Shown here: one piece after another, positions 1 through 64,000 of the stretch | Position numbering within the stretch: position 1 is the first letter of the stretch | How the letters are laid out: each line of letters begins with the position of its first letter | Origin: Intestinibacillus massiliensis | GTDB lineage: Bacteria > Bacillota > Clostridia > Oscillospirales > Butyricicoccaceae | DNA: 64,000 nucleotides | Assembly: GCA_029267335.1 (NCBI GenBank) | Contig: JAJUJC010000003.1 | Span: 1-64,000 of the forward strand | Direction: 5' to 3' | Position numbers and translations under genes: made by a program | The notes under the pieces: model-generated | The model's input: only the letters and a program-made list of their open reading frames with translations | What the model was told of the DNA's origin: nothing | The model's database searches: none

Positions 1-20
1 AAAGCAGTTTGCGATAAGCA

Positions 21-136
<116 letters not shown>

Positions 137-138
137 AC

Positions 139-175
139 AAAAGACACTATCCATTTGGGTAGTGTCTTTTGTTAT
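139..175 (+). terminator. Rho-independent terminator of the rRNA operon
   Basis: Perfect stem AAAAGACACTATCC / GGGTAGTGTCTTTT with an ATTT loop, three bases after the 5S 3' end, running into a T-rich tract. Confidence 0.92.
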
Positions 176-428
176 TTTAAACAACGTATAGAATCACAGC
201 AGCATGGAATAGAAGCAAAGCGGTGTGATTTTATCAATGATTGTATTTGCCCTTGAGATCGCGTATAAGACGTGGAAACGCGCAGCAAGGAAAAGAACGG
301 CGCAAACGCCATAAGCCATCCAGAGGCTCTGTGCGGGGCAGGAGTATGCGGTCCGATTTCTTGCCCTGCCGCCCAATGCCGGTGTAAGGATGCGAGGAGG
401 CGATATCCTTAGTGAGGTTGCACACAAA
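176..428. other. Intergenic stretch without a supported gene
   Basis: About 250 bases between the rRNA terminator and the rpmB terminator. Short open frames exist on the minus strand, but they lack ribosome binding sites and do not resemble any family I know. I see no tRNA cloverleaf or SRP RNA core here. Confidence 0.5.
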
Positions 429-470
429 TAAAAAAGACCGATGCTGCAAATACAACATCGGTCTTTTTTG
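429..470 (-). terminator. Terminator downstream of rpmB
   Basis: Stem GACCGATG / CATCGGTC flanked by A and T runs on both sides, so it could act in both directions. It lies just past the rpmB stop codon on the minus strand. Confidence 0.88.
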
Positions 471-492
471 AATCAATATATGCGAGCGCAAA

Positions 493-681
493 TTAGATCG
501 CGCGGGTAACCTTGCCGGAGCGGAGGCACCGAGTACATACGTTGACATGGCGGGGAGTACCGTCTACGAGCGCCTTTACGCGACGAACGTTGGGCTTCCA
601 CATTCTGTTGGAGCGTCTGTGAGAGTGAGAAACCTTGATACCAAAAGTCACGCCCTTGCCGCAAATATCGCACTTTGCCAT
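493..681 (-). CDS. rpmB: Large ribosomal subunit protein bL28
   Basis: This 62-residue protein is a structural component of the 50S ribosomal subunit. It begins MAKCDICGKG and keeps the two CxxC pairs of the zinc-binding form of bL28 (CDIC near the N-terminus, CTRC near residue 49), plus the SHSHRRSNR and WKPN motifs of the family. The length is typical. I chose the start at 681 because a strong AAGGAGGTG sits just upstream; the frame continues further upstream only into non-conserved sequence. It is a single-gene unit on the minus strand with its own promoter and terminator. Confidence 0.96.
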   Translation of the reverse strand: MAKCDICGKGVTFGIKVSHSHRRSNRMWKPNVRRVKALVDGTPRHVNVCTRCLRSGKVTRAI

Positions 682-724
682 TTTCCTGCACCTCCTTATC
701 TGTAGGCATTGAGTAACGCATATT

Positions 725-753
725 ATAATATCATAACATTTGAGCTTTTGCAA
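725..753 (-). promoter_or_regulatory. Sigma-A type promoter of rpmB
   Basis: On the minus strand TTGCAA (748-753) and TATTAT (725-730) are separated by 17 bases, about 45 bases before the rpmB start. Confidence 0.55.
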
Positions 754-813
754 GCAAATTCGTAAAAAAATATGTATTTGTGTAAAAAAACATTTTGCGA
801 GCAGGAGCAAGGA

Positions 814-842
814 TTGAAAAAGCTGGAATGGTGGGGTATAAT
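814..842 (+). promoter_or_regulatory. Sigma-A type promoter of hprK-glcK
   Basis: TTGAAA (814-819), 17-base spacer, TATAAT (837-842). The hprK start lies about 50 bases downstream. Confidence 0.75.
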
Positions 843-892
843 AATTTCACATAGCTTTGTCGGGTGCAGTACAAAATGCGGGAGGAAACGAT

Positions 893-1825
893 ATGCAACT
901 GAAGGAATTCAGCGTCAATCTGGGCGATTTAATACAGGAATTCAACTTTGAGGTCCTGTATGGTCCGGATGGTTTTGAAAAAATAGAGATCACGAAGGAC
1001 GATGTCAATCGTCCGGGTCTACAGCTCGCCGGCTTCTTTGATTACTTTGATCCCAATCGCCTGCAGATCATGGGCAAGGTCGAAACCACTTTCGTAGAGC
1101 GCTTTACGCCTGAAATGCGTCTCGCTTGCTTCAATCGTCTGTTTGAGACGCATATCCCCGCACTGATTATTTCGCGTAATATTGACATTTTTCCGGAATG
1201 TATGGAAGCGGCAAAGACGCATGGCGTGACGCTGCTGCGTACCAATGAATTTACTTCGACGATCATGGGAAACATCGTGTCTTCGCTCAAGGTCTCCTTG
1301 GCGCCGCGCATCACGCTGCATGGCGTATTGGTGGAAATTTACGGTGAAGGCGTGTTGCTGCTCGGCGATTCCGGCGTCGGTAAATCTGAAACTGCGATCG
1401 AACTTGTCAAGCGCGGACACCGTCTGATCGCGGACGATGCGGTAGAGATCAAACGCGTATCGGATCGTACTCTGGTCGGCACGGCACCCGAGGTCATCCG
1501 CCATTTCATCGAGCTGCGTGGCATCGGCATTGTCGATGTACGGCGTATCTTCGGTATAGGCTCTGTCAAGATGACGGAAAAGATCGAACTCATCATCAAT
1601 CTCGAGCCGTGGGAAGACGGCAAGCAATACGACCGTCTGGGTCTGGACGGTCAGTCGACCAGTATTCTGGATATTGCCATCCCGTCGCTGACCATTCCGG
1701 TCAAGCCCGGTCGAAATCTCGCGGTCATCATCGAGGTCGCGGCAATGAATAACCGTCACAAAAAGATGGGTTATAATGCGGCAAAGGAATTGCAGGATCG
1801 CATGATGAAGGAGTTTGGCGGCTGA
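893..1825 (+). CDS. hprK: HPr kinase/phosphorylase
   Basis: HprK phosphorylates and dephosphorylates Ser46 of the phosphocarrier HPr, setting carbon catabolite repression in Firmicutes. From the chosen start it is 310 residues, normal for the family. The Walker A motif GDSGVGKS is at about 158-165, the LIADDAVEI segment at about 178-186, and the HprK signature (IELRGIGIVDVRRIFG) at about 206-221. The ATG at 893 follows GGGAGGAAACG at good spacing. A TTG 36 bases upstream also fits the frame but lacks a binding site. glcK follows 64 bases downstream on the same strand, consistent with a sugar-sensing/sugar-phosphorylating operon. Confidence 0.96.
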   Translation: MQLKEFSVNLGDLIQEFNFEVLYGPDGFEKIEITKDDVNRPGLQLAGFFDYFDPNRLQIMGKVETTFVERFTPEMRLACFNRLFETHIPALIISRNIDIFPECMEAAKTHGVTLLRTNEFTSTIMGNIVSSLKVSLAPRITLHGVLVEIYGEGVLLLGDSGVGKSETAIELVKRGHRLIADDAVEIKRVSDRTLVGTAPEVIRHFIELRGIGIVDVRRIFGIGSVKMTEKIELIINLEPWEDGKQYDRLGLDGQSTSILDIAIPSLTIPVKPGRNLAVIIEVAAMNNRHKKMGYNAAKELQDRMMKEFGG

Positions 1826-1889
1826 TGCCATATATTCCGACAGACAACAAGCCCACAAGGGCTGGAGGATAGACGAACGGAGGAACTGT

Positions 1890-2828
1890 ATGAAAATTGG
1901 AGTGGATCTGGGCGGCACGAATACAGTCGTAGGACTGTGCACAGATGAGGGCGTTCTGCTGCGCAAGGCGAGCCGTCCTACGAAGCACGGCGACGCACCC
2001 GCACTGCTGCGCGACTGTCGTGAGCTAGCGGTCGAAGTATGTCAGGCACAGGGCATCAAGACGAGCGAAGTCTGTCAGATCGGTCTCGGCGTCCCCGGCT
2101 CTTTGGTCAAAGAAACGTGCACGCTGACCTTCGGCACGAATCTTGGCATGTCGCAGGTGTGTTTTGCCGATGCCTTTCAGCCCGATTTCACCTGCACGGT
2201 ACATCTGGATAACGACGCAAACTGTGCCGCCCTCGGTGAGTATGTCAGCGGCGCGGGTCGTGGCGTGCGCAGCATGGTCATTCTGACACTGGGCACGGGT
2301 GTCGGCGGCGGCATCATCCTCGACGGCAAGCTCTACACTGGAGAGAACAACATCGCCGGCGAGATCGGACATATGGTGGTCGAGTATGGCGGCGTACAGT
2401 GTAACTGCGGTCGCCGCGGCTGTCTGGAGACCTACGCGTCTGCAAGCGCACTCATCCGCATGGCGAAGGAACAGCTTGAGCAGGGTGTCGACAGCGTGCT
2501 GACACAGCGCATCGCGGACAACGGCGGCAAGCTCAACGCCAAGATGGTATGCGATGCAAACGATGAGGCCGATCCGGCGGCAAAGGCAGCATTTGACCGT
2601 TATGTCGCTTATCTGGCATGCGGCATCAACAACATCATCGCCATCCTACAGCCGCAGCGTATCGTGCTGGGCGGCGGCGTCGCGGGATACGGCGAAAAGC
2701 TGCTCGCGCCGCTGCGTGAGCGTGTGCAGGCGGATCTCATGCCGGCAGACTGCGAGCAGGGCGATCTGGCGCTCGCGCAGCTTGGCAACGATGCGGGCAT
2801 CATCGGCGCCGCAATGCTCGAAAAGTAA
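1890..2828 (+). CDS. glcK: ROK-family glucokinase
   Basis: Likely cytoplasmic ATP-dependent glucokinase (glucose to glucose-6-phosphate), 312 residues. It opens with the phosphate-binding motif DLGGTNTVVG and has the catalytic LDNDANCAALGE segment. The ROK zinc motif CNCGRRGCLE is in the middle, preceded by the zinc-ligand histidine in EIGHM. The start at 1890 is set by GGAGG six bases upstream; the frame extends 25 codons further without conservation. It probably shares the hprK transcript, and a terminator follows at once. ROK kinases vary in sugar specificity, so glucose is an inference from the closest family pattern. Confidence 0.9.
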   Translation: MKIGVDLGGTNTVVGLCTDEGVLLRKASRPTKHGDAPALLRDCRELAVEVCQAQGIKTSEVCQIGLGVPGSLVKETCTLTFGTNLGMSQVCFADAFQPDFTCTVHLDNDANCAALGEYVSGAGRGVRSMVILTLGTGVGGGIILDGKLYTGENNIAGEIGHMVVEYGGVQCNCGRRGCLETYASASALIRMAKEQLEQGVDSVLTQRIADNGGKLNAKMVCDANDEADPAAKAAFDRYVAYLACGINNIIAILQPQRIVLGGGVAGYGEKLLAPLRERVQADLMPADCEQGDLALAQLGNDAGIIGAAMLEK

Positions 2829-2868
2829 AAAACAGGAGCCTGTCTCACGACGAGACAGGCTCCTTTTC
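2829..2868 (+). terminator. Terminator after glcK
   Basis: Perfect 12-base stem GGAGCCTGTCTC / GAGACAGGCTCC with a five-base loop, followed by TTTT. Confidence 0.9.
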
Positions 2869-2921
2869 ATACGGTTTGCATGACAGTACTGTGACAAATT
2901 ACAGGAAACCCCGCAGTTTCC

Positions 2922-2950
2922 TTGATTTTGACGGCTTACGATGCTATAAT
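2922..2950 (+). promoter_or_regulatory. Sigma-A type promoter of the amidase gene
   Basis: TTGATT (2922-2927), 17-base spacer, TATAAT (2945-2950). The coding start is at 3006. Confidence 0.65.
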
Positions 2951-3005
2951 ACAAAATATATATCATAGGTTCGTTCGCGGTTTTTACATAAGAGGAAGTC
3001 TTGTT

Positions 3006-4955
3006 ATGCATATTTTTCAAAAATTCGGTATCCTATCGTTGACCGCGCTGCTGTCGTTGCAGCTTGGCGCGCATGCGACAGAACTGGCAGATCCGGAGAG
3101 CGGTGCGGGGAGCGCCCCCGTCAGCGAGAGCACCGTGCAGAGCGCGCCTGCGGTCATTGCGGACAATGACGAGGGGAGCGATCCGGAAAAGCCCGCCGCG
3201 ACCTCGTCTGCCGTCACAGTCGGTATCACGACACAGTCACCGCCGCTGCGGAAAGCATCCGTCACACAGGATAAAATTACACTCGACGGCGTGACGGTTC
3301 GGCCCGCGGGCTACAATCTTAACGACGAAAATTATTTCAAGCTACGCGACATCGCGTATCTGATGAACGGCAAAAAAGCGCAGTTCGACGTTGGTTGGGA
3401 CAACGATACGAGCAGCATTACCATGATGTCCGGACGCAGCTATCAAAAGGTCGGCGGAGAGATGAGCAGCGCAAGTGCAAAGCCGACCATTCGGGAGACC
3501 AACGCGCGCGTACTGGTAGATGGTAAGGCAGTCAGCATGACGGCGTATAATATTAACGGCAATAACTATTTCCGCTTGCGTGATATTGCCTCGAAGATCG
3601 GTTTTGAGGTCGACTATGTCAATCGTGTCGTCACACTGACGAGCGGCGACAGCAAGCAATATACCGTTACCTACAACATGAACGGACACGGCAGTCAGAT
3701 CGCTGCAGGTACGGTAGAGGAGGGCAGTAAACTGTCTGCACCCGCCGCGCCGACCGCTTCGGGCTATGTGTTTGTCGGATGGTACACGGATGCCGCCGGC
3801 ACAAAAGCCTACGACTTTGCAAGCAAAGTCAACGCAAATCTGACGCTGTATGCAAAGTGGGCAAAGAGCCATACCGTGTCGTTCAACATGAACGGGCACG
3901 GCACACAGATCCCGGACAAGACCGGCATCGCCGCAGGCAGCAAGCTCACCGCACCGACGGCTCCCTCGGCAGCGGGATTCGTCTTTTTGGGATGGTACAC
4001 CGATGCGGCGGGCAACAAGGCATGGGACTTTGCAAACGATACAGTCAGCGCTGATGTGACACTGTACGCAAAATGGACGGTCACCTATACCGTATCCTTC
4101 AGCATGAACGGACATGGCGCACAGACGCCGTCACAGCCGGGCATCCTCTCAGGCGGGCGCGCGAGTGAGCCGTCCAAGCCTTCTGCGAGCGGCTACCGCT
4201 TTGACGGATGGTATATCGACAGTGCATGCACGATCCAGTGGTCGTTTGGCGTGGATACGGTAACAAACGATCTGACCCTGTATGCCAAGTGGACAAGCAC
4301 TTCGGATGATGGCGCAAACACCGATAACAACACGGGTACCGGCGGTGGCACGACGACCAATCCGTCGACGGGCGCTGCAGTGGACGGCGTTATGACTGTG
4401 TTACTCGATGCCGGACACGGCGGCAGCGACCCCGGCGAGGTCGGCAACGGACTGGATGAAAATTCGGTCAATCTCACGGTTGCACAGCATCTGCGTGACC
4501 TGCTCGAGCAGTCCGGCGTCAAGGTCATCATGATCCGCGACGATCTTTCCACCACGGTCAAGGGGCAGGCGCGCATCGACAGAGTGCGCGAGTTGATGGC
4601 ACAGTACCGATTCGATCTTTCCATCAGCGTGCACCATAACGGCGGCGGTGCAGTCGGTGCGGAGGTCTATGTGCAGACGATCACACAAGACCCGAGCGGA
4701 CGCAGCAGAGCACTGGGTGAGCTGGTCATCCAGGAGTTCAAAGCGCTCGGACAATCAAGCCGCGGCGTTAAGACCAATAATCTGTACATGACACGCGTGC
4801 CCGCAGAGGGCTCTGTCCCTGCGATCCTCAGCGAGTTCTGCTTCCTCGATAATGTGGCCGATGCAGCGAAAATCGATACACTGGCGGAGCAGCAGGCGGA
4901 GGCACAGGCACTCTATAACGCGACCATGCGTTACTTCCAGCAGTATACCTACTAA
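3006..4955 (+). CDS. Secreted N-acetylmuramoyl-L-alanine amidase with stalk and InlB-type repeats
   Basis: A 649-residue exported protein predicted to cleave the amide bond between MurNAc and L-Ala in peptidoglycan. In order: signal peptide (1-25); an acidic Ala/Pro linker; a copper-amine-oxidase N-terminal-like domain with two copies of a YN(L/I)N-(Y)F(K/R)LRDIA motif (about 90-213); three Listeria-Bacteroides (InlB_B/Flg_new type) repeats of about 70 residues, each with a GWY and an LYAKW element (about 219-285, 289-358, 361-429); a Gly/Thr/Asn linker; and a C-terminal Amidase_3 domain (about 463-649) with DAGHGG (His471), Glu485, SVHHN and SEFCF. The ATG at 3006 follows AGAGGAAG and precedes the signal peptide. 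The domain order suggests a wall-associated autolysin or a spore-cortex/cell-separation enzyme; which one is not shown. Confidence 0.9.
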   Translation: MHIFQKFGILSLTALLSLQLGAHATELADPESGAGSAPVSESTVQSAPAVIADNDEGSDPEKPAATSSAVTVGITTQSPPLRKASVTQDKITLDGVTVRPAGYNLNDENYFKLRDIAYLMNGKKAQFDVGWDNDTSSITMMSGRSYQKVGGEMSSASAKPTIRETNARVLVDGKAVSMTAYNINGNNYFRLRDIASKIGFEVDYVNRVVTLTSGDSKQYTVTYNMNGHGSQIAAGTVEEGSKLSAPAAPTASGYVFVGWYTDAAGTKAYDFASKVNANLTLYAKWAKSHTVSFNMNGHGTQIPDKTGIAAGSKLTAPTAPSAAGFVFLGWYTDAAGNKAWDFANDTVSADVTLYAKWTVTYTVSFSMNGHGAQTPSQPGILSGGRASEPSKPSASGYRFDGWYIDSACTIQWSFGVDTVTNDLTLYAKWTSTSDDGANTDNNTGTGGGTTTNPSTGAAVDGVMTVLLDAGHGGSDPGEVGNGLDENSVNLTVAQHLRDLLEQSGVKVIMIRDDLSTTVKGQARIDRVRELMAQYRFDLSISVHHNGGGAVGAEVYVQTITQDPSGRSRALGELVIQEFKALGQSSRGVKTNNLYMTRVPAEGSVPAILSEFCFLDNVADAAKIDTLAEQQAEAQALYNATMRYFQQYTY

Positions 4956-4977
4956 GACGAAGGAGAATTATCTCACT

Positions 4978-5379
4978 ATGGAAAGCAGAATCGAGCAGGC
5001 GTGCGAACGCCATCACAAGGGATATAACTGTGCACAAGCGGTCGTGTGCGCTTACGCGGATCTATTCGGCGTGGATGAGGACACCGCTTACCGTATGTCC
5101 GAGAGCTTCGGCTTCGGCATGGGATCGCAGGAGGTATGCGGCGCGCTGACCGGTGCACTCATGGTACTCGGACTGAAAAACAGCGGCGGCATGGAGCAGC
5201 CCGGCGCGACCAAGGCGGCGACCTACCGCCATGCGCGTGTGTTGACCGAGAAATTCCGCGAGGCGACCGGCGCGCTGCTGTGCCGGGAAATCAAGACACA
5301 GCCTCCGCTGTGCTCCTGCGACCGGTGCGTGGAATGCGGCGCGCGGCTCGTAGAAGAGGAAATTTTATACAAGGTGTAA
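4978..5379 (+). CDS. C_GCAxxG_C_C family putative redox-active protein
   Basis: A 133-residue protein with the family pattern: Cys18 in YNCAQAV, Cys24, and Cys54 in the GS..VCGALTGA block. The C-terminus carries a further dense cysteine cluster, Cys102 and C-x-C-xx-C-xx-C at 112-120, that could hold a metal or cluster. The family is described as putatively redox active, often linked to metal or electron-transfer genes; no substrate is known to me. The start at 4978 has GAAGGAG upstream. It follows the amidase by 22 bases and may be read from the same transcript. Confidence 0.85.
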   Translation: MESRIEQACERHHKGYNCAQAVVCAYADLFGVDEDTAYRMSESFGFGMGSQEVCGALTGALMVLGLKNSGGMEQPGATKAATYRHARVLTEKFREATGALLCREIKTQPPLCSCDRCVECGARLVEEEILYKV

Positions 5380-5576
5380 AAAACAGACCATTTTCTACAC
5401 AGAACAGTTTTTTGACGTGAAAAAAATGGAAATAAATCAACATCATCGACACAATGTGACAAACTTCTCGTTTCTGCTGCGGTATTCTGGTAACGTTGCA
5501 GCGGCGGAAGCCTCAGACACACTTCCGTCGGATTGCAGTGCGAATCATCTCGCAAAATGCATGAAGGGGGAAGAAA

Positions 5577-5801
5577 ATGCTTCGATATCTGACATCGGTA
5601 AGTACCATATCCCAACCGCCGCTGGGCGATTACCGAACACACGGCATCATGGTGATGGATGGAGACAGGATCGTGGATGAGATCGAGGACGTGTCACCGG
5701 ATGGCGAAACCGTGGAACGATGGGTGCGCGCGCTCAACCGCGGGGAGGCGTCCGTACTCCATTTTCGAGAGGTTCTCGAAGATCTGATGGCGCAGGAATA
5801 G
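5577..5801 (+). CDS. Small conserved protein, DUF6514-like
   Basis: A 74-residue acidic protein. The core reads as a short beta-rich unit (YRTHGIMVMDGDRIVDEIEDVS) followed by two predicted helices ending in a VLHFREVLEDLM pattern. That layout resembles the small clostridial DUF6514 family (a G-I-x-V strand, then an E-D-I/V-S turn, then a C-terminal VxDF/L helix). The start follows AAGGGGGAAGAAA at suitable spacing. It has its own strong terminator. The family assignment is from memory of its pattern, and function is unknown. Confidence 0.6.
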   Translation: MLRYLTSVSTISQPPLGDYRTHGIMVMDGDRIVDEIEDVSPDGETVERWVRALNRGEASVLHFREVLEDLMAQE

Positions 5802-5838
5802 AAAAAGCAGCAGAGACGGGGGCCTCTGCTGCTTTTTC
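5801..5838. terminator. Bidirectional terminator
   Basis: Perfect 15-base stem GAAAAAGCAGCAGAG / CTCTGCTGCTTTTTC. It ends the small plus-strand gene and touches the stop codon of the minus-strand gene that follows, so it can serve both convergent genes. Confidence 0.9.
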
Positions 5839-6695
5839 TATGTTGTTTGAAAATAAGGGGTCAGAAGGGGAATACGCGCTGCGCGTGCGGATTCCGCGGG
5901 ATGATCGTGCATCAGCCGTGCGGCGCAGCGGCGACAAAAGTCATCATACAAGTGCGGATCGCTGCGCAACTGCTGTTTGTAGCCCCAGATATGTGTAAAA
6001 TAAGTCTGCTTGCGCGAAAACAGCGCAGGCAGATCGGAAAATGCCGTGAGCTTCGTACCGTGTGCCGCGCATCGCATCGCAAGCAGCCGCTGCTCGGCAA
6101 AGACCATGTAGATCAGCGGGTCGCGCGCCTCGGGTGCATGCTCCATGAACGCCTGCGCGTGCAGCGTGTAGTCCGCTTTGAGGGCAGCATCACCGAAATA
6201 GGCGAGCGCGGTGTTGCAGGCAGGTACGGTCCAGTCGAGCGCGTCGAGATCGAATGGGGGCGACGCATGCAGCGCGCGGCGGTCGGGATAAATCGCAGGA
6301 TCGAGCGGCTCAAAGTGGATGACCGAGACCTCTGTCTGCGCGCACAGCGGCGCAATGTTGCGCCACACGATAAAGTCGGTGTCGAGCATGACACAGGGCG
6401 CGTCCATGGCATGCAGCGCGTACAGCTTGCCCGCCGCCCAAAAGACCTGCGGGTCTACTGAGGATGGGATCGCAGGGAGCGGGCGAATGCCGTCATCCCA
6501 AAGAAACTCCAGTCCGAGCGCGCGATAGTAGGCCGCCCCGCACTCGTCCGTGAACAGTGCGATCGAGCCGCAGGCAGCACGCCACGATAGCGCGGACAGC
6601 ATCGTCGTGAGCAGTTCGAACGGCTCGATACCATAGGGCGTATCCGGAAAGCGCGCCGCAAACGGGCGCGTCCAGTTCACATGGAACGCGCGCAT
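5838..6695 (-). CDS. Glycosyltransferase-like protein (DUF6734-like)
   Basis: A 285-residue soluble protein. A GT-A-like fold is suggested by an N-terminal segment with a polar binding loop, a Rossmann-like strand (SIALFTDE, about 44-51) and CVMLDTDFIVW at 101-111, whose Asp-Thr-Asp is placed like the metal/nucleotide-sugar DxD motif. Near the C-terminus is YFTHIWGYK, similar to a conserved His-Trp motif of the DUF6734 family. The start codon is one base after the stop of the upstream gene (6697), so translation is probably coupled and the two products likely work together. The sugar and acceptor are unknown; assignment as an active transferase is inference. Confidence 0.6.
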   Translation of the reverse strand: MRAFHVNWTRPFAARFPDTPYGIEPFELLTTMLSALSWRAACGSIALFTDECGAAYYRALGLEFLWDDGIRPLPAIPSSVDPQVFWAAGKLYALHAMDAPCVMLDTDFIVWRNIAPLCAQTEVSVIHFEPLDPAIYPDRRALHASPPFDLDALDWTVPACNTALAYFGDAALKADYTLHAQAFMEHAPEARDPLIYMVFAEQRLLAMRCAAHGTKLTAFSDLPALFSRKQTYFTHIWGYKQQLRSDPHLYDDFCRRCAARLMHDHPAESARAARIPLLTPYFQTT

Positions 6696-6696
6696 G

Positions 6697-7140
6697 TCAG
6701 ATCAGCTCCAATCCGTATCCGCCCGCAAAGCCCGAGCCGCAAAATGAGCCTGACCCGAAAAACGACGAACCGGAAAAGGACGTCAGATACGAAGTAAGGT
6801 AGGACGTGAGATAGGAGCCGACAAACGAGCCGGAGCCGGTCATACATGTGACAAGTGTCTGACACGAAACCGGCTCGCCTGTAGCGGGCGCGGCGACCGG
6901 ACCCGCCATGACCGGATAGCGGTTGCCGTTTTCCTCGGGCGGATACCAGCCGTTATGCTGTGGGTCTGCGAGAAAAACGCCGTGCGCCGATGCAGCGGCA
7001 GGAGCGGGCTTGTCCACACGCGCGCAATGGCGTTCGTAGCTGTCAAGGTCGAAAACGACACCGTCGATTTCGCGGTAGTGCACGGGGTCCAGCGCCAGAA
7101 TACCCGACGACGGGAGAGAGGCTTCGTCCAGTTTGTCCAT
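6697..7140 (-). CDS. Unknown protein with Ser/Gly/aromatic repeat tail
   Basis: 147 residues in two parts. Residues 1-90 are ordinary and proline-rich toward the end (DKPAPAAASAHG, NGWYPPEENGNRYP). Residues 93-147 are low-complexity: three tandem YLTS units (110-121), then Gly/Ser/Phe stretches (FSGSSFFGSGSFCGSGFAGGYG) and a short LELI end, with Cys at 93, 99 and 134. I recognise no family, signal peptide or membrane segment. The ATG at 7140 was chosen because AAAGGAG lies nine bases upstream; an in-frame TTG at 7164 overlaps that site. The many Ser/Thr residues and the coupled glycosyltransferase-like gene downstream make it a plausible substrate for modification; that is inference. Confidence 0.65.
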   Translation of the reverse strand: MDKLDEASLPSSGILALDPVHYREIDGVVFDLDSYERHCARVDKPAPAAASAHGVFLADPQHNGWYPPEENGNRYPVMAGPVAAPATGEPVSCQTLVTCMTGSGSFVGSYLTSYLTSYLTSFSGSSFFGSGSFCGSGFAGGYGLELI

Positions 7141-7181
7141 GGGCTTGCGCTCCTTTCCTTTCAAACAGTGCTTCTATTATC

Positions 7182-7210
7182 ATTATAGAGGTTTTGGGCA
7201 CAAAGCACAA
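7182..7210 (-). promoter_or_regulatory. Sigma-A type promoter for the Ser/Gly-tail gene pair
   Basis: On the minus strand TTGTGC (7205-7210), 17-base spacer, TATAAT (7182-7187), about 42 bases before the start at 7140. Confidence 0.65.
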
Positions 7211-7249
7211 CGGGTATTTAGAAAAAGAGGTAATAACTTACAATCTGCC

Positions 7250-7277
7250 TTGCATTTTTCGACAGAAACGTTATAAT
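7250..7277 (+). promoter_or_regulatory. Sigma-A type promoter of the FkbM-type gene
   Basis: TTGCAT (7250-7255), 16-base spacer, TATAAT (7272-7277). It is divergent from and about 40 bases away from the opposing promoter, so one regulator could control both. Confidence 0.65.
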
Positions 7278-7309
7278 AAAGACAAAAATGGAGAAGACGG
7301 AGAACCAAA

Positions 7310-8380
7310 ATGAAGTTTTATCAGGAGACGCAGACCGTGTGGGAACGTCTTGCGGCGGAGACACGACCGATCGCGCTGTACGGCATGGGCGACGGCGCGG
7401 ATAAGATCCTGCGCGTGTTCGAGCAATACGGTATCCGTGCGTCCGCGGTGTTCGCAAGCGATGGTTTTGCCCGCGGCAATCTGTTCCACGGCTTTCGCGT
7501 GGGCACACTCGCGGAGGTGACGGCGCAGTTTGGCGAGGACATCGTCATCGTCATCAGCTTTGCGAGCCAGCGTCCCGAGGTGCTTGCGCTCATGTATGCG
7601 CTGGAAGCGCATTATGACGTGGTTGCGCCCGATGTGCCGGTTGCGGGGCACGAGCTGTTCGATCGCGCCTTTGTACGGCAGCATGCGGACGAGCTGCACC
7701 GCGCCTATGACCTGATGGCGGATGCACAGTCGCGCACGGTGTTTGAACAGACCGTGGAATACAAGCTGACCGGTAACATCGCGTGCCTGCGCGCGTGTGA
7801 AAGCGACAAGGCGGAAGCCTTCACCGCGCTGCTGCGTCCCACGCCGCAAGAGCGCTTTGTCGATCTCGGTGCATATAACGGCGATACCATTCGTGAGCTG
7901 CTCGACTATACGGACGGGCAGTTTGCATCGATCACTGCGTTTGAGCCTGACCGCAAGAACCGCAAGAAGCTGCAAAAATATATTGATGATACGCTGCACG
8001 GTCGTGCGACTGTCGTGCCTGCGGGTGCATGGTCGTGCGACCACACCCTGTATTTTGCGCAGAGGGCGGGGCGCAACTCCGCAGTGAGCGGCGCGGGCGA
8101 GCCGGTCGCGGTGCGCTCGGTCGACAGCGTGCTCGCGGGCGCGCCTTGTACATTTCTCAAGCTCGATGTCGAGGGCGTCGAGCGGGACGCGCTGTACGGT
8201 GCACGAGAGACCATTGCGCGCTGCCGCCCCAAGCTCAATCTCGCGGCATACCACCGCAGCGACGATCTGTTCGCGCTGCCGCTCGCCGTGCATGAGCTGT
8301 GCCCAAGCTATCGCATCTATTTGCGTCATCATCCGTATGTCCCAGCATGGGACACAAATTTATACGCAATTTCACCGTAA
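7310..8380 (+). CDS. FkbM family SAM-dependent methyltransferase
   Basis: 356 residues. The N-terminal part (about 20-110) is a Rossmann-like module starting with PIALYGMGDGADKIL. The C-terminal half is the FkbM methyltransferase domain: SAM motif I VDLGAYNGDT (184-193), acidic FEPD strand end, and FLKLDVEGVE (about 279-288), which is highly typical of FkbM. Such enzymes often O-methylate sugars on glycans, lipids or proteins. It is divergent from the Ser/Gly-tail and glycosyltransferase-like pair, which supports a shared glycan-modifying role without proving it. The start at 7310 has a weak CGGAGA upstream. Confidence 0.82.
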   Translation: MKFYQETQTVWERLAAETRPIALYGMGDGADKILRVFEQYGIRASAVFASDGFARGNLFHGFRVGTLAEVTAQFGEDIVIVISFASQRPEVLALMYALEAHYDVVAPDVPVAGHELFDRAFVRQHADELHRAYDLMADAQSRTVFEQTVEYKLTGNIACLRACESDKAEAFTALLRPTPQERFVDLGAYNGDTIRELLDYTDGQFASITAFEPDRKNRKKLQKYIDDTLHGRATVVPAGAWSCDHTLYFAQRAGRNSAVSGAGEPVAVRSVDSVLAGAPCTFLKLDVEGVERDALYGARETIARCRPKLNLAAYHRSDDLFALPLAVHELCPSYRIYLRHHPYVPAWDTNLYAISP

Positions 8381-8463
8381 AAACACTGGAAATTCACCGC
8401 GTGGGCGTGTATACTGAAAGCATAAGCCATACGGCACACTGCACACAAAGGAGAATGGAAAAA

Positions 8464-8886
8464 ATGGGATGTTTCTACTGTGACGAGCACCATGAGGGTC
8501 GCGAAGCGATCATGTTTAAGGTCGGAGACCTGAAGGCGGGCACGCTCTATCTGTTCAAGGATCAGGCGCACAAGGGTCGCTGCGCGCTCGCGCTCAAGAA
8601 CCACAAAAAGGAACTTTGCGAGTGCGACGCACAGGAGTGCGCGGACTTTGCCGCAGACCTTGCGAAGGCTTCGGGCGCGATCAAGAAGCTGTGGGGCTGC
8701 ACGAAGCTCAACCTTGGCTCCTACGGCGACACGAACCCGCATCTGCATTTCCACATCGTACCGAAGTACGAGGGCGGCTTTGAGTTCGGCGGCAGCTTTG
8801 CCATCACGAATCCCGAGCCGGTCGTACTGTCCGATGCCGAGTATCAGGAAATGATCGACGCACTGCGTGGTGAGCTCGGTCTGTAA
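8464..8886 (+). CDS. HIT family nucleotide-binding protein
   Basis: 140 residues with the histidine triad HLHFHIVPK near residue 97, the active site of nucleotide hydrolases/transferases of the HIT superfamily. The N-terminus contains CFYCDEHH and a later CECDAQEC, which may bind zinc as in several HIT proteins. The start was placed at 8464 because the AAAGGAG upstream is about ten bases away; an ATG at 8455 is too close to that site. A TATACT at 8410-8415 could be its -10 box, but the matching -35 is poor. Its exact substrate (AMP-linked dinucleotide or aminoacyl-adenylate type) cannot be told. Confidence 0.88.
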   Translation: MGCFYCDEHHEGREAIMFKVGDLKAGTLYLFKDQAHKGRCALALKNHKKELCECDAQECADFAADLAKASGAIKKLWGCTKLNLGSYGDTNPHLHFHIVPKYEGGFEFGGSFAITNPEPVVLSDAEYQEMIDALRGELGL

Positions 8887-8905
8887 GCCTGCACAGAAAA
8901 CCACG

Positions 8906-8935
8906 AAAGCGCTCCGGTGACGGGGCGCTTTTTCA
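8906..8935 (+). terminator. Terminator after the HIT gene
   Basis: Stem AAAGCGCTCCG / CGGGGCGCTTT with a GTGA loop and one G-U pair, followed by a T run. Confidence 0.85.
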
Positions 8936-8977
8936 TGTGCTTTCGCGGGCGTAAAAATGTTAAATTTTCGTGCACGC

Positions 8978-9006
8978 TTGTGTTTTGTGGCAGTATCGGC
9001 TATACT
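8978..9006 (+). promoter_or_regulatory. Sigma-A type promoter of the M50 protease gene
   Basis: TTGTGT (8978-8983), 17-base spacer, TATACT (9001-9006). It lies inside the longest possible reading frame and so argues for the downstream TTG start at 9041. Confidence 0.65.
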
Positions 9007-9040
9007 AGATGGTATCAATTTGGTTTGGAGGAAACGTTTC

Positions 9041-9730
9041 TTGTTGTTTCGACTGCTATCGGGCGGCGACATCAAACAGGCTCTCATCGGGCTTGTGCTC
9101 AGTCTGCCCGCGATCCTTTTGTGCTTGACCGTGCACGAAACCTGCCACGGCGCCGCAGCCTATGCGCTCGGTGACGATACCGCCAGACGGCAGGGGCGGC
9201 TTACGCTCGACCCCATGGCACATCTCGACCCCGCGGGTTTTTTCTGCATGCTCATCTTCGGCTTTGGTTGGGCGCGTCCCGTGCCGGTCAATATTTCCAA
9301 TCTGACCCGCCTGGAAAATCGCCGTACGAGCATGGCGCTCGTGGCGTTTGCGGGTCCGCTGAGCAATCTCGTGCTCGCGTTTCTGTGCTATCTCATCGCG
9401 ATCCCGCTCATGCTGACCGCATCGGCGGACAATATGTTTCTGTATGCGGTGACGTTGTTTTTGACGTACACCGCCTCACTGTCGATCGGTCTCGGCGTGT
9501 TCAATCTCATTCCGGTCTATCCGCTCGACGGCTCGCGTATTTTGGACGCGGTGCTGCCGTTCGATGTGCAAAACCGCATGCACGACTTCGTGCGCCGCTA
9601 CCAGAGCATCATTATGCTCATCGTCATTTTCATCGTATGGCGCGGTGGACTGAGCGGGCTGATCGGCGTCGTCGGTCACGGCGTGCAGAACCTGGCATAT
9701 CAGCTGCTCCGACTGTTCGGATTGTTTTAA
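9041..9730 (+). CDS. Site-2-protease family membrane protein (M50)
   Basis: A polytopic membrane zinc protease of about 229 residues. It has the HExxH-type motif VHETCH in the first membrane region, HLDPAGFF after it, and the second metal-ligand motif NLIPVYPLDGSRI in a later helix, as in the YwhC/SpoIVFB-like subgroup with few helices. The TTG at 9041 is preferred: TTGGAGGAAAC sits nine bases upstream and the promoter lies at 8978-9006. An ATG at 8957 would add 28 residues but precede the -10 box. Substrates are unknown. It sits just before scpA, a common arrangement in clostridia. Confidence 0.87.
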   Translation: MLFRLLSGGDIKQALIGLVLSLPAILLCLTVHETCHGAAAYALGDDTARRQGRLTLDPMAHLDPAGFFCMLIFGFGWARPVPVNISNLTRLENRRTSMALVAFAGPLSNLVLAFLCYLIAIPLMLTASADNMFLYAVTLFLTYTASLSIGLGVFNLIPVYPLDGSRILDAVLPFDVQNRMHDFVRRYQSIIMLIVIFIVWRGGLSGLIGVVGHGVQNLAYQLLRLFGLF

Positions 9731-9748
9731 ACGCAGGGAGGGATAGGA

Positions 9749-10474
9749 TTGGAGATGACCTTCCGGCTCGAACACTTTGAAGGTCCGCTCGATCTGCTGC
9801 TGCACCTCATCAGTAAAAACAAGGTCAGCATTTACGACATTCCGATCGCGGACATTCTGGAGCAGTACATGGCGATGCTCGACAGCGCGCGCAGCCTTGA
9901 TATGGACATCGCGGGCGACTTCATCGCGATGGCGGCGCAGCTTGTCTACATCAAGTCACGCATGCTGCTGCCAATGCACGAGGAAGAGGACGAAGAGGAC
10001 CCCCGTGCACAGCTTGTGGAAATGCTGCTTGAGTATCAGCGCATCAAGGAGGTCACGCCCTATTTCAGAGACCGTACTGACAGGGGACGCGATCTTTTCA
10101 CGAAAGACCCCGAGCCGCGCGACCGCGCGCGTCCGGTCGAGTACCACCACCGTCCTGAGGATCTGGTGCGTGCCGCACGCGGGATGATGCGCAAGGCGCA
10201 GCGCCGTCTGCCGCCGCCCATCCACTCGTTTTCCGGCATCGTCGGGCACGAGGCGGTGCCGGTGAGCGCAAAGATCGCAATGATCCTGTGCAGATTTCTC
10301 GGGCAGACACGACTGCATTTCAATCGGCTGTTTGACGGGGCACGCAACCGCTCCGAGGTCGTCGCGACCTTTCTTGCGGTGCTTGAACTGTCAAAAACGC
10401 GCCGCGTGCGCATCGACGGCGAGGGCGCGGACGCGACCCTGACCCTGACGCAGCCGGAAAAGGAGGATGCATGA
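9749..10474 (+). CDS. scpA: Segregation and condensation protein A
   Basis: The kleisin subunit of the SMC-ScpAB condensin complex, which compacts and segregates the chromosome. The N-terminus carries the SMC-binding signature FRLEHFEGPLDLLLHLI; the C-terminal winged helix (residues 165-235) binds the other end of SMC. The 241-residue length is normal. The TTG at 9749 has GGGAGG eight bases upstream; the ATG two codons later is also possible. It overlaps scpB by four bases (ATGA), indicating translational coupling. Confidence 0.95.
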   Translation: MEMTFRLEHFEGPLDLLLHLISKNKVSIYDIPIADILEQYMAMLDSARSLDMDIAGDFIAMAAQLVYIKSRMLLPMHEEEDEEDPRAQLVEMLLEYQRIKEVTPYFRDRTDRGRDLFTKDPEPRDRARPVEYHHRPEDLVRAARGMMRKAQRRLPPPIHSFSGIVGHEAVPVSAKIAMILCRFLGQTRLHFNRLFDGARNRSEVVATFLAVLELSKTRRVRIDGEGADATLTLTQPEKEDA

Positions 10475-11034
10475 AAGATCAGGAGGCGATCATCGAAGCG
10501 GTGCTGTTCGCCGCGGGCGATGCCGTGAATATCGAGCGGCTGCAGCTTGTGCTCGACGCCGACCGCAAGAGCGTAGACGCGCTGCTCGACCTGCTTGCGG
10601 CGCGCTACGACAATGAGCGGCGCGGTATCATGCTCACACGCATGGAAAACAAGGTGCAGCTTTGCAGCCGCCCTGCCTATGCGGATTTTATCCGCCGCGC
10701 CATCGAAACGCGCAAGCCGCCCTCGCTGAGCACGGCGGCGCTCGAGGTGCTCTCGGTCATTGCCTACCGGCAGCCGGTCACACGCGCATTTATAGAGCAG
10801 TTGCGCGGCGTGGACAGCACCAATACCGTCGCGCTGCTCGTCGACAAGGGGCTTGTCGAGGAAGCGGGACGGCTCGACGTGCCGGGACGTCCCATCCTCT
10901 ACCGCACGACCGCCGCGTTTTTGCGTACTTTTGGCATTCGCGACTTGTCCGAGCTGCCCAATTTGCCGGAACTTACCGGAATAGAAGGAGAACAGCTCAT
11001 TTTGGAGGATGATATGCCTGTGCAGGGGGAATAA
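10471..11034 (+). CDS. scpB: Segregation and condensation protein B
   Basis: 187-residue partner of ScpA with tandem winged helices. Diagnostic segments are EAVLFAAGDAV at the N-terminus and LSTAALEVLSVIAYRQPVTR around 80-100, with the VDKGLVEEAGR and GRPILYRTT blocks afterwards. It stabilises the SMC-kleisin complex. It starts within the scpA stop (ATGA), and the DUF2953 gene begins eight bases after its end, so all sit in one operon. Confidence 0.95.
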   Translation: MKDQEAIIEAVLFAAGDAVNIERLQLVLDADRKSVDALLDLLAARYDNERRGIMLTRMENKVQLCSRPAYADFIRRAIETRKPPSLSTAALEVLSVIAYRQPVTRAFIEQLRGVDSTNTVALLVDKGLVEEAGRLDVPGRPILYRTTAAFLRTFGIRDLSELPNLPELTGIEGEQLILEDDMPVQGE

Positions 11035-11041
11035 TAAGGCT

Positions 11042-11680
11042 ATGACTGCACTGAAAATCGCGGGGATCGTTGTGCTGGCGCTGCTGCTTGTCGTGCTGCT
11101 GCTCGGTATGCTGCTGCTCACGCTGCGCACACGGCTTGAGGTGCGCGGCAAAAACGGGGAGCTGCGCATCCGCATCGGCGTGGGACCGCTCCGCATCCCG
11201 ATCTATCCGCTGCCCGCGCGCGCAAAGCGTCAGGACAAGCCCGCCAAGCCGCCTAAGCCCCGCCGCAAACCGAAGAAGCCCAAAGAACCACCGGTCTTTC
11301 ACTGGGAACGCGTCGGCTGGAGCGATACGCTCGAGCTCATTATGGACGTCCTCAGCGCGATCGGGGACAGGCTGTATCTCGAAACGCTGCTGCTCAATCT
11401 GGTGCTCGCCAGTCAAGACGCGGCGCGCACGGGCATCCTGTACGGCGGCGCGACCGCAGCGGCAGGCATGCTCGTCCCCTTTTTAGAGGAACATTTCAAT
11501 GTTGAAGAGCTGCAAATTCGGCTGCGCGCTGATTTTGACAGTCACAAAACCCAGTGGGCGGCGGTGCTCGTATGCGCCGCACGTCCGGTCAGCGTGCTGC
11601 GGGCACTGTGGCGGGAACGCCGCCGCCTGTGGGCGTTTTATCACACGATCACGGAGAAAGATGAGGCGAAAAAATCATGA
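11042..11680 (+). CDS. DUF2953 membrane-anchored protein
   Basis: 212 residues: an N-terminal membrane helix (about 5-29), a basic-proline linker (about 60-85, many KPPKP repeats), then a DUF2953-like region containing the family's typical amphipathic segment and a GGA.AA hairpin. In sporulating Firmicutes DUF2953 genes commonly sit directly before ytfJ/gerW, as here, where the two overlap by four bases. Function unknown; a role in spore formation is inferred from this neighbourhood. Confidence 0.75.
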   Translation: MTALKIAGIVVLALLLVVLLLGMLLLTLRTRLEVRGKNGELRIRIGVGPLRIPIYPLPARAKRQDKPAKPPKPRRKPKKPKEPPVFHWERVGWSDTLELIMDVLSAIGDRLYLETLLLNLVLASQDAARTGILYGGATAAAGMLVPFLEEHFNVEELQIRLRADFDSHKTQWAAVLVCAARPVSVLRALWRERRRLWAFYHTITEKDEAKKS

Positions 11681-12117
11681 GTGAACATCCGATCAACGGT
11701 CTGATGAACGAAACCATGGAAAAAATCAAGCAGATGGTCGACGCGAGCACCATCGTCGGCAAGCCCATCGAGGCCGCTGGCGGCACGACGATCATCCCGA
11801 TCTCGCGCGTGACTTTTGGCTTTGCTTCGGGCGGCAGCGATTATGTCTCCAAGCACGCCAAGGAGAACATGCCTGCATGCTTCGGCGGCGGTGGCGGCGC
11901 GGGCGTGACGGTCACACCGGTCGCGTTTCTGGTCGTCGACAAGACCGGCACGCGCATTCTGCCCATCAATGAGCAGGCATCGAGCACGGCGGATCGTCTG
12001 GTCGAGCTGATCCCCGACGCGGTCAGCAAGGTGTCCGGCTTCTTCTCAGGCCGCAAGACTGCGGATGCGCCCGAGGAACCCGCGCCCGAGACGCCTACCG
12101 ATACGTTCACGTTCTGA
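11677..12117 (+). CDS. gerW: GerW/YtfJ family sporulation protein
   Basis: 146 residues. The family core is clear: an N-terminal helix (LMNETMEKIKQMVDASTIVGKPIE), the TIIPISRVTFGFASGGSD strand, a glycine-rich loop CFGGGGGAGVTVTPVAFLVV and a C-terminal helix. In Bacillus the family is linked to spore germination. The C-terminal 20 residues are a Pro/Glu/Thr tail. Coupled to the DUF2953 gene by an ATGA overlap and closed by a terminator. Confidence 0.93.
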   Translation: MSEHPINGLMNETMEKIKQMVDASTIVGKPIEAAGGTTIIPISRVTFGFASGGSDYVSKHAKENMPACFGGGGGAGVTVTPVAFLVVDKTGTRILPINEQASSTADRLVELIPDAVSKVSGFFSGRKTADAPEEPAPETPTDTFTF

Positions 12118-12139
12118 CGTTGCAAGAATAACCCCTACC

Positions 12140-12177
12140 GCCTACTCGTATAGTATCTGTATGAGTAGGCTTCTTTT
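12140..12177 (+). terminator. Terminator after gerW
   Basis: Stem GCCTACTC / GAGTAGGC around a 15-base loop, followed by TTCTTTTT. Confidence 0.82.
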
Positions 12178-12200
12178 TGGAAAGAACAGGGGGATGGGGA

Positions 12201-13310
12201 ATGCGAAAATGGGCGGGATTTCTCGCGGCGGTGCTGCTGATGCTGCCCTTTGCGCCGCACGCGGCGGCAGTCAGCGCAAAAAGTGCGATCGCGATCGACG
12301 GCACGACCGGACAGGTTTTGTTTGAACAAAATGCCGACGAACGGCTGCCGATGGCGTCGACGACCAAGATTATGACCGCGATCACCGCAATCGAACATTT
12401 TGATCTTGACCGCACCTACACGGTCAAGCCGGAGTATACGCGGGTCGAGGGTTCGTCCATGTATCTCAAGGCGGGCGAGCGCATCACGCTGCGCGAGACG
12501 CTTTACGGTCTCATGCTTATGAGCGGCAACGATGCGGCGCTCGCCGTTGCGGGCGAGTGCGGCGGCAAGGAGCACTTTGTCGCGCTGATGAACGACACGG
12601 CGGCGCGTCTGGGGCTAAAGAACACGCATTTTGACAACCCGAATGGACTGGATGGGGAGACCCACTATACCACCGCGCGCGAGCTTGCTGCCCTCGCGGC
12701 ATACGCCATGCGCAATACTGCGTTCCGCGACATCGTATCCACAAAGAGCCATACGGACGGCAGCGTCCGTTACATGAAAAACCACAATAAGCTGCTCAGC
12801 CTGTACGACGGTGCGGTCGGTGTCAAGACCGGCTTCACGAAGAAAAGCGGGCGCTGTCTGGTGTCCGCTGCAGAGCGCAACGGTCGGCGCATCGTCGCGG
12901 TCACGCTCCACGCGCCCGATGATTGGAACGATCACATTGCAATGCTCGACGCGGGGTTTGCGCAGTATGCACCATGTACGCTGCACCAAGCGGGGGCGGT
13001 GCTGGGTGAGCAGCCGGTCGAGGGCGGCAATGTCGCGCGCCTGCCGCTTGCGGCGGACGAGACCGTGACCGCGTGGCTGCTGCCCGGTGAGCGTGCGCAG
13101 ATCAAGACTGTGTTCTACGGCGCACGCTTTCGCTATGCGCCGGTCGTAGCGGGCAGCGCGGGGGGAACGGTCACCTATACCCTGCACGATACGACGCTTG
13201 CCACGGGCAAGCTGCATTTTTTACAGGGCGCGTCGCTGCTGCCCGAAGAAAAGAGCGCGGCACAGCGCTTTTGGGAGCATGTGCGCGCCATACTGCCATG
13301 GGGGAACTGA
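12201..13310 (+). CDS. D-alanyl-D-alanine carboxypeptidase (S11, DacF-like)
   Basis: A 369-residue low-molecular-weight penicillin-binding protein that trims the terminal D-Ala of peptidoglycan stem peptides. It has a signal peptide (1-23) ending in AHAAAV. The catalytic motifs are in order: SxxK at Ser53-Thr-Thr-Lys56, SxN at Ser108-Gly-Asn110, and KTG at Lys209-Thr-Gly211. A C-terminal beta-sandwich domain (about 255-345) follows, then an amphipathic end (FWEHVRAILPW) typical of membrane-attached S11 enzymes. The start was taken at 12201 behind GGGGG. Its place between gerW and other sporulation-linked genes fits DacF or DacB roles, but it could equally be a vegetative DacA. Confidence 0.9.
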   Translation: MRKWAGFLAAVLLMLPFAPHAAAVSAKSAIAIDGTTGQVLFEQNADERLPMASTTKIMTAITAIEHFDLDRTYTVKPEYTRVEGSSMYLKAGERITLRETLYGLMLMSGNDAALAVAGECGGKEHFVALMNDTAARLGLKNTHFDNPNGLDGETHYTTARELAALAAYAMRNTAFRDIVSTKSHTDGSVRYMKNHNKLLSLYDGAVGVKTGFTKKSGRCLVSAAERNGRRIVAVTLHAPDDWNDHIAMLDAGFAQYAPCTLHQAGAVLGEQPVEGGNVARLPLAADETVTAWLLPGERAQIKTVFYGARFRYAPVVAGSAGGTVTYTLHDTTLATGKLHFLQGASLLPEEKSAAQRFWEHVRAILPWGN

Positions 13311-13311
13311 T

Positions 13312-14019
13312 ATGAAAGAAAGATTACAGAAAATTTTGGCGCAGGCGGGCGTGTGCTCGCGGCGCGCGTCCGAGCCGCTCATCGCGTCGGGACGGGTGAC
13401 GGTCAACGGCCGCCGCGTTTCGCTCGGTGACGGAGCGGACCCTGCGCGCGACCGCATTTGCGTGGACGGCAAGCCCATCGGCGCGGCGGAGCGCAAGGTG
13501 TATCTGATGCTGCACAAGCCGCGCGGATTTGTCACGACGCTGCACGACGAAAAGGGACGCCGCGATGTGTCGCAGCTCGTCGCGGGCTGTGGGGCGCGCG
13601 TCTATCCGGTCGGTCGGCTCGATTACGACTCCGAGGGGCTGCTGCTGCTGACGAACGACGGCGAGCTGGCCTATAAGCTGACCCACCCCGGACACGAGGT
13701 GGACAAGCAGTATTTTGTCAGCGTGCGCGGGCCGCTTGCCAATCTCCCCAAGCTCGCAGAGCCGATGGAGATCGACGGGTATCGCATCCAGCCCGCACAG
13801 ATCGTTGTGCTGCGGCAGGAGGACGACCGCGCTGCCATCCGAATGACCATACATGAGGGGCGCAACCGTCAAATTCGCAAAATGTGTGAAAAATGCGGTT
13901 TGACTGTAAAACGCCTGAAACGCGAATCAATGGGCCCGATCGTGCTGGATCCGGCGCTTCCGGCGGGCAAATGGCGCGAGCTGACCGAGAAAGAACTCGC
14001 GCTGCTTGCAGCCCTCTAA
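13312..14019 (+). CDS. rluB: RsuA/RluB-type pseudouridine synthase
   Basis: 235 residues. An N-terminal S4 RNA-binding domain (residues 1-60, RLQKILAQAGVCSRRASE) is followed by the catalytic domain with the GRLDYDSEGLLLLTNDG motif containing the catalytic Asp, then VDKQYFV and the EGRNRQIRKM block. It isomerises uridine in rRNA, probably 23S (RluB type, given the lack of RsuA-specific features). It begins one base after the carboxypeptidase stop, so it is probably cotranscribed. Confidence 0.92.
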   Translation: MKERLQKILAQAGVCSRRASEPLIASGRVTVNGRRVSLGDGADPARDRICVDGKPIGAAERKVYLMLHKPRGFVTTLHDEKGRRDVSQLVAGCGARVYPVGRLDYDSEGLLLLTNDGELAYKLTHPGHEVDKQYFVSVRGPLANLPKLAEPMEIDGYRIQPAQIVVLRQEDDRAAIRMTIHEGRNRQIRKMCEKCGLTVKRLKRESMGPIVLDPALPAGKWRELTEKELALLAAL

Positions 14020-14060
14020 TGCAGCACTTGCAACAAAAATGAAAGTTCGTGCAAAAAACC

Positions 14061-14089
14061 TTGCATTTTGAGCGGATTCCGCATAAAAT
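14061..14089 (+). promoter_or_regulatory. Sigma-A type promoter of the RpiR-family gene
   Basis: TTGCAT (14061-14066), 17-base spacer, TAAAAT (14084-14089). A short GC-rich palindrome CCCGTGCGCGCACGGG follows at 14104-14119 and may be a leader hairpin or operator. Confidence 0.65.
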
Positions 14090-14162
14090 AGAACAGGACG
14101 CCTGCCCGTGCGCGCACGGGTGCGCCATCCCACAGGCAATTACTATTTGGGGGCAATCCGCA

Positions 14163-15026
14163 ATGAACGATTTAATGGCAAAAATTCAGAACAATTTAAG
14201 TAAATTTTCCAAGGGACAGCGCCTGATCGCCCGTTTTATCATCGAGCACTATGACAAAGCGGCATTTATGACCGCGAGTCGTCTGGGTGTGACGGTCGGC
14301 GTGAGCGAATCGACGGTGGTGCGCTTTGCGACCGAGCTCGGCTATGACGGGTATCCGCAGCTGCAAAAGGCGCTGCAGGAGATGATCCGCAATAAGCTGA
14401 CTGCCGTACAGCGCATGGAGGTCACGACAGACCGCATGGGCAACAAGGACGTGCTCCAGATGGTGCTGTCATCCGATGTGGAAAAGATCCGCATGACGCT
14501 CGATGAGCTTGACCGCGAAGCGTTTCACGGCGCGGTTGAGGCGATCCTCGGCGCAAAACATATCTACATTCTCGGCGTGCGTTCGGCATCTGCACTCGCA
14601 AATTTTCTCGGCTTCTATTTTAAACTCTTGTTCGACAACGTCATTCTGGTGGATACAGCGGGCGTGAGTGAGGTGTTCGAGCAGATCCTGCGCATCGGCG
14701 AGGGCGACGTGCTCATCGGCATCAGCTTCCCGCGCTACTCCAAGCGCACGCTGACCGCGATGAAGTACGCCAAGAGCCGCGGCGCGGATGTGGTCGCGCT
14801 GACCGACTCGCGTCTGTCTCCGCTCGCGCGCTTTGCCGAGCACACGCTGATCGCCAAGAGCGACATGGCTTCCTTCGTCGATTCGCTCGTCGCGCCGCTG
14901 TCGGTCATCAATGCGCTGATTGTCGCGGTCGGTATGGGCAAAAAAGAGGAGATCGAGCAGACCTTCAACACGCTCGAAAGCATCTGGGAGGAATACCAGG
15001 TATACGAAAAGCTCGATGACGAATAA
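14163..15026 (+). CDS. MurR/RpiR family transcriptional regulator
   Basis: 287 residues. An N-terminal HTH_6 domain (1-80, with KGQRLIARFIIEHYDKAAFMT and VSESTVVRFATELGYDGYPQ) is followed by a C-terminal SIS sugar-phosphate-binding domain (about 120-260, with IYILGVRSASALANFLGFYF and GISFPRYSKRTL). Such regulators sense sugar phosphates. The start at 14163 has a GGGGG upstream; the frame runs 38 codons further back, across the promoter. The target is not obvious: the next genes are a flavoprotein and cmk, not sugar genes, so it may act elsewhere. Confidence 0.92.
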   Translation: MNDLMAKIQNNLSKFSKGQRLIARFIIEHYDKAAFMTASRLGVTVGVSESTVVRFATELGYDGYPQLQKALQEMIRNKLTAVQRMEVTTDRMGNKDVLQMVLSSDVEKIRMTLDELDREAFHGAVEAILGAKHIYILGVRSASALANFLGFYFKLLFDNVILVDTAGVSEVFEQILRIGEGDVLIGISFPRYSKRTLTAMKYAKSRGADVVALTDSRLSPLARFAEHTLIAKSDMASFVDSLVAPLSVINALIVAVGMGKKEEIEQTFNTLESIWEEYQVYEKLDDE

Positions 15027-15039
15027 AAGGAGACAGACT

Positions 15040-16296
15040 GTGCCAAATCATACGATCGCGGTCGTGGGCGGCGGCGCCGCAGGGTTGATCGCGGCGGGTA
15101 TCGCCGCGCAGCACGGTGCGCACGTCACGCTGTTTGAAAAAAATACAAAGGTCGGGCGCAAGCTGTACATCACGGGCAAGGGACGATGCAACGTGTGCAA
15201 CGCAAGCGATGTACAGACCGTCATGGCGAATGTGCCGCGCAATCCGCGCTTTCTGTACAGCGCGCTCGACGCATTTTCCCCGCAGGATACGCAGGCGTTC
15301 TTTGAAGCGCTGGGCGTATCGCTCAAGGTCGAGCGAGGCAACCGCGTGTTCCCGGTCTCCGACCGCGCGGCGGACATCATTGACGCGTTGCTGCGCTTTG
15401 TACGCGCGCAGGGCGTGCAGCTTGTGTTCCACACGGTCGAGGAAGTGCTGACCAAGGACGGCGCGGTCACGGGCGTGCGTGCGGGAGGCAAGGTCTATCC
15501 CGCGCAGCGTGTCATCCTCGCGACCGGCGGCGCGTCTTATCCGCTGACCGGCTCGACAGGCGATGGCTACCGCTTTGCGGAGCAGACCGGTCACCGCGTC
15601 GTCGCACCAAATCCCTCGCTCGTGCCGCTCGTCGAAGCGGGCAACACCTGCGGCGCACTCATGGGGCTGTCGCTGCGCAATGTGCAGATGACCGCCTATG
15701 AGGGTAAAAAGAAGATCTATCAGGACTTTGGCGAGCTGCTTTTCACCCATTTCGGGCTGTCGGGACCGCTGGTGTTGTCCGCGTCTGCGCATATGCGGCA
15801 TTTCGGCAGTAAGCCTTATCATGTCGAAATCGACCTCAAGCCCGCGCTCGACGAGAGCAAGCTTGACAAGCGCCTGCTTGCGGATTTTGAAAAATACAAA
15901 AACAGTGATTTCGTCAACGCTTTGGGCGAGTTGCTGCCGCGCAAGCTCATACCGGTCATTGTGGCGCGCTCGGGCATCGAGCCGCATCTCAAGGTCAACA
16001 GCGTGACGCGGGAGCAGCGCCGCGCGCTGCTTGAGCAGCTCAAGCATTTCCGCATCGACATCGCGGGCGCGCGCCCCATCAGCGAAGCGATCATCACCTC
16101 GGGCGGCGTTTCGGTCAAGGAGATCGACCCCAAAACCATGCAGTCGAAGAAAGTATCCGGACTGTACTTCGCGGGCGAGGTGCTTGATGTCGACGCGTAT
16201 ACCGGCGGCTTCAACCTGCAAATCGCGTGGTCGACCGGCCACGCAGCGGGGCTTGCGGCCGCACAGGACATTGATACAGAGGAGCAGATACCATGA
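15040..16296 (+). CDS. NAD(P)/FAD-dependent oxidoreductase, HI0933/BaiN-like
   Basis: 418 residues. The FAD dinucleotide-binding motif AVVGGGAAGLIAAGIAA is at the N-terminus, followed by GRKLYITGKGRCNVCNA, which is diagnostic of the HI0933 family. VILATGGASYPLTGSTGDGY and the C-terminal GLYFAGEVLDVDAYTGGFNLQIAWSTG complete the pattern. Family members include BaiN, implicated in bile acid dehydroxylation, but most are functionally unassigned and this is a widespread housekeeping-like gene, so no bile-acid role should be read into it. GTG start behind AAAGGAG. Overlaps cmk by four bases. Confidence 0.9.
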   Translation: MPNHTIAVVGGGAAGLIAAGIAAQHGAHVTLFEKNTKVGRKLYITGKGRCNVCNASDVQTVMANVPRNPRFLYSALDAFSPQDTQAFFEALGVSLKVERGNRVFPVSDRAADIIDALLRFVRAQGVQLVFHTVEEVLTKDGAVTGVRAGGKVYPAQRVILATGGASYPLTGSTGDGYRFAEQTGHRVVAPNPSLVPLVEAGNTCGALMGLSLRNVQMTAYEGKKKIYQDFGELLFTHFGLSGPLVLSASAHMRHFGSKPYHVEIDLKPALDESKLDKRLLADFEKYKNSDFVNALGELLPRKLIPVIVARSGIEPHLKVNSVTREQRRALLEQLKHFRIDIAGARPISEAIITSGGVSVKEIDPKTMQSKKVSGLYFAGEVLDVDAYTGGFNLQIAWSTGHAAGLAAAQDIDTEEQIP

Positions 16297-16967
16297 ATCA
16301 TATTGCGGTTGCCATCGACGGCCCGTCCGGCGCGGGCAAGTCGACGATTGCGCGCGCGGCTGCCGCGCAGTTGGGCTTTGTTTATGTGGATACCGGCGCG
16401 CTCTATCGCGCGATTGGTCTGGCGGCGTGCCGCGCAGGTGTGCGCGGCGACGATGCAGAGGGCGTATGTGCGCTGCTGCCCACGCTGCGGCTCGAGCTGA
16501 CGTATGTCGATGGCACACAGCGCGTGCTGCTGGACGGCGAGGACGTGTCCGAAGAGATTCGTCTGCCCGAAATTTCGAAGTATGCTTCGCAGGTGTCTGC
16601 AATCCCACGCGTGCGCGCGTATTTACTCGATTTGCAGCGCGGCATGGCAAAGACGCACAGCGTCATCATGGACGGGCGCGACATCGGCACGGTCATCCTG
16701 CCTGATGCCCAGGTCAAGATCTTCCTGACTGCGAGCGCGGAAAAACGCGCGGCGCGCCGCTGTCTCGAACTGCGCGAAAAGGGGCAGGAGGTCACACACG
16801 AGCAGGTGCTCGCGGATATGATCGCGCGCGACCGTCAGGACGAAAACCGCGCCCAAGCACCTCTGCGGCAGGCCAAGGACGCGGTGCGCGTCGACACGAG
16901 CGCGCTCGACCTCGCGCAGAGCATCGAAGCCGTGCTGCGCGTCATCCGTGACAAACTGCACCAATAG
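16293..16967 (+). CDS. cmk: Cytidylate kinase
   Basis: 224 residues. Phosphorylates CMP and dCMP with ATP. The P-loop GPSGAGKST starts at residue 10; the CMP-binding motifs VDTGALYRAIGL and DGRDIGTVILPDA, and the LID-like ERxxR region, are all present. The order BaiN-like, cmk, plsC, ispH-rpsA is a known clostridial operon layout, supported here by ATGA overlaps at two junctions. Confidence 0.96.
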   Translation: MNHIAVAIDGPSGAGKSTIARAAAAQLGFVYVDTGALYRAIGLAACRAGVRGDDAEGVCALLPTLRLELTYVDGTQRVLLDGEDVSEEIRLPEISKYASQVSAIPRVRAYLLDLQRGMAKTHSVIMDGRDIGTVILPDAQVKIFLTASAEKRAARRCLELREKGQEVTHEQVLADMIARDRQDENRAQAPLRQAKDAVRVDTSALDLAQSIEAVLRVIRDKLHQ

Positions 16968-16980
16968 AGAGGAAACCGTT

Positions 16981-17580
16981 ATGTTAAAACCACCGAAATT
17001 TCACCGCGGATTTCAGCGTATTGCCATCCCGTTTGTCAGTCTGTGGCTGCATCTGCGCTTTAAACTACACATTTACGGACGGGAAAATATTCCGGAGGGC
17101 GGCTGCGTCGTGTGTCCGAACCACACCGCGCTGACCGATCCGCCGCTCGCCGCGGCCGCGATCAGCCACCGTATCAACCTCGCGGTCATGGCGAAAAAGG
17201 AGCTGTTCACGGGCAATGCGTTTTTTGCGCGCCTCATCACCTGGCTCGGCGCGTTTCCAGTGTCGCGCGATACTGCGGACATCACCGCGATCAAGACCGC
17301 GCTGCAAGCGGTCAAGGACGGGCGCAAGCTCATCATTTTCCCGCAGGGCACACGCGGCGCGGGAGAGGGTGCAGCCAAGGAGGGAGCGGCGATGCTCGCA
17401 GCGCGCACCAAGGCACCGATCGTGCCGATGTACATCACAGAGAACAAAAAACGCTTCGGGCGCGTCGATATTATCATCGGCAAGCCGTTCCTGCCGCCCG
17501 CCGGCAGCCGCGACTATGCCGCGATCGCGGAGGACATCCTGCGTCGCATTTACGCCCTGCGCGAGGGATACGAAAAATGA
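16981..17580 (+). CDS. plsC: 1-acyl-sn-glycerol-3-phosphate acyltransferase
   Basis: 199 residues. Transfers an acyl chain to lysophosphatidic acid to give phosphatidic acid at the membrane. Block I NHTALTDPP supplies the HxxxxD catalytic pair; block III is IIFPQGTRGAGEG and block IV APIVPMYI. The start at 16981 follows GAGAGGAAAC. The stop overlaps the ispH start (ATGA). Confidence 0.93.
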   Translation: MLKPPKFHRGFQRIAIPFVSLWLHLRFKLHIYGRENIPEGGCVVCPNHTALTDPPLAAAAISHRINLAVMAKKELFTGNAFFARLITWLGAFPVSRDTADITAIKTALQAVKDGRKLIIFPQGTRGAGEGAAKEGAAMLAARTKAPIVPMYITENKKRFGRVDIIIGKPFLPPAGSRDYAAIAEDILRRIYALREGYEK

Positions 17581-19520
17581 GCATTGAAGTTGCAAAAACA
17601 GCGGGTTTTTGCTTCGGCGTGCGGCGTGCGGTCGCAATGGCGGAGGAAGAAGCCGCAAAGCGCGGCGCGCTCTACGCCTACGGCGAGATCATCCACAACC
17701 GGCATGAGATCGAGCGTCTTGCCGCACGCGGCGTTACGACCGCGCACACACTCGAGGAGATTCCGGACGGTGCGAGCGTGCTCATTCGTGCACACGGCGT
17801 GCCGCGCGAAAGCTACGAGCAGCTTGCCGCGCGCGGATGCATCGTGCTCGACGCGACCTGCCCGTTCGTGCAGAAGATTCACCACATCGCTGAAGAAGAG
17901 AGCGAAAAAGGGCGCACTATTCTCATCCTCGGCAGCCGAAACCACCCTGAAGTGATGGGAATTCAGGGCTGGTGCGAACATTCTCTGGTTTTTGAAAACG
18001 AAAACGAGGTGCGCGCGGCGCTTGAGGACGGCAGGATCGCCGCGGATGAACCGCTCAGTATTGTCGCGCAAACGACCATCAACAGAGCAGTTTGGGATAT
18101 TTCTGTTAAGATTCTAAAAAAAGAGTGTACAAACTGCAAAATCTTTGATACAATATGTAATGCGACGGATGAGCGTCAAGCTGAGGCTCGTCTGCTTGCC
18201 GGAAAATCAGATACAATGATTGTGATTGGCGATAAGATGAGCTCCAACACAAAGCGCCTGTATGAAATCAGCAAGTCCCTTTGCCAACGGGTGCTCTACA
18301 TCGAAGACGCGGCAGAGCTCACGCTGGCGGACAGGGAGCATGCGGCCCAGCGCAAGGTCGGCATTACAGCAGGCGCATCTACACCGGCAAGGATAATTAA
18401 GGAGGTCAGTAACATGATGAGTGAAGAAGTAAAAATCGAAAATGGCGAGGATTTCGCCGCAATGTTGGAGGAATCCTTCAAGACTTTAAATACAGGCGAT
18501 AAGGTAACCGGTACGATCATTACGATCGGCGACGCCGATGTACAGGTCGATCTGGGTGTCAAGCATGCTGCATACATCCCGCTGAACGAGTTGTCCGACG
18601 ACCCGTCTTACAACGTAGCGGATCACTACAAGGCGGGCGACGAGATCGAGGCTGTTGTCGTTCGTGTCAACGACGGTGAGGGCACGATCACCCTGTCCAA
18701 GAAGCGCGTTGACCAGCTCAAGGGTTGGGAGACCATCGAGGCTGCCAAGGACGAGCACATCGTCGTCGAAGGCACCGTCATCGAAGAGAACCGCGGCGGC
18801 GTCGTTGCAACTGCATTCGGCGTTCGCGTATTCATCCCGGCAAGCCAGACCGGCGTTCCGAAGGATCAGCCGATGGCACAGCTGCTCAAGACCAAGCAGT
18901 CCTTCTACATCACCGAGATCAACCGCCAGCGTCGCCGTGTTGTCGGCTCCATCCGTGCGGTATCTCAGGAGTCCCGCAAGGCTGCTGCTGAGAAGGTCTG
19001 GGAGACCATCGAAGTCGGTCAGGAGTTCAAGGGCACTGTCAAGTCCCTCACTTCCTACGGCGCATTTGTTGACATCGGCGGCGTGGACGGCATGATCCAC
19101 ATCTCTGAGCTGTCCTGGGGCCGCATCAAGCACCCGTCTGAGGTCGTTGCGATCGGTGACGAGGTCAATGTTTATGTCATCGGCCTTGACAAGGAGAACA
19201 AGAAGATTTCCCTCGGCTACAAGCGCGAAGAGGACAATCCGTGGAGCATCTTCAAGGCGAACTATGCGGTCGACGACGTTGCTACCGTTAAGATCCTCAA
19301 GTTCATGCCCTTCGGCGCGTTCGCGGAGATCATTCCGGGCGTTGACGGCCTGATCCACATTTCCCAGATCGCTGACCACCGCATCGCAAAGCCGGACGAG
19401 GCTCTGACGATCGGTCAGGAGGTTGAGGCAATGATTATCGACATCAACGATGACAAGAAGAAGGTCTCTCTGTCCATCCGTGCTGCTATGAACGGCGGCG
19501 CTGACGAAGACGCTGAGTAA
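17577..19520 (+). CDS. ispH-rpsA: 4-hydroxy-3-methylbut-2-enyl diphosphate reductase fused to ribosomal protein S1
   Basis: A 647-residue fusion. Residues 1-276 are IspH, the last enzyme of the MEP isoprenoid pathway, with the three 4Fe-4S cysteines Cys12, Cys95 and Cys194 and the catalytic-pocket segments EIIHN, IRAHGVP and VAQTT. From Met280 the protein is S1-like, with four OB-fold S1 repeats (roughly 300-375, 390-460, 475-550 and 560-632; the third has the classic [27 protein letters not shown] pattern, split here only for description). This bifunctional architecture is established in clostridia. Codon use changes along the gene: the S1 part has the GTT/GCT/AAG-rich style of a highly expressed gene. 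A strong internal ribosome binding site at the junction suggests free S1 is also made (separate entry). Confidence 0.95.
18126..18154 (+). promoter_or_regulatory. Possible internal promoter before the S1 half
   Basis: TGTACA (18126-18131), 17-base spacer, TACAAT (18149-18154), inside the IspH coding part and within a locally AT-rich patch. It is about 260 bases upstream of the internal S1 start. The match is moderate (four and five of six bases). Confidence 0.35.
18399..18416 (+). promoter_or_regulatory. Internal Shine-Dalgarno and in-frame ATG at the IspH/S1 junction
   Basis: AAGGAGGT (18399-18406) followed seven bases later by ATG (18414), in frame with the fusion at codon 280, and a second ATG directly after it. 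The segment codes for the linker KEVSNMM, which belongs to neither domain. This is the arrangement of an independent rpsA start kept inside a fused frame. Confidence 0.75.
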
Positions 19521-19532
19521 TTTCCTGCCTGC

Positions 19533-19567
19533 AAAGGAGCATCCGTGCGCGGATGCTCCTTTTTTTC
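19533..19567 (+). terminator. Terminator after ispH-rpsA
   Basis: Stem AAAGGAGCATCCG / CGGATGCTCCTTT with a TGCG loop, followed by a long T tract. Confidence 0.93.
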
Positions 19568-19624
19568 TTTTTAGCGGGCTGACCCTGCGACCTTTCGCAT
19601 ACAGTGATGCGGGAGGGGATGCAA

Positions 19625-20332
19625 ATGCGCAGAAGAAAAAGACGGGCGTTCGCGCCGCGTGTGGGTTGGCGCGGACGGCTGCTTGCAATATTCCTGCTGT
19701 TATCCTTTTTGGGCGCGCTTTTGACGCTGCGGATTCGACCGGTGATGCTGCAATATGCATCCAATCTGGTGCAATATACGGCAACGCGTGCGATCAATGA
19801 TGCCATGCAGGATAAAATTTACCAGCATCGCGCAGAATATCAGGAGTTGGTCGTGCTCGACCGCGATAACGAGAACCGCGTTACGGCGCTCAAAACCGAC
19901 GCGATCGCCATCAATCGCATCAAGACCGAAACGGTCGACACCCTTTATGATGCGCTCAATACGCTCGAGTCCACTGCGCTTGATATTCCCATCGGCACGA
20001 TCGTTGCGCCGCATTATTGCAGCGGCTTAGGGCCGAAAATCAAGCTCGGGATGGCAGGTCTCGGCTTTGCCAGCGCGGATTTTATCAGCGCGTTCACACA
20101 GGCAGGCATCAACCAGACACGTCACCGGCTCATTCTGGAGGTGCGCGCGGATGTCTCCGTGCTCACGCCGCTCGGCAGCGAAACCACCAGCGTGACGAGC
20201 CGCTTCAACGTGACGGATACGGTCATTGTGGGCACGGTGCCCGATCAGTACACCTATATCGACGACACGGAGCAAAGCCTGCTCGGAAAAATCAACGATT
20301 ATGCGGAAGCCGTGCCAAAAACGTCAAAATAA
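19625..20332 (+). CDS. yunB: Sporulation protein YunB
   Basis: 235 residues: basic N-terminus, one membrane helix (about 21-40), then the YunB domain with YASNLVQYTATRAINDAM, the IPIGTIVAPHYCSGLGPKIKLGM block and a C-terminal strand-rich part. In Bacillus YunB is a sporulation protein made in the mother cell; mechanism unclear. The ATG at 19625 follows GGGAGGGG by six bases; earlier in-frame GTG/ATG codons at 19604-19619 overlap that site. A sequence like the sigma-E -10 element (CATACAGT, 19598-19605) lies just upstream, but I could not find a matching -35. Confidence 0.88.
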   Translation: MRRRKRRAFAPRVGWRGRLLAIFLLLSFLGALLTLRIRPVMLQYASNLVQYTATRAINDAMQDKIYQHRAEYQELVVLDRDNENRVTALKTDAIAINRIKTETVDTLYDALNTLESTALDIPIGTIVAPHYCSGLGPKIKLGMAGLGFASADFISAFTQAGINQTRHRLILEVRADVSVLTPLGSETTSVTSRFNVTDTVIVGTVPDQYTYIDDTEQSLLGKINDYAEAVPKTSK

Positions 20333-20335
20333 CTC

Positions 20336-20364
20336 TTTCGAAATGGAACAAAGTTTGCTATAAT
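20336..20364 (+). promoter_or_regulatory. Promoter of ligA
   Basis: TTTCGA (20336-20341), 17-base spacer, TATAAT (20359-20364), about 38 bases before the ligA start. The -35 is weak. Confidence 0.55.
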
Positions 20365-20366
20365 AA

Positions 20367-22388
<2,022 letters not shown>

Positions 22389-22405
22389 TAGAGGAGGACT
22401 CGTAA

Positions 22406-22693
22406 ATGGCAATTTCGAGGAAAGAGATCGAGCATATTGCGGTTTTGGCGCGGCTCGACAGCAACGGCGGCATTTTTGACCGTCTGGCGGAGGACATGCA
22501 GGGTATCGTTGGCATGGTGGACAAGCTGCAGCAACTCGATCTGGGCGACATCACCGATCAGATCGACACCGAGCGTGTGAACGCGCTGCGCGAGGATGTA
22601 GCGCAGCCCGAGAGCGATCCCGAAACGCTGGTCAAGCCCAACGCGCCGGACTTTCAGGCGGGCGGCGTAGCTGTGCCGCGCGTGGTAGAATAA
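22406..22693 (+). CDS. gatC: Asp-tRNA(Asn)/Glu-tRNA(Gln) amidotransferase subunit C
   Basis: 95-residue small subunit that helps GatA fold and bridges it to GatB. Family pattern: ISRKEIEHIAVLARL at the N-terminus, a middle ...MVDKLQQLD... helix, and the LREDVAQPE segment near the end. Preceded by AGAGGAGG. First gene of the gatCAB cluster. Confidence 0.94.
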   Translation: MAISRKEIEHIAVLARLDSNGGIFDRLAEDMQGIVGMVDKLQQLDLGDITDQIDTERVNALREDVAQPESDPETLVKPNAPDFQAGGVAVPRVVE

Positions 22694-22706
22694 AGAGGTG
22701 GAACGA

Positions 22707-24170
22707 ATGGAATTGTATCGTAAAACAGCCGCCGAGCTGTCTAAAATGCTTGCCGCCAAGGAAATCAGCGCGGTCGAGCTGACGCAGGATGTCCTTGCGC
22801 GCACCGACGCGGTCGAGGACAAGGTGCAGGGCTACATCACGGTCACAAAGGAAGCCGCGCTGGCACAGGCGCAGGCAATCGACGCCAAGCGTGCGGCGGG
22901 CGAAGCACTCGCGCCGCTCGCGGGCGTGCCGGTCGCGGTCAAGGACAACATCTGCACGCAGGGCACGCTGACGACCTGCGCGTCCAAGATGCTGTATAAT
23001 TTTGTGCCGCCGTATCAGGCCACCGCTGCGGACAAGCTCGCACAGGCGGGTCTGGTCGTTACGGGCAAGGCGAACATGGACGAGTTTGCGATGGGCTCCT
23101 CCTGCGAGAACTCTGCGGCGCACCCGACGCATAACCCGCACGATCTCGAGCGTGTACCGGGCGGCTCATCCGGCGGCAGCGCGGCGGTCGTCGCGGCGGG
23201 CGAAGTGCCCATTTCGCTCGGCTCGGATACCGGTGGCTCGATCCGTCAGCCCGCATCGTTCTGCGGCGTGGTCGGTCTCAAGCCGACCTACGGCGCGGTC
23301 TCGCGTTATGGCCTGATCGCGTTCGCGTCCTCGCTCGACCAGATCGGCCCGTTCGGCCGCTGCGTCGAGGATGCCGCGCTGCTGCTCGACGTGATCACGG
23401 GACACGATCCCAAGCACGACTCGACCTCGGTCAAGACCCCGTTCGAGGGCACGACCCACGCGAACCTCAACGCGGACGTCAAGGGTCTGCGCATCGGTCT
23501 GCCCAAGGAATACTTTGGCGCGGGCATCTCGGATGAGGTCAAAAAGAGCGTTCTCGCGGCGGCCGACACCTACAAGGCGCTCGGCGCGGAGGTCTTTGAG
23601 ATCTCGCTGCCGCTTGTTGAGTACGCGCTGCCCATTTACTACATCCTGTCCTCGGCAGAGGCATCCTCCAATCTCGCGCGCTTTGACGGCGTCAAGTACG
23701 GTTTCCGTGCAGAAGGGATTGAGGACATCGTCGATCTGTATGTCCAGTCGCGCTCGCAGGGCTTCGGCAGCGAGGTACAGCGCCGCATCATGCTCGGCAC
23801 CTATGTGCTCAGCTCGGGCTACTACGACGCATACTACAAGAAGGCACGCGCTGCGCAGCGCCGCATCAAGGCGGAATTTGCCGGCGCGTTTGAAAAGTGC
23901 GACGTCATCCTGACACCGGTCGCGCCGACCACCGCCTACAAGCTGGGCGAGAAGTCCACCGATCCGCTCGAAATGTACGCGGGCGACATCTGCACAGTCT
24001 CGGTCAATATCGCGGGTCTGCCTGCAATGGTGCAGCCGTGCGGCTTTGACAGCGCGAAGCTGCCGATCGGCATGCAGCTCATCGGCCCGCGCTTCGGAGA
24101 GCAGACGCTGCTGAACGCCGGTCTGGCGTTTGAGAATGCGTCCGGTCTCAAGAACATTGTGGCGCTTTAA
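22707..24170 (+). CDS. gatA: Asp-tRNA(Asn)/Glu-tRNA(Gln) amidotransferase subunit A
   Basis: 487 residues. The glutaminase subunit, releasing ammonia from glutamine for transamidation of mischarged tRNA. Amidase-signature residues are visible: Lys in GVPVAVKDNI, the Ser of GSDTGGSIRQPASFCG, and the GGSSGGSAA stretch. The ATG at 22707 is preferred over the GTG at 22698 because AGAGGTGG lies just upstream of the latter. Only 13 bases separate it from gatC. Confidence 0.96.
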   Translation: MELYRKTAAELSKMLAAKEISAVELTQDVLARTDAVEDKVQGYITVTKEAALAQAQAIDAKRAAGEALAPLAGVPVAVKDNICTQGTLTTCASKMLYNFVPPYQATAADKLAQAGLVVTGKANMDEFAMGSSCENSAAHPTHNPHDLERVPGGSSGGSAAVVAAGEVPISLGSDTGGSIRQPASFCGVVGLKPTYGAVSRYGLIAFASSLDQIGPFGRCVEDAALLLDVITGHDPKHDSTSVKTPFEGTTHANLNADVKGLRIGLPKEYFGAGISDEVKKSVLAAADTYKALGAEVFEISLPLVEYALPIYYILSSAEASSNLARFDGVKYGFRAEGIEDIVDLYVQSRSQGFGSEVQRRIMLGTYVLSSGYYDAYYKKARAAQRRIKAEFAGAFEKCDVILTPVAPTTAYKLGEKSTDPLEMYAGDICTVSVNIAGLPAMVQPCGFDSAKLPIGMQLIGPRFGEQTLLNAGLAFENASGLKNIVAL

Positions 24171-24185
24171 GGGAGGTAGACAATT

Positions 24186-25616
24186 ATGAAATACGAAGCG
24201 GTCATCGGCCTTGAAGTGCACGCGGAGCTGTCCACAGAGAGCAAGATTTTTTGCTCCTGCTCCGCAAAGTTCGGCGCGCCGATCAACACCCACACCTGCC
24301 CGGTCTGCACGGGCATGCCCGGCGCGCTGCCGGTGCTCAACCGTCAGGTCGTCCACTATGCCGCGAAGATGGGCTTCGCGACCGGCTGCACAGTCAACCA
24401 CCTGTGCAAGTCCGACCGTAAGAACTATTTTTATCCCGATCTGCCCAAGGCATATCAGATTTCTCAGTTTGACGTACCGATCTGTGAGAACGGCGAGGTT
24501 TATTTCTACGTCGACGGCGAGAAGAAGTGCTGCCGCCTCGAGCGCATCCACTTTGAAGAGGACGCCGGCAAGCTGCTGCACGACGAGATCGACGGCACGG
24601 TCGTCGACTTCAACCGCTGCGGTGTGCCGCTGATCGAAATGGTCACGCGCCCCGACCTGCGCTCGTCTGCAGAGGCGAAGGAGTTCCTCGAGACCATCAA
24701 GACTACGCTCTCCTATCTCGGCATCTGCGACTGCAAGATGGAGGAAGGCTCGATCCGCTGCGACGTGAACGTGTCTATCCGTCCCGAGGGCGCGACCGAG
24801 TTTGGCACGCGCGTCGAGATGAAGAACATCAACACCTTTTCGGGTGCGGTGCGCGCGATCGACTATGAAGTCGCGCGTCAGATCGAACTGGTCGAGCACG
24901 GCGGTGAAGTACAGCAGGAAACGCGTCGTTGGGACGACGTCAAGCTCAAAAATACCGTCATGCGTACCAAGGAAGACGCGCAGGACTACCGTTATTTCCC
25001 CGATCCCGACCTGATCGCAGTTGAGATCGACGACGCATGGATGGAGCGCATCAAGAGCGAGATCCCTGAGCTGCCCATTCCGCGCTATGAGCGTTACCTG
25101 GGCGAGTACGGCATGACCGCAATGGAAGCGCGCCAGATCGCGGACAGCTTTGCCAAGGCGGAACTGCTCGACCGCGCGGCGAAGTCCGGCAAGATCAAGG
25201 CGAAGGCGGCGGCAAACTGGATCCTGTCCGACATCTCCAAGTACCTCAACGACAAGGGCGTGGAGTTGGAAAACACCTGCATGACCGCGGACAAGCTGGT
25301 CGACCTCATTCTGCTCATCGACAACGGCACGATCTCCGGCAACGCCGGCAAAAAGGTGCTGCCCGCGATGTTCGAGACCGAGGAAACGGTCGACGCGATC
25401 GTCGAGCGCATGGGCCTCAAGCAGGTGTCCGACGAGGGCGCAATCCTGACGATCGTGCAGCAGGTGCTTGCAAACAACGCCAAGGCGGTCGAGGACCACA
25501 AGGCGGGCAAGAACGTCACGGGCTTCCTCGTAGGTCAGTGCATGAAGGCATCCAAGGGTCAGGGCAACCCGCAGATCATCAACAAGCTGCTCGCGCAGGA
25601 GCTTGCAAAGCTGTAA
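24186..25616 (+). CDS. gatB: Asp-tRNA(Asn)/Glu-tRNA(Gln) amidotransferase subunit B
   Basis: 476 residues. The tRNA-binding and kinase/transamidase subunit. It opens EAVIGLEVHAELST and has the FCSCSAKFGAPINTHTCPVC zinc region, DFNRCGVPLIEMVTRPDLRS and the YRYFPDPDL motif, then a helical C-terminal YqeY-like tail domain (from about 330). GGGAGGT precedes the ATG. Last gene of the operon, closed by a terminator. Confidence 0.97.
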   Translation: MKYEAVIGLEVHAELSTESKIFCSCSAKFGAPINTHTCPVCTGMPGALPVLNRQVVHYAAKMGFATGCTVNHLCKSDRKNYFYPDLPKAYQISQFDVPICENGEVYFYVDGEKKCCRLERIHFEEDAGKLLHDEIDGTVVDFNRCGVPLIEMVTRPDLRSSAEAKEFLETIKTTLSYLGICDCKMEEGSIRCDVNVSIRPEGATEFGTRVEMKNINTFSGAVRAIDYEVARQIELVEHGGEVQQETRRWDDVKLKNTVMRTKEDAQDYRYFPDPDLIAVEIDDAWMERIKSEIPELPIPRYERYLGEYGMTAMEARQIADSFAKAELLDRAAKSGKIKAKAAANWILSDISKYLNDKGVELENTCMTADKLVDLILLIDNGTISGNAGKKVLPAMFETEETVDAIVERMGLKQVSDEGAILTIVQQVLANNAKAVEDHKAGKNVTGFLVGQCMKASKGQGNPQIINKLLAQELAKL

Positions 25617-25635
25617 AAGACACGGGATAATCCCC

Positions 25636-25676
25636 AAAAGGGTCGCTGTGAAAGACCATTCGCAGCGACTCTTTTC
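25636..25676 (+). terminator. Terminator after gatB
   Basis: Stem AAAAGGGTCGCTG / CAGCGACTCTTTT with one G-U pair and a 14-base loop. Confidence 0.85.
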
Positions 25677-25771
25677 CGTCCGGTATACCGCGCGGGGGGC
25701 GGTTGTCGTGCGCTTTGCGGTATAAGCGCGCGGACGAGCTCATAGGCTGTATCAGCAGGGGAGGTACGGCT

Positions 25772-26365
25772 ATGAAGAGAAAGGTCAGTTTTTTTACGGT
25801 CGGGGTGGTATGGAACACGCCGGTGTTCCTGTTTTTAACGGTGCTTTTCGTGTGCGGCGTGATCGCGGGCGGCTTTACGGGGCTGCTCGGGCGCGAGGCG
25901 GACACGGTCAGCCGGCTTGCGAGCCATCTGGTGAATGCGGCGCAGACCGCGCCGGGTGCGCGGCAGGTGCTCGGCGCGCTCGGCGGTACGGTCGGTTGGA
26001 TCGTGCTTGCGCTGCTCGGCGGGCTGCTGCCGCCGCCGAGTCTGTTCATCGGCGCGGTGGTCGCAGCACGCGGCTTTTCGCTTGCGTTCACGGTCGCGTC
26101 TATGGTCGCGCAGCTCGGGATGCGCGGACTGTGGCTGTCGCTCGCCGCGACGGGGGCGGCGTCGATCGTCACGGTGCCGTGTCTGCTCATCGTTGCCGCA
26201 GCGGCGTATTTGGCGGTCTGTGACGCGCCGCGCGGGCAGAAAACCGGCTATTTTTACGCGCTTGGGCGTTATCGCGGCGCGCTTGCGGCGTGCCTTGCGC
26301 TTAGCGTCGCCGCGGCAGTGCTGCGGGCGGTGCTCGCGCCGCTCGCCCTGCGGCTGTTTGTGTGA
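25772..26365 (+). CDS. SpoIIM-like polytopic membrane protein
   Basis: 197 residues with about five membrane helices (roughly 15-38, 75-95, 88-108, 115-145 and 170-192) and few charged residues. The pattern WIVLALLGGLLPPPSLFIGAVVAARGF...AQLGMRGLWLSL followed by a helix ending VPCLLI resembles the SpoIIM/DUF95 family, whose Bacillus member forms part of the engulfment peptidoglycan machinery with SpoIID and SpoIIP. The loop between the first two helices is longer than in Bacillus. Assignment rests on this pattern only. Start at 25772 behind GGGAGG. Confidence 0.62.
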   Translation: MKRKVSFFTVGVVWNTPVFLFLTVLFVCGVIAGGFTGLLGREADTVSRLASHLVNAAQTAPGARQVLGALGGTVGWIVLALLGGLLPPPSLFIGAVVAARGFSLAFTVASMVAQLGMRGLWLSLAATGAASIVTVPCLLIVAAAAYLAVCDAPRGQKTGYFYALGRYRGALAACLALSVAAAVLRAVLAPLALRLFV

Positions 26366-26395
26366 AAAACCCTTCATAAAACTGCGCGGATACCA

Positions 26396-26424
26396 TTGAC
26401 AAAACCGCGGAAACCATGTAATCT
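26396..26424 (+). promoter_or_regulatory. Sigma-A type promoter of the polyamine operon
   Basis: Consensus TTGACA (26396-26401), 17-base spacer, TAATCT (26419-26424). The speD start is about 130 bases downstream, leaving a long leader. Confidence 0.72.
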
Positions 26425-26449
26425 TGAATTTAACATCAAAAATAGAAAT

Positions 26450-26525
26450 CGCGCGCCCAAACGGGCGCGCGCGGTTTGTGGGCTCCCGTTTGCGGGAGGC
26501 GGAGAAGGGGACTTGCGTCCCGTCG
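26450..26525 (+). promoter_or_regulatory. Structured 5' leader of speD
   Basis: Three tandem hairpins in the leader: CGCGCGCCC / GGGCGCGCG (26450-26471, loop AAAC), CTCCCG / CGGGAG (26483-26498, loop TTTG) and GGGAC / GTCCC (26508-26521, loop TTGC). None ends in a T run, so this is not a simple terminator. It does not match a riboswitch class I can recall. Confidence 0.45.
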
Positions 26526-26558
26526 GGATGATGATCGGAATGGAGGAAACCGAAGAAA

Positions 26559-27368
26559 TTGGAAGATAAACTGCGCCTGTACGGTTTCAATAATTTGACC
26601 AAGACGCTCAGCTTCAACATTTATGATGTGTGCTATGCCAAGAGCGAACGCGAGCAGAAGGACTATATCGCCTACATTGATGAGCAGTACAACTCTGAGC
26701 GACTGACAAGCATTCTGTGCAAGGTCACAGAGATCATCGGCGCGCATGTGCTCAATATCAGCAAGCAGGACTACGACCCGCAGGGGGCTTCCGTCACCAT
26801 CTTGCTGACAGAGAAGGCGCTGCCCATCGAAATGATTGACAAATCGTGCAATCACGGCGAAATTGATATCCTTGCAACGCGGGATACGGTCGTTGGGCAT
26901 CTTGACAAGAGCCATATCACGGTGCATACCTATCCGGAGTATCATCCGGATAATGCGATCGCGACTTTCCGGGTCGACATCGATGTCGCGACCTGCGGGC
27001 AGGTTTCGCCACTGAACGCGCTCAATTATCTGATCGGTTCGTTCGATTCGGACATTATCACGGCGGACTATCGCGTGCGGGGTTTTACGCGCGATGTCAG
27101 CGGACGCAAGCTGTTTCTCGATCACGACATCACCTCGATTCAGGACTATATCGACGACAAGACGCTGCATCGCTACGACGCGATCGACGTCAACGTCTAT
27201 CAGTCGAATATTTTTCATACCAAGCTCCTTATTAAGGAGATCGACCTGCAAAACTATCTGTTTAACACCGACGTTTATGAAATTAGCCCCAAGCGTCGAC
27301 TGGAGATCTCCGAGAGCCTGCGCCGCGAAATGATCGAAATTTTCAGCGGCATGAACATCTACAAGTGA
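26559..27368 (+). CDS. speD: S-adenosylmethionine decarboxylase proenzyme (SpeD type)
   Basis: 269 residues. Makes decarboxylated SAM, the aminopropyl donor for spermidine synthesis. It is the long, E. coli-like class rather than the short Bacillus SpeH. The self-cleavage site that generates the pyruvoyl group is Lys117-Ser118 in [15 protein letters not shown]. The start is a TTG at 26559, with GGAGG about 13 bases upstream; no in-frame ATG lies nearer. First gene of a four-gene polyamine operon. Confidence 0.93.
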
Positions 27369-27415
27369 CGGCGCACGCCGCTCACGCAGCAAACAGCAAA
27401 GGACGATGCAGCACA

Positions 27416-28867
27416 ATGAACCATTCACAGGATAGAGCACCGATCGTCGAAGCGCTTGAGCGTTTTAAGCGCATGCGCGTCGTACCGTTCGATGTGCCGG
27501 GACATAAGCGCGGACGCGGCAACCGCGAACTAACCGATTTTCTCGGGGAGAAATGTCTGTCGGTCGACGTCAACTCTATGAAACCGCTGGACAACCTGTG
27601 CCATCCGGTCTCGGTCATCCATGAGGGCGAGGTGCTCGCTGCGCACGCATTCGGTGCGGCTCATGCGTTCTTCATGGTGGGCGGCACGACCTCGTCGGTG
27701 CAGTCGATGGTGCTGTCCGTATGCGGTAGGGGAGATAAGATCATCATGCCGCGGAACGTACACCGCAGCGCGATCAACGCGCTCGTGCTGTCGGGCGCAG
27801 TACCCGTCTATGTCAATCCGGGCACGAGCCGTCGGCTCGGCATTCCGCTTGGTATGGCGGTCGCGGATGTGGAGCGTGCGATTCGCGAGCATCCAGAGGC
27901 GAAGGCGGTGCTCATCAACAACCCCACCTATTACGGGGTGTGTTCCGACCTGCGCGCGATCTGCGACCTCGCACACGCGCACGGCATGAAGGTGCTCGTG
28001 GATGAGGCACACGGTACGCATTTTTACTTTGGAGAGGGTCTGCCGCCCTCCGGCATGGCGGTCGGCGCGGATATGGCAGCGGTCAGCATGCACAAATCCG
28101 GCGGCAGCCTGACACAAAGCTCCTTTTTGCTTATCGGACCGTCTATGAATGAGGGGCATGTCCGCCAGATCATCAACCTGACCCAGACGACGAGCGGTTC
28201 CTATCTGCTCATGAGTTCGCTCGATCTGTCGCGCCGCAATCTTGCCCTGCACGGCAAGGAGATCTTTCGCCGCGTGTGCGAAATGTCCCAGTATGCGCGC
28301 GAGGAGATCAACAAAATCGGCGGCTACTATGCTTTTGGCGAGGAATGCGTCGACGGCGACGCTTTTTTTGCGTTTGACACGACCAAGCTGTCCATCCACA
28401 CCCGCGACATCGGTCTGGCGGGCATCGAGGTCTACGACCTGCTGCGCGACGATTATGACATCCAGATCGAATTCGGTGACATCGGCAATATTCTCGCGTA
28501 TGTATCGGTCGGTGACCGCGAAAAGGATCTCGAGCGGCTGATCGCCGCGCTTGCGGAGATTCGCCGCCTGCATGCGGGCAGTCCGGTCGGTATGCTCGAC
28601 CACGAGTATATCGACCCGCAGGTCGAACTGCCGCCGCAGGAGGCGTTTTATGCCGATAAGGTGTCCCTGCCGATCGAGGAGAGCGCAGGCTACATTTGCA
28701 GCGAGTTTGTCATGTGCTATCCGCCCGGCATCCCCATCCTCGCGCCCGGCGAGCGTATCACCCGGGAAATCCTCGACTATATCGCCTACGCCAAGGACAA
28801 GGGCTGCTTCATGACCGGTACGCAGGACATCAACATCGAACACATCAATGTCATTAAAGGAGCGTAA
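27416..28867 (+). CDS. speA: Arginine/lysine/ornithine decarboxylase (SpeA-like)
   Basis: 483 residues, PLP-dependent fold-type I decarboxylase of the short Firmicutes type (no N-terminal wing domain). The PLP lysine is Lys227 in SMHKSGGSLTQ; DEAHGTHF (about 197-204) is the cofactor-contacting Asp/His motif. The substrate is not readable from sequence alone, but the operon contains an agmatinase-like gene, so arginine (giving agmatine) is the most coherent choice. Start at 27416 with AAAGGA upstream. speE starts one base after its stop. Confidence 0.87.
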   Translation: MNHSQDRAPIVEALERFKRMRVVPFDVPGHKRGRGNRELTDFLGEKCLSVDVNSMKPLDNLCHPVSVIHEGEVLAAHAFGAAHAFFMVGGTTSSVQSMVLSVCGRGDKIIMPRNVHRSAINALVLSGAVPVYVNPGTSRRLGIPLGMAVADVERAIREHPEAKAVLINNPTYYGVCSDLRAICDLAHAHGMKVLVDEAHGTHFYFGEGLPPSGMAVGADMAAVSMHKSGGSLTQSSFLLIGPSMNEGHVRQIINLTQTTSGSYLLMSSLDLSRRNLALHGKEIFRRVCEMSQYAREEINKIGGYYAFGEECVDGDAFFAFDTTKLSIHTRDIGLAGIEVYDLLRDDYDIQIEFGDIGNILAYVSVGDREKDLERLIAALAEIRRLHAGSPVGMLDHEYIDPQVELPPQEAFYADKVSLPIEESAGYICSEFVMCYPPGIPILAPGERITREILDYIAYAKDKGCFMTGTQDINIEHINVIKGA

Positions 28868-28868
28868 C

Positions 28869-29723
28869 ATGGATCTCTGGTTTACCGAGGCGCACACGCC
28901 GCATGTGCGCTTCTCCATCGAGGTGGACAAGCAACTATATTCCGCGCAGAGCGACTTTCAGCGCATCGACATTTTCGACAGTGTAGAGTTCGGACGGTTT
29001 CTCGCGCTCGACGGCTATATGATGCTGACCGAGCGTGATGAGTTCATTTACCACGACATGATCGTGCACGTCCCGATGGCGGTCGGCAAGAGCATTCGCA
29101 AGGTGCTTGTAATCGGCGCGGGCGACGGCGGCGCGATCCGCGAGCTGACGCGCTACCCCGAACTGGAGCGCATCGACATGGTCGAGATCGACGAAATGGT
29201 TGTTGAGGCGTGCCGTGAATATCTGCCGCAGACTGCGAGCTTTTTTGACGACCCGCGCGTGCACCTTTACTTTGAGGACGGGCTCAAGTTCGTGCGTCGC
29301 CCGCAGAATGAATACGACTTGATCATCGTTGACTCGACCGACCCGTTCGGCCCGGGCGAGGGACTGTTCACACGCGAGTTTTACGGCAACTGCTACAAGG
29401 CACTGAGCGAGAACGGTATTCTCGTCAATCAGCACGAAAGCCCGTATTACGACAATGACGCGCTTGCGTGCCAGCGTGCGCACCGGCGCATCACAGAGTG
29501 CTTTCCGGTGTGCAGCGTATATCAGGCGCACATTCCGACCTATCCGTCGGGGCACTGGCTGTTCGGCTTTGCCTCGAAAAAATACGACCCGATCGCAGAC
29601 CTTGACGCGATACGCTGGAACGAGCGCGGGCTCAAAACGCGCTATTACAATACCGACCTGCATGTCGGTGCATTCCAGCTTCCAAACTATGTAAGGGAGC
29701 TTTTAGACAGTGCCTATGAATAA
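28869..29723 (+). CDS. speE: Spermidine synthase (polyamine aminopropyltransferase)
   Basis: 284 residues. Transfers the aminopropyl group of decarboxylated SAM to putrescine. The nucleotide-binding loop VIGAGDGGAIRE is at 81-92 and the catalytic VDSTDPFGPGEGLF at 154-167, with QHESPYY after it. Starts one base after the decarboxylase stop and runs 14 bases into speB. Confidence 0.95.
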   Translation: MDLWFTEAHTPHVRFSIEVDKQLYSAQSDFQRIDIFDSVEFGRFLALDGYMMLTERDEFIYHDMIVHVPMAVGKSIRKVLVIGAGDGGAIRELTRYPELERIDMVEIDEMVVEACREYLPQTASFFDDPRVHLYFEDGLKFVRRPQNEYDLIIVDSTDPFGPGEGLFTREFYGNCYKALSENGILVNQHESPYYDNDALACQRAHRRITECFPVCSVYQAHIPTYPSGHWLFGFASKKYDPIADLDAIRWNERGLKTRYYNTDLHVGAFQLPNYVRELLDSAYE

Positions 29724-30564
29724 AAATATTGAAACCTTTCTCGGCTGTGACAACAGCTACGAGGAAAGCCGCCTGGTGATTTTCGGCGCGCCCTTTGACG
29801 GCACGACCTCCTACCGACCGGGCACGCGCATGGCATCGCGTATCATGCGTGCGGAGTCCTACGGCCTGGAGACCTACAGCCCTTATCAGGACAAGGATCT
29901 GGAGGATTACGCGGTGTTTGACGGCGGTGACCTCGATCTGTGCTTCGGCAATACCGAGCGTGTGCTGGGCGACATTGAGGCGTTCACCGCGCAGGTTTTG
30001 GCGGACGGTAAGACACCGGTTATGATCGGCGGCGAGCATCTGGTCACGCTCGGTGCGCTGCGCGCGGCGGTCAAGACCTATCCCGATCTGCGCATCGTGC
30101 ACTTTGACGCGCACACCGATCTGCGCGACGAGTACCTCGGAGAGCCGCTGTCGCATGCCGCAGTCATTCGCCGCGCATGGGATCTGGTCGGTGACGACCG
30201 CATCTGGCAGTTCGGTATCCGCTCGGGTGAGCGCGACGAGTTTGTCTGGGCAAAGACCCACACGCACCTGACGAAGTTCACGTTCGACGGTCTGGAGCAG
30301 GCGATCGAAGCGCTCAAGGGGCATCCGGTCTACTTTACGATCGACCTCGACGTGCTCGACCCGTCGATTTTCCCGGGTACGGGCACTCCGGAAGCGGGCG
30401 GCGTGTGCTTTAACGCGCTGCTTGATGCACTGGTCAAGGTCGCGTCGCGCTGCCGCATCATCGGCTGCGATGTCAACGAGTTGTCTCCGGTCTATGACCA
30501 AAGCGGCGTGTCGACCGCGGTTGCGTGCAAAGTGCTGCGTGAGCTGCTGCTCGCACAGCTATAA
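29710..30564 (+). CDS. speB: Agmatinase (ureohydrolase family)
   Basis: 284 residues. Hydrolyses agmatine to putrescine plus urea. Binuclear manganese ligands are in GGEHLVTLG, FDAHTDLRDEY and IDLDVLDPS, all canonical. The GTG at 29710 has AGGGAG ten bases upstream; the ATG two codons on is a weaker alternative because it lies 16 bases away. It overlaps speE by 14 bases, so translation is coupled. With speD, speA and speE it completes an arginine-to-spermidine route. Confidence 0.92.
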   Translation: MPMNKNIETFLGCDNSYEESRLVIFGAPFDGTTSYRPGTRMASRIMRAESYGLETYSPYQDKDLEDYAVFDGGDLDLCFGNTERVLGDIEAFTAQVLADGKTPVMIGGEHLVTLGALRAAVKTYPDLRIVHFDAHTDLRDEYLGEPLSHAAVIRRAWDLVGDDRIWQFGIRSGERDEFVWAKTHTHLTKFTFDGLEQAIEALKGHPVYFTIDLDVLDPSIFPGTGTPEAGGVCFNALLDALVKVASRCRIIGCDVNELSPVYDQSGVSTAVACKVLRELLLAQL

Positions 30565-30576
30565 TAAATGAAATCC

Positions 30577-30613
30577 AAAAGCGGCAGAACCGATCGGTTC
30601 TGCCGCTTTTTTT
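30577..30613. terminator. Bidirectional terminator between speB and the AI-2E gene
   Basis: A near-perfect palindrome AAAAGCGGCAGAACCGAT / ATCGGTTCTGCCGCTTTT sharing its centre, with T runs on both strands. Confidence 0.92.
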
Positions 30614-30622
30614 CGTTTTGTT

Positions 30623-31837
30623 TTATTTTTTGTGCTTTGGAGACTGGGTGTCGTCCTTTGGCGGGGTCTTGGCGGGTTTCGCGGGGCGGTCGCCCCATTT
30701 TTCGGGCGGAACGCCGCGCAGCGCGAGTCGACGGTTGGTAAATCCGCGCAGCAGTGCGTAGAGCACCGAGAACAGCGGGATAAAGATCAGCATACCCACG
30801 ACCCCCAGAGAGGCGCCACCCACACTGACCGCGACAAGAACCCAAATAGACGGCAATCCAACCGACCCGCCGACGACATGCGGGTAGATGAAGTTGCCTT
30901 CGATCTGTTGCAGCACAAGGAACAGGATAATGAACCACAATGCCTGCATGGGATTTTCAATCAAAATGAAGAATGCACCGAATGCGCAGCCGATGAATGT
31001 GCCGAAAATCGGGATGAGTGCAGTCATGCCGATGAGCACGCTGATGAGTGCGGCATAGGGGAAGTGCAGCAGACTCATGCTCAGGAAGAACATCAGACCG
31101 AGGATGCACGCTTCGGTGCACTGACCGGTGATGAAATTGGAAAAGGTCTGCTGCGCAAGCGAGCATACACCGAGGAAGGAGTCCGCATGAGGCACAGAAA
31201 GCGTCGCATAAAGCAGCTTCTTGACCTGTCTGCCCAGTTTTTCCTTTTGTGCGAGCACATAAATTGCGAAAAACATGCCGAGGAAGAAATTGACGAAGCC
31301 GCTCAAAACCGAACTTGCCACGCCGAGCGTCGAGCCGATGATGTCGCCCGTGCCACTGACAAAGGTCCATACGGTCTGCCCGAGTTTGGGCCAGTCGATG
31401 GAGTCCCACCCGCCGACTACATTGGTCAGCCAATTTGCAAGCAGCGGGATCTTTCTTTCGATCGCGGCGACGCTGCTCTGCACTTCCTTAAAAAATTGGG
31501 GGAAGGCTGCGCCGATTGACTGGATCGAGCGTCCGAGCTGCGGAATGACCAGTCCGCCTGCGAAAGTGATAAGCCCGATTACAAGCAGCAGCGACAGCAC
31601 GATGCTGACCGTGCGGCGTGCGCGGAACTTCTTGCGCAGCAGCGTGCGCTCGAAGAAGGTCACGGGCACGTTCAGAATGAACGCGATGCAGCCGCCGAGT
31701 AAAAACGGCGCGAGCAGCCCGAAAAATTGTCGTATCACCGCACTGACTGAGCGGAAATTTTGCAGCCCGACAAGCAGTAAAATGCCGAACGCGATCAGCA
31801 ACGCCAGACTGCGCATATTTTTTCGATTAAATTCCAT
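30623..31837 (-). CDS. AI-2E family transporter (PerM/TqsA-like)
   Basis: 404 residues. Polytopic membrane protein with two N-terminal helices (about 10-28 and 35-60), an amphipathic linker rich in coiled-coil-like residues, and a C-terminal block of several helices containing QCTEACILGLMFFLSM and ALIPIFGTFIGCAFGAFFIL, the family hallmark. Some members export autoinducer-2 or act as Na+/H+ antiporters; the substrate here is unknown. A basic, proline-rich C-terminal tail (GDRPAKPAKTPPKDD) is likely cytoplasmic. The start at 31837 has GAAAGGA eight bases upstream. Confidence 0.88.
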   Translation of the reverse strand: MEFNRKNMRSLALLIAFGILLLVGLQNFRSVSAVIRQFFGLLAPFLLGGCIAFILNVPVTFFERTLLRKKFRARRTVSIVLSLLLVIGLITFAGGLVIPQLGRSIQSIGAAFPQFFKEVQSSVAAIERKIPLLANWLTNVVGGWDSIDWPKLGQTVWTFVSGTGDIIGSTLGVASSVLSGFVNFFLGMFFAIYVLAQKEKLGRQVKKLLYATLSVPHADSFLGVCSLAQQTFSNFITGQCTEACILGLMFFLSMSLLHFPYAALISVLIGMTALIPIFGTFIGCAFGAFFILIENPMQALWFIILFLVLQQIEGNFIYPHVVGGSVGLPSIWVLVAVSVGGASLGVVGMLIFIPLFSVLYALLRGFTNRRLALRGVPPEKWGDRPAKPAKTPPKDDTQSPKHKK

Positions 31838-31895
31838 GTCCCATGTCCTTTCCGTCCCAAGTGCTACATATTGCGAGCAGCACATTGATAGTTTC

Positions 31896-31924
31896 AGTGT
31901 ATCAAAGAAACGTACTTTCGTCAA
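31896..31924 (-). promoter_or_regulatory. Sigma-A type promoter of the AI-2E gene
   Basis: On the minus strand TTGACG (31919-31924), 17-base spacer, TACACT (31896-31901). Confidence 0.65.
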
Positions 31925-31999
31925 TCACAAGTGCAGGAAGGGCGTGAAGGACGACTGTTTTGCAGATGGCACGCATAGAATTGTGCAGAGGTGATATTG

Positions 32000-32215
32000 A
32001 TGTCCTGTATAACGCCCGATACAACACCCGTCATGGTCAGCTTGCTTGCGACCGTTCTGGCGGAACAGATTCCGGATGATGCGCAGCTTGGGTTGACTGC
32101 GGCGCTGCTCGTGCAGCTTGGCGACACGCTTGCGACGATTGCGATCACACGGGAAAACTGCAAGGCACGGCAGACAGCGCAGCCGGGGACACCACAGCCG
32201 ACAAATGCAGAATAG
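32000..32215 (+). CDS. Small DUF6774-like protein
   Basis: 71 residues, mostly one helical hairpin: MSCITPDTTPVMVSLLATVLAEQIPDDAQLG then ALLVQLGDTLATIAITRENC. The spacing of LGDTLATIA and the final Cys fit the small clostridial DUF6774 family as I remember it. A Gln/Pro/Thr tail follows. GAGGTGA lies close upstream of the ATG at 32000. Function unknown. Confidence 0.62.
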   Translation: MSCITPDTTPVMVSLLATVLAEQIPDDAQLGLTAALLVQLGDTLATIAITRENCKARQTAQPGTPQPTNAE

Positions 32216-32259
32216 TTTGCACTTAGGCGCGCATACTATGCCCGAAAAGAGGTGTTTCC

Positions 32260-32403
32260 ATGTCTTACGTCAGTCCCAAGCTCAAGGCAAAATTCGATTC
32301 CCTGTCTCCCGCGCTGCAAAGCGAGATCCTGTCGCGCGATGTGCGGCTGGAAAATCTGCACGATCTGATCGCCGTTCTGGAACAGATCACGAATCAGCAC
32401 TGA
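32260..32403 (+). CDS. 47-residue small protein
   Basis: Begins MSYVSPKLKAKFDSLSPALQ and ends LEQITNQH; two predicted amphipathic helices joined by a short charged turn, no cysteines, no membrane segment. AAAAGAGGTG lies five bases before the ATG, which is as good a site as any in the window. It follows the DUF6774-like gene by 44 bases and is closed by a strong terminator, so it is probably a real, cotranscribed small gene. I do not recognise a family. Confidence 0.68.
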   Translation: MSYVSPKLKAKFDSLSPALQSEILSRDVRLENLHDLIAVLEQITNQH

Positions 32404-32410
32404 ACACATA

Positions 32411-32445
32411 AAAACGCCCTCTGAAGCGGTTTCAGAGGGCGTTTT
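32411..32445. terminator. Bidirectional terminator between the small gene and gpx
   Basis: Stem AAAACGCCCTCTGAA / TTCAGAGGGCGTTTT with a five-base loop; T runs on both strands. Serves two convergent genes. Confidence 0.92.
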
Positions 32446-32451
32446 GTGTGT

Positions 32452-32994
32452 TTACAGCAGCTTTTCAATGTCGCCGTCGATCGCAGCAGGCTCGACCGGA
32501 GGCTCATAACGCGCAACGACGTTACCGTCACGGTCGATCAGGAACTTGGTGAAGTTCCACTTGATCTGGTCATCTTCGTAGGTCTCGTGGTAGATGGAGC
32601 GGAAGAACGGCTCGAGCTCAAGCGCCTTGGGGCTGTCTCCCATGCCCTCAAAGCCCTTCTGCGAGGTCAGATAACGGTACAGCGGGTTTGCGTTTTCACC
32701 GCGCACCTCGATCTTCTGGGAGAGGGGGAAGGTCACGCCGAAGCGCACCTTGCAAAAATGTGAGATCTCTTCACCGTCGCCCGGCTCTTGCTCGAGGAAC
32801 TGGTTGCACGGAAAGCCGAGGACGACGAGGCCACGATCCTGATACTTTTTATAGAGATCTTCCAGCCCCTCATATTGCGGGGTGAAGCCGCACTTGCTCG
32901 CGGTGTTGACGATGAGCAAAACTTTGCCGCGATAGTCAGACAGGCTCACGGGCTTGTTTTCGATGGAAGTATAAGAATAATCGTAGACAGACAT
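32452..32994 (-). CDS. Glutathione peroxidase family thiol peroxidase
   Basis: 180 residues. Reduces hydroperoxides. The peroxidatic Cys35 is in NTASKCGFT (cysteine, not selenocysteine), with FPCNQF (about 72) and KWNFTKFL (about 145) giving the Gln and Trp/Asn of the active site. Clostridial members usually use thioredoxin rather than glutathione. Start at 32994 with TAGGAGG upstream. It has a perfect consensus promoter, so basal expression is probably high. Confidence 0.94.
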   Translation of the reverse strand: MSVYDYSYTSIENKPVSLSDYRGKVLLIVNTASKCGFTPQYEGLEDLYKKYQDRGLVVLGFPCNQFLEQEPGDGEEISHFCKVRFGVTFPLSQKIEVRGENANPLYRYLTSQKGFEGMGDSPKALELEPFFRSIYHETYEDDQIKWNFTKFLIDRDGNVVARYEPPVEPAAIDGDIEKLL

Positions 32995-33042
32995 TGTAGT
33001 AGCCTCCTAAATAGATTTTATCAAATTTAATTTGGTGAAATG

Positions 33043-33071
33043 ATTATACGTCTGCCGCACGGGCTTGTCAA
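33043..33071 (-). promoter_or_regulatory. Consensus sigma-A promoter of the peroxidase gene
   Basis: On the minus strand TTGACA (33066-33071), 17-base spacer, TATAAT (33043-33048): both hexamers are exact consensus. The -10 region continues TATAATCATT, which resembles half of a PerR box, and an AAATTAAATTT palindrome follows downstream. Confidence 0.88.
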
Positions 33072-33091
33072 GTTCTGCGTGAAAAAAAGAT

Positions 33092-33124
33092 AAAAAAACA
33101 GACCCGCCTATCGGAGAGTCTGTT
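33092..33124 (-). terminator. Terminator after the AlkD-type gene
   Basis: On the minus strand AACAGAC / GTCTGTT around a 14-base loop, then TTTTTTT. Confidence 0.8.
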
Positions 33125-33134
33125 CCCTTCGTTT

Positions 33135-33821
33135 TTATTTGATACGCAGGCTGCGCAGATAAAGTTTGGTTTCCTCTGTGATGCGGCGGCTTTCGATTGC
33201 CTTCTGAATGGTTTTGTTGTGCACCCAAGGGTCAAGTCGGTGCTGCGCTACATAAGGAAGCGTCGCAGCAGGCTGCTTCGCGAGTGCGGTCGCGAAATAC
33301 CACGCAATCATCATATTGATATAGTATTCCTGCGAGTGCACACCCGCGACAAGCGCGAGCATTTCCGGACAGAACGCCTCGTCCAGATAAAAGGACAGCA
33401 GCATGCCGATGCCGAACCGTACAGTATAGACCTGATCGGATTGCAGCCAGCCCGGAATATGCTCGTACAAATCGGGTAAATTCTTGCGAAACACCTTCGG
33501 CGAGAGCAAATCGCAGGTCGCCCAGTTGTCGATATACGGGAGAAATACCTCGACTGCGCTGATTGTCTGCGTATAGTCGCGCATGGCGGAAAGCAGACAA
33601 CCGTGTAGCGTATTTTCATCGTAATACCAATGGGGAAGATCGGACAGAAAGTCGGCTGCTTCCGGTGTGCCTTGCAGCTCACGCGCAAGGGCGCGCAGCG
33701 CAGGTGTGCGCACGCCGATGATACGCGCAGGGTCGACTGTCGGGATGAGCTTTGCGTGAAAGGTACGGTATGTGGGATCTTGCAGCGCGAACAAACGCTG
33801 TGTGATCGTTGTTTGAGACAT
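33135..33821 (-). CDS. DNA alkylation repair protein, AlkD family
   Basis: 229 residues, all-helical HEAT-like repeat protein. Family features: VRTPALRALAREL near the N-terminus, the DNWATCDLLSPKVF block with the catalytic-site Trp/Asp pair, a FGIGMLLSFYLDE helix, and SQEYYINMMIAWYFATALAKQ. AlkD glycosylases remove N3- and N7-alkyl purines without base flipping. Its start is only 31 bases from the yaaR stop on the same strand, with no terminator between, so it may be read from the fliD operon. The start at 33821 has GAGGAAAGAG upstream. Confidence 0.87.
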   Translation of the reverse strand: MSQTTITQRLFALQDPTYRTFHAKLIPTVDPARIIGVRTPALRALARELQGTPEAADFLSDLPHWYYDENTLHGCLLSAMRDYTQTISAVEVFLPYIDNWATCDLLSPKVFRKNLPDLYEHIPGWLQSDQVYTVRFGIGMLLSFYLDEAFCPEMLALVAGVHSQEYYINMMIAWYFATALAKQPAATLPYVAQHRLDPWVHNKTIQKAIESRRITEETKLYLRSLRIK

Positions 33822-33851
33822 AAACACTCTTTCCTCGGGGCAGTATCGGAC

Positions 33852-34304
33852 TTATGTCAGCAAATCGGTGACAAGCCCGCGAATTTCGTCGATTTGGTCG
33901 ATGAAAGCAAGGGGTTTGCTGCTTTGTGCAATGACCTCTGCCGCAAGCGCGTCTAGCTTTTCGTCAATCACATGCACCGTAGTGTAGATCGAGGAACGAC
34001 CGTAACGGTCAAAGACGCGATCGGTTTGCGCGGTGTAAGCGCTGTGTACCAACTCATGCAAAAGCTGCCGGATCAGCTCGCGGTAGTGCTCGAATCGGGT
34101 GAGATCCATGTGCTGCAAAATGGTTTCCGATTGCGCGGTCAATTCGTCAAACAGATCGTCGATGCGTTCGCGGTACTGCTCTCGTCGCTGGTCGCCAAGC
34201 TGCTGCTGAAAGGAGCCGGAAAAGCCGCCGGACGTACTTTTAGATAAGCCGGATACGCCATGCGCAGGCACGGTGCTGCCGGACTGCACACCATGAATCG
34301 GCAT
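33852..34304 (-). CDS. YaaR family protein (DUF327)
   Basis: 150 residues: a Ser/Gly-rich N-terminal stretch (about 1-30), then the all-helical DUF327 core with RIDDLFDELTAQSETILQHMDLTRFEHYRELIRQLLHELV cut here only for reading, and TVHVIDEKLDALAAEVI. Clostridial homologues are often encoded with flagellar genes, as here. Function unknown. A very strong AGAGGAGGATG lies upstream. Confidence 0.8.
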   Translation of the reverse strand: MPIHGVQSGSTVPAHGVSGLSKSTSGGFSGSFQQQLGDQRREQYRERIDDLFDELTAQSETILQHMDLTRFEHYRELIRQLLHELVHSAYTAQTDRVFDRYGRSSIYTTVHVIDEKLDALAAEVIAQSSKPLAFIDQIDEIRGLVTDLLT

Positions 34305-34319
34305 GGTTCATCCTCCTCT

Positions 34320-34745
34320 TTATTTCGTGAAATCGGTGCTCGAGCAGTTGTCACAGGGGATACCGGTCTCGAGATAGGCGGAAAGCTGCTTTTTGCGACG
34401 CGCTTTAATGGTGGCATTGCGATAAAACGCCATACGGTCACTCAAAATGCGCATCGTATCCATGTCGATCGTCGCAGTTTTGGAAAGGATGGCACGGATC
34501 TCCCCGCGCATGCGCTGCACCGCCGGATCGGACTGCTCCTCGGCGGACAGCGTCTCGGTCACCCCGTCGATGCGCTGCTCCAAGGCGCGCATCGACTCGA
34601 TCAGTTCTTCGCGCTCGTCGATATACGCCAACAGAACCTCATCCTCCGCATGCTCAAGTTTACCGATCTGCCGCAGCGTGAATGCATGAAACTGTGTACA
34701 CAGTGCTAGCATGTCGTTCAGAAGAGACTCCAATACCGTATTCAA
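34320..34745 (-). CDS. Flagellar export chaperone, FliT/FlgN-like
   Basis: 141 residues, nearly all helix with long heptad-like stretches (LRQIGKLEHAEDEVLLAYIDEREELIE, EEQSDPAVQRMRGEIRAIL) and a short C-terminal part with CDNC. Length and helical content match type III export chaperones of the FliT/FlgN class, which hold hook-associated proteins. Its position after fliS, overlapping it by four bases, is that of fliT in Bacillus. Sequence similarity to the family is low, so the name rests mainly on position. Confidence 0.6.
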   Translation of the reverse strand: MNTVLESLLNDMLALCTQFHAFTLRQIGKLEHAEDEVLLAYIDEREELIESMRALEQRIDGVTETLSAEEQSDPAVQRMRGEIRAILSKTATIDMDTMRILSDRMAFYRNATIKARRKKQLSAYLETGIPCDNCSSTDFTK

Positions 34746-35149
34746 GCCTCGACCTCCATACCTTGCGGCGCGCCCTGTGGACGGGCGATCTGCTGCCAGG
34801 TATCGCGGAGCGATTGCAGGATCTCGAGCAGGTCATCCGACCCCGACGCATCCTTTTTGATGTTCATATCGCGCAGCGAGCGCAGCAGGAAATCGTAGAT
34901 CGGCAGAAGCTGACCGGAAAGCTCGATCGCGGGATCGAGCGAGCCGACCAGTTCGTCGATAATCATTTGTGCCTTGATGAAGTAGGTGTTTGCCTTGTCG
35001 GGGTTGGGCGTGCCCTCGAGGGAGAGCACCGCAAGCTTGACATTTTTGATGCATGCGTCGAACAGCATGACAACAAGCTCTGCGGGGCTGGCGGTCATGA
35101 CGCTCTGGGTCAGGTATTCCTGCTTGAGTGCGTTTGTGTTGTAGTTCAT
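34742..35149 (-). CDS. fliS: Flagellin export chaperone FliS
   Basis: 135 residues, four-helix bundle that binds the C-terminus of flagellin and blocks early polymerisation. Family segments: YLTQSVMTASPAELVVMLFDACIKNVKLA and a C-terminal SLRDMNIKKD / LLEILQSLRDTWQ. Lies between fliD and the FliT-like gene in the normal order, 33 bases after fliD. Confidence 0.94.
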   Translation of the reverse strand: MNYNTNALKQEYLTQSVMTASPAELVVMLFDACIKNVKLAVLSLEGTPNPDKANTYFIKAQMIIDELVGSLDPAIELSGQLLPIYDFLLRSLRDMNIKKDASGSDDLLEILQSLRDTWQQIARPQGAPQGMEVEA

Positions 35150-35182
35150 TTGCGATCACTCCATTGTGTATTAAAACAGATA

Positions 35183-36724
35183 TTACGAGTTGAAAAGCTG
35201 GGTGATATAGGAGGACTGTGCGTTCATTTTAGAGAGGGCAGTCTCCATTTGCGAAAACTTTTCATAATAACGATCTGCCATGTCGTCAAGTTTATCTTGC
35301 AAGGTGCTTACTTTTTTGTCAATATCTGAAATTCTTGTTTCGTTTGCCGTCACCGCGCTGCTAGCCGCCTTGGTGTAGGTATTGAGCGCGTTTTTGATTT
35401 TATAGATAAGACCCTGCTCGGACGATGACGCCGTGGAGCTGCCGCCGGTGAACATCGCGACGACCTGCTCGGGGTTGGACTCGAGTGCCTGTGTCAACGC
35501 GTTGGTATCGAGTACTAGCTTGCCCTTGTTGATCGTATCGAAATAGCTGCCCGTCGTAATGCCGATTGCGGAAGCGGTTTTACCGCTTCCGCCGACCGCC
35601 GTATAGAAAGCCGCCTTTAAATCAGCAGACAGCGTGGTCAAATCGGGATCGCGCTGGAGCAGACCGGATTTCGCCTTCTTTTCCCATGCTGTGATTTGAT
35701 CGTCCGACATGGACTGGCGCTGCTCCTCAGTGAGCGGCGGATAATCCTTGGCATAGCTCTTTTCCGAAGTCAGTGCGTCGACTTTGGTGAGCATGCCGTT
35801 GAGTGCGTCGAGAAATCCCTTGATCGCCTTCGTCGTCGCACTGTAGTCGCGTGCAACGGTAAAGCTGACGGTCTCCTCGTCGGTGCCCTGCGTCACTTGA
35901 TTGAGCTTATACTCCATACCGTCGATGGTATAGGCGTTGCTGTCGCGCTCGACCGTGCTTCCGTTGATGACGGCGACGGAATTCTGCCCGTTCTCCGTCG
36001 TGCCGATGCCGATGCCGAACGCGCTGTCCGCGCCGAATGCGTTGCCGCCGAAGTTTTCGATCGTAACCTTGCTGTCCTTACCGCCGCTGTTTGCAGTGAC
36101 GGTGAAGGTGTCGCTCAGACGGCTGTACTTCATGGTGACATTGGCCGTTTTGTCCGAATTGATCGTATTGAGCATGTTTTGCAGCGTCGTATCTTTGGAA
36201 AACTGAAAACTCTTACCGTTGATCGAGAACGACAGATTGCCGTCCGTGCCGAAGGTGAGCGGCGTTTTGAGAGAAAGCTGTCCAAGCGTCGTGGTATTGT
36301 TCGCGGCGATTTCAGTGCCGTTTGCCGAGATTTTTCCGCTGCTCGTTGTGCTCGCATTTTTGGCGAGCTGATTGACCTGTACCGTGGTCTCACCGATTTC
36401 GGCACCTGCGCTGGCGGAGAGCGTGACCGCATTTTTGGTGCTGGGCGTGGTGACGTTGTAGGAAAAATAGGTCGAGGATTGCAGCATGCTGGATGTGCCG
36501 AGCACGCTCGTATAGTCATTGGCAAAGGTCTTGACCACGCCGCTGATGTCGGTAGTAGCCTCGTTGCGCCATTCGTAGGTGGTTTTGAGCTGCTGCTGTT
36601 TGTCTATTTTGGACTGCTGTCCTGTGTTCATTTTCTTGACCATCGCATCCGTGTCCATGCTGGAAAACATACCGGTGATACGGGAGGTGCTGCTATATGC
36701 TGAACCGCTGACGGTTGATGACAT
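35183..36724 (-). CDS. fliD: Flagellar hook-associated protein 2 (filament cap)
   Basis: 513 residues. The cap at the filament tip that lets flagellin fold and add. FliD N-terminal domain: ITGMFSSMDTDAMVKKM near 17-33. A variable middle (about 130-290) follows. The C-terminal domain has LDTNALTQALESNPEQVVAMF and a coiled-coil end (DIDKKVSTLQDKLDDMADRYYEKFSQMETALSKMNAQ broken here for reading). Reads from a sigma-28-type promoter 56 bases upstream of the start. AAGGAG precedes the ATG. Confidence 0.95.
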   Translation of the reverse strand: MSSTVSGSAYSSTSRITGMFSSMDTDAMVKKMNTGQQSKIDKQQQLKTTYEWRNEATTDISGVVKTFANDYTSVLGTSSMLQSSTYFSYNVTTPSTKNAVTLSASAGAEIGETTVQVNQLAKNASTTSSGKISANGTEIAANNTTTLGQLSLKTPLTFGTDGNLSFSINGKSFQFSKDTTLQNMLNTINSDKTANVTMKYSRLSDTFTVTANSGGKDSKVTIENFGGNAFGADSAFGIGIGTTENGQNSVAVINGSTVERDSNAYTIDGMEYKLNQVTQGTDEETVSFTVARDYSATTKAIKGFLDALNGMLTKVDALTSEKSYAKDYPPLTEEQRQSMSDDQITAWEKKAKSGLLQRDPDLTTLSADLKAAFYTAVGGSGKTASAIGITTGSYFDTINKGKLVLDTNALTQALESNPEQVVAMFTGGSSTASSSEQGLIYKIKNALNTYTKAASSAVTANETRISDIDKKVSTLQDKLDDMADRYYEKFSQMETALSKMNAQSSYITQLFNS

Positions 36725-36779
36725 GGTGGTGGCTCCTTTCTGGAAAAACAGATCCTATAAGCAAAGTGGTTTATCTTAT

Positions 36780-36806
36780 ATATCGGCAGTTTTTTCTACA
36801 ACTTAA
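36780..36806 (-). promoter_or_regulatory. Sigma-28 (SigD/FliA) promoter of fliD
   Basis: On the minus strand TTAA (36803-36806), 15-base spacer, GCCGATAT (36780-36787): a full match to the sigma-28 -10 element. The fliC promoter has the same architecture. Confidence 0.85.
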
Positions 36807-36998
36807 GCACGCGCACAAAGAAATTCCATGAAAAAATCGCGTGAAACGCGGTTTTGGTTATATTTTTAAAAAAACACGCAGGAGGCCAATGAAACCTGTT
36901 ACAGAACGCCAAGGAGTTGACAGAAACGATATATTTGACTTAAAATCAATATTGAAATTATGCATATTGATGATAATTGCACATGAACGTGCACACGC
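36807..36998. other. AT-rich intergenic region between fliD and cheC promoters
   Basis: The gap from fliD to cheC is 341 bases. Its ends hold divergent sigma-28 promoters. Between them the sequence is AT-rich, with a 37-codon open frame at 36889-37002 (AGGAGG only three bases before its ATG) and a TTGACA at 36917 whose downstream -10 is poor. I cannot support a gene here. Confidence 0.5.
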
Positions 36999-37026
36999 TT
37001 AAGTTTCCGTCAAAAAATGTCGATAA
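36999..37026 (+). promoter_or_regulatory. Sigma-28 (SigD/FliA) promoter of the che operon
   Basis: TTAA (36999-37002), 16-base spacer, GTCGATAA (37019-37026). The cheC start is 40 bases downstream. The element is preceded by C and followed by G (CTTAAG), as at fliD and fliC. Confidence 0.78.
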
Positions 37027-37065
37027 ACAAGACTGAGAAATAACACGCGACGGGAGGCGGGAGCC

Positions 37066-37701
37066 ATGGCAAACACACAGGAGGAACGCACCGAGCTGGA
37101 GCAGGATGTGCTGCGCGAAATTGCAAATATCGGTGCGGGGCACGCTGCAACAGCACTGTCTGAGCTGTTGGGAAGACCGATCGAGCAAAATGTGGCGAAT
37201 GTCAAATGCGTGCCGCTGGGCGACGTGCCATATGAACTGGGCGGACCGGAACAGTTGGCAGTCGGCAGCATCATCGAACTGGAGGGCGAATTTTCAGGTC
37301 AGCTTTTTATGCTGCTGGATATAGAGAATGCGGAACGGGTCATCTCGATCATGACTGGAGAGTCCATGCGGGAGCCCGACACATACCCGCTACCGGATTT
37401 CTCGGAAATGGAGTTTTCCGCGCTGTCAGAGGTGACAAACATCATCGGCAGCTCCTATCTGGTGGCCATGAGCGAGATGACCGGGCTGAAGATCCGGCCG
37501 TCCATTCCCGCATTGTGCGCGGACATGGTCGGCGCGGTGCTCGGGCCGCTTTTGTCGGAAGCCGGCATGGCGGGCGATCGTGTGGTGCTGTTTGAATCCG
37601 CCTTATTCAGTGACCAAAAACAGATTTTCGGCAATCTGTTTCTCGTTCCGCATCACGGATCGTGCGACGTATTGCTTAAAACTTTACTCGGGACATTGTA
37701 A
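37066..37701 (+). CDS. cheC: Chemotaxis phosphatase CheC
   Basis: 211 residues. Hydrolyses CheY-phosphate and works with CheD in adaptation. Two copies of the catalytic signature E-x-x-N are present: LREIANIGAGHAATALSELLGRPI near 17-40 and LSEVTNIIGSSYLVAMSEMTGLKI near 124-147, so both active sites look intact. GGGAGGCGGGAG precedes the ATG. First gene of cheC-D-Y-A-W-R-B. Confidence 0.93.
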   Translation: MANTQEERTELEQDVLREIANIGAGHAATALSELLGRPIEQNVANVKCVPLGDVPYELGGPEQLAVGSIIELEGEFSGQLFMLLDIENAERVISIMTGESMREPDTYPLPDFSEMEFSALSEVTNIIGSSYLVAMSEMTGLKIRPSIPALCADMVGAVLGPLLSEAGMAGDRVVLFESALFSDQKQIFGNLFLVPHHGSCDVLLKTLLGTL

Positions 37702-37742
37702 GGCAAGCACAGCGGCAGAGTGAAACAGAGGAAAGAAGGAGA

Positions 37743-38225
37743 ATGGTGGAACGCGTTTCGGTCGATATTGCAAAGATGCATGTGGTGCGTGCACCAGTCA
37801 TCCTCTATGCATTGGGACTGGGGTCATGCGTCAGCGTTGCGATGTACGATTCGGTCCTGCACATCGGGGGCATGCTGCATGTGCTGCTGCCCTCGAGCGG
37901 GGGATATGATCTGCGGGATCACACGAGCACAAAATTTGCGGATTCGGGGATCCGCACAATGTATGATGCGATGCTTGCGGCAGGCGCGCAGCGCGACCGC
38001 ATTCGTGCCAAGATCGCAGGCGGTGCGGCGATGTTCGCACCCACACCCGGAGAGGTCACCATGGGGCAGCGCAATGTAACACAGTGCAAAAAAGCACTGT
38101 CCGAGCTTGGTATCGCGATTTTGGCGGAGGATACTGGCGGAAACGCCGGCAGATCGGTCATTTTCTATACGGATACCGGCATGATGAAGGTGAAAACCAT
38201 CGCACATGGCGAGATCATGATATAG
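37743..38225 (+). CDS. cheD: Chemoreceptor glutamine deamidase CheD
   Basis: 160 residues. Deamidates glutamines in chemoreceptors and binds CheC. The catalytic Cys29 (ALGLGSCVSV) and His46 (GGMLHVLLP) are in their usual positions, with the AKIAGGAAMF block after. The SD AAGGAG sits almost on top of the ATG at 37743; the GTG directly after it (37746) may be the true start. Product length is barely affected. Confidence 0.93.
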   Translation: MVERVSVDIAKMHVVRAPVILYALGLGSCVSVAMYDSVLHIGGMLHVLLPSSGGYDLRDHTSTKFADSGIRTMYDAMLAAGAQRDRIRAKIAGGAAMFAPTPGEVTMGQRNVTQCKKALSELGIAILAEDTGGNAGRSVIFYTDTGMMKVKTIAHGEIMI

Positions 38226-38273
38226 CGATGTGATTAACGCAAAAACAAGGTAAATAGACGGAGGAACACAGAA

Positions 38274-38630
38274 ATGGCAAAGATTATGATTGTAGACGAC
38301 GCGGCATTCATGCGTATTACGATCAAGAACATGCTCACCAAGAGCGAGCATGAGGTCGTCGGTGAGGCGGAAAACGGCAAGATCGCCGTGGAGCGTTACA
38401 AGGCGCTCAATCCCGACATCGTGACGATGGATATCACCATGCCGGAAATGGACGGTCTGGAAGCACTCAAGCAGATCGTGGCATACGATCCGGGCGCAAA
38501 GGTCATCATGGTTTCCGCAATGGGTCAGGAAGCGATGGTGCGTGATGCGGTCATGAGCGGCGCAAAGGGCTTTATCGTGAAGCCGTTCAAGGAAGATGGT
38601 ATTCTGGCTGCGATCGCAAAGCTCAAATAA
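38274..38630 (+). CDS. cheY: Chemotaxis response regulator CheY
   Basis: 118 residues, single receiver domain. All signature residues are there: acidic pair Asp8/Asp9, phosphoacceptor Asp53 (VTMDITMPEMDG), Ser81 and Lys103 (IVKPF). Phosphorylated by CheA, it binds FliM/FliY at the motor. GGAGG precedes the start. Confidence 0.95.
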   Translation: MAKIMIVDDAAFMRITIKNMLTKSEHEVVGEAENGKIAVERYKALNPDIVTMDITMPEMDGLEALKQIVAYDPGAKVIMVSAMGQEAMVRDAVMSGAKGFIVKPFKEDGILAAIAKLK

Positions 38631-38672
38631 GCGGACCGGCATTTTGCCGGGTAAGATTGAAAGGGGGTGGGG

Positions 38673-40730
38673 ATGGAGATGAGCGCAGATGAATCCATGT
38701 TGGAAGTATATATTTACGAAAACCAGCAGCTTCTCGAAACGCTTGAAACCATCCTTCTCGAGGGCGAAGAGGAAAAAACACTGACCGCGGAGCAGATCAA
38801 CGAGGTGTTCCGCGTGATGCATACCGTCAAGGGTGCATCCTCCATGATGGAGTTCGAGGGACTGGCGCACCTTGCGCATGCGGTGGAGGATGTGTTCGCA
38901 CGCATTCGCGAAGCGGGCGCGCCGGCGTCGCAGTGGCCGACGGTCTTTGATCTGGTGTTCCAAGCGGTATCGTTTTTCAATCAGGAGCTTGCGCGCTTGC
39001 AGGAGAGCGGAACGACCGACGGAGAAGCAGTGGAGCTGATCGACAAGCTGCATCATGAGCTTGCACAGCTCAAGGGGGAGCAGCCGCCTGCCGCATCCGC
39101 CCCAGCACCGGCAGCATCTACTCCCGCACAGCCTGCCGCCGCGGCACAGGATCAGCCTGCCGCAGGTGTACCATACTATAAGATCAAGGTCTTTTTTGAA
39201 GTGGGCTGCCAGATGGAAGCGATCCGCGCGCTGGGCGTGGTGCAGAGCCTGAAGAGCCAGTGTGCAAGCATGGCATATGTTCCTGCGGATCTGAATGCCG
39301 CAGATGCCTCGCAGCAGATCATTGACCAGGGCTTTTGCCTGTATGCACAGGTTGCGGGCAATCCGGACGACCTGAAAAAGGTGCTTGAGCAGACGATGTT
39401 CCTGCAAAATTATGCGGTGCTTGCGATCGACGGTACGGATGAAGAGATCCCCGAAAGCATTCGCCAGTCGGAACAGGGTACGGCGGATACCGCAAAAACG
39501 GCAGGGGATACGCCGCGCGCCGCTGTGGACAGCACGGTAGAGGGTGTCGCCAAGCAGAACTTTATCAGCGTCAATGTCAACAAGCTCGATAACCTGCTCA
39601 ATATCGTCGGTGAGATCGTGACAGCACAGTCCATGGTCGTCAACAGTGCGAACTATCAGATGGGCGAAAACGATTCTTTCGACGCGGCGACCAAGCAGCT
39701 TCGCTCGCTCATCAACGAGCTACAGGATGTGGTCATGTCTGCGCGTATGCTGCCGGTATCGACTGTTTTCCAGAAAATGCGCCGTTTGGTGCGCGATATG
39801 AGCAAAAAGATCGACAAAGAAGTCGAACTGCGTTTGATCGGTGAAGAAACGGAGGTCGATAAAAACGTCATCGACTGTCTGTCCGACCCGCTCATGCACA
39901 TTATCCGTAATTCGATCGATCACGGCATCGAGGATGCCGCGACCCGCGCGAAAAACGGCAAATCAGTCAAGGGACGCATCACACTCGAAGCCCATACAAC
40001 GGGCAGCGATGTGGTCGTCACGGTATCCGATGACGGCAAGGGGCTGCAGCGCGACGCGATCTTGAAAAAGGCGTACGAAAAGGGCCTTGTGACCAAGCCG
40101 CAGAGCGAAATTTCGGACAAGGAAGCCTATTCGATGATCTTCCTGCCAGGCTTCTCCACGAAGGAAGTCGTGACCGAGTTTTCCGGACGCGGCGTCGGCA
40201 TGGATGTCGTGCGGCGTAATATCAATCAGATCGGCGGCTCGCTGTCGGTCGAAAGTGAGCCGGGACGCGGTACGACGCATATCATCCGCATCCCGCTGAC
40301 GCTGACGATCGTCGACGGACTCAAGTTCAGCGTCGGCAATATCAGCTGCATCATTCCGACGGTCGCGGTACGTTCCGCGGTTCGTCCGACGGAAAAGGAT
40401 ATTTTCACCGATTCCTCAGGCAACGAAATGATGCTGCTGCAAGGCAAATGCTACTCGCTCGTGCGGCTTTCGGATATTTTCAATGTCGAGCCGCGCGCAA
40501 AGACCATTGAAGAGGGCATGGTGCTTCATGTCTCTGTGGATGAGAACAGCTTCTGCATTTTCTTCGATGCACTTGACGGAGAATATCAGGTAGTCGTAAA
40601 GACGCTGCCGGCATACTTAAAGAAATGCACGACCTCGCAGAACGGCATCAGCGGCTGCGCGATCATGGGTGACGGCTCGATCAATCTGATCCTCGACGTC
40701 AATACGCTGTGTCCGGACGGACAGGCATAA
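38673..40730 (+). CDS. cheA: Chemotaxis histidine kinase CheA
   Basis: 685 residues. P1 phosphotransfer domain with His50 in VMHTVKGASSMM; an Ala/Pro/Gln-rich linker (about 130-170); a P2-like CheY-binding domain (about 172-250); P3 dimerisation helices with VNVNKLDNLLNIVGEIVTAQS; P4 ATPase with N-box HIIRNSIDHGIED, G1 DDGKGL and G2 GRGVGMDVV; and a C-terminal CheW-like P5 domain. Complete and normal in length. The ATG at 38673 follows AAAGGGGGTGGGG. Confidence 0.96.
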   Translation: MEMSADESMLEVYIYENQQLLETLETILLEGEEEKTLTAEQINEVFRVMHTVKGASSMMEFEGLAHLAHAVEDVFARIREAGAPASQWPTVFDLVFQAVSFFNQELARLQESGTTDGEAVELIDKLHHELAQLKGEQPPAASAPAPAASTPAQPAAAAQDQPAAGVPYYKIKVFFEVGCQMEAIRALGVVQSLKSQCASMAYVPADLNAADASQQIIDQGFCLYAQVAGNPDDLKKVLEQTMFLQNYAVLAIDGTDEEIPESIRQSEQGTADTAKTAGDTPRAAVDSTVEGVAKQNFISVNVNKLDNLLNIVGEIVTAQSMVVNSANYQMGENDSFDAATKQLRSLINELQDVVMSARMLPVSTVFQKMRRLVRDMSKKIDKEVELRLIGEETEVDKNVIDCLSDPLMHIIRNSIDHGIEDAATRAKNGKSVKGRITLEAHTTGSDVVVTVSDDGKGLQRDAILKKAYEKGLVTKPQSEISDKEAYSMIFLPGFSTKEVVTEFSGRGVGMDVVRRNINQIGGSLSVESEPGRGTTHIIRIPLTLTIVDGLKFSVGNISCIIPTVAVRSAVRPTEKDIFTDSSGNEMMLLQGKCYSLVRLSDIFNVEPRAKTIEEGMVLHVSVDENSFCIFFDALDGEYQVVVKTLPAYLKKCTTSQNGISGCAIMGDGSINLILDVNTLCPDGQA

Positions 40731-40758
40731 GACCTTTCAACAAAAGGAGTGATATCTG

Positions 40759-41238
40759 ATGGAGGATACCGAAAAGCAGACGAGCGGCATGGAAGAGGAG
40801 TACATCCTGTTCGGCATTGACGAGCGCACCTATGGGATTCCGATCGGTAAGGTACAGGAGATCCTGACCATGCAGCCGATCTCACCGATGCCCAATACGC
40901 TGCCGTTTTGCAAGGGCGTCATCAATATTCGCGGCACGATCGCGCCGATCATTGATCTGCGGCTCAAACTGGGCTTTGAGGCACTGGATTATAATGAACG
41001 CACCTGTATCATGGTGCTGATGCTCGACGGCGAGCAGGTCGGCATCGTGGTCGACGGTGTGCGCGATGTCGTGCGCATCTCACAGGAACAGCTGCAAAAT
41101 TCACCTACGAACGATGTGGCATTAACGCATACACGCAGCTATACGACCAAGGTATCGGTGCAGGACGGCATGATCTTGCAGATTCTCGATCTTGCACGTC
41201 TGTTTGATTTGGAGGAAGCTGCGCAGCACGACAGATAA
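40759..41238 (+). CDS. cheW: Chemotaxis coupling protein CheW
   Basis: 159 residues. Scaffold linking receptors to CheA. CheW fold signatures: FGIDERTYGIPIGKVQEIL, NTLPFCKGVINIRGTIAPIIDLRLKLG and GIVVDGVRDVVRI. AAAGGAGTG precedes the ATG. A short acidic N-terminal extension (DTEKQTSGMEE) is present. Confidence 0.94.
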   Translation: MEDTEKQTSGMEEEYILFGIDERTYGIPIGKVQEILTMQPISPMPNTLPFCKGVINIRGTIAPIIDLRLKLGFEALDYNERTCIMVLMLDGEQVGIVVDGVRDVVRISQEQLQNSPTNDVALTHTRSYTTKVSVQDGMILQILDLARLFDLEEAAQHDR

Positions 41239-41256
41239 AGAAGGGGAGTGCGGAGA

Positions 41257-42066
41257 GTGCAGTTACAACCGAAGGATTTTGAGCGGATCAAAACGCATAT
41301 GCTCCGCCTTTATGGAATCAATCTCGAGAAAAAAGAGGCGCTGGTCATCAGTCGCCTGTCACAGCTTGCGCTGAACGCGGGATTTCACACGTTCAGCGAT
41401 TATGTAGATGCGGCGTTCAAAAACACCGTGCTCATGCAGCAGATGGTGACAAAGCTGACGACCAATTATACCTATTTTATGCGTGAGGAAAAGCACTATC
41501 ATTTTCTCACGGAAACGGCGCTGCCCGAGCTGGCACAGACCAATCCCCGCTGCCGCAATCTCAAGGTGTGGAGCGCGGGCTGCTCGTCGGGCGACGAGGC
41601 ATACACGACAGCGGTCGTGATGCACGAGTGGCTCGGGCAGCATTGGAAAGAATGCGATTTCAACGTGGTCGGCAGTGATATTTCGCACGATATGTTGGTA
41701 TTCGCGCGGCGCGGCATCTATACAGAGGACGCGCTCAAGGGGATGCCGGAGCTGTGGCGCAACCGCTATTTTGCACCCGCAGAGCCCGGAACACGCAGCG
41801 TTTCGCCCGAGCTGTCTCGACGCGTGCGCTTTCAGGAACTGAATCTGATGCAGCCGTTTCCGTCTGCATTTCAGAATTTCAATATTATTTTTTGCCGTAA
41901 TGTCATGATTTATTTCACAATGGAACGCAAGGTAGAGCTGCTTCGGCGGTTTTACGATGCGCTTGCACCGGGGGGGTATTTATTCATCGGGACAAGCGAG
42001 ACCATGCCGCCGGAAAAGCCGCCGTTTCGCTATCTGTCCCCCGCGATTTATCAGAAGGAGCGGTGA
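41257..42066 (+). CDS. cheR: Chemoreceptor methyltransferase CheR
   Basis: 269 residues. Methylates receptor glutamates with SAM. An N-terminal helical domain is followed by the SAM-binding domain with LKVWSAGCSSGDEAYT, VVGSDIS, the IIFCRNVMIYF motif and a C-terminal GGYLFIGTSE. The GTG at 41257 is preferred because AAGGGGAG lies eight bases upstream; another GTG at 41248 overlaps that site. Confidence 0.94.
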   Translation: MQLQPKDFERIKTHMLRLYGINLEKKEALVISRLSQLALNAGFHTFSDYVDAAFKNTVLMQQMVTKLTTNYTYFMREEKHYHFLTETALPELAQTNPRCRNLKVWSAGCSSGDEAYTTAVVMHEWLGQHWKECDFNVVGSDISHDMLVFARRGIYTEDALKGMPELWRNRYFAPAEPGTRSVSPELSRRVRFQELNLMQPFPSAFQNFNIIFCRNVMIYFTMERKVELLRRFYDALAPGGYLFIGTSETMPPEKPPFRYLSPAIYQKER

Positions 42067-42068
42067 CC

Positions 42069-43097
42069 ATGAAAGAGCAGATTTCCATTCTGCTGCTTTG
42101 TGCGCAGGATGATGCACGCGCAAGGGAGCTGCTCATGCAGCTTGATAAAAGCGGCGCAAAGGTGCGAACCGCACCACCGGAAACGTATGCGGAAACGCTG
42201 CCGCGTGTGACCGATGTGCACGCGGTAGTCGTCTATGCGCAGGATACCTCGGCGCAGGCACGTGCGCAGGTCAAACAGATGCGAATGCTCACTACGCTGC
42301 CCATTGTGTTGCTTCTGCCGTTTTTCGAGGGTGATGTACGCATTGAAAGCAACGGCATTTATTACATGCCGTGCGGGCCAAATGAAAGTCTGCAACTGCT
42401 TGCCGCGCAGCTCAAACTGAAAATTCGCATCGTGCTGACCAATGCAGCGCTCGCGCGCACAGCGTCCACGACAGGAGAGAAAGCGGGCGATGAAGCGATC
42501 GCCCGCTCTTTTGTCCCCAATCGGGCCGATAAGCGTTTGATCGCGATCGGTGCATCCGCAGGCGGTGTACAGGCGATCGAAGAGGTGCTGCGCGCGCTGC
42601 CGAACACGCTGCCCGGGATCGTCATCACACAGCATATGCCGCCGGGATTTGTCACGCAGTATGCGCAGCGGCTCAATAAAATTTGTGCCATGCATGTCAT
42701 GGAAGGCGCGCACAATCAGCGTGTAGAATCGGGAACGGCATATATCGCACCGGGCGGTATGCATATGCGCGTCATTGCACGCGATGGGGGCTACTATTTG
42801 CAGGTCGCAGACGGCGAAAAGGTGTCCGGTCACCGACCGTCGGTCGATGTACTGTTTGAATCGGTCGCACGCAGTGCAGGAAAATACGCGCTCGGCGTGA
42901 TTCTCACCGGTATGGGCGAGGATGGCGCGGACGGTCTGCTGAAAATGCGGCAGGCGGGCGCGCAGACGATCGGGCAGGATGAGGAGACCTCGTGCGTGTA
43001 CGGCATGCCACGCGTAGCCTTTTTGTCGGGCGCAGTCTGCCGACAGGCGGGTCTGCCCGCGATCCCGGGGCTGATACTGGAGTATGTCAGCCACTAA
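42069..43097 (+). CDS. cheB: Chemotaxis methylesterase CheB with degenerate receiver
   Basis: 342 residues. Removes methyl groups from chemoreceptors. The C-terminal catalytic domain is intact: Ser163 (GASAGG), His189 (TQHMPPGF) and Asp285 (GMGEDGADG). The N-terminal ~110 residues have receiver-like strand/helix spacing but lost the chemistry: where the phosphoacceptor Asp is expected there is Tyr56 (AVVVYAQD), the Ser/Thr strand reads PIVLLLPFF, and the conserved Lys is replaced by Met100 (GIYYMPCG). Regulation by CheA phosphorylation is therefore doubtful. The ATG at 42069 follows AAGGAG by eight bases. The frame overlaps no neighbour; a terminator follows. Confidence 0.92.
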   Translation: MKEQISILLLCAQDDARARELLMQLDKSGAKVRTAPPETYAETLPRVTDVHAVVVYAQDTSAQARAQVKQMRMLTTLPIVLLLPFFEGDVRIESNGIYYMPCGPNESLQLLAAQLKLKIRIVLTNAALARTASTTGEKAGDEAIARSFVPNRADKRLIAIGASAGGVQAIEEVLRALPNTLPGIVITQHMPPGFVTQYAQRLNKICAMHVMEGAHNQRVESGTAYIAPGGMHMRVIARDGGYYLQVADGEKVSGHRPSVDVLFESVARSAGKYALGVILTGMGEDGADGLLKMRQAGAQTIGQDEETSCVYGMPRVAFLSGAVCRQAGLPAIPGLILEYVSH

Positions 43098-43109
43098 AAT
43101 GCAAAAGGA

Positions 43110-43143
43110 AACACCCGCTGTCCAAGGACAGCGGGTGTTTTTT
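43110..43143. terminator. Terminator between cheB and fliC
   Basis: Perfect stem AACACCCGCTGTCC / GGACAGCGGGTGTT followed by T's on the plus strand. On the minus strand the stem is followed by TCCTTTT, so it may also help end fliC transcripts. Confidence 0.9.
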
Positions 43144-43202
43144 GTGGGGAGAATGAAGCGCCGGTCGGGGGGAGCGACGCTTCTTCGCCGGGGAAACGAA
43201 AC

Positions 43203-45206
43203 TTAGCCGATGAGCTTGAGAACGCTCTGCGGCAGGTTGTTCGCCTGGGACAGCATTGCGGTAGAAGCCTGCGACAGGATGTTCGCGTTGGTGAACTTAG
43301 TCATTTCCTTCGCCATGTCGACGTCACGGATGACGCTCTCAGCGGAGGTCAGGTTCTCAGCGGAGGTATTCAGGTTCGCGATCTTGTGATCCAGACGGTT
43401 CTGAATAGCGCCGAGGTATGCACGCTGCGAGGAGACCTGATTGATCGCATTATCGACCGAGGTGATCGCCGCGGAAGCACTAGACTGTGTTGCAACAGAA
43501 GCGGAAGCTACGCCAAGGTAGTTGGCATCCATCTTGTCGATGTTGATGACCATCTCGTCGCCCTCGTTCGCGCCGACCTGGAAAGTCAGACCCGCACCGG
43601 CCTTGTTCTCAATGGTGAAGGAGGACTTAGCGCCGTCAGCACCAAAAATAGCATCAGACTTGTGGCCAGAGGAGGTCAGTGTACCAACAGTACCATTTGT
43701 GCCATTCGCGGAGAGACCGGTGAATGCGGTATGGTCGAAAGTAACTGCTGTGTCGGCACCACTCGTTGCCTTTGTTACGTCGTTAGTAATGTCCATGGTA
43801 AAGCTGGTACCGTCGCTTGCAGTAAACTTGACACCGCTCAAGGTCTTATCAGTTTCGGCAAGACCCTCTGCAGCCGTCGTATTCAGAGCTGTAAGCTGAT
43901 CATCAGACAGGACAACCGAATAAGTCTTTGTACCATTCGTAGCAGTCAGCTTTACGCCGGTAGTTCCGTCGGCAGCAGCAGTAATAGAGAGATCGCCGGC
44001 AGTAATGGATGCATCATCAGATGCTTTATAGTTGGAATACTTGATAGTAGTGCCGGTTGCACCTGCACCAGCAGCTGTAACAGTACCTGCTGCATCGGCG
44101 GTTGCGGCAGAGGTGTTCTGCGTGCTCACATCAGTTGTGGTAAGCTTATCAAAGCTGACCTTTACACCATTGGAGAACGTAACAGAATCCATGCCAGCTG
44201 CCAGCTTGACATCTTCTGCGCCGGTCATCTTCGCATACAGACCATAGGTTGCATCCTGTGCGTCAACGCCCTTGCTTGCAGACAGGCTCAGTGCGCTGGT
44301 AATCTGCGTAGCAAGCGAGGTCATGGTTGCATCACTGGTGGTGTCATAAGAGCTACCAGTGGTCAGCGTGAAGCTGAACGCCGGATCGGTCGAATCGGTG
44401 TTCTTGAAGTTGAGCGTCATTGCTGCGGGAGTACCCTTGACACCGGTCTCCAGGTCGCTCTGGCTCAGCGTAGCGCTAAAGGTCTGACCATTGTCGCCCT
44501 TGGCGGTAAAGGTCATATTCTTGTTATCGGTGTCATACTTTGCGGTAATGGTATAGTTGCCGTTCGCCATGGCAGACGCGCCCAGGTTATTGGTGACTGC
44601 ACCAACGGTAAAACCGGTGTTGCTGCTTGTCGCGGTGAACTCAGACTTTACGCCTGCAACTGCTGCACTCTCCTGCTTGACGCCGACGGAGAAAGCATAG
44701 CTGCCTGCAGAAACCTTGCCCAGATCGATCGACAGACCGGACTTCGCAAGAGCAACATTGTTCAGGCTTGCAGTGTTCTTGGCAAGAGAGCCATCGAGCA
44801 GATTCTTCTTGTTGAACGAGGTGTTCTTGGAGATGTCGTTCAGCTCGCTCTGCAGCTGAGAGAACTCATCCTGCAATGCAGCGCGGTCGATCTTGTTCTC
44901 GTTCGTATCGCTCGAGGACTGCACAGCCAGCTCGCGCATTCTCTGCAGGATCTGGGTGGATTCGGACAGAGAGCCTTCAGCGGTCTGTACGAGGGAGATA
45001 GCATCCTGAGAGTTGGTCGACGCCTTCTGCAGACCACGGATCTGCGCTCTCATTTTTTCAGAGATCGCCAGACCGGCAGCGTTGTCGGCAGCGGAGTTGA
45101 TCGCATAGCCCGAGGACAGCTTAGCAACCGAGCTTGCGATGCTCTTGCTGTTCTTGGTGTACTGCGTGTAGGTGTTCATCGCAGTCAGGTTAGTGTTGAT
45201 ACGCAT
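43203..45206 (-). CDS. fliC: Flagellin
   Basis: 667 residues, the filament subunit. The N-terminal D0/D1 region (1-145, MRINTNLTAMNTYTQY onward) and C-terminal D1/D0 region (about 565-667, ending QANNLPQSVLKLIG) are strongly conserved. Between them a 400-residue Thr/Ala/Ser/Gly-rich D2/D3-like region makes this a large flagellin. The helix LQRMRELAV at 87-95 is the known TLR5-recognition segment. A strong AAGGAGGA precedes the ATG. It is a monocistronic gene from a sigma-28 promoter with a leader of about 115 bases. Confidence 0.97.
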   Translation of the reverse strand: MRINTNLTAMNTYTQYTKNSKSIASSVAKLSSGYAINSAADNAAGLAISEKMRAQIRGLQKASTNSQDAISLVQTAEGSLSESTQILQRMRELAVQSSSDTNENKIDRAALQDEFSQLQSELNDISKNTSFNKKNLLDGSLAKNTASLNNVALAKSGLSIDLGKVSAGSYAFSVGVKQESAAVAGVKSEFTATSSNTGFTVGAVTNNLGASAMANGNYTITAKYDTDNKNMTFTAKGDNGQTFSATLSQSDLETGVKGTPAAMTLNFKNTDSTDPAFSFTLTTGSSYDTTSDATMTSLATQITSALSLSASKGVDAQDATYGLYAKMTGAEDVKLAAGMDSVTFSNGVKVSFDKLTTTDVSTQNTSAATADAAGTVTAAGAGATGTTIKYSNYKASDDASITAGDLSITAAADGTTGVKLTATNGTKTYSVVLSDDQLTALNTTAAEGLAETDKTLSGVKFTASDGTSFTMDITNDVTKATSGADTAVTFDHTAFTGLSANGTNGTVGTLTSSGHKSDAIFGADGAKSSFTIENKAGAGLTFQVGANEGDEMVINIDKMDANYLGVASASVATQSSASAAITSVDNAINQVSSQRAYLGAIQNRLDHKIANLNTSAENLTSAESVIRDVDMAKEMTKFTNANILSQASTAMLSQANNLPQSVLKLIG

Positions 45207-45279
45207 AAATTTTTCCTCCTTGATGGTCCCTGGACGGCATCCGTGCCACCCAGTTTCATAGATGATCGTAAATAGGCGG

Positions 45280-45315
45280 AAAACATGGTCGACGGTACCT
45301 TTCCGACCGTGTTTT
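45280..45315 (-). promoter_or_regulatory. Stem-loop in the flagellin 5' leader
   Basis: A 12-base stem on the minus strand, AAAACACGGTCG / CGACCATGTTTT, with one G-U. The loop GAAAGGTACCGT places a GGA at the stem-loop junction. A second GGA-containing site is the Shine-Dalgarno AGGAGGA before fliC. The pair resembles CsrA-controlled flagellin leaders. Confidence 0.45.
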
Positions 45316-45329
45316 TCCTCACGCTCTCA

Positions 45330-45356
45330 ATATCGACAGTTGCAGGAAAAACTTAA
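45330..45356 (-). promoter_or_regulatory. Sigma-28 (SigD/FliA) promoter of fliC
   Basis: On the minus strand TTAA (45353-45356), 15-base spacer, GTCGATAT (45330-45337). Same CTTAAG context and spacing as the fliD promoter. Confidence 0.85.
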
Positions 45357-46412
45357 GCGCGATTTTAAAAATAATAAAATTTTTCTGAAGCGTTGTAAAA
45401 TCCCACGGCTGGTCACCACCATAAACGGTACAAAAACAGAGGAAGATGAACTGCAATGATGCTCCGAGGGCAATGCGAAAGCATGCAAGCTCATATTCTG
45501 CGACAAAACACAGATTCTTCTTGATGATACTGATTGCTTGCGAATTTATATTCATACCTGGAAGCTGTACTTTCACAACAAAGGCATCTCGTGAGCGATT
45601 GAAAATCAATCCGTTCTGCGCATACATAGAACTTTGAAAATTATGTTCTGCTATTACACAATATTTTCCTGTCGATTTATCCTATTTGTGTGACTTGTGA
45701 TGCTTGACAATGCCACATAAACTCTGATATGATAATTAAACAGAGAAAATAACATATTTTATACTAAAAAACAATAAAATTGCTAGAAATGGTGTGAGTT
45801 TTAGATATTTTCGTGCAAAATTGCACGCGAGCGCATATGACAAAATTTGTGTAAAACGCATGTACATTTACGATAATAATGCGCTTAAAAAAACGAGAAA
45901 GTAGTGAAAAACGACAGATTGAGAGAGGGCATTCTAGCTTCATTATCGTGGCACGCAAAACATACAAGCATAATACATAAAAGATGAGGCGGTTTCACTG
46001 GTAAAACAATGAAAAGTGATAATAAATGTTTAAAATATTATCATAATATCCAAAAAAGAATAAGTTTTTTCACATTCTCTATAAAAATAAAGTGAAAATG
46101 TAAAATACAGAAAAAATGGTGAAATATAACTGGATATAAGTGCGAAAATGTTGTAATATAAACATATCTTTTGCTTTGCGGAGACTTCATGGAAACAATA
46201 ATACGCGTTTAACATGTCAAAATAGTGCAGACGTTGTGAATATCAATAGAGACTGTGGTGATCGAGGATACACACAAGCGCGACTGATGTCTATCAGATA
46301 CAGAGCATACATGAGTTATCATACGCCATCGTGCATGGACTTACATTACCAGTCCCTTTGCAAAAACGGAGATATCATAAAAATAATGTGACAGCAAAAG
46401 CGGGGAGAATAA
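45357..46412. other. AT-rich gene-free tract between fliC and fliF
   Basis: About 1.06 kb of sequence much richer in A and T than the rest of the window. Open frames on both strands exist (for example 45319-45627 minus and 46140-46391 plus), but they lack ribosome binding sites and have unprotein-like composition. It holds a good promoter-like element at 45704-45733 and an inverted repeat GATAATA / TATTATC near 46018-46042. The promoter of the fliF operon must lie here or close to 46130-46160 (TGGATA, 17 bases, TAATAT is a weak candidate). No riboswitch core recognised. Confidence 0.6.
45704..45733 (+). promoter_or_regulatory. Promoter-like element in the AT-rich tract
   Basis: TTGACA (45704-45709), 18-base spacer, TATGAT (45728-45733), reading towards fliF but about 680 bases from its start. 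In AT-rich DNA chance matches are common, though an exact TTGACA is less so. Confidence 0.4.
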
Positions 46413-48026
46413 GTGGGGGAACAAATTAAAAATATCGGGATAAATGTCACCGAATGGCTGAAAAAGCTCGAAAAACGTCAGAAAATCATTCTGGCGGCGG
46501 TGATCGTTCTTGTGGTGCTGATCGGGGTGGTCGGTGCCGCACTTCTGAACCACGTTACATATACCACGCTCTATGCGGGGATGGACAGTGAACAAGCAGG
46601 TACCGTGCTTGATACCCTGAAGGAAATGGGCGTTCCGACCAAGACGCAGGGCGAGGACACCATTCTGGTACCGGAAAAGCAGGCGGATCAGATTCGGATG
46701 GAACTTGCGGCAAAGGGGTTTCCGGAGACCGGACTGAAATACGACCTGTTCTCCAATTCCTCGAGTTTTGGTTCGACCGATTTGGAGCGGCAGACGTATT
46801 TGCAGTATCAGCTACAGGAAAATCTGCGCAAGACCATTTCGCGCATGGACAAGGTCAAGGACTGTGTCGTGCTGGTCAATCTGCCGTCGACTTCTTCCTT
46901 TGTCGTATCCAAGGAGACCATGCCGGCAAGCGCGGCGGTCATGTTGGAACTTGAACCGAACGCCAAGCTGAGCAGCGACGAAGCGCGTTCGATCGGGGAG
47001 CTGCTGACCAAGAGCGTGCCGAAGCTGACACTCGAAAATGTGTCGATCACCGACTCGACGATGAAGTCGTATTCGCTCACGGGAGACGACACGACGACCG
47101 GCGCAGCCTCTCAGGAGCAGCAGGACATGACCGAACAGATGAAAAATGTGCTGTCCGAACAGGTCATGCGCGTGCTCAAGCCCGCGATCGGAGACGGTAA
47201 TATCGCGGTATCGGTCAACCTCAATCTGGACTTTGACAAGAATACAGTGGAATCGGTCGCGTTTGCGCCGCCGATCGAGGGCGAGGCCGACGGTATGCGC
47301 CGCAGTTCGGAAAAGATCTATCAGGCGGTGCGCGACGGCAAGGCGACTGGCGGCGCTGCGGGCACGCAGAGCAACGGCGCAGGCACCACAGACTATGTAT
47401 ATAACGGTCTTGCACCCGACCAGTACAGCGAAGATTACACTGAGAAATATAATTATGAGCTCAATGAAGTGCGGACAAAAATTGATAAGGCACAGGGTTC
47501 GGTCAAGGATCTCTCGGTATCGGTCGTGGTGAACAGTACCGTCAAGGGCATCAACAATTATCAGGACGCGATCAAAAATCTGGTCGCCAACGCGATCGGC
47601 GTTGCACCGAAATACATCACGGTCGAGATCATGCCGTTCGTACAAACTGCCGCGGGCGGAACCTTTGCGGATCTTGCGGCGCAGAATCAGGAAAATCTGA
47701 AAACGCTCAGCCGAAACAGTCTGATCAAGACAGTCTGCATCGTGCTGGGACTACTGTTGGGATTGTTTATGGTTTTAAATTTCTTCCGCAAAAAGCGCGA
47801 GCCGGAGGAAGCAGACGATATGGTCGAGGCGGGGGCGGAGACCGGCGGCTTGCTTGATCTGACAGCGGGCGAGGGAATCGAAGGCGGCTTGTCCGAAGCT
47901 GGGGACGGACAACTGCTGCAAGATATGTTGGCGCAGCCGACCGGTGATTCGGCGCGTGTAGAGGAGCTGATGGAAAGCTATCCAGAGGTCGCAGTTCAGA
48001 TCATTCGGAGCTGGCTGACCGAGTAA
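46413..48026 (+). CDS. fliF: Flagellar M-ring protein FliF
   Basis: 537 residues. Forms the MS ring in the membrane. Two membrane helices: about 25-45 and about 437-456. Between them lie the ring-building motifs with TTLYAGMDSEQAGTVLDTLKEMGV and the YccC/FliF core, plus a Ser/Thr/Gly-rich insertion (about 300-340). The C-terminal acidic tail ends in a helix with VAVQIIRSWL, the FliG-binding segment. GTG start behind GGGGAG. First gene of the long fla operon. Confidence 0.96.
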   Translation: MGEQIKNIGINVTEWLKKLEKRQKIILAAVIVLVVLIGVVGAALLNHVTYTTLYAGMDSEQAGTVLDTLKEMGVPTKTQGEDTILVPEKQADQIRMELAAKGFPETGLKYDLFSNSSSFGSTDLERQTYLQYQLQENLRKTISRMDKVKDCVVLVNLPSTSSFVVSKETMPASAAVMLELEPNAKLSSDEARSIGELLTKSVPKLTLENVSITDSTMKSYSLTGDDTTTGAASQEQQDMTEQMKNVLSEQVMRVLKPAIGDGNIAVSVNLNLDFDKNTVESVAFAPPIEGEADGMRRSSEKIYQAVRDGKATGGAAGTQSNGAGTTDYVYNGLAPDQYSEDYTEKYNYELNEVRTKIDKAQGSVKDLSVSVVVNSTVKGINNYQDAIKNLVANAIGVAPKYITVEIMPFVQTAAGGTFADLAAQNQENLKTLSRNSLIKTVCIVLGLLLGLFMVLNFFRKKREPEEADDMVEAGAETGGLLDLTAGEGIEGGLSEAGDGQLLQDMLAQPTGDSARVEELMESYPEVAVQIIRSWLTE

Positions 48027-48062
48027 GAGCGGGCATAACGGACAACCGGGGAGACAAATCAA

Positions 48063-49067
48063 ATGGGGAGCAAACTTTCACAACGCGAAAAGGCGGCGAT
48101 CCTGATGATCGGCGTCGGCAAAAATCATGCGGCAAAAATCTACAAGCACTTGAGTGAGGACGAGATTGCAACGCTGACACTTGCGATCACCACGACAAAG
48201 CGTGTGTCGCAGGAGGAAAAGGATGCGGTCATGTCCGAGTTCTATGAGACCTGCGTCGCACAAAAATTCATTTCGGAGGGCGGACTGGAGTACGCGCGCA
48301 GCGTGCTCAACAAGGCGCTGGGAGAAGACAAGGCAGATGCGCTCATCAATCGCCTGACGGAGACCTTGCAGGTACGGCCGTTCGAGTTCGTGCGCAAGGC
48401 GGATTCGGGGCAGATCGTACACCTGCTGGCAAACGAAAACCCGCAGACGATCGCACTCGTGCTATCCTATCTCGACCCCAAAAAGGCTGCGCATGTGCTT
48501 GGAGAGCTGGGCAGCGAGATGCAGGTAGAGGTCGTCACGCGTATGGCAAACATGGAGAGCGTGTACCCCGAATACATCAAGGAAACCGAGATGATTTTCG
48601 AGCAGCGTCTGGCAAAAATGGGGACCACCGATCAGGCGACGGTGGGCGGACTCGACGCTGTGGTGCAGCTCATCAACTGCGTGGACCGCGGCACGGAAAA
48701 GTACATACTGGAAAGCTTGGATCTGCTCGACAGCGAACTGGCGGAAGAGATCCGCAAGAACATGTTCGTGTTCGAGGACATCATCAACCTGTCCAATCAG
48801 GCGATGCAGCGCGTGCTCAAGGAGGTCGAACAGACCGACCTTACCGTTGCGCTTAAGGGTGCAAATGAAGAGATGAAGCAGTTCATTATGAACAACCTGA
48901 GTAAGCGTCAACAGGAGATGATTCAGGACGATATGGAGGTCATGGGTCCGCTGCGTATGCGCGACGTCGAAGCGGCACAGCAGAAGATGGTCAATGCTGT
49001 GCGTATGCTTGAGGAAAGCGGCGAGATCATTGTATCCAGAGGTGAAGATAATGACATCGTCTTTTAG
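48063..49067 (+). CDS. fliG: Flagellar motor switch protein FliG
   Basis: 334 residues. Switch protein between the MS ring and the C ring, and the torque partner of MotA. KAAILMIGVGKNHAAKIYKHLSEDEI opens the N-terminal domain; middle-domain EHPQTIA-type motif appears as NENPQTIALVLSYLDP; the C-terminal domain has MFVFEDIINL and the charged torque helix region. Overlaps fliH by 17 bases. Confidence 0.96.
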   Translation: MGSKLSQREKAAILMIGVGKNHAAKIYKHLSEDEIATLTLAITTTKRVSQEEKDAVMSEFYETCVAQKFISEGGLEYARSVLNKALGEDKADALINRLTETLQVRPFEFVRKADSGQIVHLLANENPQTIALVLSYLDPKKAAHVLGELGSEMQVEVVTRMANMESVYPEYIKETEMIFEQRLAKMGTTDQATVGGLDAVVQLINCVDRGTEKYILESLDLLDSELAEEIRKNMFVFEDIINLSNQAMQRVLKEVEQTDLTVALKGANEEMKQFIMNNLSKRQQEMIQDDMEVMGPLRMRDVEAAQQKMVNAVRMLEESGEIIVSRGEDNDIVF

Positions 49068-49830
49068 GATCGAACGGCAGTATGTAACCTTTGCGTCCGG
49101 AGAAGTACCGAGGACCGCCATCGAGCCTACCGTCACGGACGCGCTGTACGAAGCGCAGCTTGAGGCGATTCGTGCGCGGGCACAGCAGACGCTGGAAGAG
49201 GCACGCGAGCACGCGTGCCGGATCACGGAAGATGCGCGTATGGAAGCTGCCGAAATTCTGGAGGATGCGCGCGCACAAGCGGCGCAGATCATGCAGGACG
49301 CACATCGGCAGGCACAGGTCGAGTGCTGTACCGCGCGTGAGCAGGGTTACGCCGAAGGCAGCGCACAGGCACAGGAAGAGGCGGAACAGCGGCATTGCGC
49401 CGAAGCGCGTCTGTTTTCCGAGCTACTGGAACGCCTGCGGCGGGAATACCGTGAAATGGCGGACTCGATGGAGGACGATATGATCGGTCTGGTTGTCGAG
49501 ATCGCGCGGAAAGTGCTGTTTTTGCACCTTGACCGCGATGAAGCCGTGCTACAAACGCTCGTACGCGAAACGATCGCACAGATCAAGGATGCCGATACGG
49601 TCGAAGTTCATTTGAGCACGCAGGACTGCAAGCGGTATTTTGGGGATGCGCGCAGCCGTGAACTGCTGCAAAGCGACAAAACAGCGGTCGAATTTGTCGA
49701 GGAAAGCACTTTTTCGCACGGTGATTGTGTGATCGAGACCGCCGATACCGTCATCGACTGCGGCGTGACGCGGCAGCTCGATGCGATCGACCGGTGCTTC
49801 ACGGAAGAACGGGACGGCGATGCCACATGA
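49051..49830 (+). CDS. fliH: Flagellar assembly protein FliH
   Basis: 259 residues. Binds and restrains the FliI ATPase at the export gate. A long helical/coiled-coil stretch rich in Ala/Glu/Gln/Arg (about 40-130, with A-x3-A-x3 repeats) is followed by the C-terminal globular FliI-binding region (VVEIARKVLFLHLDRDE, VEFVEESTFSHGDCVIET). The ATG at 49051 follows AGAGGTGAA inside the fliG end; it ends in an ATGA overlap with fliI. Confidence 0.9.
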   Translation: MTSSFRIERQYVTFASGEVPRTAIEPTVTDALYEAQLEAIRARAQQTLEEAREHACRITEDARMEAAEILEDARAQAAQIMQDAHRQAQVECCTAREQGYAEGSAQAQEEAEQRHCAEARLFSELLERLRREYREMADSMEDDMIGLVVEIARKVLFLHLDRDEAVLQTLVRETIAQIKDADTVEVHLSTQDCKRYFGDARSRELLQSDKTAVEFVEESTFSHGDCVIETADTVIDCGVTRQLDAIDRCFTEERDGDAT

Positions 49831-51137
49831 CTAGGTTTGAGCGGTATTACGGGCGCTTGCGTGCGCTCGATCCGGTCGAACGCAGCGGCAAGGTCATGAA
49901 GGTCGTCGGTCTGACGGTGGAATCCAACGGACCGAGCGTCAATATGGGCGACATCTGCCGCGTATTTTCCTCGGATGGACAGCATTGGGTCGAAGCCGAG
50001 GTCGTCGGCTTTCGTGATCGCCGCGTGCTGCTCATGCCGTTTGCCGAAATGACCGGCATCGGCTTCGGCAGCCGCGTCGTCTCGACAGGGGAATCGATGC
50101 GTGTCGCGGTCTCGGATGCACTGATCGGGCGTGTCTTAGATGCGTTGGGACGACCGATGGACGATGGCGAACCGATTCCTTGCGGCGAGGCGTATCCGGT
50201 CGATAACGCGCCGCCGAATCCGCTGTCCCGCACTCGCATACGGGATGAATTTCCGCTCGGTGTGCGTGCGATCGACGGTCTGATCACAGTCGGTCAGGGA
50301 CAGCGCTTGGGCATTTTCGCCGGCAGCGGCGTCGGCAAAAGTACCCTGCTCGGCATGATCGCGCGAAATGCCGTCGCGGATGTCAACGTCATCGTGCTCG
50401 TTGGAGAACGCGGACGTGAGGTCAAGGACTTTATCGAGAAGGATCTGGGGCCCGAGGGTCTGAAGAAATCTGTGCTGCTTGTGGCAACGTCGGATCAGCC
50501 CGCGCTGCTGCGCCTGAAGGCTGCAATGATCGGGACAAGCATTGCAGAGTATTTTCGCGACAAGGGATATAATGTCCTGCTGCTCATGGATTCCCTGACC
50601 CGTTTTGCCATGGCGCAGCGCGAGATCGGCATGGCGGTCGGTGAACCGCCCATTGCGCGCGGGTTTCCGCCGTCGGTCTATTCCTTGTTGCCGCGCTTGC
50701 TCGAACGCACGGGCACGTCGGAAAAAGGCTCGATCACCGGACTCTATACCGTGCTCGTCGAGGGCGACGATATGAACGAGCCGATTTCGGATACCGTGCG
50801 CGGCATTTTGGACGGACATATCGTGCTGTCGCGTGAGCTGGCACACGCCAACCACTATCCGGCAATCGACGTGCTGCAAAGCATCAGCCGTACGATGCAC
50901 GACATTGTCCCCGAAGAGCATTATAAACAAGCAGGCATTCTGAAAAACAATATGGCAACTTACAAAAAGGCGCGCGACCTCATCAATATCGGCGCGTACA
51001 AGACCGGCTCGAATGCGCAGATCGACCAGGCGATCCGGCTGAATCCTGCGATCGAAGCATTTTTGCAGCAGGGCGTCACCGAAGCGCCCGCATTTGATGA
51101 TACCATCGCTGCGCTCATGAAGATTGGCGGGGCGTAA
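49827..51137 (+). CDS. fliI: Flagellum-specific ATPase FliI
   Basis: 436 residues. Hexameric ATPase of the flagellar type III export system. Walker A AGSGVGKST (about 165-173), Walker B VLLLMDSLTRFA, and the family block YSLLPRLLERTG. Starts in the fliH stop (ATGA), so production of the two is matched. Confidence 0.97.
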   Translation: MTRFERYYGRLRALDPVERSGKVMKVVGLTVESNGPSVNMGDICRVFSSDGQHWVEAEVVGFRDRRVLLMPFAEMTGIGFGSRVVSTGESMRVAVSDALIGRVLDALGRPMDDGEPIPCGEAYPVDNAPPNPLSRTRIRDEFPLGVRAIDGLITVGQGQRLGIFAGSGVGKSTLLGMIARNAVADVNVIVLVGERGREVKDFIEKDLGPEGLKKSVLLVATSDQPALLRLKAAMIGTSIAEYFRDKGYNVLLLMDSLTRFAMAQREIGMAVGEPPIARGFPPSVYSLLPRLLERTGTSEKGSITGLYTVLVEGDDMNEPISDTVRGILDGHIVLSRELAHANHYPAIDVLQSISRTMHDIVPEEHYKQAGILKNNMATYKKARDLINIGAYKTGSNAQIDQAIRLNPAIEAFLQQGVTEAPAFDDTIAALMKIGGA

Positions 51138-51140
51138 CCC

Positions 51141-51587
51141 ATGAAAAGATTTGAATTTCCTCTTCGTGCGCTTTATGAAGTGAAAACCACGCAAAAAGAG
51201 GAAAAACAAGGCGAATATCTGACAGCAAAGGCGATTCAAGAGCAATTCGCCGCGCGCAAAGAAGAATTGACGGGCATTCTCGCCACAGAGCGGCAGCGAT
51301 GCACCGAACGCATGCAACAGGGCGTCACGACGCGCGAACTACAGGTGTACAGTGCGTTTCTGGAGGAGCAGCAAAAGCAGCTCGAATACGCGTGCGCGGA
51401 GCTGTCCCGCGCACAGCAGGTGACAGAACTGCGGCGCGGAGAGTTGGTCTCGTTACATAAGGAACTGAAAATGCTCGATAAGCTGCGGGATGAACAGTAT
51501 CGCGCGTATCTCGTCGAGGTCAACAAAAAAGAAGCCAGTGCGATCGAAGATGTGCTAGCGTTCGATCTGCTCAAAGCAGGAACATAA
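51141..51587 (+). CDS. fliJ: Flagellar export protein FliJ
   Basis: 148 residues, almost entirely coiled coil. Starts with the FliJ-like KRFEFPLRALYEVKTTQKEE, followed by long Glu/Gln/Leu heptads and a C-terminal DEQYRAYLVEVNKKEASAIED. Central stalk between FliI and FlhA. Three bases after fliI. Confidence 0.9.
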   Translation: MKRFEFPLRALYEVKTTQKEEKQGEYLTAKAIQEQFAARKEELTGILATERQRCTERMQQGVTTRELQVYSAFLEEQQKQLEYACAELSRAQQVTELRRGELVSLHKELKMLDKLRDEQYRAYLVEVNKKEASAIEDVLAFDLLKAGT

Positions 51588-51612
51588 GTAAGCGGGAAAA
51601 TGGGGTGAAACA

Positions 51613-52293
51613 ATGGCAATCGGCGCGTCAAAGGAACGCCGGCGGGACAAACAGGACAGTGACCCGCGCAAAGAGTTTGAAGAGAATATGAGCCCGCGGA
51701 AGGATGATCCCATCCCGCGCGCTAAGAAAAAAAAAGAGCGCAAAAAACACAAAAAAGGAAAGCTTCTGCTCATCCTGATCGCATTGCTTGTGCTTGCGGG
51801 TGCGTTTCTGGTAGCGGTGCGCTTCGGTGTGCTCGAGAAGTTCGGCATTCCCGTGCCGCCTGCGCTGCGCGCTGTGACCGGAACGGCACAGACCGACACC
51901 GTACAAACCGACACGGCACAGACCGACCCGACCCAGACGACCGATACACAGGGCGATATAGCGATGCCGGAAACGACCGTGCAGCCCGAAGCGCCGACGG
52001 TTCAGAACGGAACGAACACCCAGACGGTCGAAAGTCCGGCAACCGATCCTGCGGGCACGTTTCAGGAGATGCGCGCCTCGCTGTCGGAGGAGAAGCTGAC
52101 CGAACTCAGAAAGGTCGGTACGATCTACTCCAAGATGGACCCGACTGCAGCGGCGGACATCATGGTGGAGATCTATCAGCCAATGGAACTCGCAACGATC
52201 ATTTATTACATGCAGCCCGCGGCCGCTGCCGCACTGCTCGCAAAGATGGACAGTGCGCAGGCAGCCCGTATCACACAGATTTTAATGACGTAA
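51613..52293 (+). CDS. MotE/YlxF-like flagellar protein
   Basis: 226 residues: a strongly basic cytoplasmic N-terminus (about 20-48, runs of Lys/Arg), one membrane helix (about 50-70), a Thr/Gln/Asp-rich linker with repeated TDT-QTD units (about 90-115), and a C-terminal MgtE_N-like domain (about 145-226, VGTIYSKMDPTAAADIMVEI...MDSAQAARI). The place between fliJ and fliK is that of ylxF in Bacillus; MotE proteins support motor or export chaperone roles in other bacteria. Confidence 0.82.
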   Translation: MAIGASKERRRDKQDSDPRKEFEENMSPRKDDPIPRAKKKKERKKHKKGKLLLILIALLVLAGAFLVAVRFGVLEKFGIPVPPALRAVTGTAQTDTVQTDTAQTDPTQTTDTQGDIAMPETTVQPEAPTVQNGTNTQTVESPATDPAGTFQEMRASLSEEKLTELRKVGTIYSKMDPTAAADIMVEIYQPMELATIIYYMQPAAAAALLAKMDSAQAARITQILMT

Positions 52294-52306
52294 AGGGGGA
52301 AGCAGC

Positions 52307-53461
52307 ATGCCGACAGTCGCACTCGTTGGCGCACCCGCCGCGCCGCAGATTCCGGTCGCGACAGGGGAAAAAGACGCCCGTCCGGATGGCGCGCTTTTCG
52401 GACAGCTCATGGTGCAAGGGACAGCGAACACCACGCTCACGCCCGCACAGATGCTTGTCAGCGCATTGACCGGTACGGAAGAGGCGGAGGATCTCCCCGA
52501 TGCTGCGCCGCAGGATGCGCAAGCCGCACAGACACCGGATGCCGCGCTCGCACTGATGCTTACAGGTTTGATGGCGTGGAATGCGCCGGATGCCGTACAG
52601 CAAACCGGTTCATCCCAGGAGAATGCGACGCCCGATGCCGCCGGTACGGTCGCTGCACTTCCCGCACTGGGGGAGGACGCACCGTCCGCACATCCGCCGA
52701 CACAGTCCGCACCGCTGCAAGTGGATCATGCGCCGCAGCCCGACATCGGGCAGGCGAAAGCCGATGGCTCCGGTACCGCGGAAAAGGCCGCAGGCGCAGC
52801 GGTCTTTGAAAAAATCACGCAGACAGTTGCCGAGGCGGCGCAGTCTGCCGCAGGACAGGGCGAGAGCGGACAGTCTGCAGGGCGCAACACCGCCGCGCCG
52901 CAAAAGGAGCAGGTCTCTGGGACCGATGCGCTTCAGCAGCCGCTCGTTCCCTTTGCGCGCCTGTCGGTGGAACTTTCCACCGCAGAACTGGAGACCCTCG
53001 AAAAAACACAGGCAGTCCACACCGCGCTCGAGCGGCTGAGTGAAGATTTGCAGCATCTGCGCGCAACACCCACCGAATTGCAGCTCACTCTGGAGCCGCA
53101 GCGTCTGGGGGCGCTGACGATTTCTCTGACCATGACCGAGCACGGTCTGTCCGCGCATATCAAAACCGCTGACCGACAGATCAGCGAACTGATCGGCGCA
53201 CAACTGCAAACGCTGACGGAGGGCTTGCGGGATAAGGGCGTGACGCTCGACCACGTCGAGGTATCTTATGAGAGCCTCGCACAGCAGAACGGACAGTCTG
53301 GCAGGGGGCAGGGCTTCCACGAAGGAAGACAGCAGCGCGAACAGAGCACGTTTGACCGCATGCAGAATCGAGAGCGCATGGTCGCAGACACTGCACAGCC
53401 CGCTTTTTCGGGCACGACCACAGGATGGAATGCTCAGGGTGCGGTGGAATACAGAGTATAA
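52307..53461 (+). CDS. fliK: Flagellar hook-length control protein FliK
   Basis: 384 residues. A long, low-complexity Ala/Pro/Gln N-terminal ruler (about 1-215) and a compact C-terminal Flg_hook domain (about 230-325) with LQLTLEPQRLGALTISLTMTEHGLSAHI, the switch region that changes export specificity when the hook is complete. A Gln/Arg-rich tail follows. Located between motE/ylxF and flgD as in Bacillus. Confidence 0.9.
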   Translation: MPTVALVGAPAAPQIPVATGEKDARPDGALFGQLMVQGTANTTLTPAQMLVSALTGTEEAEDLPDAAPQDAQAAQTPDAALALMLTGLMAWNAPDAVQQTGSSQENATPDAAGTVAALPALGEDAPSAHPPTQSAPLQVDHAPQPDIGQAKADGSGTAEKAAGAAVFEKITQTVAEAAQSAAGQGESGQSAGRNTAAPQKEQVSGTDALQQPLVPFARLSVELSTAELETLEKTQAVHTALERLSEDLQHLRATPTELQLTLEPQRLGALTISLTMTEHGLSAHIKTADRQISELIGAQLQTLTEGLRDKGVTLDHVEVSYESLAQQNGQSGRGQGFHEGRQQREQSTFDRMQNRERMVADTAQPAFSGTTTGWNAQGAVEYRV

Positions 53462-53479
53462 GAAACGGAGGATTTCTTG

Positions 53480-53974
53480 ATGGCAACATCCGCAGTTTCA
53501 GCTGCAAGCGCAAACAGTGCCGCCGCTACGGCAGCACAGTCGGAACGCAAGGTCGGCGGTATGACTGTCGATTCCGAAACCTTTCTGAAGTTACTGGTCA
53601 CACAGATGCAGTATCAGGATCCGCTTGAACCGCAGAACGATACGCAGTTTGTCGCCCAGCTTGCGCAGATGAGTTCGCTCGAGCAAATGCAGTCGACGAA
53701 CGGCAGCCTGACCAATCTACAGGCATACAGCATGGTCGGAAAGTATATTTATGCACAGATAACCGACCCGCAGACAGGTACGGTATCCGAGCATATGGGG
53801 CAGGTACAGAGCGTAGTACTGTACAGCGGAAAGCCCTATCTGGTGCTGGATAAGGATACAGCCATCCCGCTGGAGCAGGTGACCGAGGTGCTCGATCCCT
53901 CTTTGTTCGATAAGCCGACCGATGGCGAGACCCCGACCGCAAGCGGGGAAACGCCGGAAGCAACAGGCACTTGA
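53480..53974 (+). CDS. flgD: Flagellar hook assembly protein FlgD
   Basis: 164 residues. Hook-cap scaffold. N-terminal FlgD signature: SETFLKLLVTQMQYQDPLEPQNDTQFVAQLAQMSSLEQMQ split here for reading. Only the short form is present (no full Tudor/FnIII domain), as in many Firmicutes. The ATG at 53480 follows GGAGG. The tail is Pro/Glu/Thr-rich. Confidence 0.93.
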   Translation: MATSAVSAASANSAAATAAQSERKVGGMTVDSETFLKLLVTQMQYQDPLEPQNDTQFVAQLAQMSSLEQMQSTNGSLTNLQAYSMVGKYIYAQITDPQTGTVSEHMGQVQSVVLYSGKPYLVLDKDTAIPLEQVTEVLDPSLFDKPTDGETPTASGETPEATGT

Positions 53975-54017
53975 ACACAGGCAAAAATACTGCACAAGTA
54001 AAAATCACAAAATATAT

Positions 54018-54044
54018 TAAAGATTCCTAAAAAATTGCCGAAAT
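54018..54044 (+). promoter_or_regulatory. Sigma-28-type promoter inside the fla operon, before flgE
   Basis: TAAA (54018-54021), 15-base spacer, GCCGAAAT (54037-54044), seven of eight bases of the sigma-28 -10. It lies in a 103-base AT-rich gap, the largest break in an otherwise tightly packed operon; the flgE start is 33 bases downstream. Confidence 0.6.
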
Positions 54045-54077
54045 AATTATAATAGTAGGGATAAGGAGAAAACAATT

Positions 54078-54923
54078 ATGATGCGCTCCCTGTTTTCCGC
54101 GGTTTCCGGTCTGAAAAATCACCAAACCGCGATGGATGTCATCGGTAACAACGTAGCAAACGTCAATACGGTTGCATTTAAGTCCAAGAAGGTCGTCTTT
54201 CAGGACATCATCAGCCAGACCGTCAGCTCTGCGACTGCGCCGACTACGACGACTGGCGGTATGAACGCAAAACAGGTTGGTCTTGGCATGAGCATTGCGA
54301 CGATTGCAACCGACATCACCGAAGGCAGCACACAGACCACTAGCGCACCGCTTGATTTTGCCATCACAGGTGAAGGGTACTTTATCGTTCAGGGCGGCGA
54401 CGGCACGAAGTATTACACGCGCAACGGTAACTTCACGACCGATTCCCAGGGGTATCTTGTGACGGCAAACGGCGACTATGTCATGGCTGTCACGGGCAGC
54501 ACCGGCATTGCAAATGGCACGACACCCGGTACGCTCAGCAAGATTCAGATTCTGGGTACAATAGGCGGCAACACCTACTCCGAATATGCAATCGACTCTT
54601 CTGGTGTCGTCACGGCAAAAAGATCGACCGGTACGATCGACACACTTGGCCGTATCGCTCTGGCGACCTTCAATAATGCCGCCGGTCTGGAAAACGTCGG
54701 TGCAAGTAAGTACCAGCAGTCATCTAACAGTGGCACCGCGGTCTATCATTTTGCCAACGACAACGCAGGCAAGGTGCAGTCCGGTCAGCTTGAAATGTCG
54801 AATGTACAGCTCGCCAATGAGTTGACCAACATGATCATTATGCAGCGTGGCTATCAGGCAAACTCCCGTGTCATCACGACATCGGACACTATGCTTGAGG
54901 AGCTGATCAACCTGAAGCGCTGA
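54078..54923 (+). CDS. flgE: Flagellar hook protein FlgE
   Basis: 281 residues. N-terminal rod/hook motif MRSLFSAVSGLKNHQTAMDVIGNNVANVNTVAFK (conserved Asn-rich block) and C-terminal helix NELTNMIIMQRGYQANSRVITTSD, both found in hook/rod proteins. The compact length equals the short Bacillus-type FlgE rather than the long Salmonella form. A FlgG-like annotation is possible, but the position after flgD and before flbD supports the hook. Confidence 0.9.
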   Translation: MMRSLFSAVSGLKNHQTAMDVIGNNVANVNTVAFKSKKVVFQDIISQTVSSATAPTTTTGGMNAKQVGLGMSIATIATDITEGSTQTTSAPLDFAITGEGYFIVQGGDGTKYYTRNGNFTTDSQGYLVTANGDYVMAVTGSTGIANGTTPGTLSKIQILGTIGGNTYSEYAIDSSGVVTAKRSTGTIDTLGRIALATFNNAAGLENVGASKYQQSSNSGTAVYHFANDNAGKVQSGQLEMSNVQLANELTNMIIMQRGYQANSRVITTSDTMLEELINLKR

Positions 54924-54940
54924 GTGTGCTGAGGTAAGGC

Positions 54941-55195
54941 ATGATTAAGGTGACAAAAATAAACAAGCATGAGCAGTTCTGGGTCAACGAAAAACTGCTC
55001 GAATTTATGGAAGAAACGCCCGATACCATTTTATCAATGGCCTCCGGACGCAAAATCGCAGTAGCGGAAACCGCAGCGGAAGTCATTGCACTGATCGCGC
55101 ACGCACCGGATGCGCCGATCGTTCTGCACCGAGTGGACGAAGGTCAGTTCAGTGCGGGCGGACAGGAAGCCGCAAGTATGGGGGGACAAGGTTGA
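54941..55195 (+). CDS. flbD: Flagellar protein FlbD (SwrD-like)
   Basis: 84 residues. Begins MIKVTKINKHEQFWVNEKLLEFMEETPDT, the classic FlbD pattern (I-x-V-T-x-L/I-N...E.I...PDT), then an extended C-terminal tail not seen in the shortest homologues. In Bacillus the equivalent SwrD raises motor power. Overlaps the motA start. Confidence 0.88.
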   Translation: MIKVTKINKHEQFWVNEKLLEFMEETPDTILSMASGRKIAVAETAAEVIALIAHAPDAPIVLHRVDEGQFSAGGQEAASMGGQG

Positions 55196-55980
55196 GTATC
55201 GTAACAATGGTCGGCATGATCGTTGGATTCGGCTGCGTTGTCATTAGTATCATGACAACCGGCAATCTGATGGATTTTGTCGACGTGGGCTCTGTATTTG
55301 TCGTATTTGGCGGCGTATTAGGCGCGACCATCGCGTCTTATTCCTCGGAGCAGCTCAAAAGTGTACGACAGGCAGTCGGCATCGCGATGAAGCGCGAAAA
55401 GCTCGATATTGATGCGGACATCGACAATATCATCAGCATCGCAAACGTTGCGCGGCGCGACGGCCTGCTCGCACTCGAGGAAATGACCGACAGCATGCAG
55501 GACCCTTTTCTCAAAAAGGGCATCATGCTCGTTGTGGATGGCTCGGATCCGGAACTGATTCAGAGCATCATGGAGACCGATCTTGCGCTGACCAAGGAAC
55601 GCCATGCCAATAATCGCGGCGTGCTCGACAGTATGGCGGCATACGCGCCGGCATTCGGTATGATCGGTACGTTGATCGGTCTGATCAATATGCTAAAGAG
55701 CCTGAACGATATGTCGAGTTTGGGCAGTAACATGTCTGTCGCACTGGTCACAACGTTCTATGGCTCTATGCTGGCAAACCTGCTGTTCAGCCCGCTGTCG
55801 AAGCGCCTGAAAACAGTAGGCAATTTGGAATATCTGCGCAAGGAACTGATTCTTGAGGGAATTCTTGCAATTCAAAACGGCGAAAATCCACGTGCGATCA
55901 AGGAAAAACTGTATGCTTTCCTCGCCAATGCACATCAGCAGAAGTTGCAGGAATCGGAAAAGAAGAAAAAAGAAGGATAA
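55192..55980 (+). CDS. motA: Flagellar motor stator protein MotA
   Basis: 262 residues. Proton-channel stator with four membrane helices: two near the N-terminus (about 3-22 and 28-50), then a cytoplasmic loop carrying the charged FliG-facing residues, then two helices (about 146-165 and 178-200) with YAPAFGMIGTLIGLINML and ALVTTFYGSMLANLLF. TTG start overlapping the flbD stop, with GGGGGG upstream. Confidence 0.95.
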   Translation: MSIVTMVGMIVGFGCVVISIMTTGNLMDFVDVGSVFVVFGGVLGATIASYSSEQLKSVRQAVGIAMKREKLDIDADIDNIISIANVARRDGLLALEEMTDSMQDPFLKKGIMLVVDGSDPELIQSIMETDLALTKERHANNRGVLDSMAAYAPAFGMIGTLIGLINMLKSLNDMSSLGSNMSVALVTTFYGSMLANLLFSPLSKRLKTVGNLEYLRKELILEGILAIQNGENPRAIKEKLYAFLANAHQQKLQESEKKKKEG

Positions 55981-56001
55981 CCTGCGGGGGAGGGGAAAAC
56001 G

Positions 56002-56799
56002 ATGAAACGAAAGCGCGATGATCCGGAGGAGGGCGGCAGCGGCTATAGCTGGATGGACACCTACGGCGATATGGTTACGCTGCTGCTGTGCTTCTTCGTA
56101 CTGCTTTATTCCTTTTCCTCGATGGATTCCGCAAAATGGCAGGCGCTTGTCGGTGCGTTCGCAGGAACGTCCGAGGTGAGCGCCATTCCATCTTTTGATG
56201 TCAATACCGCACGTGAGGAGCCGATCAATCAAATTGACCCGATGGTCAATTACGAGAATCGCGAAAAGGAAACGCAGCAAAGTAAAATTGATGCCGCAAA
56301 TGCCAAGCGCAAGGAGATCAACGATATTTACGACCGTCTTTATGCGAGTATCCGGACGTATATCGACGAGAACGGCTTGCAAAACCAGATGAACGTCATG
56401 AAGACCGACGATGCCATCATTCTGCGTTTCGGCGAGATTGCGCTGTTCAATCCCGGACAGGCGAACATCCTGCCTAAGAGCCGCGAAACGATGGCGCATA
56501 TGGTCGATATTATTGCACAGAACGAAAAAGCAATCAAAATGGTCAGTATTGAGGGCAATACCGACAACGTTCCGATCCACAATGCACAATTTACGGATAA
56601 CTGGGATCTATCAGTCAAGCGGGCAACGAATGCGCTGCGTCTTGTACTAAGCACGGGAAAAATCAGCGAAACTAAAATTTCTGCGATCGGTTATGGTGAA
56701 TATCAGCCGATCGACAGCAACGCAACGTCCGAGGGGCGTTCACGCAACCGACGGGTCGACTTCGTTTTGAAAAAAGCGGACCTACCCGAGGCGACATAA
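56002..56799 (+). CDS. motB: Flagellar motor protein MotB
   Basis: 265 residues. The stator partner of MotA. The single N-terminal helix YGDMVTLLLCFFVLLYSFS carries the proton-binding Asp23. The C-terminal OmpA-like domain (about 130-260) has IEGNTDNVPIHN, LSVKRATNALR and SRNRRVDF for peptidoglycan attachment. Motif order is complete. Confidence 0.95.
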   Translation: MKRKRDDPEEGGSGYSWMDTYGDMVTLLLCFFVLLYSFSSMDSAKWQALVGAFAGTSEVSAIPSFDVNTAREEPINQIDPMVNYENREKETQQSKIDAANAKRKEINDIYDRLYASIRTYIDENGLQNQMNVMKTDDAIILRFGEIALFNPGQANILPKSRETMAHMVDIIAQNEKAIKMVSIEGNTDNVPIHNAQFTDNWDLSVKRATNALRLVLSTGKISETKISAIGYGEYQPIDSNATSEGRSRNRRVDFVLKKADLPEAT

Positions 56800-56828
56800 T
56801 TTTATAAACAGGCAGGGAAGGTGGGCGT

Positions 56829-57248
56829 ATGTCCAAAAAACAGGTAATGGCGCTGGTTGCAGGTGTAATCGTTTTTATGCTGCTGATCGGCGCAGGCACT
56901 GCGTATTTCTTTTTAAAGGATCGCGGGAGTAAGGCTGAGGAACCGCCCACATTGTATAACTATGCAATTAAGGACTATTTTGTCACGAATGTCAAGGACA
57001 GCAATAAGCTGTTCAAGGCGTCGATCGTACTGGTACTGAATCAGGAAGGTATGGATGCAGAGATGGAAGCAAATCTGCCGGTCATCCGCGATAAGATCCT
57101 GTTTATTCTGCGCGCACTGACGGCAGATGATCTGACAAATCCGGATATTCAGGATAAACTGCGGGATAAGATCCCGACGGCACTCAATCAGGCGATGGGG
57201 ATTGACAATATTGTATCTGTATATTTCGGCGACTTTGTTATGCAATAA
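56829..57248 (+). CDS. fliL: Flagellar basal body-associated protein FliL
   Basis: 139 residues. N-terminal membrane helix (about 9-29), then the SPFH-like FliL domain: YFVTNVKDSNKLFKASIVLVL, an acidic helix, LRALTADDLTNPDIQDKLRDKI. Assists the stator around the motor. Normally adjacent to fliM, as here. Confidence 0.9.
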   Translation: MSKKQVMALVAGVIVFMLLIGAGTAYFFLKDRGSKAEEPPTLYNYAIKDYFVTNVKDSNKLFKASIVLVLNQEGMDAEMEANLPVIRDKILFILRALTADDLTNPDIQDKLRDKIPTALNQAMGIDNIVSVYFGDFVMQ

Positions 57249-57280
57249 ACGCGGAGCGCGCAAAAAGGGGGTGGAACGCA

Positions 57281-58261
57281 ATGTCTGACGTATTGTCACA
57301 GGCGGAGATCGACGCACTGCTCGCAAGCATCGAAACCGGTGAGGCAGCCGAGGAGAAAAGGGAAGATACAGTCTCTGTACGGGGATACGATTTCCGTACC
57401 GCCAACCGCTTCACCAAGGAGCATATCCGCGCGATCAACATGATCTTCAAAAATTTCTGCCATCTGCTCTCAAATTATCTGATGGGGACACTGCGCGCCA
57501 CAAGCGAGGTCGAGGTGCTGTCGCTGGAGGAAATGTCGTTTAACGAATTTCACAATTCGGTGCCGTCGCCTGTCGTGCTTGCGATCATCAATATCGCACC
57601 GCTCGGCGGTCCGGTTCTGCTGGAAATTTCGACAGAACTGGTTTACTCGATCGTCGGTCGCGTGCTTGGCGGCACGAAAGGCGTGTCCGCGGACGGACGG
57701 CAGCTTGCGGACGTCGAACTCGCGATCATTGAGCGCGTGATTTGGCAGATGCTGCGCAGCTTGGATGAAGCATGGGAAAAAATGATGACGATCGATTCGA
57801 CACTCGACCGTGTGGAAACCAGCATGCAGTTTGCGCAGATCGTGGATATGAACGAACCGATCCTGATGGTGACCATGAATGTTGCGGTCGGGGAAGAAAA
57901 CGGTCTGCTCGGATTTTGTCTGCCGCAGCAGACCCTGGAGCCGTTCACCAAGCGACTCAATTCTAAAGCATGGTATACCGGAAACAGCGGCAAAAAGATA
58001 GAGGCGCATCCGGACGACATGATGCGTTCGCTTTCCCGTACCGCGGCAACGCTCTCTGTGGTGTTCCACGAGACGCAAGCCAGCGTGCACGATATTTTGA
58101 GCATGCAGGTGGGGGATGTGATCCAACTGAATCATCGCACGGACGAGCCGCTGATCGTTAAGGTGGAGCATATTCCGAAGTTCCAAGCAACGATGGGGCG
58201 GTATCGCAACGCTTGTGCGGTCAAAATTGTGGACATCATCAAGGGGGAAAGAGAAACGTGA
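57281..58261 (+). CDS. fliM: Flagellar motor switch protein FliM
   Basis: 326 residues. The N-terminal CheY-binding motif is VLSQAEIDALLAS (residues 4-16), the middle CheC-like domain spans about 55-230 (no E-x-x-N catalytic signature visible), and the C-terminal SPOA domain about 250-320. C-ring component. Overlaps fliY by four bases. Confidence 0.95.
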   Translation: MSDVLSQAEIDALLASIETGEAAEEKREDTVSVRGYDFRTANRFTKEHIRAINMIFKNFCHLLSNYLMGTLRATSEVEVLSLEEMSFNEFHNSVPSPVVLAIINIAPLGGPVLLEISTELVYSIVGRVLGGTKGVSADGRQLADVELAIIERVIWQMLRSLDEAWEKMMTIDSTLDRVETSMQFAQIVDMNEPILMVTMNVAVGEENGLLGFCLPQQTLEPFTKRLNSKAWYTGNSGKKIEAHPDDMMRSLSRTAATLSVVFHETQASVHDILSMQVGDVIQLNHRTDEPLIVKVEHIPKFQATMGRYRNACAVKIVDIIKGERET

Positions 58262-59481
58262 GTAATTTATCGCAGGAAGAGATCGACGCGCTGCTCGCCG
58301 GAACGGCACAAGAGCCGTCTGATGCCGTACAGGAAATCGCGCCTCTGCCCGAAGCGGCGAATTTATCCGGCTTTGAAGATCCCGCTCTCGTATTGCGCGA
58401 GGAGCGGTCGCTCTATTTGACGGACCAAGAGGCGGATGCACTCGGTGAGATCGGCAATATCTGCATGGGCACATCCGCAACGACCATGCATACGCTGCTC
58501 GGCAGAAAGGTGACGATCACAACGCCGGACGTTTCCGTATATCGCGCGGAAAATGTACTTTCACCGTATAAAAGTCCGTTTTTGCTCGTCAGCGTTGAAT
58601 ACATAGAGGGTATTTTCGGTAAAAACCTGCTGATTTTGCAGGATTATGCTGCGGCACTCATCACCGATCTGCTGATGGGCGGCGACGGCAATATCGACAA
58701 GGATAATCTCGAACTAGGCGAGCTGCATCTGAGCGCCATGAGCGAGATCATGAACCAGATGGTGGGCGCATCCGCGACCGCAATGTCCAATATGATGGGC
58801 AGCCCGGTCAATATTTCACCCCCGACTGCGACCAGCGTCGGCGTCGGTGAAAATGTCGGGCAGTTCCTGGATGGTACGGACATGGTCATCAAGATCAGCT
58901 TCGATATGGAGATCGAGGGTCTGCTCAAGAGCAAACTCATGCAGTTGATGACCATCGAAACCGGTAAAATGCTGGTGGATTCTCTCATGCACATGGGGGA
59001 CGCCGCACCGGATACGCCGTCTGAACCGGAACCTGCACCCGCACCGCAGCCCGCGCCTGCTGCACCGGCGCCCTCTGCACCGGCACCCTCTGCACCGTCT
59101 GCGGCTGCACCGGCATATTCCGCGCCGCCGGCAGCAAAAGCTGCGGAAGCACAGCCGCGCCGCGTGACCGAGGTCAAACCGCTTTCGCTTCAATCGTTCG
59201 ATGAAACATCCACCAGCGCGGGAGAAGAAGTCGATCTCGACCTCATTAACGATATTCCGTTGCAGGTCACGGTTGAATTGGGTAAAACAAAGAAGAATCT
59301 GAGCGATATCTTGAATTTTGGGCACGGTTCTATCATCGTGCTGGATAAGCTGGCAGGCGAGCTGGTCGACGTGATTGTCGGCGGTAAGCGCATCGCGCGC
59401 GGCGAGGTCGTTATCATTGACGAAAACTACGGCGTGCGCATCACGGAGATATTTAAGAGCGGCCGCGCAGGCGCACTTTAA
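58258..59481 (+). CDS. fliY: Flagellar motor switch phosphatase FliY
   Basis: 407 residues. FliN fused to a CheC-type CheY-phosphatase. It has an EIDALLAG CheY-binding motif at the N-terminus, two phosphatase signatures (LGEIGNICMGTSATTMHTLLGR and MSEIMNQMVGASATAMSNMMG), a Pro/Ala linker (about 250-300), and a C-terminal SPOA/FliN domain (DIPLQVTVELGKTKKNLSDIL). Removes phosphate from CheY at the motor. GTG start overlapping the fliM stop. Confidence 0.96.
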   Translation: MSNLSQEEIDALLAGTAQEPSDAVQEIAPLPEAANLSGFEDPALVLREERSLYLTDQEADALGEIGNICMGTSATTMHTLLGRKVTITTPDVSVYRAENVLSPYKSPFLLVSVEYIEGIFGKNLLILQDYAAALITDLLMGGDGNIDKDNLELGELHLSAMSEIMNQMVGASATAMSNMMGSPVNISPPTATSVGVGENVGQFLDGTDMVIKISFDMEIEGLLKSKLMQLMTIETGKMLVDSLMHMGDAAPDTPSEPEPAPAPQPAPAAPAPSAPAPSAPSAAAPAYSAPPAAKAAEAQPRRVTEVKPLSLQSFDETSTSAGEEVDLDLINDIPLQVTVELGKTKKNLSDILNFGHGSIIVLDKLAGELVDVIVGGKRIARGEVVIIDENYGVRITEIFKSGRAGAL

Positions 59482-59517
59482 CGACAGGAACGAAAGACAG
59501 CGGGAGGTAACGGTGTC

Positions 59518-60453
59518 ATGGCAGAAACAGAAATTTTGCTGGAAAGCGGTATCAATGAGCTGGAAATCCTCGAGTTTAAACTGGGGGATCGCTCCTATGG
59601 TATCAACGTCGCAAAAATCAAGGAAATCATCGGAGAAGCCGATATTCAGGAAATTCCGCATTCCCATAACAGCATTGAGGGTGCATTCAGACGTAGAGGT
59701 GAGATCTTTACCGCGATCAATCTCTGCCGCTATCTGGACGTTCCCGAGGAAATGCCGCGCGAACACGATCTCTTTTTAATTACGCATTTCAACAATACGA
59801 GTGCAGCGTTCCGCGTGGACGCAATTTGCACGATTCATCATCTTTCGTGGACGGATATCGTCGCACCCGAAGAGATCACCGAAGGCACCAATACCGGCAT
59901 TATTACGGGTATCGCGAAAATCGGGGATGACGACATGATTATGATCCTTGATTTTGAGAAGATCCTGTTCGACATCAGCCCCGCAACGGGTTTGCAGGAG
60001 CAGGACATCACGCGCAGTGAAACCGGCGTGCGAGCGGAACTGCCGATCCTGATCGCGGAGGACTCTGCATTTCTGCGCAAGATGCTGATGTCGTGCCTGA
60101 TAAAGGCGGGGTATGAGGACCTGATCTGCACGACGAACGGCGCGGAGGCATGGCATATCCTGTCTTCCATTCGGGAGACCCATAAGGACATTCACAAAAA
60201 GGTCGCATGCGTGATCACCGATATTGAAATGCCGCAAATGGACGGTATGACGCTCACTCGTCAGATCAAGGAGGATCAGGTGCTGCAGGGGATTCCGGTG
60301 GTCATCTTCTCCTCGCTCATCGACGAAGCGAACAGCATCAAGTGCACCGAGGTCGGTGCCGATGCACAGCTTGCAAAGCCTGACATCGCGCGTCTGGTCG
60401 GTACACTGGACGAAATTTTGCAGATCGGTGCGCATCACGCGCAGGTAGGGTAA
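59518..60453 (+). CDS. cheV: Chemotaxis protein CheV
   Basis: 311 residues. CheW-like domain (about 15-155) fused to a receiver (about 180-305). The CheW part has FKLGDRSYGINVAKIKEII and GEIFTAINL; the receiver keeps the acidic pair in LIAEDS, the phosphoacceptor in VITDIEMPQMDG and the Lys of LAKPDI. Acts as a phosphorylation-tuned coupling protein. GGGAGG precedes the start. Confidence 0.94.
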   Translation: MAETEILLESGINELEILEFKLGDRSYGINVAKIKEIIGEADIQEIPHSHNSIEGAFRRRGEIFTAINLCRYLDVPEEMPREHDLFLITHFNNTSAAFRVDAICTIHHLSWTDIVAPEEITEGTNTGIITGIAKIGDDDMIMILDFEKILFDISPATGLQEQDITRSETGVRAELPILIAEDSAFLRKMLMSCLIKAGYEDLICTTNGAEAWHILSSIRETHKDIHKKVACVITDIEMPQMDGMTLTRQIKEDQVLQGIPVVIFSSLIDEANSIKCTEVGADAQLAKPDIARLVGTLDEILQIGAHHAQVG

Positions 60454-60458
60454 GGGTT

Positions 60459-61673
60459 ATGCTGGCCTGCGTTGCGTGTCAGCCGATCTTTAACATCCGG
60501 CAGCAGGTGTTCGGCTACGAGCTGCTTTACCGTGCGGGCGAGAGCAGTCAAGCCTATGACGGCATAGACGGCAACCTCGCCACGCGCAAGGTCATGGAGA
60601 CCGCGTTCAGCGATATTGGCATTCAGGAGCTAACCGGAGGGCGCAAAGCCTTCGTCAATTTCACGGAGGATCTGCTGCTTGAAGAAGCGCCGTGCTTACT
60701 GTCAAGCGATATTTTGGTCGTTGAAGTGCTGGAAACGGTTGAGCCTACCAAGAAAGTTGTGGATGTATGCCATTCGCTGCAATCTAAGGGTTATCTCATT
60801 GCGCTCGATGATTTCGACTATCGCGAAGAATACGAACCGCTCATCGAGTGTGCCGACATCATCAAAATTGATTTTATGGCGACAGATCGCCGGCGGTTGC
60901 CGCAGCTTGTGCGCAAGCTCGGTCATAATGGCCGCAAAATTCTGCTCGCGGAAAAGATCGAGACCGTTGCGGACTATGAACTTGCCAAGGCACTGGGTTT
61001 TTCGCTCGTGCAGGGCTATTTTTTCTGCAAACCCAAAATCCATGTGTCACGTCATGTGGATCCGCTCAAGGCAAGTCAATTACAGCTTGTGCGGTTTCTG
61101 GGCGAAAATGATGTCAATTTTGCGCACCTTGCGGAAATCATCAAGCACGATGTTGTGCTGTCCTATCGGCTGCTGCGCATTGTAAACTCCGCCTACTATG
61201 GCTTGCAGTATTCCGTGACCGGTATCCTGCACGCGCTGACGATTTTGGGTGTGAAGGAGCTGCGCAAGTGGATTGCACTCATCGTCATGAATGAAATTCG
61301 GGACGATAAGCCCAATGAGCTCATGCGTACTGCACTGATGCGTGGGCTGTTCATGGAGCAGTTGGCAGTTTATCTGCATAAACGCAAGGAACGCGACGAG
61401 TACTTTATGGCGGGCTTGTTTTCCTTGGCGGATGTGCTCATGGATGCGCCGATGCACGCTATTTTGCAGCAGACGCATCTGTCGCAGGAACTGACCGACG
61501 CGCTCGTCACGGGGGAGGGGCGTCTGGCGGATCTGCTGCAAATTATTGTGCATTATGAGCGCGGCGAGTGGGAAGAAGCGCTGTCCTATGCCGCGCAATA
61601 TCAAATATCACCCGATACGGTACTTCGTTTTTATACGGAAGCGCTGACGAAGTCTAATCAGGTGCTGCGTTGA
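60459..61673 (+). CDS. EAL-HDOD domain protein (YuxH-like)
   Basis: 404 residues. The N-terminal EAL-like domain (about 1-200) has ELLYR (ExLxR), FVNF, LDDFDYREEYEP, IIKIDF, AEKIET and QGYFF, so most catalytic positions are recognisable, but loop 6 departs from DDFGTGYS. The C-terminal HDOD domain spans about 205-390. EAL-HDOD proteins of this shape are usually regarded as regulatory c-di-GMP or protein-binding modules, not proven phosphodiesterases. It lies six bases after cheV within the flagellar operon, which suggests a link between second messenger and motility. Confidence 0.88.
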   Translation: MLACVACQPIFNIRQQVFGYELLYRAGESSQAYDGIDGNLATRKVMETAFSDIGIQELTGGRKAFVNFTEDLLLEEAPCLLSSDILVVEVLETVEPTKKVVDVCHSLQSKGYLIALDDFDYREEYEPLIECADIIKIDFMATDRRRLPQLVRKLGHNGRKILLAEKIETVADYELAKALGFSLVQGYFFCKPKIHVSRHVDPLKASQLQLVRFLGENDVNFAHLAEIIKHDVVLSYRLLRIVNSAYYGLQYSVTGILHALTILGVKELRKWIALIVMNEIRDDKPNELMRTALMRGLFMEQLAVYLHKRKERDEYFMAGLFSLADVLMDAPMHAILQQTHLSQELTDALVTGEGRLADLLQIIVHYERGEWEEALSYAAQYQISPDTVLRFYTEALTKSNQVLR

Positions 61674-61689
61674 AAAGAGGGAAGAGCAT

Positions 61690-62097
61690 ATGTGGAATCA
61701 ACTGTTTGGTTCGGTCGATCGCTTGCGGTTGGGGCTTGACGCCGCATGGATGCGCAATGATGTGATCGCCAATAATATTGCCAATGTGGATACGCCGGGT
61801 TTCCGTGCATCCAAAGTGGAATTTGAAAGCGCGATGAAAGCCGCACTTGGTACGGAACAAGGCAGCCTGAAAATGGCGGCAACGCACGAGGGACATATTA
61901 CGGACGGCGCGTCCTCGATCGAAGAGGTCAAACCGGTCGTCACGACCGACGAAAGCCAAATGCGCTATGACGGCAACGGTGTCAGTCCGGAATCGGAAAT
62001 GGCAGATCTGGCGAAAAATTCAATCCAATACTATGCACTGGTCAATAAGATGAACGCGGAGCTGAATCAGCTCAACGCCGCTATCAATGTCACCTGA
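61690..62097 (+). CDS. flgB: Flagellar basal-body rod protein FlgB
   Basis: 135 residues. Proximal rod subunit. The conserved rod motif is WMRNDVIANNIANVDTPGFRASKVEFE; the C-terminal IQYYALVNKMNAELNQLNAAI is the family end. Located before flgC and fliE as usual, but after the switch genes rather than at the operon head. Confidence 0.94.
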   Translation: MWNQLFGSVDRLRLGLDAAWMRNDVIANNIANVDTPGFRASKVEFESAMKAALGTEQGSLKMAATHEGHITDGASSIEEVKPVVTTDESQMRYDGNGVSPESEMADLAKNSIQYYALVNKMNAELNQLNAAINVT

Positions 62098-62111
62098 CGG
62101 GAGAGAATGCG

Positions 62112-62546
62112 ATGTCTTACTTAAACGGAATGAATATCAGCGCGTCCGCGCTGACTGCGCAGCGTACCCGTATGGATGTAATCGCGGAAAATATGGCAAA
62201 TATCGACACCACACGCACACCTGAAGGTACGCCGTATGCAAAAAAGTCCGTGATCCTTGAGGAGAAAAACAGCAAGTTTGCGCAGATACTTGAGCGCTCT
62301 GCTGGTCGCGAGGTCGAGGGCGGCGTGCGCATCTCCGAGATCACGGAGGATACGCAGAATTTTAAACTGGTCTATGATCCGGTGCATCCCGATGCGGATG
62401 AGGCAGGCTATGTCCGTATGCCGAATGTGGACGCGAACGAGGAAATGGTCAATATGCTGTCCGCATATCGCTCCTACGAAGCGAATGTGACGGTATTCAA
62501 TACCTATAAGGATCTCGCCGTCAAGACCTTTGAGATCAGCGGCTGA
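62112..62546 (+). CDS. flgC: Flagellar basal-body rod protein FlgC
   Basis: 144 residues. Proximal rod subunit. Family segments: SASALTAQRTRMDVIAENMANIDTTRTPEGTPYAKKSVI broken for reading, DPVHPDADEAGYVRMPNVDANEEMVNML and SYEANVTVFNTYKDLAVKTFEI. Fifteen bases after flgB. Confidence 0.95.
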   Translation: MSYLNGMNISASALTAQRTRMDVIAENMANIDTTRTPEGTPYAKKSVILEEKNSKFAQILERSAGREVEGGVRISEITEDTQNFKLVYDPVHPDADEAGYVRMPNVDANEEMVNMLSAYRSYEANVTVFNTYKDLAVKTFEISG

Positions 62547-62561
62547 CAGGGGGCATAAAAA

Positions 62562-62852
62562 ATGGAGATTCAGGGAATCGGCAGTGCATCTGCCATTCAG
62601 GCGGCGCAGTCTGCGACGCAAAAAAGCGGAGAGAAACAATTTTCCGACATCCTGAGCGACGCGGTCGCGCAGTATCGTGCGGAAAATACCAACAGTCAGA
62701 CGCAGGGGCTGAACCTGCTGACCGGCGAATCCGGCAATCTGTCTGACGTCATGATTTCGGGAGAAAAAGCAAAAATCGCCCTCAATTTGACGGTTGCGAT
62801 CCGCAACAAGGCGATGGAAGCATACAAAGAGATCATGAATATGCAGGTCTGA
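62562..62852 (+). CDS. fliE: Flagellar hook-basal body complex protein FliE
   Basis: 96 residues. Adapter between the MS ring and the rod. The C-terminal helix with SGEKAKIALNLTVAIRNKAMEAYKEIMNMQV is characteristic; the N-terminus is variable. Eight bases before fliO. Confidence 0.92.
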   Translation: MEIQGIGSASAIQAAQSATQKSGEKQFSDILSDAVAQYRAENTNSQTQGLNLLTGESGNLSDVMISGEKAKIALNLTVAIRNKAMEAYKEIMNMQV

Positions 62853-62859
62853 CGCGGGA

Positions 62860-63207
62860 ATGGGATTCTGGGACTATACGCGTGCGATCCTTGCGATCGT
62901 GGTCGTGATTTTTGCGGCATACTATGTCACCCGCAAGTTCGGACAGATGGGCGGCGGCACACCGATGCGGCGTGCACCGATCAAGATCGTGGGCACGACC
63001 CCGCTTGGCAGAGATCGCTCGCTTGTTCTTGTGACCGTGGGCTCCAAAACCTATCTGCTCGGTGTGACCGCGCAGCATATCGAGCGCATCGACGAGTATC
63101 CGGCGGAGGAGCTGCCCATCGAGCCTGTGCCGGAGACACCGACAAGCGGTTTTCAGGCAGAGCTTCTTACGCGCTTGCAGGAATGGCGAAAGAATGGAAA
63201 GAGTTAA
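62860..63207 (+). CDS. fliO: Flagellar biosynthetic protein FliO
   Basis: 115 residues. One N-terminal membrane helix (about 8-26), then a cytoplasmic part with IKIVGTTPLGRDRSLVLVTVGSKTYLLGVT, the FliO/FliZ beta-domain. Chaperones FliP assembly. Directly before fliP, as expected. The binding site before its ATG is weak, and coupling to fliE is likely. Confidence 0.87.
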   Translation: MGFWDYTRAILAIVVVIFAAYYVTRKFGQMGGGTPMRRAPIKIVGTTPLGRDRSLVLVTVGSKTYLLGVTAQHIERIDEYPAEELPIEPVPETPTSGFQAELLTRLQEWRKNGKS

Positions 63208-63212
63208 GAAAC

Positions 63213-64000
63213 ATGGAGCATGAGAGCTTGCTGCGCGGCAGCGATCCCGCCGTGCGCGCAACAGAGCGCAGGCAACGAAAAATTTACCGATTGGCTGGGC
63301 TGATTGCCATCTTGGCATTGGTGCTTGCGGGCGCGGCACTTGCCGCACCGGATGACCCGTATCAGGCGCTGCTCAAGGGCGATCCGCAGGCGCTGCAAAT
63401 CATTGTCACGCTGACAATGATCACACTGGTTCCCACATTGCTCGTCATGCTGACGGGCTTTACGCGCATTATCATCGTATTATCCATCGTGCGCAATGCA
63501 ATCGGTCTGCAAAATATGCCGCCGAACACGGTACTCATCGGTCTGGCACTGTTTGTGACCTATTTCGTAATGAGTCCGGTCGTGACACAGATCAACGATC
63601 AGGCATATCAGCCTTATGTGGAGGAGCAGATATCCTTCGAGGAGTTTCAGGAACAGGCGATGCAGCCGCTGCGCTCGTTCATGCTCAAGCAGACCTACGA
63701 AAGCGACCTTGATTTCTTCACCGGTCTGTCAAACGGCGGCAAGACCACCGAGATCGACAAGGTGCCGCACCATGTCGTGGTCGCTGCGTTTGTGACGAGT
63801 GAACTCAAGCACGCGTTTGCAATCGGCTTTTTCATCTATATCCCGTTTATCGTCATCGACATGGTCGTGGCAAGTACCCTCATGGCGATGGGCATGATGA
63901 TGCTGCCGCCGGCGATGATCTCCATGCCGTTCAAAATTCTGCTGTTTGTGCTGGTCGACGGTTGGCAAATGACCATCGGCACACTGATTAACAGCTTCGG
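63213..64000 (+). CDS. fliP: Flagellar biosynthetic protein FliP (partial)
   Basis: The 3' end is cut by the window edge; 262 codons are visible. Core subunit of the export gate. N-terminal signal-like helix (residues about 28-45), then the four-helix FliP core with MITLVPTLLVMLTGFTRIIIVLSIVRNAIGLQ and the second signature FFIYIPFIVIDMVVASTLMAMGMMMLPPAMISMPFKILLFVLVDGW, both diagnostic. The ATG at 63213 has GGAAAGAG upstream; an in-frame ATG at 63183 would overlap fliO. Confidence 0.93.
   Translation, partial: MEHESLLRGSDPAVRATERRQRKIYRLAGLIAILALVLAGAALAAPDDPYQALLKGDPQALQIIVTLTMITLVPTLLVMLTGFTRIIIVLSIVRNAIGLQNMPPNTVLIGLALFVTYFVMSPVVTQINDQAYQPYVEEQISFEEFQEQAMQPLRSFMLKQTYESDLDFFTGLSNGGKTTEIDKVPHHVVVAAFVTSELKHAFAIGFFIYIPFIVIDMVVASTLMAMGMMMLPPAMISMPFKILLFVLVDGWQMTIGTLINSF

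Follow-up and report, generated by a model that had tools for sequence, protein, structure and literature searches.

In the genome of Intestinibacillus massiliensis (Butyricicoccaceae; Clostridia) we found a conserved pair of adjoining genes, one for a protein with a Ser/Thr/Gly/aromatic tail (hereafter the partner) and one for a predicted GT-A glycosyltransferase, which most likely serves the dedicated glycosylation of this tail, with the ending of the partner acting as a recognition tag. We estimate a probability of roughly 0.6 that the two genes form a unit dedicated to protein glycosylation, in which a GT-A enzyme of the DUF6734 group recognises the C-terminal tag of its partner and glycosylates the adjoining tail. 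Many other Clostridia carry such a pair as well, which points to a so far undescribed route by which one dedicated protein would receive its sugars. All coordinates below are positions in the window, i.e. the whole 64,000-nt stretch of contig JAJUJC010000003.1 that was analysed.

The locus and the partner protein

The partner, the candidate acceptor, has 147 aa and is encoded on the reverse strand (6697..7140, ATG at 7140, stop at 6697). A single base separates its stop codon from the ATG at 6695 of the enzyme gene on the same strand (5838..6695, 285 aa, DUF6734-related), and a gene for an FkbM-family methyltransferase of 356 aa runs divergently from the pair on the forward strand (7310..8380). 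An earlier note on this DNA had described these three reading frames and their spacing, a DTD motif in the enzyme, a Ser/Thr/Gly/aromatic tail on the partner and a facing promoter 40 bases away, and we could confirm this layout. The D-T-D codons (enzyme residues 105-107) lie at 6375..6383 on the reverse strand, and the last 47 residues of the partner (101-147; 6700..6840, reverse strand) consist to 79 % of S/T/G/F/Y/W. The sigma-A type promoter-like site of the pair, TTGTGC-17-TATAAT (7182..7210, reverse strand), was found by motif scan and ends 41 nt 5′ of the partner ATG. The sigma-A type site assigned to the FkbM gene, TTGCAT-16-TATAAT (7250..7277, forward strand), was read by eye and shares its count of 3 mismatches with another site listed by the motif script. 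Among relatives, TATAAT is located at most 50 nt from the partner start in 23 of 30 loci, and TTTACA-17/18-TATAAT is present on the FkbM strand in 26 of 30.

The partner is built of a conserved N-terminal block, a GWYPPE/YPVMAG mid block, the tail and the C-terminal residues GGYGLELI. We compared the composition of all 247 stop-to-stop ORFs of at least 100 aa in the window, and the 47-residue stretch richest in S/T/G/F/Y/W was found in the partner (81 %), the next ORF reaching 60 %. The partner contains eight [ST][FYW] dipeptides; the mean of its shuffled versions is 2.9, and at least eight were seen in 19 of 10,000 shuffles. The protein had no NCBIfam or Pfam match at E ≤ 1, and searching its own genome with it gave a single match at E ≤ 10. 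The earlier note missed that the conserved part of the partner is its C-terminal residues, not the repeats.

Across loci, partner length ranges from about 23 to 300 aa, and the N-termini differ between clades and seem, by eye, unrelated. In the 16 relatives, the partners are 133-299 aa long and their tails are of the same S/T-G-aromatic type. At least five [ST][FYW] dipeptides are present within the last 200 residues of 63 of 79 partners. Dense repeats are missing in 16 of the 79 (one of these, at locus L053, is cut by the contig end) and three partners are peptides of about 23 aa, such tiny partners being seen in Cellulosilyticum. The pairing therefore does not depend on the repeats, which speaks against the dedicated-glycosylation reading. 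One further partner family carries poly(SG) tails. Hydropathy analysis of 16 partners revealed no strongly hydrophobic segment, the largest Kyte-Doolittle mean over 19 residues being 1.17; a glycoprotein would thus have no evident route to a surface, which counts against the dedicated-glycosylation reading.

The C-terminal tag and the distribution of the pair

The ends of the partners follow the pattern G-[YF]-G-[LIV]-[ENHD]-[LI]-[IV]-stop. In the window these are the codons for G-Y-G-L-E-L-I and the stop (6697..6720, reverse strand), and the pattern occurs once in this genome. Partner homologues adjoin the enzyme gene in 16/16 loci of relatives, and a tagged ORF immediately precedes the enzyme gene in all 16 (gap of -1 to +4 nt) and likewise at 79 of the 80 database loci (gap of up to 51 nt); at the 80th, a similar motif is internal to the neighbouring ORF. 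The tag Tyr is invariant in the 76 tags counted, and across 76 loci the third codon positions of the tag vary with G-Y-G remaining constant. One relative with an intact pair, G022, has Phe in place of the Tyr (GGFGLELI).

We recovered the tag pattern in 17 of 19 enzyme-positive genomes, 16 of which had a single match, and the second match in genome G118 is a chance frame of 14 codons. These counts rule out a general C-terminal tag carried by many proteins. Genome G115 was unmatched because the first pattern excluded Val, and the broader pattern recovered it; in genome G117 the motif is internal and neither pattern matched. With the broader pattern, 9 of 10 genomes were matched, and the extra matches in G220 and G456 fall in a frame of 19 codons and in one interrupted by a stop. 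The tag protein was found in none of 40 enzyme-negative genomes, where the two raw pattern matches do not end in a stop.

In an even sample of Clostridia the tag protein is adjacent to the enzyme in 15 of 20 loci, and all five genomes with a stand-alone enzyme carry a tagged repeat protein elsewhere, before another gene. This unlinked co-occurrence, the adjacency of the tag and its absence from the enzyme-negative genomes argue that the pair is a real functional unit. Enzyme relatives lacking the tag are counted against the dedicated-glycosylation reading. A viral contig (L163) holds a distant copy of the enzyme (34 % identity) that is preceded by another similar ORF, and has no tag within 6.6 kb, and a relative in a Spirochaetaceae MAG has no tag at a nearby protein end. 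Searches of plasmids and phages gave no enzyme match. We also modelled the pair of Clostridium celatum as a read-through chain (stop-as-glycine, partner-enzyme); the tag region had pLDDT below 50 and made no confident contact, a result that is uninformative rather than negative on docking, the model being a single chain with a short tether.

SpoIVA was found in 44/50 enzyme-positive and 25/37 enzyme-negative genomes; the distribution of the pair therefore does not follow sporulation. Among the recurring neighbours of the pair (clusters present in at least 3 of 16 or at least 4 of 40 loci), we recognised by eye no gene for polysaccharide or glycogen synthesis, second glycosyltransferase, accessory Sec component, peptide transporter or immunity protein. 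Peptidase-like genes recur in a housekeeping block of 9 of 16 relatives, not adjoining the pair.

The predicted enzyme and the FkbM methyltransferase gene

A transferase fold of the 285-residue protein had been proposed in the earlier note as a check on its assignment, and the structural model is a high-confidence GT-A fold (pLDDT 94.7, pTM 0.90). Its best PDB matches, over residues 1 to 274-282, are glycogenin-1 (Z 13.1; rmsd 3.9, 213 aligned, 11 % identity), the UGGT catalytic domain (Z 13.0) and LgtC (Z 12.6), with Foldseek TM-scores by query length of just 0.31-0.49 among the 50 matches listed. The DTD, NTA, EQR and HxWGxK residues are invariant in 37 aligned members, including the predicted metal-binding DXD motif D105-T106-D107 (37/37). 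We predict a soluble, metal-dependent GT-A glycosyltransferase.

No glycosyltransferase family profile from NCBIfam or Pfam matched the enzyme at E ≤ 1, and neither did any PDB chain in a profile search at the same threshold; having DUF6734 as its sole profile match counts against the dedicated-glycosylation reading. The window enzyme scores 20.2 bits (E 4.4e-4) against DUF6734 (PF20508), below the cut-off of 27. Four out of four orthologues pass it (L083, L100, L104 and L099, with 44, 47.4, 56.5 and 60.4 bits) and 35 of the 37 aligned enzymes match at E ≤ 0.001, and we therefore assign the enzyme group to DUF6734, with the window copy under the line. Pfam describes DUF6734 as a family of unknown function. 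A PF20508 search of 299 genomes of the phylum returned no match and is uninformative, as our own genome and 14 control genomes were unmatched as well. Titles and abstract openings of the open-access papers searched yielded no description of the pair or of DUF6734. Letter strings resembling the tag do occur in 11 open-access papers, those listed being, judging by their titles, on e.g. elastin, silk and shell proteins.

The FkbM protein passes both of its profiles (TIGR01444, 54.9 bits, cut-off 37.7; PF05050, 40 bits, cut-off 22.7). The earlier note had joined this gene with the pair into one dedicated pathway. The three genes do co-occur beyond this strain, with FkbM present in 16/16 enzyme-positive and 0/21 enzyme-negative Butyricicoccaceae genomes, and the two-gene part of the proposal is conserved. 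We reject the three-gene pathway as the unit, since just one of 27 pair-bearing genomes outside Butyricicoccaceae gave an FkbM match (E ≤ 1e-20). At the database loci, FkbM was matched at 33 of 80.

It is a serious possibility, to which we give a little under an even chance, that FkbM is a neighbour by shared synteny and unrelated to the pair. Its absence from the other 26 pair-bearing genomes fits this, as do its presence without the enzyme in 5 of 23 order-level genomes and a HIT-like gene 3′ of FkbM on the same strand in 8 of 16 relatives. Against it, FkbM tracks the pair within Butyricicoccaceae in a larger comparison (49/50 enzyme-positive vs 4/37 enzyme-negative genomes, two of the four being weak at 39-43 %), although this amounts to few independent events because it follows genera (6 with enzyme, 9 without). 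Genus g11 retains both FkbM and the pair unlinked, three loci of genus g10 keep the triplet with the flanking housekeeping block on the opposite side, and the two divergent promoter-like sites are conserved. From these sequence comparisons, the FkbM gene is at most a clade-limited accessory with a putative link to the pair.

Possible mechanisms and comparison with known systems

In the dedicated-glycosylation reading, the enzyme would bind the tag, GYG[LI]x[LI][IV], of its single partner in the cytoplasm and add sugar to hydroxyls of the tail. In most of the lineages seen, Ser/Thr within the S/T-G-aromatic repeats would be the acceptors; in the short partners, this role would fall to a small number of Ser/Thr (or Tyr) residues. 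In Butyricicoccaceae, the FkbM methyltransferase, made from the facing promoter, may then methylate the glycan. We see an even chance that the pair represents a widespread, undescribed glycosylation of Clostridia, where a DUF6734 enzyme is aimed at a single client by the short, nearly invariant tag and lineages have freely swapped the remainder of the client, keeping the tag. At one extreme the client would be a peptide of about 23 aa, at the other a silk-like S/T-G-aromatic or poly(SG) protein of 300 residues.

Judging by record titles, the pair is present in species of Agathobaculum, Butyricicoccus and Intestinibacillus. These are gut bacteria, several of which produce butyrate, and for this reason the product may help them to present or protect themselves. 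The proposal gives DUF6734 a testable function, with the likely client named in the examined Clostridia genomes. If the tag directs glycosylation, it would offer a short, genetically portable handle for glycosylating proteins in the bacterial cytoplasm.

The fold matches raise the question of a protein primer. Glycogenins, the nearest folds, glucosylate a Tyr, and a glycogenin-like enzyme could place the first sugar on the tag Tyr of GYG (or on a nearby Ser/Thr), with other enzymes extending a polysaccharide. The invariance of the counted tag Tyr and the smallest partners agree with such a role, but the intact pair of G022 has Phe at this position, the recurring neighbours include, by eye, no polysaccharide gene and long S/T repeats would be superfluous, so we find a primer rather unlikely. 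The tag protein could also be an activating or targeting subunit with which the enzyme glycosylates another target. One-to-one pairing, a short conserved C-terminal element on a variable remainder and the tiny partners in Cellulosilyticum would suit a docking partner, and that the tag may dock or activate rather than mark an acceptor counts against dedicated glycosylation. We nevertheless consider a subunit improbable in view of the acceptor-rich tails of the 63 partners, which span clades with differing N-termini, and the poly(SG) tails of the further family.

A small precursor beside a glycosyltransferase, with a conserved end and very short forms in some clades, could also point to a RiPP or glycocin-like pathway, in which the glycosylated precursor would be cleaved and leave the cell as a bioactive peptide. 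We hold this to be very unlikely, since inspection of the recurring neighbours by eye revealed neither a peptide transporter nor an immunity gene, the peptidase-like genes are confined to the housekeeping block, the partners of the 16 relatives are long and it is the C-terminal end that is conserved, where the core of a RiPP is expected to vary. A ribosome-arrest or leader peptide governing translation of the enzyme gene would explain a conserved peptide right before a stop, just upstream of that gene, behind a variable N-terminus. This explanation is largely refuted by the five unlinked cases, in which the tag protein precedes another gene, and by the codon variation of the tag, and it has no need of large conserved domains and repeats. 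A spore-coat role, which the SgtA-BclA3 system would suggest, is conceivable but not supported, as sigma-A type sites precede the operon and the pair does not track SpoIVA.

Among known systems, DUF6734 is matched by most of the aligned enzymes, the window protein itself being under the cut-off. Glycogenin (GT8) offers the closest solved fold, and both glycogenin and UGGT act on proteins; the pair differs from glycogenin by its separate candidate acceptor protein, the lack of a sequence-profile match and the absence of a glycogen gene recognised nearby by eye. Glycocins combine a small ribosomal product with a dedicated glycosyltransferase. In contrast to them and to glycosylated RiPPs, the C-terminal end is conserved here, the products are mostly long and no export gene was recognised by eye. 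GtfA and GtfB are the enzymes linked to serine-rich repeat glycoproteins. Such glycoproteins are Ser-rich repeat proteins glycosylated intracellularly before export (PMC5578698), a likeness to the glycosylation proposed for our pair, whereas here 16 partners have no hydrophobic signal-like segment, the glycosyltransferase group is different and no second glycosyltransferase or accessory Sec gene could be made out by eye next to the pair. In Clostridioides difficile, SgtA adds beta-O-GlcNAc onto Thr (also Ser) of BclA3 peptides in vitro, and the glycosyltransferase gene adjoins the gene of one repeat-rich acceptor (PMC7157674), as it adjoins that of the candidate acceptor in our pair. The passages considered mention no C-terminal tag for SgtA-BclA3, and sigma-A type sites precede the operon in our case. 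BclA3 is described there as an exosporium protein with collagen-like GPT repeats, whereas the tails here are S/T-G-aromatic, and sgtA lies upstream of bclA3, whereas here the enzyme gene follows downstream of its partner (PMC7157674).

Distribution of the coupled pair

The pair of a repeat protein and a predicted glycosyltransferase is real and widespread. In the window, the genes for the repeat protein (147 aa; 6697-7140, minus strand) and the enzyme (285 aa; 5838-6695, minus strand) are separated by one base and preceded by a sigma-A type site, TTGTGC-17-TATAAT, and the gene of the FkbM-family methyltransferase (7310-8380, plus strand; TIGR01444 54.9 bits and PF05050 40 bits, both above cut-off) is divergent from them; the three ORFs lie where an earlier note had placed them. 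The Ser/Thr/Gly/aromatic repeat tail described there was also recovered: S, T, G, F, Y and W make up 79 % of the tail, the protein holds the richest 47-residue stretch of these residues among the 247 window ORFs of at least 100 aa, and its [ST][FYW] dipeptides are above nearly all shuffles (count reached in 19 of 10,000). A large ORF at 2922-4955 (plus strand) has, by eye, repeated GHG-type blocks that end in GW-Y-D, and a C-terminal amidase-like domain.

The enzyme is present in 16 of 60 relatives, every one within Butyricicoccaceae, and in all 16 a repeat protein is encoded next to it, with -1 to +4 nt between its end and the enzyme start. The kept parts of this partner are an N-terminal block and, above all, the last seven residues, G[YF]GL[EN]L[IV] (the tag; GYGLELI in the window), and the repeats are variable. 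In 84,980 collected species genomes a scan detected 192 enzyme relatives, of which 80 were analysed; this set and the 16 loci are overlapping samples with shared species. With a minimum ORF length of 40 codons, a GYG[LIV][ENHD][LI][IV] end and a position between -60 and 300 nt relative to the enzyme start as criteria, a first search found a tagged ORF in 76 of the 80 loci. Three further loci, from Cellulosilyticum, encode peptides roughly 23 aa long; these share the tag, and a ribosome-binding site was recognised by eye. The 80th, from a Spirochaetaceae MAG, has GIGYGIDLI in the interior of a zinc-ribbon protein whose gene lies upstream of that of the enzyme; this tag-like motif away from the protein end (L104:4012-4995) could reflect transfer or a binning error.

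The N-terminal parts of the partners seem, by eye, unrelated from clade to clade. At least five [ST][FYW] pairs are found in the last 200 residues of 63 of 79 partners. A YEYE-type insert interrupts the S/T-aromatic repeats in 14 of the 79 tails (loci L074, L082-L086, L090, L092-L094, L096, L102, L105 and L106), and the six partners of one family, f75, have poly(SG) tails, the tag after the Ser-Gly runs reading GYG[LI][DE]LI (L137, L139, L143, L144, L147 and L149). A distant enzyme relative (34 % identical) lies on a viral contig (L163:5001-5879) with a second similar ORF just upstream; the tag was not found within the 6.6 kb examined there. No description of the pair was found in the open-access papers searched, as judged from titles and abstract openings.

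Predicted fold of the enzyme

The enzyme model, built from 16 sequences, was confident (mean pLDDT 94.7, pTM 0.90). The comparison with GT-A folds proposed in the earlier note bore out its glycosyltransferase-like assignment, as both Foldseek and VIA-align grouped the model with GT-A enzymes, the nearest being glycogenin-1 (Z 13.1, rmsd 3.9, 213 residues, 11 % identity), the UGGT catalytic domain (Z 13.0) and LgtC (Z 12.6). Because the Foldseek TM-scores by query length were only 0.31-0.49 among the matches listed, the enzyme is, judging by the model, a distant relative of these proteins. The DTD motif already pointed out (D105-T106-D107) is invariant in 37 aligned members, together with N161-T162-A163, E201-Q202-R203 and H235-x-W-G-x-K240, and the DXD and His/Gly/Lys pattern is reminiscent of the residues with which GT8 enzymes bind metal and diphosphate. 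The only sequence match of the group was DUF6734 (35 of the 37 members at E ≤ 0.001); the window enzyme scores 20.2 bits, below the curated cut-off of 27. No PDB sequence matched the enzyme profile at E ≤ 1.

The FkbM gene and promoter-like sites

The proposed co-occurrence of all three genes stood within Butyricicoccaceae, where an FkbM match (METHYLTRANSFERASE; E ≤ 1e-40) was found in 49 of 50 enzyme-positive vs 4 of 37 enzyme-negative genomes. These four are two incomplete genomes (80 % and 72 % complete) of enzyme-positive genera and two weak matches (39-43 %); at completeness of at least 90 % and contamination of at most 5 %, the counts were 35/36 vs 0/16. The pattern follows genus, so few independent events lie behind these counts. 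Outside the family the co-occurrence failed, with 26 of 27 pair-bearing genomes lacking an FkbM match (E ≤ 1e-20), and 5 of 23 order-level genomes carry FkbM without the enzyme.

Of 16 relatives, 11 have FkbM next to the pair, and in 33 of 80 loci it lies within the stretch examined; in L049 it is about 4.3 kb off, and genus g11 retains both FkbM and the pair, unlinked. A HIT-like gene follows FkbM on the same strand in 8 of the 16 relatives, and given this recurrence FkbM may belong with it. The window has such a gene at 8464-8886 (plus strand; PF01230 19.5 bits, below the cut-off of 21.5). For the pair, the methyltransferase would be an accessory at most.

The facing promoter suggested between FkbM and the pair corresponds to divergent promoter-like sites conserved over 30 loci, with mean mismatches to consensus of 2.7 on the partner strand (4.1 in shuffles) and 1.3 on the FkbM strand (4.2 in shuffles; SD about 1.0 for each). 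A TATAAT is no more than 50 nt away from the partner start in 23 of the 30 loci, and TTTACA-17/18-TATAAT is found on the FkbM strand in 26.

Unlinked tags and a candidate mechanism

An even draw from the class (391 genomes, 223 genera; E ≤ 1e-8) recovered the enzyme in 20 genomes and 10 genera, with just a 152-residue piece in G379. The tag protein adjoins the enzyme in 15 of the 20. The other five all belong to genus g132, where the enzyme is located behind an O-methyltransferase-like gene (L141, L142, L145, L146 and L148) and no tag protein was found in the 3.8-kb stretches around the five enzyme genes. Elsewhere in each of the five genomes, before a U32-peptidase-like gene, lies the gene of an S/T-G-aromatic protein whose last residues are GYGI[DN]LI; in G474 the stretch examined begins within this protein. 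Neighbour genes, including these two, were clustered and named by eye. The tag pattern was matched in 17 of 19 enzyme-positive genomes, 16 of them with a single match; an additional match in G118, like the second matches that another search gave in G220 and G456, is a short chance frame, and G117, with an internal motif, had no match in either tag-pattern search. The pattern that found the g132 proteins was absent from 38 of 40 enzyme-negative genomes; in the remaining two, G013 and G149, the matching frame runs into TGG instead of a stop. The codons of the tag vary, and this variation, together with pairing without linkage, argues that the tag acts as a protein and in trans.

The simplest and most likely reading of these sequences is a dedicated glycosyltransferase with a single client, which it would find through the C-terminal tag, placing sugar on hydroxyl residues of the adjoining tail; in Butyricicoccaceae the glycan might also be methylated. 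It is possible that the pair works as a glycogenin-like primer with the sugar on the tag tyrosine, but the natural Phe variant in the tag of G022 argues against this. A modelled read-through fusion of partner and enzyme gave no confident tag contact.

The proposed tag-guided glycosyltransferase does not look like a simple copy of the C. difficile SgtA-BclA3 system: the promoter-like sites of the pair are of the vegetative type, SpoIVA does not track it (44/50 genomes with vs 25/37 without the enzyme), and a strongly hydrophobic segment is absent in the 16 partners checked. The closest working model for the pair is nevertheless SgtA-BclA3, in which Thr and Ser residues of repeat peptides receive GlcNAc from the adjacent enzyme (PMC7157674).
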